Source of the DNA: a virus
Reading direction: 5' to 3' (one strand)
IMG/VR virus record: IMGVR_UViG_3300034062_000104
Span: 1-22,697 of that record
Length of the DNA stretch: 22,697 nucleotides
In this document: piece by piece, positions 1 to 22,697 of the stretch
Numbering within the stretch: the stretch's first letter is position 1
How the letters are laid out: each line of letters opens with the position of its first letter
The notes under the pieces: model-generated
What the model was told of the DNA's origin: nothing
The model's database searches: none
The model's input: only the letters and a program-made list of their open reading frames with translations
Program-made: the position numbers and the translations under genes

Positions 1-2
1 TG

Positions 3-191
3 TATGAAGTTTATAGACTAGGACAAGAAATAGAAAAGAGTGGTCAACCATACCATTGGGATGTTTATGTCTCACCCTCACAGCGCAATCAGGTGCTTGA
101 GGAAGTGGCAAAAGAGATTCAGAAGATGACCGCCTTTGGTCAAGACACTTTAGACAGTTTTAGCGTTTACATAAGGAGCATGAAATCATGA
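3..191 (+). CDS. C-terminal fragment of an unrecognised phage early protein
   Basis: An open frame enters from the left edge and ends at TGA 189-191, leaving 62 residues of a longer protein. The visible part is polar and probably helical (for example EVAKEIQKM) with no motif I recognise. The stop codon overlaps the next ATG (ATGA, 188-191), so it is very likely co-translated with the YqaJ-type nuclease downstream. In phage recombination operons this position is often held by another recombination or replication protein, such as an annealing protein, but nothing in these residues shows that. The other two plus-strand frames have stops within the first 21 bases. Confidence 0.6.
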   Translation, partial: YEVYRLGQEIEKSGQPYHWDVYVSPSQRNQVLEEVAKEIQKMTAFGQDTLDSFSVYIRSMKS

Positions 192-814
192 TTGAAATGA
201 TGGATCAGGGTTCGGAATCTTGGTTTCAAGTCCGAATTGGCAAAGTCACCGCATCTCGTGTAGCTGACGTTCTCGCCAAGACAAAGACGGGCTATTCAGC
301 AACTCGTGATAACTACATGGCTCAGTTGGTGTGTGAACGCCTAACGGGTCAAAAGGGTGAGAGTTTTACGAACGCTGCCATGCAACATGGCACAGACACA
401 GAACCCCTTGCCAGAGCCGCTTATGAGGCTTTACAGGATGTTTTGGTTGATGAAGTGGGGTTTGTACCCCATCCCTCAATAATCATGGCTGGCGCTTCTC
501 CTGATGGCTTGGTTGGTGAGGATGGCCTCTTAGAGATCAAATGCCCCAACACAGCCACGCACATTGAGACTTTGCTTAGTCAATCAGTGCCAGGCAAGTA
601 CAACACCCAGATGCAGTTTCAGATGGCTTGCACAGGGCGACAGTGGTGTGACTTTGTGTCTTTTGACAATCGTCTGCCAGAGGAACTTCAATTGTTTGTT
701 AAACGTGTCCCAAGGGACAATATGTATATCAGACTAATGGAAGAAGAAATTGTCAAATTCTTGAATGAACTTGACATCAAAATTGCTCAACTTATGGAAA
801 TAAAAAATGTCTAA
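188..814 (+). CDS. YqaJ-family viral recombinase / alkaline exonuclease
   Basis: This 208-residue protein is a good match to the YqaJ/lambda-exonuclease family, which are PD-(D/E)XK nucleases that degrade one strand of double-stranded DNA ends to allow single-strand annealing recombination. Family features seen: the N-terminal QGSESWFQVRIGKVTASR segment (residues 7-24), a conserved acidic TEPLAR (71-76), the catalytic core SPDG with Asp106, EIK with Glu116 and Lys118, and a following QMQFQM helix (141-146). The length is normal for the family. The ATG overlaps the upstream stop (ATGA), and the stop overlaps the next start by eight bases, so it belongs to a coupled recombination operon. The family call is confident; the exact role (recombination, DNA maturation or host DNA degradation) is inferred. 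Confidence 0.93.
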   Translation: MIEMMDQGSESWFQVRIGKVTASRVADVLAKTKTGYSATRDNYMAQLVCERLTGQKGESFTNAAMQHGTDTEPLARAAYEALQDVLVDEVGFVPHPSIIMAGASPDGLVGEDGLLEIKCPNTATHIETLLSQSVPGKYNTQMQFQMACTGRQWCDFVSFDNRLPEELQLFVKRVPRDNMYIRLMEEEIVKFLNELDIKIAQLMEIKNV

Positions 815-1043
815 ACTTTACGAAATTACCATTGTTTCAGGTAAATACAAAAACAAAGATGGTGTGGAGAAATCCCGCTATCAAAACATCGGCTCGGTCA
901 TTGAGACCAAGAACGGCCCGATGCTCAAACTTGACATGATTCCGCTTATCGATGGTGGATGGAATGGTTGGGCATACATGAATGAACCAAAGCCTAAAGA
1001 TGATTACAAAGGCTTGCCAAAGGATGATGACATCGATTTTTAA
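807..1043 (+). CDS. Small protein with SSB-like acidic C-terminal tip; candidate ssDNA-binding protein
   Basis: This 78-residue protein begins with a probable beta-strand segment (LYEITIVSGKYKNKDG), followed by strands around RYQNIGSVIE and MLKLDMIPL, then an acidic tail ending KDDDIDF. That tail resembles the DDDIPF tip by which bacterial SSB proteins recruit partner proteins. The body could form a compact OB-type barrel, and small phage proteins with a similar arrangement are often annotated as single-strand DNA-binding. The start lies inside the end of the exonuclease gene, so the two are coupled; pairing of exonuclease and ssDNA-binding protein is common in phage recombination modules. 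The role is inferred from the tail and the neighbour. The tip has Asp where E. coli SSB has Pro. Confidence 0.75.
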   Translation: MSKLYEITIVSGKYKNKDGVEKSRYQNIGSVIETKNGPMLKLDMIPLIDGGWNGWAYMNEPKPKDDYKGLPKDDDIDF

Positions 1044-1048
1044 TTAAC

Positions 1049-1129
1049 GGGGGAAAGCGGATGCCGAATGCGCTTGTTGGTAATGACCGAAGAGAAATCG
1101 TTCGGGGCTAAGGAAGCAGCGAGTACCCC
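1049..1129 (+). ncRNA. Possible structured RNA element in an early-operon gap
   Basis: The 104 bases between two plus-strand genes (1044-1147) are unusually long for this compact genome and rich in potential stems. AAGCG 1055-1059 pairs with CGCTT 1071-1075 (11-base loop). CCGAA 1087-1091 pairs with TTCGG 1101-1105 (9-base loop). GGGG 1050-1053 could close the whole element by pairing with CCCC 1126-1129; alternatively that CCCC pairs with GGGG 1104-1107. The only reading frame is 16 codons (1061-1111) with a poor ribosome site. It could be a leader element controlling the winged-helix gene, a processing site or a small RNA. I do not match it to a known RNA family. Confidence 0.3.
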
Positions 1130-1147
1130 ACCTATTTAGGAAATATC

Positions 1148-1474
1148 ATGGACTATAAAGACGCATTTAAGAAAATTTTTGCCATGCCCGAATTCCCAAG
1201 AGTCAGGGCAAATGATCCCCTAACATCGTTTCAGGCGGCAGATTCCATCAAGGAAGCCGCCACCCAACACCATCAGACAATCTTAGAGTGTCTCCAAACA
1301 CACGGGCCACTAGGCAAGGATGGCATCTCAGCTTGTACCAATCTGGACAGCAATCAAGTTGCTAGGCGGCTCAACGAAATGAAAATAATGGGCTTGATTG
1401 AATTGACAGGCAACACAGTCAAATCCAACTCAGGCAGAAGTGAAAGAGAGTGGCAATGTACCCAATCGAATTAG
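1148..1474 (+). CDS. Winged-helix DNA-binding protein
   Basis: This 108-residue protein has a probable winged-helix fold. A helix around HHQTILECLQTHG (41-53) is followed by a GKDGISACTNL turn-helix. A recognition-like helix NQVARRLNEMKIMGLIE comes next, then a beta wing ending GRSEREWQ. The arrangement of alternating helix, VARRL, GLIE and a terminal strand is typical of small phage regulators and replication-initiation accessory proteins. AGGAAAT lies eight bases or so before the ATG, and the start follows the structured gap. Its end overlaps the next gene. The target is unknown: it may regulate the early genes or act in replication. The fold is inferred from pattern only. Confidence 0.75.
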   Translation: MDYKDAFKKIFAMPEFPRVRANDPLTSFQAADSIKEAATQHHQTILECLQTHGPLGKDGISACTNLDSNQVARRLNEMKIMGLIELTGNTVKSNSGRSEREWQCTQSN

Positions 1475-1635
1475 GCGGAAATCAGCCTGTTCATAGATTA
1501 CGAACTTGTAATAAATGTGATGAGACAAAGCCGCCAGAGGGAGGGGTTGATATGGGGCATAAGTGGATTTGCCAAACTTGTTGGATCATGCGTTTGACAG
1601 GCAAACATTTGCGACAGAACTCAACTGAAAAATAA
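1456..1635 (+). CDS. Small zinc-ribbon-like protein with two CxxC pairs
   Basis: This small protein has two cysteine pairs, CNKC and CQTC, about 18 residues apart, the spacing of a zinc ribbon or treble-clef finger. The segment between them ends in MGHKWIC, and the protein finishes with a basic tail. I chose ATG 1456 because AGAGAG precedes it at a suitable distance; an in-frame GTG at 1450 would add two residues. It overlaps the winged-helix gene by 19 bases in a different frame. Its last 15 bases also overlap, in antisense, the end of the lysozyme gene on the other strand. Function is unknown; DNA or RNA binding is plausible. Confidence 0.7.
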   Translation: MYPIELGGNQPVHRLRTCNKCDETKPPEGGVDMGHKWICQTCWIMRLTGKHLRQNSTEK

Positions 1636-2097
1636 TGCTCTTTCGTCAATTCTGCGCTTTTGCAAGCCTTTGAGAACTTTGCCGCCAGCCATGCAGTACT
1701 TTAGAAGTTCCTCGGCAGCGCCCTCCATGTCTCCCCTAAGTACCTTTTGGCGCAGGGTTGACCTCTGGAGTGTGCCAAGCCCTACATTGAAAGAAAATGA
1801 AACCAGTGCGTCAAACTGTCCTTGAGTAAGAGGCACAGGACAATAAGTAGCCACGCCTTTCTCAAACCTAGTAAGGTCTGCCCTAAGTATTGCATCAACT
1901 TCCTCCATTGAGTGTTTTCGCATGGCCTCTGGCGGTGGCACAAAGGCATCCCGCTGATCTATCTTGAGTTTGCCTTGCTCTGGAAACATCACATGACCCA
2001 CCCCTACAGTCCACAGCTTTGCAGGGCATTTATAGGGATTCTGCCTCACGCCCTCGTGATGGCGAATCATGTGCAAGCACTTGTCTGAGATGTTCAT
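1621..2097 (-). CDS. Endolysin, phage-type lysozyme (GH24)
   Basis: This 158-residue muramidase cleaves the glycan backbone of peptidoglycan at lysis. The GH24 catalytic arrangement Glu-8-residues-Asp/Cys-5-residues-Thr is visible as Glu15, Cys24 and Thr30, followed by VGVGH (31-35). The later helix LTQGQFDALVSFSFNVG is also typical of the family. There is no signal peptide or signal-anchor helix, so export should depend on a holin. Its ATG overlaps the stop of the upstream membrane-protein gene (ATGA), as expected for a holin-endolysin pair. It is the last gene of the late module. Cys in place of Asp is also known in P1 Lyz, where that cysteine is redox-controlled; here only Cys7 lies nearby on the N-terminal side. 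Confidence 0.95.
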   Translation of the reverse strand: MNISDKCLHMIRHHEGVRQNPYKCPAKLWTVGVGHVMFPEQGKLKIDQRDAFVPPPEAMRKHSMEEVDAILRADLTRFEKGVATYCPVPLTQGQFDALVSFSFNVGLGTLQRSTLRQKVLRGDMEGAAEELLKYCMAGGKVLKGLQKRRIDERALFFS

Positions 2098-2609
2098 TTG
2101 CCAAAAGCCCGACCACCAAAGTGGAAAGCAATGATTGAAGCAAACAAGGCTTGGGTGTCAGAGTCCCAAAGCATTTCAGCCAACTCGGTGAACGGCACAC
2201 CACGATTCCAGCCATAAGCAAATAGGCCAATGTCAATAAACAACAACAGGAAAAAGAACCCGTAAGTAATGACAGGGCGCACACTTGCTCTAAGGTTTTT
2301 CATCCATGTGGATGTACCCTCATTCAAACTTGTGTCATGGGCATAGAGGGCTTGCATTTCAGCCTGTTGCGCCCCAATCAAAACCTGAGTAGTGTTGGCT
2401 GCGCTCTCAGTAGCCAACTGTTCTGACTTGATGTGTTCAATTCTTTCCTGTGCTTCAAACCCCGCTTTACGCAGTTCTAACTCACGGGTGATCTGCATCT
2501 GGGCAAGGTTTAACTCATGCTTCTTATCTGATCGATCTTGGAAGAATTCCAAAATCTTAGGCAATCCACCCATCAGGAATGAGATTAGGGTTGAAAGTAG
2601 TGTCAGCAT
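2094..2609 (-). CDS. Membrane protein next to endolysin; holin candidate
   Basis: This 171-residue protein has a hydrophobic N-terminus (residues 1-20). A charged probable coiled coil follows (about 24-80), then a strong transmembrane segment (about 112-133, rich in F and L), and the C-terminal segment ALFASIIAFHFGGRAFG is hydrophobic. The order coiled coil, RASVRPVITY, membrane helix and terminal HFGGR resembles phage proteins annotated as holin-like (the gene-transfer-agent three-TM holin group), but I recall this only by pattern. It directly overlaps the endolysin start by ATGA, which supports a lysis role. An AAAGGATT ribosome site precedes the ATG. Confidence 0.8.
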   Translation of the reverse strand: MLTLLSTLISFLMGGLPKILEFFQDRSDKKHELNLAQMQITRELELRKAGFEAQERIEHIKSEQLATESAANTTQVLIGAQQAEMQALYAHDTSLNEGTSTWMKNLRASVRPVITYGFFFLLLFIDIGLFAYGWNRGVPFTELAEMLWDSDTQALFASIIAFHFGGRAFGK

Positions 2610-2618
2610 GGTAATCCT

Positions 2619-3230
2619 TTACTGTTTGCTTTTACTCAATATATTACTTGCAATTTGCAACATACTAATTGCCTTGTTCAAGTCCTTGGGTTCTTTGTCC
2701 CACCCAACAGTGATTTGCCCAACAAACCGACCTTGCTCTGGCGGCACACTCACACGGCATCCAAAGGTAACGCCTTTCTCAATGTACCAAAGCCCGATCT
2801 CACTTTGAGCCACAGTGTATTCACTACATGGTATCTCATTCGCCATCAATGCAATCACATCACGATTATTGGCTGAACTCTGCGTGAATAAACCAACATC
2901 TAAACCATCATGCGTTTTGTCTCTGCCCTCACGGGTATAGGCACGAAACAGAACCCTTGTCCCAAATAAAGGATTTACTTTGAAAATGGCAATGACTGTT
3001 GCATCAGTGTTTTTAAACAAATGCGCTGCAACATCTTCTGCCCTTTCTTCTGCAATCGTTGGGAGTTTTTTGTTTTCTTTGTAGGCATCAAATAAAAAAG
3101 ATTGGTTCTGCCAAACAAAGTACCCTGCAAAAGCAAACACCGCCATCAGTATCAGCGCAAACAGCTTGAACGGGCTATCCACATAAGACAGCACCTTGCT
3201 CAATACATCTGATGGCTTCTCGTCACTCAT
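2619..3230 (-). CDS. Membrane-anchored protein of unknown function in the lysis region
   Basis: This 203-residue protein has a short cytoplasmic-looking start and one strong transmembrane helix (about residues 22-40). A soluble domain of about 160 residues follows, with alternating strands (TVIAIFKVNPL, RVLFRAYT, GRFVGQITVGWD) and a C-terminal helix. The soluble part recalls the alternating strand-helix pattern of GAF/PAS-like sensor domains, but this is weak. Two cysteines in the soluble part (in IPCSEY and FGCRVSV) might form a disulfide if it faces the periplasm. The ATG overlaps the stop of the preceding small gene (ATGA, 3227-3230). It could be a lysis regulator, an exclusion protein or a spanin-like component; no lipobox or classic spanin coil is present. 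Confidence 0.75.
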   Translation of the reverse strand: MSDEKPSDVLSKVLSYVDSPFKLFALILMAVFAFAGYFVWQNQSFLFDAYKENKKLPTIAEERAEDVAAHLFKNTDATVIAIFKVNPLFGTRVLFRAYTREGRDKTHDGLDVGLFTQSSANNRDVIALMANEIPCSEYTVAQSEIGLWYIEKGVTFGCRVSVPPEQGRFVGQITVGWDKEPKDLNKAISMLQIASNILSKSKQ

Positions 3231-3376
3231 AAACCAATCATTCCAAGTAGCTTATTCACGATCTTGTCTGACAGATCATCAGGCAAAAACTTGAGAAATC
3301 CAAGCACCCACCAAGCAATGCAAAGCCTGACAAAGACTTTGAGGAATAGGTCAAATTGCTTTTGGTACTCATTCAC
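3227..3376 (-). CDS. 49-residue single-span membrane protein (GTG start)
   Basis: This very small gene occupies what would otherwise be an unexplained 142-base gap. Reading on the minus strand from GTG 3376-3374 gives 49 codons to TGA 3229-3227. The product has one hydrophobic segment (about residues 9-31, centred on CIAWWVLGFL) and a charged amphipathic tail (DDLSDKIVNKLL). The GTG overlaps the upstream stop (GTGA), and its own stop overlaps the next ATG (ATGA), so coupling is perfect on both sides. AAGGTG lies about six bases upstream of the start. Size and topology fit a small holin, antiholin or other lysis accessory peptide, but there is no direct proof of function. Confidence 0.7.
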   Translation of the reverse strand: MNEYQKQFDLFLKVFVRLCIAWWVLGFLKFLPDDLSDKIVNKLLGMIGL

Positions 3377-3867
3377 CTACCACACCTTGTTTTGGCACAC
3401 AAATCTTGTATCTCAGCAATGCCCCAACCAACTGCGCCAAGGAGCATCACGATCACAACAACACCAATCGCCCATGCCATATATTCTTCTTCTTCTTCTT
3501 TTCTTTTTTTATCTTCTGCCTTGGCTTGCCTAGCTAAATGAGCATCTTCAATGTCCATTTGCTGTTGGCGTTCTTTGATCTTTTGCCATACGTCTGCACG
3601 ACCAGTGGCTTGGAATAACAACATCAATTCAGCCTCAAAACGCTTTGCCTCATCCAAAGCCATCTCGATTTGAAGCGCAGTACCTAAGTTTGATTTGTTG
3701 CCAGATCGTTTGGCTTCAAGCATCGCCTTTGTTGCAACGCTCTTAGCGTCAAACATCTTGGCGATAGATGGGGCTAAACCAGCAAGATCATTTGCAACCT
3801 TACTGGCTTTTTTGACTACGCTGATTGCAGTCTGTAGCCCCGCTAAAGCTGTGATTGGATCAATCAT
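3373..3867 (-). CDS. Helical protein with C-terminal membrane anchor
   Basis: This 164-residue, strongly helical, Lys/Glu/Ala-rich protein has a short poly-Glu run (KKRKEEEEEYM, ending near residue 130), one transmembrane segment (about 130-150, GVVVIVMLLG) and a short cysteine-containing tail. I chose ATG 3867 because it overlaps the stop of the preceding gene as ATGA; an upstream in-frame TTG at 3876 is less convincing. It lies between the XhlA-like gene and the 49-residue membrane gene, in a run of small membrane proteins before endolysin. Role unknown; lysis, or an inner-membrane function during infection, is inferred from context. Confidence 0.72.
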   Translation of the reverse strand: MIDPITALAGLQTAISVVKKASKVANDLAGLAPSIAKMFDAKSVATKAMLEAKRSGNKSNLGTALQIEMALDEAKRFEAELMLLFQATGRADVWQKIKERQQQMDIEDAHLARQAKAEDKKRKEEEEEYMAWAIGVVVIVMLLGAVGWGIAEIQDLCAKTRCGR

Positions 3868-4067
3868 TTTGTCCAATAACTACTGAAGTACCCCATAACA
3901 GTAGAAACGCCTGAAACAAGTGCCATGCCCATCCAAAAGCCGCCACGACCTTTGTTAGCCAAAGCAATCAAGATTTCCATGTTGGCTTCTAACTTGTCGA
4001 TCTTGGCCTCCATAGATTCGACCTTTTGCCAAAGAACGCCATATTTGACCAAATCAATATCAGACAT
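3864..4067 (-). CDS. XhlA-like small coiled-coil membrane protein
   Basis: This 67-residue protein has a heptad-like coiled coil (about residues 9-37, with VESMEAKIDKLEANMEILI) and one C-terminal transmembrane segment (about 44-62). That is the layout of the XhlA/haemolysin-like family, whose members are membrane-associated and found in phage lysis cassettes. Its ATG overlaps the stop of the large ejection-type gene (TAATG), and its stop overlaps the next start. Being encoded directly after the ejection genes and ahead of other membrane genes, it marks the beginning of the lysis region. Family assignment is by layout only. Confidence 0.72.
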   Translation of the reverse strand: MSDIDLVKYGVLWQKVESMEAKIDKLEANMEILIALANKGRGGFWMGMALVSGVSTVMGYFSSYWTK

Positions 4068-6319
4068 TATTTCCCCAAATCTTGAACTTTGTTTTTGCCA
4101 GTTTGCTTAATGCCAGCGCCCGTTTCAAGTGCTTTTTCGGTTTGTGCTTCTGCGGCTCGTCTTGCTCTCATTTCCATTACAGAAGTTCCAAGCTGCAAGC
4201 CTGGCACTGCCAAGTTCAAACCGCTTTCCACGCCCATAGCAACGCCTTTAGACGCTTTTTCAGCAAGCGCACCCACCAATGTATTGGAATTGTTTACAAA
4301 CGCACCACGGGGCTGTGCTTGGGTATATCGTGCCACATTTCCCAAAGTCTTGAGTTGGGATGCCGCCTCTTGGTTAAAAATCATGTTCAGGTTTTGAACA
4401 TCATCTAATTGCTTGAGAGCCTTGTTATAACCCGCTTGGCTAAAGTTGCCAGTTTCGTCAACAATCCCTGCCTTGTCTTTTAACCAGTTGACAGTTCCCG
4501 CAGCCATGTGCTGATGGGCGGGTGAGTCTCTGCCCAAATGCTCAACCATTGTGTTGATGTTCTTGTTCACGCCATTGACCACAAACTTGTCAATAAACTT
4601 ATCTGCGGGAACAGAATCTTCTACAGCCGCTTTCATGGCGGGGTCTTTTTCAAGCATTTGAAATCTTGCTCTTGCAGATGCCCTTGCTTTGTCAGCCAAA
4701 GGTTTAAGCGCAGCGGCTTCTTTCTGCAAAGGCAACTTTTCCAATTCTTCAATCATGTAACTGGCGGCTTTGCGAGTGTTTCCATCTTGGCTTGTTCTAG
4801 CAATAGCGCCAAGATTTCGCCTCAGAGACAAATAATCCTCAAAGGTCATAGCGTTGCTGTCAGCCAATCGTTTCAATTCACTAAACTGACCCGCTGGTGC
4901 TTCGTTAGACAACAATTCTTTTTTAAGTTTTGACTGTACATTTTTGAGCAATTGAGGGGCATCAACAGGGAATTGACCACCAGCGGCATCACGCAAGGCT
5001 TGGTAATCTGCATCAATTCCTTTGTTTAGATTGGTGTCCAACTCTTTATAGGCATCAATAATGCCTTGGCTGTTCTCAATCTTCTTTGTGCCGTACACAT
5101 CAGGGGCGGCTTTGTCACGAATCAAACCAAGATTCTCAACAAGCTGACCATTCTGTTCATTAAATCGTTGAGCCAACACAGGGTCTTTACCACGCCTGTT
5201 TTGCTCGTTAGACAACTTGACCACATCACCAGTGGCTTGGCCTTCTGTCAAACGAACGGGAACAGGCAATGTGTCAGCCTCAATGTGCCGTTGCAAGGTT
5301 GGGATGTTTACCTTGTCAACAGGGATTGAGGAAATGGCTTGTTGTAGTTCAGGAGTAGCCACAGACAAGGCTTGCTTAATTGTGGTGACATCGGGAACGA
5401 CCGCAGCGCCAGCACTCACCATGCCGCCAGATGGGGCAGTTGGTGGGGCAGCGGGCTGAACTTGCAATTCGCCAACGCCTAATTTCTTACCCACAACAGG
5501 GGCGGTCTCTTGAATAACTTTTGCAGTGGTGGTTGCCGCTTTGCTAACTGCGGGGGCTGCCGCCACAGTCGCAGTCCCCATCATGTTTTGGACATCGCTG
5601 ACAGGCAAGCCTGTTTTTTGAGAAATCCACTCAGCACCTTTGTTAATGTTTTGACCAATGAAGTCCATCAATTGTCGGCTTGCTTCGCCTTTGTAGGCTT
5701 GAGTCTCGGTCACGCCAAATAACTTGCCAAACGGCTTCTCAGTAGCACCGACAACCTTTTGCTCAAGGGCTGCGGCTTGCTCTGGTGTCTTGCCAATGAA
5801 TCGTGCGCCAGCGTAAGTCACAGGGCCTGTAATGCCTGGGATAATCCCGCCCACAGTCACATCAGCCAATGATGCAACACTTGCACCAAACTCTTGTTTA
5901 GCTTTCTGTGTTTGCCCAAGCAACTCAGCCGCCTTGCGACCTACGGCAGTTCCACCTTGCTTTTTTTCTTCTGTGACTTGTTCTTTAGGTGCGCCTGGCT
6001 GACCAGCCGCAGGGGTTGATTCCCACAGATCAGCCAATGTGCCACTTGTGGGGGCGGCAGTAGGTGTGGCAGTAGGTGCGGCAGAGGGGGCTGCTGGCGT
6101 TGTACGGGCAACCTTGCCACCCATCTCACGGGTCAAAGCCTCAATGTCTCTTTGCGCTCTAGCATCGCCTCTAGCAAGTCTTTCTTGGGCGCTTTTCATT
6201 TCCGCTTGGAGAATATCCATTCGGCTTTTGTCACGCATTGCTTGATCTTGAGATGGAACTTTTGCGCTTTTAACTGGCGCTGGGGCTTCCGCTTCCCACA
6301 GTTCAGCAAGTGTTGCCAT
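4067..6319 (-). CDS. Large ejection-type virion protein (P22 gp16 position)
   Basis: This 750-residue protein is encoded third in the ejection block, where P22 has gp16, a protein injected with DNA to help cross the cell envelope. The first 70 residues are helical. A Pro/Ala/Thr-rich linker (about 73-93) is followed by a second copy of a short motif: TLAELWE at 3-9 and TLADLWE at 94-100. A Gly/Ala-rich moderately hydrophobic stretch (about 145-275) might contact membrane, and the rest is mainly helical (for example LKKELLSNEAPAGQFSELKR). No lytic transglycosylase motif was seen. Start and stop both form TAATG junctions with neighbours. The role is assigned by position, size and composition rather than sequence match. 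Confidence 0.72.
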   Translation of the reverse strand: MATLAELWEAEAPAPVKSAKVPSQDQAMRDKSRMDILQAEMKSAQERLARGDARAQRDIEALTREMGGKVARTTPAAPSAAPTATPTAAPTSGTLADLWESTPAAGQPGAPKEQVTEEKKQGGTAVGRKAAELLGQTQKAKQEFGASVASLADVTVGGIIPGITGPVTYAGARFIGKTPEQAAALEQKVVGATEKPFGKLFGVTETQAYKGEASRQLMDFIGQNINKGAEWISQKTGLPVSDVQNMMGTATVAAAPAVSKAATTTAKVIQETAPVVGKKLGVGELQVQPAAPPTAPSGGMVSAGAAVVPDVTTIKQALSVATPELQQAISSIPVDKVNIPTLQRHIEADTLPVPVRLTEGQATGDVVKLSNEQNRRGKDPVLAQRFNEQNGQLVENLGLIRDKAAPDVYGTKKIENSQGIIDAYKELDTNLNKGIDADYQALRDAAGGQFPVDAPQLLKNVQSKLKKELLSNEAPAGQFSELKRLADSNAMTFEDYLSLRRNLGAIARTSQDGNTRKAASYMIEELEKLPLQKEAAALKPLADKARASARARFQMLEKDPAMKAAVEDSVPADKFIDKFVVNGVNKNINTMVEHLGRDSPAHQHMAAGTVNWLKDKAGIVDETGNFSQAGYNKALKQLDDVQNLNMIFNQEAASQLKTLGNVARYTQAQPRGAFVNNSNTLVGALAEKASKGVAMGVESGLNLAVPGLQLGTSVMEMRARRAAEAQTEKALETGAGIKQTGKNKVQDLGK

Positions 6320-7824
6320 TATCGAATAATCCCCATTTGTCGTGCCAAACGAATCTTACGGGTCAATTCTGCCTGTTCTGCCGCAGACATGGAAGCCTTT
6401 AATTTGGCAACATCTTGGGCAGTCATTTCTTGGAAAAGGCGGGGGTCGGCAATCTGATCAAACTGCAATTTACGCTGACCATATTGAGTCGCATCATTTT
6501 GAACAGGAGTCAAATAATTAGCCCTTGCAATTTTCATGTTCTCAATGCCAATCATTTGATCAGCAATGGCAAGAATTGCTTTTGCGTCTAGCTTTTTGTT
6601 GGGAGTAGCAACTTCAGCCAAAGCCCTTGCCGCATCTGTATTACCACCCGCCAAAGTCAACAGAGCAGAATTCTTTGCCAATTGCTCGGTGCTGACTTTT
6701 TCAGCTTCATAAGCAGGGATGCCAATAGCGTTAAGAATACCCGCAGCCAATTCTTTTCGTTGACCACCAACGCCTGTGAAAGCATCGGGGGTAAACTTTT
6801 TGATGTTCTGAAAGATGGCGACACGACCAGGCGCTTCTGCGGCTTCTCTAACAGTCGTTTGCAAGTCTCCGCCAATAGTTGCCGCACTAGCGCTCAAAAG
6901 GGTTGTTTGAGCAGGGCCAAGACCTGTAACCATAGGCTGATTGCCACGTTGAGACATTGGGCCAATCAATTGAGTTTGGCCTGTTGGGGTAACAATTTGT
7001 TGTGTTGGTGGGATTTGAGTCTCGAACGTTGTGCCAGGCAAGGCTTGACCAGGCGCATAAGGGCCAAACTGACCCGTCTGAACAGTAGCACCACCCGCAC
7101 CAGTACTAACACCCACACCAGTAGGTTGCATGGCGGTAAGCCGTGATCCTTGATCCAAAGTGCTTAACAACTTGTCTTTTAAGAACTGACGAATCCCCGC
7201 AGGGTTTTTTGTTTGATCTAAGTAAGGTTGCATCAATTGACTAGCTTTGTCTTTTGACATACCCAATGCAGATGCTTGATCTTCGCCATAATTTTTGATA
7301 ATTTCTGCCAGTTGATTGGCATTAACCGCTTGAGGATTTTGCTCGGCAGCAATAATTAAAGGATTGTTGATCAGACTTGTCAAACGACCCGCAATAGCAT
7401 TGACTTGCTTATTGGCAAAATCCATTGCAGAAGATTCAGCACCCGTTGCCGCAGTTTTAAATGTTTCTTGTGCGCCAAAAGAACCCGCCATATCTTTGAG
7501 ATATGCCAAACCCGTCAACGGGGCAACTTGAGTTGCAATTGCTGTTGCTTTGGCGGGATCATATTTGCCATTAGTTGAATAAAGTGATGGATCAGACATC
7601 ACTCTTTGCATGGCTAAACGCTCTCTATCTCTTTGTTCTTCAACGCTCAAAGCAATCTCGCCTGTGCGAGTCGTTTGTTGTTGTTGCTGAAGCGCCAAAG
7701 GATTTATCTGAGCCGCTTGCTGATACTGTTGTGCGCCACGGGCGACATTTATCATGTCACCAAGGCTCATGCCTGGCACAGGCTTAATCTGAGTTGCAAC
7801 AGGGGTAATGCTTAAATCTGCCAT
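6319..7824 (-). CDS. Ejection-type virion protein (P22 gp20 position)
   Basis: This 501-residue protein is rich in Gln, Ala and Thr, with a poly-Gln run at residues 46-50. A helical N-terminal domain includes a long charged stretch (VEEQRDRERLAMQRV). A low-complexity central part is rich in Gly, Thr and Gln (about 225-310). A helical C-terminal domain ends in LTRKIRLARQMGIIR. Lack of cysteine and this composition fit internal virion proteins that unfold to pass through the portal. It lies between the gp7-like and gp16-position genes, so it most likely corresponds to gp20. The gene ends in a TAATG junction with the next. Assignment is by context. Confidence 0.7.
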   Translation of the reverse strand: MADLSITPVATQIKPVPGMSLGDMINVARGAQQYQQAAQINPLALQQQQQTTRTGEIALSVEEQRDRERLAMQRVMSDPSLYSTNGKYDPAKATAIATQVAPLTGLAYLKDMAGSFGAQETFKTAATGAESSAMDFANKQVNAIAGRLTSLINNPLIIAAEQNPQAVNANQLAEIIKNYGEDQASALGMSKDKASQLMQPYLDQTKNPAGIRQFLKDKLLSTLDQGSRLTAMQPTGVGVSTGAGGATVQTGQFGPYAPGQALPGTTFETQIPPTQQIVTPTGQTQLIGPMSQRGNQPMVTGLGPAQTTLLSASAATIGGDLQTTVREAAEAPGRVAIFQNIKKFTPDAFTGVGGQRKELAAGILNAIGIPAYEAEKVSTEQLAKNSALLTLAGGNTDAARALAEVATPNKKLDAKAILAIADQMIGIENMKIARANYLTPVQNDATQYGQRKLQFDQIADPRLFQEMTAQDVAKLKASMSAAEQAELTRKIRLARQMGIIR

Positions 7825-7835
7825 TTTTTATCCAA

Positions 7836-8579
7836 TCAGCCTACTGGAGGTGGTGTAGGTGTGAAATAGGGGCTTAACGCAGGGTTCATGACTGTCGCCC
7901 CGCCTGGCGTTATGCCACCCCCACCTTGCGGGGTCAACAAACTTGACAATGTTAGAGCATTTCCAATGTTGCCATAAGCGCCAGCCATTGCATTAGCCGC
8001 ACCCACTTGACCCGCACCCAAAGCAGAAGCGCCACCGATACCCAACTGGCTTAATGCGTTTGCAGTGTTTGAACCCAAAGTATTGGCTTGAGACTGAGCC
8101 GTTTGACCGATACCCGCAAGGCTTGCCAATCTGTTATAAATGTTTGACTGTTGGTTTTGGTAATTGGTAAAAGCCTGTTGTGCGCCTGTTTTGGCATATT
8201 CTTGAGCAAATCTTTGTCTTGCCAAATCCACGTTAGAGCCACCACCGCCAACATTCATGGCTTGACCCGTAGCACCTAATCCTTGCTGAAGCATGAATTG
8301 ATAACTTGGGTCTAAGTTTTTTATTAGATCAGCAGATGTAAATTCCCTAGTAAAGGATGGCAACATCGTATTGATCTGATTTAACGCCCCATAACCAGCT
8401 TCACGATAAGGTGCTTGCTGTGCATTAAGGATGTCAAACATCTCACGCTGTTGTTTGGCAGCGTCTTGAGTTGCTTCATATTGAAGTTGAGAAGCACTTT
8501 CTGCGGCTTTAGCTTGTTTTCTTGACCCCATGTAACCCAATAGGGCTGATCCACCAATTGCTACTGCTACAAAAGTCAT
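7836..8579 (-). CDS. P22 gp7-like DNA transfer / ejection protein
   Basis: This 247-residue protein has a hydrophobic, glycine-containing N-terminus (about 3-17, VAVAIGGSALLGYMGS). A long Gln/Ala helix (about 20-60) is followed by a conserved-looking QQAPYREAGYGALNQI segment. The C-terminal half is rich in Ala, Gly, Asn and Gln and ends in a Pro-rich tail. This layout is common in phage proteins annotated as DNA transfer protein p7, which leave the virion with the DNA. GGGGAATAAT precedes the ATG. It is the first of three adjacent ejection-type genes in the same order as in P22. Confidence 0.75.
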   Translation of the reverse strand: MTFVAVAIGGSALLGYMGSRKQAKAAESASQLQYEATQDAAKQQREMFDILNAQQAPYREAGYGALNQINTMLPSFTREFTSADLIKNLDPSYQFMLQQGLGATGQAMNVGGGGSNVDLARQRFAQEYAKTGAQQAFTNYQNQQSNIYNRLASLAGIGQTAQSQANTLGSNTANALSQLGIGGASALGAGQVGAANAMAGAYGNIGNALTLSSLLTPQGGGGITPGGATVMNPALSPYFTPTPPPVG

Positions 8580-8580
8580 A

Positions 8581-9027
8581 TTATTCCCCTTCAGTTCTTA
8601 ATTTTTTGATTTCATTATTGGCATCAAAAAGTGCGGTTGTATCTGGCTCAATCAATTCAGCTTCAATTTCATCAAGATCGGTTTTATCTGTTTTGTGAAT
8701 AGTGATGCCAATCGCATCTGTCACAGCCAGAGTCACCCGCTTAGTGCCAGGCTTGGATTCCACAACATCCCCCGCCTGAAGCCTTTTCATTCCATTTTCA
8801 GTCCACGCTATTATCTCGCCTTTTGCACATAAAAAAAAGTGGGGTTCTTTATGAACTTTGCCCACAATTAAAGTGCCAGCGGGTCGAAAGACTTTCCGCA
8901 AATACATACCTGGGCTGAACTGATGCTCTGTCGTTAATTCGGCCTGTGGCATGGTCGCCATTTCCGCTTGGAGGCGCTCAACTTGCTCACGGGAAACATG
9001 GTTTGGAAATTCTAAATCGTTCATCAT
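8581..9027 (-). CDS. Cupin-like phage protein
   Basis: This 148-residue protein has an N-terminal helical part (about 1-35) followed by a beta-rich domain that resembles a small cupin barrel. The segment GKVHKEPHFFLCAKGEIIAW (57-76) looks like cupin motif 1 with His59 and His63. The segment GDVVESKPGTKR (86-97) looks like motif 2, but the usual histidine there is replaced by Lys/Arg, so metal binding may be incomplete. Proteins of this kind are often found among podovirus tail genes, with unknown function. Here it occupies the place of P22 gp14. The ATG overlaps the stop of the fibre-like gene; a second ATG three bases later is equally possible. Confidence 0.75.
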   Translation of the reverse strand: MMNDLEFPNHVSREQVERLQAEMATMPQAELTTEHQFSPGMYLRKVFRPAGTLIVGKVHKEPHFFLCAKGEIIAWTENGMKRLQAGDVVESKPGTKRVTLAVTDAIGITIHKTDKTDLDEIEAELIEPDTTALFDANNEIKKLRTEGE

Positions 9028-10037
9028 GTTTCCAACAAAAGAATATTATTTGGGATGTATTGAGTCATCAACCAATTAGTTCCATCAGAAACTAAAGTGG
9101 CTTGGTCGCCTGAACTTGCAACAAGAATAGACGTACCCGCAGCCCCGCCCGCAATTGGCACAACATTACTTGAAGCTGACACCAAAGCCTGAACTTGATA
9201 GTTCTGAAAATGCAATATCCGACCTGTGTAAGCCGATGCTGTAGGTAACGTAACAGTGCAAGTTGAACCCGATTTATTGTTGATCAACCACAGATCACTT
9301 ACCGCAACTGAGAAATCAGCAGTTTTTGTAACGGGTGCTGAAAAGGTCAGCCCTGTAATATCAGCCGCAACCAACGCCCTAAATGCGGGAGGTGCATCAG
9401 CGCCCGATGTTGGGCCAGCGAACACAGTATTTGCAGAAGCTGTGGCAACGTTAGTTCCACCATTGGCAACAGGCAAAATGCCTGATACATGGGTTGTTAG
9501 ACCAATCTTCCCGTAAGATGGTGCAACACCAACACCGCCTGAAATCAAAGCATTACCCGTTGCAACATCAGGCAATTTAGCCAAAGTGGTTGTGGTATTG
9601 GCATAAAGCAAATCGCCAATAGCGTAAGAGCCAAACCCTGTGCCACCATTAGCCGCAATCAAAGTTCCCGCCAATGAGACTGCACCAGTTGATGCGGTGC
9701 TTGGGGTTAGCCCTGTAGTTCCCGCAGAAAAGCTAAGAACACCCGTGTTGCCAATCGTAATTGTTCCTGAACCATTGGTGACAGATATGCCTGTGCCAGC
9801 GCCCAATGTGTTTAGGGTATAGCCTGTTCCATTGCCAATCAGTAATTGACCATTTGTGGGGATGGTTGTGAGACCAGTTCCACCTGAAGTGACGGGTATA
9901 GCACTGCCACTATTTATAGAAATGACCGATGGATTCATCAGCCATTGCAACCACGCCTGTGAGGGGCGACCCGTGTTTTCATCTAAAAAAGGCGAATACG
10001 GGATGTTAATGTTGGCATTTGGAAGTGCCGTAGCCAT
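9024..10037 (-). CDS. Tail fibre-like protein (P22 gp26 needle position)
   Basis: This 337-residue protein begins with a short adaptor-like segment (YSPFLDENTGRPSQAWLQWL, 14-33). Beta-rich, glycine-rich repeats follow, marked by GGTG at 52-55, NGGTG at 130-134 and NGGTN at 192-196; these are typical of trimeric tail fibres. The C-terminal part (about 235-328) has the pattern WLINN, CTVTLPTAS, SDGTNWLMTQ, common at fibre ends. It follows the gp10-like gene through a TAATG junction, exactly where P22 encodes its tail needle. It may therefore form the distal tip or a fibre of the tail machine. The adaptor could attach it to the gp10 layer; this is inference. Confidence 0.85.
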   Translation of the reverse strand: MATALPNANINIPYSPFLDENTGRPSQAWLQWLMNPSVISINSGSAIPVTSGGTGLTTIPTNGQLLIGNGTGYTLNTLGAGTGISVTNGSGTITIGNTGVLSFSAGTTGLTPSTASTGAVSLAGTLIAANGGTGFGSYAIGDLLYANTTTTLAKLPDVATGNALISGGVGVAPSYGKIGLTTHVSGILPVANGGTNVATASANTVFAGPTSGADAPPAFRALVAADITGLTFSAPVTKTADFSVAVSDLWLINNKSGSTCTVTLPTASAYTGRILHFQNYQVQALVSASSNVVPIAGGAAGTSILVASSGDQATLVSDGTNWLMTQYIPNNILLLET

Positions 10038-11512
10038 TAGTTATCCCCTGCGCTTGCTTTTAGATTTGCAGAAACAATCACCGCTTTAATAGGATCAGAA
10101 ATCACAACCTCAAAGATTCTATCTCTTGACCATCCCAAGCGCCTCCAAATGGCTCGATTTAGATATTGACCAATCTTGCCAATAGTCACCCAATGCTCGT
10201 TTGAGAATGTAGAGCCGCCATCGTTTGACCACCGCAGCATGGCTTGGGGGTCTTGACCTTGACCAACATTCAAACCAACGCCTGGCTGAAACTGTATTTG
10301 GAATTCCTCAAAATACTGCCTCTGTAAGTCAGTAGTCAGGTGCTTTGCTCTACGCAAACGCCTAATGGTCGCACCATCATCGGTGTAAACCTCATTCTCT
10401 AAGCTGTACAGCTTGCCGTTCTCGTAGTCGCCTACGATGTACATATTATTGAAATAAGCACCGCAGTTGGAACGATGGCGCTTATAAACAGCGTTGGCAG
10501 AATCCCAAGAAAGCCATTTGTGCCATGACTTTGTGGATAGGTCATAAACCCATGTGAGGCCATTTCCGATAGATGGAAAAGTCACCACATACATTTCGTG
10601 ACCTTCAATTTGATAGGTGTAAGCCACGGCATCTGACACCACTTGATTGAGCAAAGACTGCTCAACAGCATGGGTGGAAATCCTCTGCCAAGCATAGCCC
10701 GACATCATCTCAATAGTGGAGTTACCCCTTGTGTCTTTTGCAACGATCACAAAAGAGTCGGCAAATCTAGCGACAGAGTATTTAGCACCACATCCTGTTT
10801 GGCTAAACGTGCCAGGCACTCGTTGGAATGGGAAAGTCGTGATGCCAGCAATCACATTGCCCACATCTGTCCAAACCTCGGTGGTTGTCTCACCCATCAA
10901 ATAGACTTGTCTGCGGTCTGCAATCAGCGTCACCAATAGGTCTGATGAGCCATCAGAAGTGCCGTAAAGCGCCTGAGTGGATAGTCTTGAGCCTAGATCA
11001 GTACAAGCCCAATTCTGTGAGTTTGGCTCGTTATAGATGTTGTAGTTGTCGATCACATCCACAACAGTAGCGCCTTGCCACGGGCCATCAGTGCTTGGTA
11101 GCGTTGCAAAAGTGTTTGTGGAAGCAATCCATGTGTAGCGGTTTGGCCCATCCACAATGTAAGCAATCAAACCATTTGCAGTGGTGATGTTGTCAGAAAT
11201 GGAGACTTGACCAGTTGTGGTGGTCAAAGTGCCAATCTGAGTTGCCACCATTGAAAGGTTGACTTGATAAACAATGTTTCCCGCCACCGCAATCAGAATT
11301 TGCCCACCCGACATGGTGTGCAAGCCACGCACTTGAAATTGGGCAAGTTGGGTTCTTAGCGTAAGACCTGGCGTTGGGTACAGCGCCACAATCCCTCGCT
11401 CACCAGGCTGTTTGGTAGGATCAATCTCAGCAAAGAAATTGATGCACTCCTGATCGTCTTGGTAGATTGATGGGGCGGTGTAGGATGTGCCAACAAAGCC
11501 AAAGTCTGCCAT
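10037..11512 (-). CDS. P22 gp10-like packaged DNA stabilisation / tail hub protein
   Basis: This 491-residue protein has the start typical of the gp10 family: YTAPSIYQDDQECINFFAEI (11-30), then LYPTPGL and VRGLHTM, followed by repeated beta-strand blocks consistent with a beta-propeller-like fold. In P22, gp10 forms a ring below gp4 and carries the tailspikes and needle, sealing DNA in the head. The length is close to that of P22 gp10. It lies between the gp4-like gene and the needle-position gene, and both junctions are TAATG. The W/R/G-rich C-terminus (YLNRAIWRRLGWSRDRIFEV) is also characteristic. Confidence 0.92.
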   Translation of the reverse strand: MADFGFVGTSYTAPSIYQDDQECINFFAEIDPTKQPGERGIVALYPTPGLTLRTQLAQFQVRGLHTMSGGQILIAVAGNIVYQVNLSMVATQIGTLTTTTGQVSISDNITTANGLIAYIVDGPNRYTWIASTNTFATLPSTDGPWQGATVVDVIDNYNIYNEPNSQNWACTDLGSRLSTQALYGTSDGSSDLLVTLIADRRQVYLMGETTTEVWTDVGNVIAGITTFPFQRVPGTFSQTGCGAKYSVARFADSFVIVAKDTRGNSTIEMMSGYAWQRISTHAVEQSLLNQVVSDAVAYTYQIEGHEMYVVTFPSIGNGLTWVYDLSTKSWHKWLSWDSANAVYKRHRSNCGAYFNNMYIVGDYENGKLYSLENEVYTDDGATIRRLRRAKHLTTDLQRQYFEEFQIQFQPGVGLNVGQGQDPQAMLRWSNDGGSTFSNEHWVTIGKIGQYLNRAIWRRLGWSRDRIFEVVISDPIKAVIVSANLKASAGDN

Positions 11513-12486
11513 TATCTAAAGCCTCCATCCATGATGAAGCCAGCGTCTTTGGCACGACCCACCATGAGACTGTCAGGGTATCGTGCAATCTGTACAGGGC
11601 GCATATTGGTGCGCTTGATCGTTGCCTTGCCTTGTGCTGCATATGCGTTGATCAATCCGATCTGAACTTGATTCACCTTGCCAAACATCGGCAAGAGTCT
11701 TTCAGCCAAGCACCACCGCAAAGCCATGTTGTAGCCTTGTGGTAGTTGGATGGTGTCGTTCAGGCTGTTAAATTCCCTGAAGATTGTCTGAGTAAACAAG
11801 TGCAACTCACCCTGAGATGGGTTAGGGTAAACATAAATCGTACCCAACAACTCTGAGGGTTGGTAGTAAATACCCTTTGCCCAAGGCCCGTTCAATTGCT
11901 TAATACCAATTGATTCGTATTCTTCAAGGCTGAAGATCGTCAAAGGATAGTCTAAGTAACCACCCGCAATGTTTGAGCCGCCTTGCATCGTAGCTACACG
12001 AACAAAGCCTGATTCAATCGTCAGGGGGCGCTCATAGTAGGCTGTAATCGTTGTGCTAGAGGCTGTTTGGCTTGGGCTGACAGTGTATGTGCCACCCTCG
12101 TTCACATTGCCTCCAGCGCCCGTTAGGAACGCTACAATCCGAGTGCCTGGCGTTATGCCTGTGCCACTCAAAGTCATTCCGATATTGACACCACCCGCAG
12201 TCACTCCATTAGCGGGGATTGTCAAAGTTGTTCCTGAAATTGAGCCTGTAAAGGTTGCGCCCATCTGACCGCTTGGGCCAATGGTGTATTGAACTTGGTT
12301 TTGTGTCGTTTGAAAGATGATTTCCGAACGATAGAACACCATCATGTTCTCATTTGACCATTGGGCGCACATATCGTTCAGCATATCTAGAGCATCTTGC
12401 GCCTCATCAGCCGTTGGCACTTCACCAGCGGCAATAGCGCCAATGTCCTTCATGGCTCTGGTGATAATGTCAATCGGCTGAGTCAT
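11512..12486 (-). CDS. P22 gp4-like head completion / tail accessory protein with inserted beta domain
   Basis: This 324-residue protein has the gp4-family layout. The N-terminal helices ([38 protein letters not shown]) are followed by [10 protein letters not shown], then [12 protein letters not shown], a strand-rich part, and C-terminal helices ([20 protein letters not shown]). P22 gp4 extends the portal and allows tail attachment. Residues about 76-149, rich in Thr, Gly and Ser with [29 protein letters not shown] and STTIT, look like a separate beta-sandwich module inserted between the TIGPSG and ERPLTI segments. This module type recurs in many phage surface proteins. AAGGAT precedes the ATG. 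Confidence 0.9.
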
Positions 12487-12495
12487 TTTCTATCC

Positions 12496-12750
12496 TTATT
12501 CAGGCAGTTTAGCGGCTTCTTGTGCGGCTTGGTAAGCGGCAATCACTTCAGGTGTGTGGATAGATGCGGAAATGGCTTGCACTTTGGCATCTTCAGCGCT
12601 TACGTCAGCACCAGGCACGACAACGTGACGATGGAATTGGCTGCTGATTGCTTTGCCATCTTCAAGGATAGCGGTCTTGGTGCGAACTTGGATTACGCCA
12701 GATTCGACAACTTCAATTAGATCAACAGTGATTTGTTTTTCAAGAGTCAT
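12496..12750 (-). CDS. Small conserved-looking phage protein of unknown function
   Basis: This 84-residue protein begins MTLEKQITVDLIEVVESG, has a strand-rich first half (VIQVRTKTAILEDGK; FHRHVVVPG) and a helical second half (AEDAKVQAISASIHTPEVIAAYQAA). I chose ATG 12750 because AAGGAAAT lies just upstream; an in-frame start at 12786 would add 12 residues but lacks a ribosome site. Proteins of this size and pattern are often found among tail or fibre genes of phages and have no assigned function. It lies between the second tailspike-like gene and the gp4-like gene. It could be a structural or assembly factor. Confidence 0.75.
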   Translation of the reverse strand: MTLEKQITVDLIEVVESGVIQVRTKTAILEDGKAISSQFHRHVVVPGADVSAEDAKVQAISASIHTPEVIAAYQAAQEAAKLPE

Positions 12751-12789
12751 AATATTTCCTTGTTTCCAGCCTGACCATCCAGTCAAACA

Positions 12790-12830
12790 TTAAGGTTTCC
12801 AGTTGTCCGAACTGGTACGGGTTAAGGTTT
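12790..12830 (-). promoter_or_regulatory. Hairpin flanked by a 9-base direct repeat ahead of the 84-residue gene
   Basis: In the gap between the second tailspike-like gene and the 84-residue gene, CCAGTT 12799-12804 and AACTGG 12810-12815 form a perfect 6-base stem with a 5-base loop. TTAAGGTTT occurs on both sides (12790-12798 and 12822-12830). There is no T-run, so it is not a standard terminator. It may be an mRNA processing or stability element, or an operator. A related arrangement occurs upstream of the scaffold gene. Confidence 0.45.
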
Positions 12831-12832
12831 CT

Positions 12833-14305
12833 TTAGATTTCGTAGTTACCTGATAAATACAAAGTACCAGCAGTATCAAAAGCTAGTGATGCTATTGCTC
12901 CCCCAGCTACATCTTGTGCATAAAGTTCAATAACAGTGTCATTTATCACAACAGCCGCACCTAACTGTTTACCAGCGCCAACAACAATGTTGCTAAATAC
13001 TGTTGCTGAAGCTGGGTAGTTTGCTGAAGCATTGCATTTTATTGGCAGACCTGAAACACTCATAGATGGCCCTGCACCCGTGTGAGCCGACCAAACTAAA
13101 TTAATGTCGTAAAAAACTCTATTGCCAATAATTGTGAATCTTCCTGATTGCGTTGAATAAGTTCCAACACCAGCCGTTCCAGATCCAACAATTGCGGGGG
13201 TAAAAGTTCCCGTTGGCGAGTTTGTTAAAGAAAAGTTTTGCGTTATGCCAAGTAAGAAGCTAAAAGGAATTCCTGATCCAATATCAATATTACCTTTTGT
13301 ATTTGGCAAACAATACAGCGCAATAAGAGAAGAACCAGCGGTGCTACCAACAAAACGAGTTTTTATGCCAGTCCAGATGTTAGTAGTAGCGCCCGTGTTT
13401 TCTACCGTTCCCGCTATGTTATAAGCCCTCATTGTAATTAAATCAGCGCCAGTTGCCGAGACAACATCTAGGTCTAATTCAACATTGCTGATTGTTCTAG
13501 AACTTTCACCAAAAATCTGCATGGACACAAAAGAAGTAACATTTGTTGGGTTTCTTGCGGTGTATTTTATGGCTACGTTATTGGTGTCGTACCCTGTAGC
13601 GTAAGCAGAAATCAAACAATCAGAACTTGCTAGTAGGTTTGTGTCGCTGTAAATGTTAGCCCGATAATCAGTAACCCCATAAATAAAGCTAGACCGCAAA
13701 CAACTTTTTGCATAAAGCAAACCGACAGTGCAAAAGTCACCGTTGTTTTGTAGATTTAACCCGTAATAGCAGTTATCAGCAAAAAGTGTCCCAATGTTTA
13801 TGCCTGTGCAGCGCGTTGTAGACGTTCCAGAAACAACAATTGGATTAACTAGGTTTTTTGCGTAAATAGATTGAATGCTGACGTTTTGTATTGGGTTGCC
13901 ATCAGTAACAGAAAGCCTAATTCCTGCTGCACCCTTCCAAGTAATTGCATTGTTGTATCCCAAATCTTGGAAAGAAAACGAACCAATTGAAACATTGACG
14001 GCATTGGAAATTTGAAAAAAAGTTGGAATGCTTGAGTCAGTTGTTGTACAAACAAACTTTACGTTACCAATGTTGGTAATGGAAATTGGGCCAGCACTAC
14101 CGTTAAGTGAAAACAATATTTGAGCAGCAGATACGTTTCCGCAGTTGTATGTTCCCGTTGGAAAAACAATAGCTTTAGCGCCACTAGCTATTGCAGCTTG
14201 AATAGCAGCAACATCATTGGTTGTACCATCGCCTACTGCTCCATAGTCCAGCACATTTACTGGCGCACCAGTTATCATTGAGTAGGATACTTTTGTAAGT
14301 GACAT
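12833..14305 (-). CDS. Tailspike-like protein with pectate-lyase-type beta-helix
   Basis: This 490-residue protein starts with a short adaptor and then the signature VLDYGAVGDGTTNDVAAIQA (18-37) and VFPTGTY (47-53). These mark the start of the pectate lyase superfamily right-handed beta-helix used by phage tailspikes to bind and often cut surface polysaccharide. The middle consists of beta-helix rungs rich in N, S, T and I. The last about 128 residues (from GTFTPAIVG) form a separate C-terminal domain that resembles the end of the next gene's product upstream on the map (14315-15145). No large head-binding domain is present, so it may attach through another fibre or directly to the tail hub. 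AAGGAAAC precedes the ATG. Confidence 0.88.
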   Translation of the reverse strand: MSLTKVSYSMITGAPVNVLDYGAVGDGTTNDVAAIQAAIASGAKAIVFPTGTYNCGNVSAAQILFSLNGSAGPISITNIGNVKFVCTTTDSSIPTFFQISNAVNVSIGSFSFQDLGYNNAITWKGAAGIRLSVTDGNPIQNVSIQSIYAKNLVNPIVVSGTSTTRCTGINIGTLFADNCYYGLNLQNNGDFCTVGLLYAKSCLRSSFIYGVTDYRANIYSDTNLLASSDCLISAYATGYDTNNVAIKYTARNPTNVTSFVSMQIFGESSRTISNVELDLDVVSATGADLITMRAYNIAGTVENTGATTNIWTGIKTRFVGSTAGSSLIALYCLPNTKGNIDIGSGIPFSFLLGITQNFSLTNSPTGTFTPAIVGSGTAGVGTYSTQSGRFTIIGNRVFYDINLVWSAHTGAGPSMSVSGLPIKCNASANYPASATVFSNIVVGAGKQLGAAVVINDTVIELYAQDVAGGAIASLAFDTAGTLYLSGNYEI

Positions 14306-14314
14306 CGTGTTTCC

Positions 14315-15145
14315 TTAAATGGCTCTGTATGTCAAATTTATAATAATACCTGTGTTATTGGCAAAATTTGTATCTGTTAAGGCGCTTGCAGCTCCAAGAA
14401 CAGAAGTATTAAATAAGTCAATCGTAGTATCGTTAATATTTACATATGCGTTTACTTGACCAGTAAATGTCAAATTTGCAAAAAATAAAGATGGTGCGGC
14501 ATAAGCGGCTGCATTATTTGCACAAGTAAATGGCAAAGCTGTAATTCGTGCAACGCCTGTTGAAGAGCCTTTATTGCTCATGTTAATGTAGCAACTTACA
14601 GTAACAACATTTCCAACTTTTGTGTAATAGCCTTGGGTACTGGTGTAAGTCACGCCAGCGCTTGCACCGCCAAATGTTATGCCTGGTGTCCAAGTACCTT
14701 CTTCATAGTCAGCCAACAACTCGCTTGTGCCTGTGCCTGATGTGGCAGAAAAGTCGATGCCTTTGCCAGATGTGCCGATGACTAAATTAGATCCAATTGA
14801 TACATCACCACCAGAGGGATTTAAACTTAGCGGAAATTGAAAACTGTTTGCAGCATTTGCTGTTTGCATAACACATTCGTAAGGGGCGCTTAGTTTCTGT
14901 TGAATAAGCAACCCCGCACCTAGTGCAGTCCAGTTTCCAAAAGCACCATTAGCATTAGTCAGATTAACAGTATCATTTAAATTGCCAAGCGTAACTTTTA
15001 AACTTTTTGCGGTAACATCACGCCCAACAGTTAAATTGTCAACACTGACTTTAACTGTAGCGCCACTTTGAACAATTGGTAATACTTCAGTACCCGCAAG
15101 AGGTGTTGTTGCACCAGTTAGAGCAGAGATTTTTTTATCAGCCAT
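14315..15145 (-). CDS. Tail fibre protein with adaptor-like N-terminus
   Basis: This 276-residue protein begins KKISALTGATTPLAGTEVLP (4-23), followed by VKVSVDNLT, a segment seen at the start of many phage fibre and appendage proteins. A beta-rich central part follows, then a C-terminal domain (about 148-276) starting GTWTPGI with YTKVGNVVTVSCYI and LPFTC. This last domain resembles the C-terminal domain of the neighbouring tailspike-like protein and is probably the receptor-binding or trimer-forming end. GGAGTAATT precedes the ATG. It lies between two beta-helix genes, and the three together form a receptor-binding block. Confidence 0.82.
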   Translation of the reverse strand: MADKKISALTGATTPLAGTEVLPIVQSGATVKVSVDNLTVGRDVTAKSLKVTLGNLNDTVNLTNANGAFGNWTALGAGLLIQQKLSAPYECVMQTANAANSFQFPLSLNPSGGDVSIGSNLVIGTSGKGIDFSATSGTGTSELLADYEEGTWTPGITFGGASAGVTYTSTQGYYTKVGNVVTVSCYINMSNKGSSTGVARITALPFTCANNAAAYAAPSLFFANLTFTGQVNAYVNINDTTIDLFNTSVLGAASALTDTNFANNTGIIINLTYRAI

Positions 15146-15153
15146 AATTACTC

Positions 15154-17280
15154 CTATGCGCTAATAGCGCCAAATGTTTTAAATGTTCCTGGCGTTCCAG
15201 CAGTCGTACACACCCAACCAATTGTTCCACCAGCAGTTGGAGTTAGTTTGTTAACCACATCTCCAACTTTCCAAGTGCCACCAGTAGGCGTAACATCCAT
15301 GTATACGCCTGGACACCTACCGCCCAATGAAGTCGTAAGGTAAGTTAGCGCTGCTCCAACAAAAGTATTTGACCCAAACACCACATTGTCAAATACATCG
15401 CCTTCCGCACGAATAAAAGCATTTATTGTATAAACGCCAACTTGAACCATTGTGTTTCCACCAATAAAACCATTGATAGATGTGTAAGGTGTTCCAGAAA
15501 TACTTGTTATAAAGTAACCACTGGTATTTGTAACTGAGCATCCTACAAGAACATTGTTGGAAACTACAAAATTTCCTGCGGTAATTGCAATTCCATGTGA
15601 GTTTATGTTTTGCAAATCATTGTCTGTAATGACGCATCCCTTTTGGTTCATTCCTGTAACCAAATCATACATATCACATTGGATGCCAACGCCAGCAACA
15701 TTTCGAATTGAATTTCCACGAATTGTTGCTGCGGCAATTCCATCTTGTATACGAATACCATAACCGCCAGTTGTTACCTGACGAATATCGTTTCCTTCAA
15801 TCGCTACTTCACTGGCTTGATAGCGTTTAACCAAAATACCTTGTGTTTGCTCTAAAAAATTGTCTCTAATGTATGTAATTCCAAATTCAGTGCAAGCAAT
15901 TCCTTGTGCCGTTCCTGTGGATTTAATTACATTGTCGTGGATACTGATGTTGTTCCAATCACCCGTAAATGGCGTTCCACCTGGGTACAACTGAATACCT
16001 GATGCATTTAAAACGTTAGTAATTTTATTAAACGCTATTTCAATATCAGAACAATTCCATGCTGGATCAGGTTCAAGATCAATTCCCGCAGTTGCGTTTC
16101 CACCGCTTCCGTTAATGTCGTAAATGTAATTGTTTAAAATTGCAACTTGAGAAGCAGAAATAATTGCAATACCATTTCCAAAGCCAGGTGACGGATCTGT
16201 TAAAGAACCGCAATTGTGAATCACATTATTTTGAATGGTTACGTTGGAACACTGAGTTGCTGATTGATGACCAACACAAATTCCAATTCGATAAAGATTT
16301 TTAAATACGCAGTTTGTTATGAGTATGTTGGTTGAAGATTCCAACCTAATTCCCCAAGGAGTTTGTGCGCCAACAACACTGTAAGCAGTAAAATTTCCAT
16401 CAACAACAAGTCCATCAATTACCCAGTTGTTTTTTGACTGCACATCAATAAGACAAGCACTGGTTGTCCATTTTAATGTTGCTGCTTTAAAGCCATACCA
16501 TGTGGTGTCGCTTATTGGATATAAAGCCGAGTTGACAGCATAAGTTCCTTTTGGAAAATACAAAGAATTTCCAGAATTAATAGCTGCTTGAATTGCAGTT
16601 GTGTCATCAGTTGTGCCGTCACCCACAGCACCAAAGTCCTTGACGCTGACAGTCTGACGTAACTTGGCTTGCACATTGGTTGGTACAGCACCAGTACCAG
16701 CGGGCGTGTAAGAAACTTGCGAAGCGTCCACAGCACCAGCGCCTTGTTGCTGGGTTGTGGTGAACTTAACTTGTGCGCCCACATGGAGACCCGACACAAA
16801 GGTCACAGTATCGCTATCAGTCTCGGTGTATGCGTACTGTGCGCCTGGCCCGTACTGGTTCACACCATCAACAAAGACAGACAAACTGTTAGTGCCTGGC
16901 TGATAGTTGATAGACAGATTAAACACTGTCTGATTAGCCGTAGCCGTGATGATCTGTTGGCTATTGGTAAACGAAATAAAGTTGGAATTGATGCCACTAA
17001 TGTTGTCGTAAGTGCCAATTAAAACGTTGCTTGAATTATTCAGAACAAACTTGTAATTGATGCCATCAGTCAGCCAAATTTCACCGCTTGGCACACGACC
17101 CGCAGAATCCAAAATGATTGGATTAGAGTGGGCAATTGAACCCGCTGAAGTTGTGTAAGTTGCGGCAGGGGTGTTAGTCCCTGCGGAATAAGTGAAAATC
17201 TTGCCACCCGACAGAACATTGCCATCGTTGTCAAAGAACTGTGCGGCAACGCCACCTACGGGAGAGAGATTAACAGCCAT
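15154..17280 (-). CDS. Large tailspike with head-binding-like N-terminus and beta-helix
   Basis: This 708-residue protein has three visible parts. Residues about 1-95 resemble a virion-binding domain of tailspikes (GGVAAQFFDNDGNVLSGGKI; LDSAGRVPSGEIWL). Residues about 100-180 are a beta-rich linker with FVDGVNQ and TVTFVSG. From about 197 the beta-helix begins (TNVQAKLRQTVSVKDFGAVG, then YFPKGTY) and runs in rungs with repeated N-V/I-I patterns to near 650. The end (GGTWKVGDVVNKL; GWVCTTAGTPGTFK) is a small capping module common in phage spikes. Such proteins recognise or cleave host surface glycans; a catalytic site cannot be assigned here. GGAG at the end of the upstream small gene serves as the ribosome site. 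Confidence 0.9.
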   Translation of the reverse strand: MAVNLSPVGGVAAQFFDNDGNVLSGGKIFTYSAGTNTPAATYTTSAGSIAHSNPIILDSAGRVPSGEIWLTDGINYKFVLNNSSNVLIGTYDNISGINSNFISFTNSQQIITATANQTVFNLSINYQPGTNSLSVFVDGVNQYGPGAQYAYTETDSDTVTFVSGLHVGAQVKFTTTQQQGAGAVDASQVSYTPAGTGAVPTNVQAKLRQTVSVKDFGAVGDGTTDDTTAIQAAINSGNSLYFPKGTYAVNSALYPISDTTWYGFKAATLKWTTSACLIDVQSKNNWVIDGLVVDGNFTAYSVVGAQTPWGIRLESSTNILITNCVFKNLYRIGICVGHQSATQCSNVTIQNNVIHNCGSLTDPSPGFGNGIAIISASQVAILNNYIYDINGSGGNATAGIDLEPDPAWNCSDIEIAFNKITNVLNASGIQLYPGGTPFTGDWNNISIHDNVIKSTGTAQGIACTEFGITYIRDNFLEQTQGILVKRYQASEVAIEGNDIRQVTTGGYGIRIQDGIAAATIRGNSIRNVAGVGIQCDMYDLVTGMNQKGCVITDNDLQNINSHGIAITAGNFVVSNNVLVGCSVTNTSGYFITSISGTPYTSINGFIGGNTMVQVGVYTINAFIRAEGDVFDNVVFGSNTFVGAALTYLTTSLGGRCPGVYMDVTPTGGTWKVGDVVNKLTPTAGGTIGWVCTTAGTPGTFKTFGAISA

Positions 17281-17285
17281 TTAGA

Positions 17286-17420
17286 TTACTCCAAAACAAG
17301 TTTGCCGTTATCTTCTTGCAAAAGGTCGAATCCATCTTCTAGCAAGAGAACGCCATTTACCTTGGCACTGCCAAGCGTACACATAAAGCGATAAGCTCTG
17401 ATACCAAAACCCCTAATCAT
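17286..17420 (-). CDS. 44-residue protein coupled to neighbours, unknown function
   Basis: ATG 17420-17418 overlaps the stop of the preceding gene (ATGA), and TAA 17288-17286 lies five bases before the tailspike start, so this short frame is tightly packed between two genes. The product has 44 residues, MIRGFGIRAYRF at the start, and a strand-hairpin-like end (VNGVLLLEDGFDLLQEDNGK) in which LLLEDG and LLQEDN repeat. The end of the gene carries the GGAG ribosome site of the tailspike gene. It may be a small structural peptide or may serve mainly to couple translation; I do not recognise a family with confidence. Confidence 0.65.
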   Translation of the reverse strand: MIRGFGIRAYRFMCTLGSAKVNGVLLLEDGFDLLQEDNGKLVLE

Positions 17421-17749
17421 ATGCCCTCACCCGCAATCACTTCAAAAGCGTTGGCAGTGTCCGATTTCAACCAAACGTTAGGGGGCAAAGTAAACACTTC
17501 AACCGATTCAGGGAACATCCCAATCACGTTCTGTGATGGGCTTCCCGCTGTGGGAGTTGTAACAGTTCCAACCGCAACAGCCGCACCCGTTGGATCAGCG
17601 GGTTTCCAACCAAAATAGGCTGTATTTGTTGACAGATTGCGGATGCGATAAGAAAGAGCATTTGCGTTATCTTGTGTCTTGATTTGAACATCAGATGTTG
17701 TGACAAGATAAGTCTGCCCTCTAGGGGTAAATGCGTTGACAGTTGACAT
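17417..17749 (-). CDS. Small beta-rich structural protein candidate, unknown function
   Basis: This 110-residue protein is predicted to be almost wholly beta-structured: TYLVTTSDVQIKT, YRIRNLSTNTAYFGW, and SVEVFTLPPNVWLKSDTA followed by AFEVIAGEG. There is no signal peptide, membrane segment or cysteine. It is the first gene after the terminator and the TATAAT element, and is preceded by a GAGGAAC ribosome site. Genes of this size and composition between coat and tail genes often encode decoration, head-tail or spike-adaptor proteins. Function is not shown by the sequence. Confidence 0.75.
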   Translation of the reverse strand: MSTVNAFTPRGQTYLVTTSDVQIKTQDNANALSYRIRNLSTNTAYFGWKPADPTGAAVAVGTVTTPTAGSPSQNVIGMFPESVEVFTLPPNVWLKSDTANAFEVIAGEGI

Positions 17750-17774
17750 TTATGTTCCTCAGTAGGTTCAACAA

Positions 17775-17780
17775 ATTATA
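17775..17780 (-). promoter_or_regulatory. Candidate -10 element (TATAAT) after the terminator
   Basis: On the minus strand a perfect TATAAT lies at 17780-17775, eight bases beyond the T-run of the terminator and about 26 bases before the start of the 110-residue gene. No good TTGACA is visible at 16-18 bases upstream, because that space is taken by the terminator stem. It could be a weak or activator-dependent promoter restarting transcription of the tail genes. Confidence 0.4.
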
Positions 17781-17787
17781 GGCTTAT

Positions 17788-17824
17788 AAAAAGAAAAAGC
17801 CACCCCTTTTGAGGGTAGCCTTTT
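17788..17824 (-). terminator. Rho-independent terminator after the 140-residue gene
   Basis: Read on the minus strand, bases 17824-17813 (AAAAGGCTACCC) pair with 17805-17794 (GGGTGGCTTTTT) in a 12-base stem that includes two G-U pairs, with a 7-base loop. A T-rich run continues to 17788 (TTTTTCTTTTT). On the plus strand the two wobble pairs become A-C mismatches, which supports minus-strand use. It lies 19 bases after the stop of the 140-residue gene. Confidence 0.85.
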
Positions 17825-17842
17825 CAATTATTTCATGCCAGA

Positions 17843-18265
17843 TTAAGGCAAGAAAGAGAGGTCATAGCCATAAATAAACACATCAGCCGTAGCCGCTGCG
17901 CCTTGGGCTGTCGTACAACGAATATACAGGGGTGATCCTGCAATTGAGTTGGTAGAGGTTGCCGCTGTCACAACTACTGCGGTAGTCGAGTTGTTACCCG
18001 ACAATGCGTAAGCTGATTTAACGGCTGTGCCTGTTGCACCAGCGCCTGTGTACACAGCCAATTGTGCGGTAGTCAAGCTGATGCTTGCATTTGCAACAAT
18101 AATGCTTTGTACGCTGACGTTACCAGCACCCAAGATGGGGGCAATGGTGTCTGCAACTGCGTTGAGGTTGACACCTTGAGCAGAGGCGATCAAGCGTAAA
18201 GCCTGATTGGTTGCCAAGTTGCTTGGGTGATTGGAGACTGTGGTCGCTGCGCCTGGATTAGCCAT
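17843..18265 (-). CDS. Probable capsid-associated protein (decoration-like), unknown family
   Basis: This 140-residue protein is rich in Ala, Thr, Ser and Val, with no charged stretches. A helical first third (NQALRLIASAQGVNLNAVAD) is followed by strands (VQSIIVANASISLTT; STTAVVVTAATSTNSI; PLYIRCTT; ADVFIYGYDLSFLP). It lies directly downstream of coat, ahead of the terminator, and so belongs to the same transcription unit as scaffold and coat. Such placement is typical for head decoration or fibre proteins made in high copy, but this is inference. AAGGAAAA precedes the chosen ATG by about nine bases. Confidence 0.75.
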   Translation of the reverse strand: MANPGAATTVSNHPSNLATNQALRLIASAQGVNLNAVADTIAPILGAGNVSVQSIIVANASISLTTAQLAVYTGAGATGTAVKSAYALSGNNSTTAVVVTAATSTNSIAGSPLYIRCTTAQGAAATADVFIYGYDLSFLP

Positions 18266-18289
18266 GATGCATTTTCCTTTCTAAGTTAA

Positions 18290-19537
18290 TTAAGCCGCAA
18301 CTCGGCAAGCGAGTTCGGGGTATAGAGGAGCCCAGCCATATAACACATCAACACGAGTCGGAATGGAATCGTTATTAATTGTATATTGCCTAATCACACG
18401 CATGGAAAGTCCCAACTCTTTGTCAGAGGCACGACCAGCGAACACAACGCCATCAGGCAATTCTAAGTCAGCAGTTGCCAAGGTAAATGCATTTTTGTGC
18501 ATAACAATGTTCTGCGGTGAAGTAGTGCCAGTGTTGTTGAATGGAGTCACAACAGCAGATGCGCTTGTAGAAGCAACAACCACGTTTTGGAACTGACCAC
18601 CAGTGATGACAGCGGGGCTGACAGTCACAGAGGTAGTGCCAGAGGTGGCAACAGTCACATCAGCGGTCACGACAAAGTTACGCAGTTTGCCAGAGCCGTA
18701 AGCAGAACGATTCTGTGGGTTGGCTGCGAAAATGCCAGCGATCTGGATCACATCGCCTTGCTTGAGACCAGCGGTTGCTGTAGCGGCTGTCAAAGCAATG
18801 GTAGAGGTTTGCGCCCAACCAGTTGACAAGAAGCCAGTGCCAGTGGTGGTAGCGCAAGACAATGTAGCAGTAGCGTATGAACCAAATGTTTGGTTCACAA
18901 CGTTCTGATCCATCTTCCAGTTCATGCCAGCAGAGTCACGACCCATCATGCCCTTTTGGTATTGCTTGCCAATCACATCGGATGGAACAAACAAACCCTT
19001 CAAGCTGTCCACAATGGTTGCGCCTGTGAAAGGCTCAACGATACATGAACGACGACCATCACGGGGTGCGCCTTCAGCATCCAAGTAAGCACCAGCGGTC
19101 AAGTAGGTGAGCAAGGATGTGGGAGGAGTGCCAGCAGTGCCAACGATGTTAGCAGTTGCGTTCTTAGCCATTGTCAGACCATCAAAGTCAATCTTGTTGG
19201 CTACAGCGGCAACAGCGGGCTTCAACACACGATCAGAGAACTGATCAAGGCTCAAAGTCAAGTCTTGTGTGGTGAACTGTGTGTCAACGTGAAACTGAGT
19301 GGACAAGGTAACGGGAACAGAAGTCTCGTTAAAGTCCTCAACGTTCAAGGCAGGGCCAGTAGTGCCGATGAAACGGCCTGGTCTACGAACGTTCAAGGTG
19401 TTACCGATCTTTGCGCCTGAAACAGCGAATTGATCATCATAGTTGCGGTCAACTTCAGAGGAGAAAGTCAACTCGTTTTCCAAGACCATCAACGCTTCGT
19501 TGGTAATCATGGAGATGGTAAGCAGATTATTGCTCAT
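18290..19537 (-). CDS. Major capsid protein, P22 coat-like
   Basis: This 415-residue protein matches the P22 coat layout. An N-terminal helical arm (LLTISMITNEALMVLENEL) comes first. Then comes a segment VDRNYDDQFAVSGAKIGNTL with RRPGRF, the long helical region DLTLSLDQFSDRVLKPAVAA, and a central beta-rich insertion (about 220-340) at the place of the P22 I-domain. Within it, GLKQGDVIQIAGIFAANPQN is characteristic of the family. The C-terminus (VVFAGRASDKELGLSMRVIR; PTRVDVLYGW) completes the HK97-type fold. The length is close to that of P22 coat. AAGGAAAT precedes the ATG; scaffold lies immediately upstream. Confidence 0.95.
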   Translation of the reverse strand: MSNNLLTISMITNEALMVLENELTFSSEVDRNYDDQFAVSGAKIGNTLNVRRPGRFIGTTGPALNVEDFNETSVPVTLSTQFHVDTQFTTQDLTLSLDQFSDRVLKPAVAAVANKIDFDGLTMAKNATANIVGTAGTPPTSLLTYLTAGAYLDAEGAPRDGRRSCIVEPFTGATIVDSLKGLFVPSDVIGKQYQKGMMGRDSAGMNWKMDQNVVNQTFGSYATATLSCATTTGTGFLSTGWAQTSTIALTAATATAGLKQGDVIQIAGIFAANPQNRSAYGSGKLRNFVVTADVTVATSGTTSVTVSPAVITGGQFQNVVVASTSASAVVTPFNNTGTTSPQNIVMHKNAFTLATADLELPDGVVFAGRASDKELGLSMRVIRQYTINNDSIPTRVDVLYGWAPLYPELACRVAA

Positions 19538-19565
19538 TTTATTTCCTTAAAAGAATGGGTTTATG

Positions 19566-20486
19566 TCAGCGGATTCGCCCTGCAAGTCTTGCCGCTTTCC
19601 AAGCCTGATACGAACCATGAAAATTCCCATCGGAAGTCAGATTCACATCACGCCCATTAGCCGCAGACCTGATCGGATTAATCGGTGCTGGCGCTTTACT
19701 TTTCCCAACAACAGGCTTTGTCTGAGTCTCGGCTTTTGCAAACTGAGCCTCCAATCTCCCAATAGTTCTCAATGCGGATGTGACTGTCATGCCTTGCAGT
19801 TTTTCGGCAATTTCGGGATTCTCAGCCAAGTGGTATAGCACTTGAGGGCCAACATCTGATTCAAAGATTGCGTCACGCACTTCGTTGCTCACAACAACGT
19901 CTGCTGACCCAACCATCGCCTCAAAATCAGGCATCTCAGCTTTGGCAGATTCAACTCGCTTTGCCCAAGTGTTGATCACTTGTTGCCTTTGAGCCTCTAC
20001 TTTAGCTAGTGCTTCCTTTTGCTTTTCCTCACTCAATCGCTGATCCACTTTATAGTCTGTCAATGCTTTCGCATATTCATACATATCAGTGAACTGCTCT
20101 GGTCTTGGTTCTTCAGCAACTTCAACCTTTTGGGGCTGACTTCTGCTTTCAAGTTCCCTGACCTTGGCTTCTAAAGATTCCCTTGCTTCACGTTCCCGCT
20201 GGGCTTCCGCCCTTGCTTCCTCACGTTGCTTGGTTATCTTCTCAAACCGAATTTCCAACTTAGGATTTCGTTTTCGATCCTCTGTTGTTGTCGCTTCCTC
20301 TGACGCTTCAACTGGTTCACTCTGCCCATTATCGACCTCTTGCGGCTCTGCACTAGGTGCAGCCTCGCTAAGCGTTGAATCAGCTAAACCCATTCTCTTA
20401 GCGTTAAATTCAGCTAAATTTTCACTTGTAACCACGTTAGCGGCTACCTTTGGTTGTGCTACTTGCACTTCCTGAACTTCTGACAT
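19566..20486 (-). CDS. Scaffolding protein
   Basis: This 306-residue protein is acidic and disordered in its first third. A long, highly charged Arg/Glu-rich coiled coil follows (about 75-190, with EKITKQREEARAEAQREREA), then a helical part. The basic C-terminus (SYQAWKAARLAGRIR) would suit coat binding, as the basic C-terminal helix of P22 gp8 does. Position between portal and coat, and length close to P22 gp8 (about 300 residues), support scaffold. It is the first gene after the strong promoter, with GAGGAAA before the ATG. Confidence 0.9.
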   Translation of the reverse strand: MSEVQEVQVAQPKVAANVVTSENLAEFNAKRMGLADSTLSEAAPSAEPQEVDNGQSEPVEASEEATTTEDRKRNPKLEIRFEKITKQREEARAEAQREREARESLEAKVRELESRSQPQKVEVAEEPRPEQFTDMYEYAKALTDYKVDQRLSEEKQKEALAKVEAQRQQVINTWAKRVESAKAEMPDFEAMVGSADVVVSNEVRDAIFESDVGPQVLYHLAENPEIAEKLQGMTVTSALRTIGRLEAQFAKAETQTKPVVGKSKAPAPINPIRSAANGRDVNLTSDGNFHGSYQAWKAARLAGRIR

Positions 20487-20508
20487 TGAGTTTCCTCAAA
20501 GAATTTTC

Positions 20509-20533
20509 CCAATGAGCCTCACTGGTAAGGTTT
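20509..20533 (-). promoter_or_regulatory. 5' leader hairpin before the scaffold gene
   Basis: On the minus strand, CCAGTGA (20525-20519) and TCATTGG (20515-20509) form a 7-base stem with one G-U pair and a GGC loop, immediately preceded by AAACCTTA (20533-20526). It would lie at the very 5' end of mRNA started from the promoter just upstream. It may stabilise the mRNA; it lacks a T-run, so it is not a standard terminator. A similar sequence order occurs at 12799-12830. Confidence 0.45.
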
Positions 20534-20538
20534 GAGTA

Positions 20539-20567
20539 ATTATTTACCCTAATTCATTATCTGTCAA
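20539..20567 (-). promoter_or_regulatory. Consensus sigma-70-type promoter for scaffold and coat genes
   Basis: On the minus strand a perfect -35 TTGACA (20567-20562) is followed, after exactly 17 bases, by AATAAT (20544-20539), five of six matches to the -10 consensus. It begins right after the portal stop codon and lies in the only sizeable gap of the capsid genes. Transcription should start near 20530-20533, giving a leader of about 45 bases before the scaffold ATG. Confidence 0.8.
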
Positions 20568-22685
20568 TTATTGTTGCATAAATGGATTTTGTTCGTGATC
20601 AATGTCCATTGCCGCACCCATTGCAAACTGCTGTTGTTCAGCATTTAAGCGGTCGATCTCAGCCAACAATTGATTGGGAGGCATCCTTGCAATAAGCATT
20701 TTGACCAACGCATCAATCTCAGATTTATTCTGCTCAGTAACTGCTTTGACGTTGGTTTGATTAACTTTTGCTTCGTTAATGGTCTCTGTGTTGTGCGCTC
20801 TTGCGGTGACATCCATGAGTTTGCGCTTGGTAGCGCCTTCCTCTTTGATCTGAGCCACTTGCATCCGATTGTTGATCTCAAGACCAGCGGCTTGCAATTG
20901 TTGCTGTAACTGCTCAATCATCTGCTTAGACTGAGCCAACTGCATCTGAATTTCAGGTGGAACGTCTGATTTCTCATCAATCTGAGCCAAGGGGTTCATG
21001 GCGGCAAGGCGGTCTGCGATCACATCAGCGCCTGGGAAGTCCATGTTCCTGAACACCAAATCACCCGCAATGTTGAACAGTTCTGCATTGCCTGTAAGCA
21101 ACGGCATCATGCTTTCAACGGCTTGTTGGCGCTTGGTTTGGAAGCCAGGCCCTGTGTCCATCACCACATCATATTCACCCACAGTCACATCATTCAGCAC
21201 TTCACCAATTGCGTTGGCTTGGTTGATGGTGGTCATGTCGGGCTGACCATCTGAGCCAATAATTCGCATCACTCGCTCGGTGTCGTAAATCTTGGGGATC
21301 AAATCCAAGATAATTTTGCCCGTCTGACGAATGGAACGGGTCATGTTGTCGTAGAAGTGGAAGTTTGACAGATCAACTTGGTTCTGTTGACCCTGTAAAG
21401 CCTTGCCTGAAATGTTTCCGCTTGGCAGTTGGTTGGGGTCAAGAACACCCAAAACCATCTGTAAGTCTGCGGAAATAGCGCCAGCCGCCTCCATGATGCC
21501 TGTTGGTGGTGGTTCAGGCTGAAGTCGGGTTGGTGCGGGTGCGGGTTGACCCTCAATGTCTTTCTGTTTGTAGCGCAGAACAGGGGTTGACTTGATGTTA
21601 GCCATTGCCCATTCGTTCTCGTGACCCTCATCTTGACCCTCGGCAAGCAGCCACTTAGCTTTGGGTGCAAGGGCGACACTTTCTGTCATGGATGTGCGCC
21701 AGAAGTTGTACATCCGCTGTGGGTCTTTAGCAAACCTCACCAAGCCGTACTTTTTACGCTTGTCATCAATGATCACTTGTGCGCCATAACATGGAACAAC
21801 AGGGATGTATTTACCCGCCCATGTCTTTTCCTCAAGGATTTCTAAAGCGGTGCATTTCATCCACTTTACTGCCTTGCGAAAGCTGTCACGCTCATCAATG
21901 ACTGTGAGTCCCGATGCCTCTACACGGGCAAAGAAGTTGTCTGAGTCGGCAAAGCCTGATGTGCCATCACTGAGCAAATAAAGTTTGGCTCTTTCACGCT
22001 CGATATAGAAGAATTCAGCAACCCGAATGTCCTCTTTGGTGATCCATGCGCCTGTGTCGTCACCTGTGGAACGTTGCAGAAAGTTAGCCCCATCATCAGC
22101 ATCAGGGTAATATTCCCTAAATATCTTCTTATCCATCACTGTGGTAATCAGGCAACGCTCTGCATCAGAGCCATCTGGAAGAACAGAGTTAGGGTCGAAA
22201 TAGACTGTGAACGGGTTGTCAATAGCATCAATAAAGATTTCCTGATCAAAGGAAGTCTCGCTCACATACTTTGTGTTGATGCGCCAATAACCCCATCCCA
22301 TGCGAACTGCGTAATCAAACGCTGTGTCATAGGCTGTGTCTGCGTTGGAGTTGACCTCAATATGGCGGGTAATGCCCTCGATCACTTGGGCAATCTTGTA
22401 GTCTGCCAAGTTATTCACAGGATGCACCTTGATGCGGGGGCGTTGCATCCTTTGCTGATTGGTCACTTGACGAATGTAAGCATCAATCTTGTTGATGGTC
22501 AAACATGGGCGGGATTCAAGGTTACGGCTGTTCTGAATCTCGACAGGCCATTGGTCGCCAGCGGCAAACTTGATGTCGTTTAAGGCTTCTGCTCGGTTGG
22601 TGGAGTCGGCATCGTTGACCAAGCGCCAGAACTTGATCACCTCGTTAATCTTGTTGTTACTTCCTGATTCGTCTTGGTAAGCCAT
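20568..22685 (-). CDS. Portal protein, P22-like
   Basis: This 705-residue protein forms the dodecameric ring through which DNA enters and leaves the head. Family features include the N-terminal RAEALNDIKFAAGDQWP, PCLTINKIDAYIRQVTNQQR, and YDTAFDYAVRMGWGYWRINT followed by NPFTVYFDPNS. The clip/wing region MYNFWRTSMTESVALAPKAK, the ISGKALQGQQNQ segment, and a long Gln-rich helical C-terminus (the barrel region in P22) follow. The length is close to P22 gp1. ATG 22685 is chosen because it is the first in-frame start; a ribosome site (GGGGTAAATAG) lies at the window edge. The terminase large subunit would be expected upstream, outside the window. Confidence 0.95.
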   Translation of the reverse strand: MAYQDESGSNNKINEVIKFWRLVNDADSTNRAEALNDIKFAAGDQWPVEIQNSRNLESRPCLTINKIDAYIRQVTNQQRMQRPRIKVHPVNNLADYKIAQVIEGITRHIEVNSNADTAYDTAFDYAVRMGWGYWRINTKYVSETSFDQEIFIDAIDNPFTVYFDPNSVLPDGSDAERCLITTVMDKKIFREYYPDADDGANFLQRSTGDDTGAWITKEDIRVAEFFYIERERAKLYLLSDGTSGFADSDNFFARVEASGLTVIDERDSFRKAVKWMKCTALEILEEKTWAGKYIPVVPCYGAQVIIDDKRKKYGLVRFAKDPQRMYNFWRTSMTESVALAPKAKWLLAEGQDEGHENEWAMANIKSTPVLRYKQKDIEGQPAPAPTRLQPEPPPTGIMEAAGAISADLQMVLGVLDPNQLPSGNISGKALQGQQNQVDLSNFHFYDNMTRSIRQTGKIILDLIPKIYDTERVMRIIGSDGQPDMTTINQANAIGEVLNDVTVGEYDVVMDTGPGFQTKRQQAVESMMPLLTGNAELFNIAGDLVFRNMDFPGADVIADRLAAMNPLAQIDEKSDVPPEIQMQLAQSKQMIEQLQQQLQAAGLEINNRMQVAQIKEEGATKRKLMDVTARAHNTETINEAKVNQTNVKAVTEQNKSEIDALVKMLIARMPPNQLLAEIDRLNAEQQQFAMGAAMDIDHEQNPFMQQ

Positions 22686-22697
22686 GCTATTTACCCC

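Follow-up and report, generated by a model that had tools for sequence, protein, structure and literature searches.

By comparison with its relatives, the 104-base gap between an SSB-like gene and a winged-helix-like gene in the early gene block of a phage holds a real, conserved RNA element. The conserved frame consists of an outer stem (P1), a sarcin-ricin internal loop (GAAA/NAGUA), an inner stem (P2), and an apex that is freely exchanged. It is a new candidate RNA motif, previously unlisted, with strong comparative support, and we regard it as a variant of the intercistronic stem-loop with a putative function.

The gap lies in a 22.7-kb IMG/VR phage record, here called the window (the whole stretch of 22,697 nucleotides that was analyzed). 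The minus strand of the window carries portal, scaffold, and major head genes, and the plus strand carries the end of the early block, in which an exonuclease gene and the SSB-like gene precede the gap and the winged-helix-like gene follows it (Table 1). The genes on either side overlap (188-814 with 807-1043; 1148-1474 with 1450-1635), and after the gap there are only two small genes before convergent genes begin. The first-pass annotation had described the gap as a gene-free stretch amid overlapping genes, and this description held. The only open reading frame (ORF) within it has 16 codons (1061-1111); we rejected a coding reading because this ORF is not conserved among the relatives, and it cannot be, since the inner part of the gap changes completely in length and sequence between them. 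Among annotated relatives of the 78-amino-acid protein encoded upstream, the nearest is a phage protein labeled "single-stranded DNA-binding protein," with which it shares 45% identity across query residues 1-61; together with the acidic tip, this points to a putative SSB. The protein fell into no Pfam family and had no significant PDB match in a structure search, and because neither search proves its identity, we call it SSB-like. The downstream winged-helix-like protein had a weak match to Pfam HVO_A0114, below the cut-off.

Table 1. Features of the early block and of the RNA element in the window
Feature	Positions	Strand	Basis or remark
YqaJ-type exonuclease	188-814	+	Early block
78-aa SSB-like protein, acidic tip DDDIDF	807-1043	+	ORF; upstream gene
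Gap, 104 bases	1044-1147	+	Between stop of 78-aa gene and start of winged-helix gene
Structured RNA element, P1 to P1'	1049-1129	+	Conserved frame in relatives; covariation
P1 5' arm GGGG, pairs with 1126-1129	1049-1052	+	Pair probability 0.76; compensatory variants in relatives
Sarcin-ricin (bulged-G) motif, GAAA strand	1053-1056	+	Conserved in relatives; G2/A12 form (PMC8450098)
P2 5' arm GC, pairs with 1119-1120	1057-1058	+	Pair probability 0.46; P2 covariation in relatives
GGA bulge of B subtype (GCGGAUGC...GCAGC)	1059-1061	+	44 B-subtype inner domains collected
Hypervariable inner domain	1062-1118	+	Minimum free energy (MFE) fold; local helix 1064-1070/1099-1105 and a hairpin inside; wholly different in relatives with flanking genes 95-97% identical
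P2 3' arm GC	1119-1120	+	MFE fold, pair probabilities
Sarcin-ricin (bulged-G) motif, GAGUA strand	1121-1125	+	AGUA conserved in collected frames
P1 3' arm CCCC	1126-1129	+	MFE fold, pair probabilities
Shine-Dalgarno-like AGGA of winged-helix-like gene	1138-1141	+	Sequence
108-aa winged-helix-like protein	1148-1474	+	ORF; PHROG 1123; downstream gene

From the window sequence alone, a claim of structured RNA would not stand, because the single-sequence fold is not significant: the gap had an MFE of -26.9 against -24.6 +/- 3.2 for its shuffles (z = -0.72), 44 of 200 shuffles folded at least as well, and the reverse strand gave a z of +0.55. Energy z-scores across all post-ssb gaps were likewise uninformative; the probable reasons are that shuffled G/C tracts can pair anew and that the sarcin-ricin loop is absent from the energy model. 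The stems proposed from the sequence in the first-pass annotation fared differently in the light of the conserved fold. The suggestion that GGGG/CCCC pairing encloses the whole element was right and corresponds to P1, which is conserved in relatives. Pairing of CCGAA with TTCGG is plausible, lying in the local helix of the inner domain (CCGAAUG/CGUUCGG; probability, 0.62), but it is local to this phage and belongs to the hypervariable apex. The AAGCG/CGCTT stem (1055-1059/1071-1075) is complementary and has a probability of about 0.3, but it conflicts with the conserved fold and was rejected because it would use bases 1055-1058, which are part of the conserved GAAA strand and of P2.

We fetched loci via the three neighboring proteins, 80 for each, and found that both ends of the homologous gaps are conserved (TTAACGGGGGAAAGCGGATGC and GCAGCGAGTACCCCACC...) and that the middle differs in sequence and length. 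Gene-blind pattern scans of viral contigs yielded at least 120 stretches, some of them from contigs collected before, and a GGGU/GCCC stem pattern yielded 19 further stretches from viral contigs. When the element was defined by a P1 of at least four pairs, with four G-C, and a P2 of at least two pairs, there were 167 distinct elements, one of which was a bridging artifact. A descriptor scan gave 121 matches in 1.16 Mb of loci versus 5 in dinucleotide shuffles, which measures the specificity of the descriptor and not the frequency of the element, as most of these loci had been fetched with element patterns. Three matches were found in 257 Gb of prokaryote genomes with a pattern stricter than the viral one, such that the counts are not like for like. 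Cultured or named phages gave no blastn match to the element, and it was absent from fourteen annotated phage records that we chose because their upstream genes are related. Exactly one copy was present in the window and in each of seven whole contigs, apart from one spurious match; a few loci had tandem pairs.

In an alignment of 54 distinct frames, 90.7% of the cells were paired, versus 75.5% in shuffles, and the covariation score was 0.437 versus 0.153, a value reached by none of 500 shuffles. Sliding the partner by one to three columns lowered the score to 0.03 to 0.09 (0.03 to 0.05 for a single column). Because these 54 frames had been collected with a pairing filter, we repeated the covariation test without it. 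The third P2 pair was then formed in 61 of the 69 sequences of the pattern-scan set, as UA, GC, AU, CG, or UG, against 25.5 expected and a maximum of 35 in 2,000 shuffles, and in stretches anchored on ssb rather than on the element, the first P1 pair was present in 45 of 48 sequences, where 27.4 would be expected (maximum, 37). P1, mostly of 4 to 6 pairs, occurs in variants such as GGGU/GCCC, GGGGCC/GGCCCC, GGGCC/GGCCC, GGGCU/AGCCC, and GAGGC/GCCUC; its 5' side is nevertheless mostly G, with GGGG in most copies. The first P2 pair was G.U in 55 of the 69 sequences, and U.G is used in P1. This preference for G.U, together with the non-Watson-Crick covariation described below, fixes the strand as RNA. 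An alignment of the homologous gaps had been proposed as the check on the idea of a functional RNA; in the relatives collected here, the pairs covary, what is conserved is not a coding frame, and the idea survives. A functional structured RNA is strongly supported by the covariation of P1 and P2, the covarying loop pair, the G.U pairs, and the sense orientation.

The internal loop, whose strands N-A-G-U-A and G-A-A-N lie between the two stems, is by its sequence form a sarcin-ricin (bulged-G) motif. Both GAGUA/GAAA and UAGUA/GAAC are known sequence forms of this motif, which is a three-dimensional building block and not a family; its prototype is U2-C12, the G2-A12 form is nearly as stable, and G2-C12 is destabilizing and has never been seen in sarcin-ricin structures (PMC8450098). 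The substitutions that we observed obey the rule for this lower tSH pair. Where position 12 was A, the partner in the collected elements was G in 104, U in 34, A in 14, and C in 2 cases, and where position 12 was C (loop GAAC), the partner before AGUA was U in every one of the 12 true cases (P = 6e-7, uncorrected for shared ancestry; the C-U cases span several different groups of loci). The thirteenth C12 case, with G, was a false frame that bridges a tandem pair of elements in L243. The loop thus contains a non-Watson-Crick pair that covaries by the isostericity rule (G-A, U-C, U-A, A-A, and so on, never G2-C12), as judged from these sequences. The GAAA strand stands 5' of the apex and the AGUA strand 3' of it, which we take to be the reverse of the order in the rRNA sarcin-ricin hairpin, and we rejected mimicry of that hairpin on account of the reversed order.

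Above the loop, the element comes in several forms. The A subtype has a five-pair P2, a P3, and RGACGA as its 3' bulge; in 28 sequences of this subtype, 93.8% of the cells were paired. The B subtype has the form GC-GGA-UGC ... GCA-GC, with either U or AC as a bulge, and its inner helix varies by compensation across 44 inner domains. The window element belongs to the B subtype, and its 3' bulge is longer. No core is common to the inner domains, which shrink to a tetraloop in the smallest versions, of which GGG-GAAA-GC-GUAA-GU-GAGUA-CCC is the minimal one. These keep the sarcin-ricin loop even though they are weak hairpins by standard energies (median z for that set, +0.21). One subclade has the AGUA strand changed to GCGAU (GCGAUCCCCCC). 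In relatives whose flanking genes are 90 to 97% identical to those of the window, the apex may differ altogether, or a simple hairpin may stand in place of the element. A close relative (L104, 3244 onwards) appears to have lost the whole inner domain (GGGUGAAAGCGAGUAGCCC), leaving a bare P1 loop as a natural minimal version. At another locus (L213, 4896-4967), a tRNA-like sequence forms the inner domain; it scored 33.4 bits against the Rfam tRNA model (cut-off, 29) and was not called by ARAGORN. The same locus (1457-1530, minus strand; 28.5 bits) and L214 (1692-1768, minus strand; 28.7 bits) also had int-alpA RNA matches below the cut-off of 35.8.

The constant neighbor of the element is the gene in front. 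In 51 of 108 ssb-anchored frames, P1 started 5 nucleotides behind the stop codon, and this distance hardly ever exceeded 12 nucleotides; the distance from P1 to the next start was 17 to 18 nucleotides in 36 of 81 measured cases. Among 99 distinct gene-blind elements, 77 had a same-strand gene ending at most 15 nucleotides before P1, and 6 fell inside a long ORF frame. An acidic C-terminal tip was present in 46 of 75 distinct upstream proteins, compared with 136 of the 995 remaining ORFs at these loci (P = 2e-19). The upstream genes included members of the SSB PHROG families 18154/7364, 112 (Gp2.5-like), and 6015, which cannot be aligned with each other, and of PHROG 27714, a large family of unknown function; also among them were an exonuclease group and one major head protein, and in L303, an HNH-like gene, not ssb, directly precedes the element. 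Downstream genes differed even behind one and the same upstream family and in some copies lay far away. Since the upstream class is constant and the downstream genes vary, the element goes with the class of the upstream gene. When three ssb-type families were anchored without reference to the element, the frame followed in 57 of 106, 19 of 57, and 32 of 73 distinct cases, rates that are not a census of phage ssb genes because two of the families had been chosen for having been seen before elements. In each family, 13 to 18 distinct sequences had no gap at all behind ssb, which indicates that the element is dispensable.

Members of the phrog_27714 family (for example, L269, 1131-2111, minus strand) have invariant cysteines and an acidic tip and often precede the element. 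The predicted structure of one such protein had a pLDDT of 63, and several of its top PDB matches bind single-stranded DNA (PrgE, WHY2, RPA), with E values above 0.4; the family may be a putative unrecognized SSB. The same sarcin-ricin frame also occurs behind an exonuclease-like gene at nine loci (L244, L250, L261, L273, L295, L301, L339, L350, and L355). There, the gene ends in QIKN(N/G)(L/I) wherever the sequence covers it, the downstream gene is far away, and conservation extends beyond the frame into the flanks UUCACGGGAACG and GCUUCACAUA; pairing of UUCAC with the GUGAG in the frame would give a possible alternative fold.

The slot behind ssb has other occupants. A plain hairpin, AGGGGCAUUGCCCCU, fills it between flanking genes 90 to 97% identical to those of the window, the phrog_27714 family often has GGGGGCUUCGGCCCCC there, and the phrog_27714 homologue of Pseudomonas phage Rollin is followed by GGGGGCUGCAAAGCCCCC. 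In Burkholderia phage Bm1 (L569), a tRNA-Met (1900-1972) starts 6 nucleotides behind the ssb stop, and in some phages the slot is empty. This exchange of occupants argues for a simple shared task at the hairpin base. Three more motifs were seen in similar positions. A second conserved structured motif, AGCCCAGCCGGAGGUGGCGCUAAUAACACCGGCAGCGGGGGCU...AGUGACCCCGCA, lies directly behind ssb-type genes (L245, L455-L457, L474, L476, and L490-L494); 7 of its 19 predicted pairs showed changes on both sides, and five of its loci gave no Rfam match at an E value of 1 or below. A third motif behind ssb (L510, L512, L515, L517, L528, L548, and L552) has an invariant CAUCUUGUAUAUGUG, a GGGG/CCCC enclosure, and possibly a pseudoknot, and gave no Rfam match in the loci searched. 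A fourth, GUAGCAGGAGCGGUCG..UGCGUGUG..., follows phrog_27714-type genes (L431, L446, L462, and L469).

Rfam 15 had no match in the window and none of relevance at an E value of 10 or below, and in the relatives, nothing matched over the element except the tRNA inside L213. We found no earlier description of the element among the open-access papers searched. To that extent, the suggestion of a new RNA class, made when only the sequence had been read, gains support. An intrinsic terminator is ruled out because no U-tract follows the hairpin: no terminator-like site was found on the plus strand between 700 and 1700, and most relatives lack a U-rich stretch in the 3' flank (CCCCACC). No promoter was found at the element. 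A self-cleaving ribozyme was rejected, as there was no Rfam ribozyme match and the inner domain lacks a common core. The spacing would fit a stimulator of frameshifting or readthrough, but many upstream genes lack a slippery site (for example, GAC GAC GAG TAA) and the reading frame that follows is not preserved. The A and B subtypes carry a GGA, but we rejected binding of CsrA to it because GGA is absent from many elements and from the simple hairpins.

Among known systems, the element most resembles the protective stem-loops of the malE-malF and puf type, which lie between cistrons directly behind the favored gene and have no terminator tail (PMC5927463). It, too, is a hairpin between two cistrons on the sense strand and is not a terminator, but unlike them, it is virus specific and linked to SSB-type genes, its sarcin-ricin loop is conserved, its basal G/C stem is mostly fixed, and its protective role is a prediction. 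By association, the nearest known RNA is the STAXI motif (RF01728), also a candidate structured RNA near genes for single-stranded-DNA-binding proteins; STAXI is a tandem pseudoknot of Enterobacteriales (PMC2864571), whereas the element has, as a rule, one nested hairpin frame per genome. By location, the nearest is the L17 downstream element (RF01708), which lies behind a stop codon, is proposed to act on that gene, and has its strand indicated by G.U pairs and GNRA loops (PMC2864571); the gene, hosts, and fold of our element are different. Neither RNA family matched it in Rfam.

Our preferred reading, which we hold tentatively, is that the element is a structured RNA that acts in cis within the polycistronic early (replication/recombination) message, where it forms the 3' boundary of the ssb cistron. 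Two phage systems provide a background for control of this kind. The lambda sib retroregulator is a phage RNA structure, a long RNase III hairpin, that acts on the upstream gene, and T4 gene 32 is an SSB gene controlled through RNA, with the site at the 5' end. Once the downstream portion of the early message is cut, 3'-to-5' exonucleases would stall at the rigid base of the hairpin, and with decay stalled, the ssb part would live longer and give more protein than the less-needed downstream genes; alternatively, the hairpin may mark the processed end of the ssb cistron. A plain GC hairpin or a tRNA in the slot could do the same job, and the malE-malF type offers a precedent for a protective stem-loop (PMC5927463). 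Several observations sit poorly with a boundary of this kind. A plain nuclease block would not need a P1 that is mostly GGGG; the element is dispensable and absent from the cultured phages checked; and one copy (L303) follows an HNH-like gene, with the window gene and phrog_27714 themselves only putative SSBs. The weak point of the boundary reading is the loop, since retention of the sarcin-ricin motif in very small, weak hairpins suggests recognition by a factor and not only a block.

That last point leads to the main rival, which we consider doubtful rather than remote: the element would be bound specifically, whether by the phage SSB, by a different phage protein, or by a factor of the host, and would serve feedback on the ssb cistron or its neighbor, with the loop and the GGGG/CCCC stem as the recognition surface. 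The loop is kept from the largest to the smallest versions, the sequence of P1 is mostly conserved and not merely its pairing, the tie to SSB-type genes is strong, and the L17 downstream element offers a precedent, being a structured RNA located behind a gene for which feedback has been proposed (PMC2864571). A specific binding site is harder to reconcile with upstream SSB families that cannot be aligned, with plain hairpins and a tRNA replacing the element, and with the subclade that changes its AGUA strand (GCGAUCCCCCC). In a broader version, the sarcin-ricin hairpin behind ssb would define a phage-specific class of regulatory RNA that the SSB, or else an RNA-binding or ribosomal factor of the host, recognizes; feedback would set the dosage of SSB, and the various unrelated folds that compete for the slot would have converged on this task. 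This version seems to us unlikely, if a little less so than what follows. The tight spacing on both sides would suit an insulator or coupler of translation that tunes termination, ribosome recycling, and reinitiation at the start 17 to 18 nucleotides on. We think this rather improbable, as the spacing comes largely from one family and may reflect shared ancestry or compactness, the Shine-Dalgarno sequence lies outside P1, and it is the downstream genes, some of them distant, that vary and the upstream class that is constant.

Close in content to the preferred 3'-boundary reading is a processing site at which an endonuclease such as RNase E or P separates ssb from the downstream message, the hairpin serving as recognition site or guide. 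The tRNA-Met behind the Bm1 ssb stop and the tRNA-like insert in L213 suggest that cutting here is probably tolerated, but these are single cases and no common cleavage motif was seen; the stems of the element, which we presume to be too short for RNase III, also count against this reading, and we give it little credence. Control of transcription by an attenuator, a put-type antiterminator, or a leader of the downstream gene appears very unlikely. A stable RNA hairpin in an operon, in single copy per genome, would be compatible with it, but there is no U-tract terminator. Both a leader control element and an antitermination site had been suggested at the outset; the former is poorly supported because the constant neighbor is the upstream SSB-type gene while the downstream genes vary, and the latter because, in the window, just two small genes lie between the gap and the convergent genes and the element is single copy where checked. 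Least probable is an element acting as DNA, such as an origin or a recombination or packaging hairpin. Its place in a replication/recombination gene block and its frequently exchanged apex would fit, but G.T is a mismatch in DNA, and yet G.U is the usual first P2 pair and U.G occurs in P1; moreover, the loop obeys an RNA three-dimensional rule, and the element is mostly in sense with the gene in front.

The element would be a widespread and easily recognized RNA of aquatic phages that is absent from Rfam. It offers annotators a way to SSB-type genes of unknown families, for which phrog_27714 is one prediction, and near-identical phage pairs with the sarcin-ricin element, a plain hairpin, or nothing in the slot are natural experiments in which simple reporters could test its function. 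Its placement suggests that phages may set the dosage of SSB at the 3' side of the gene.
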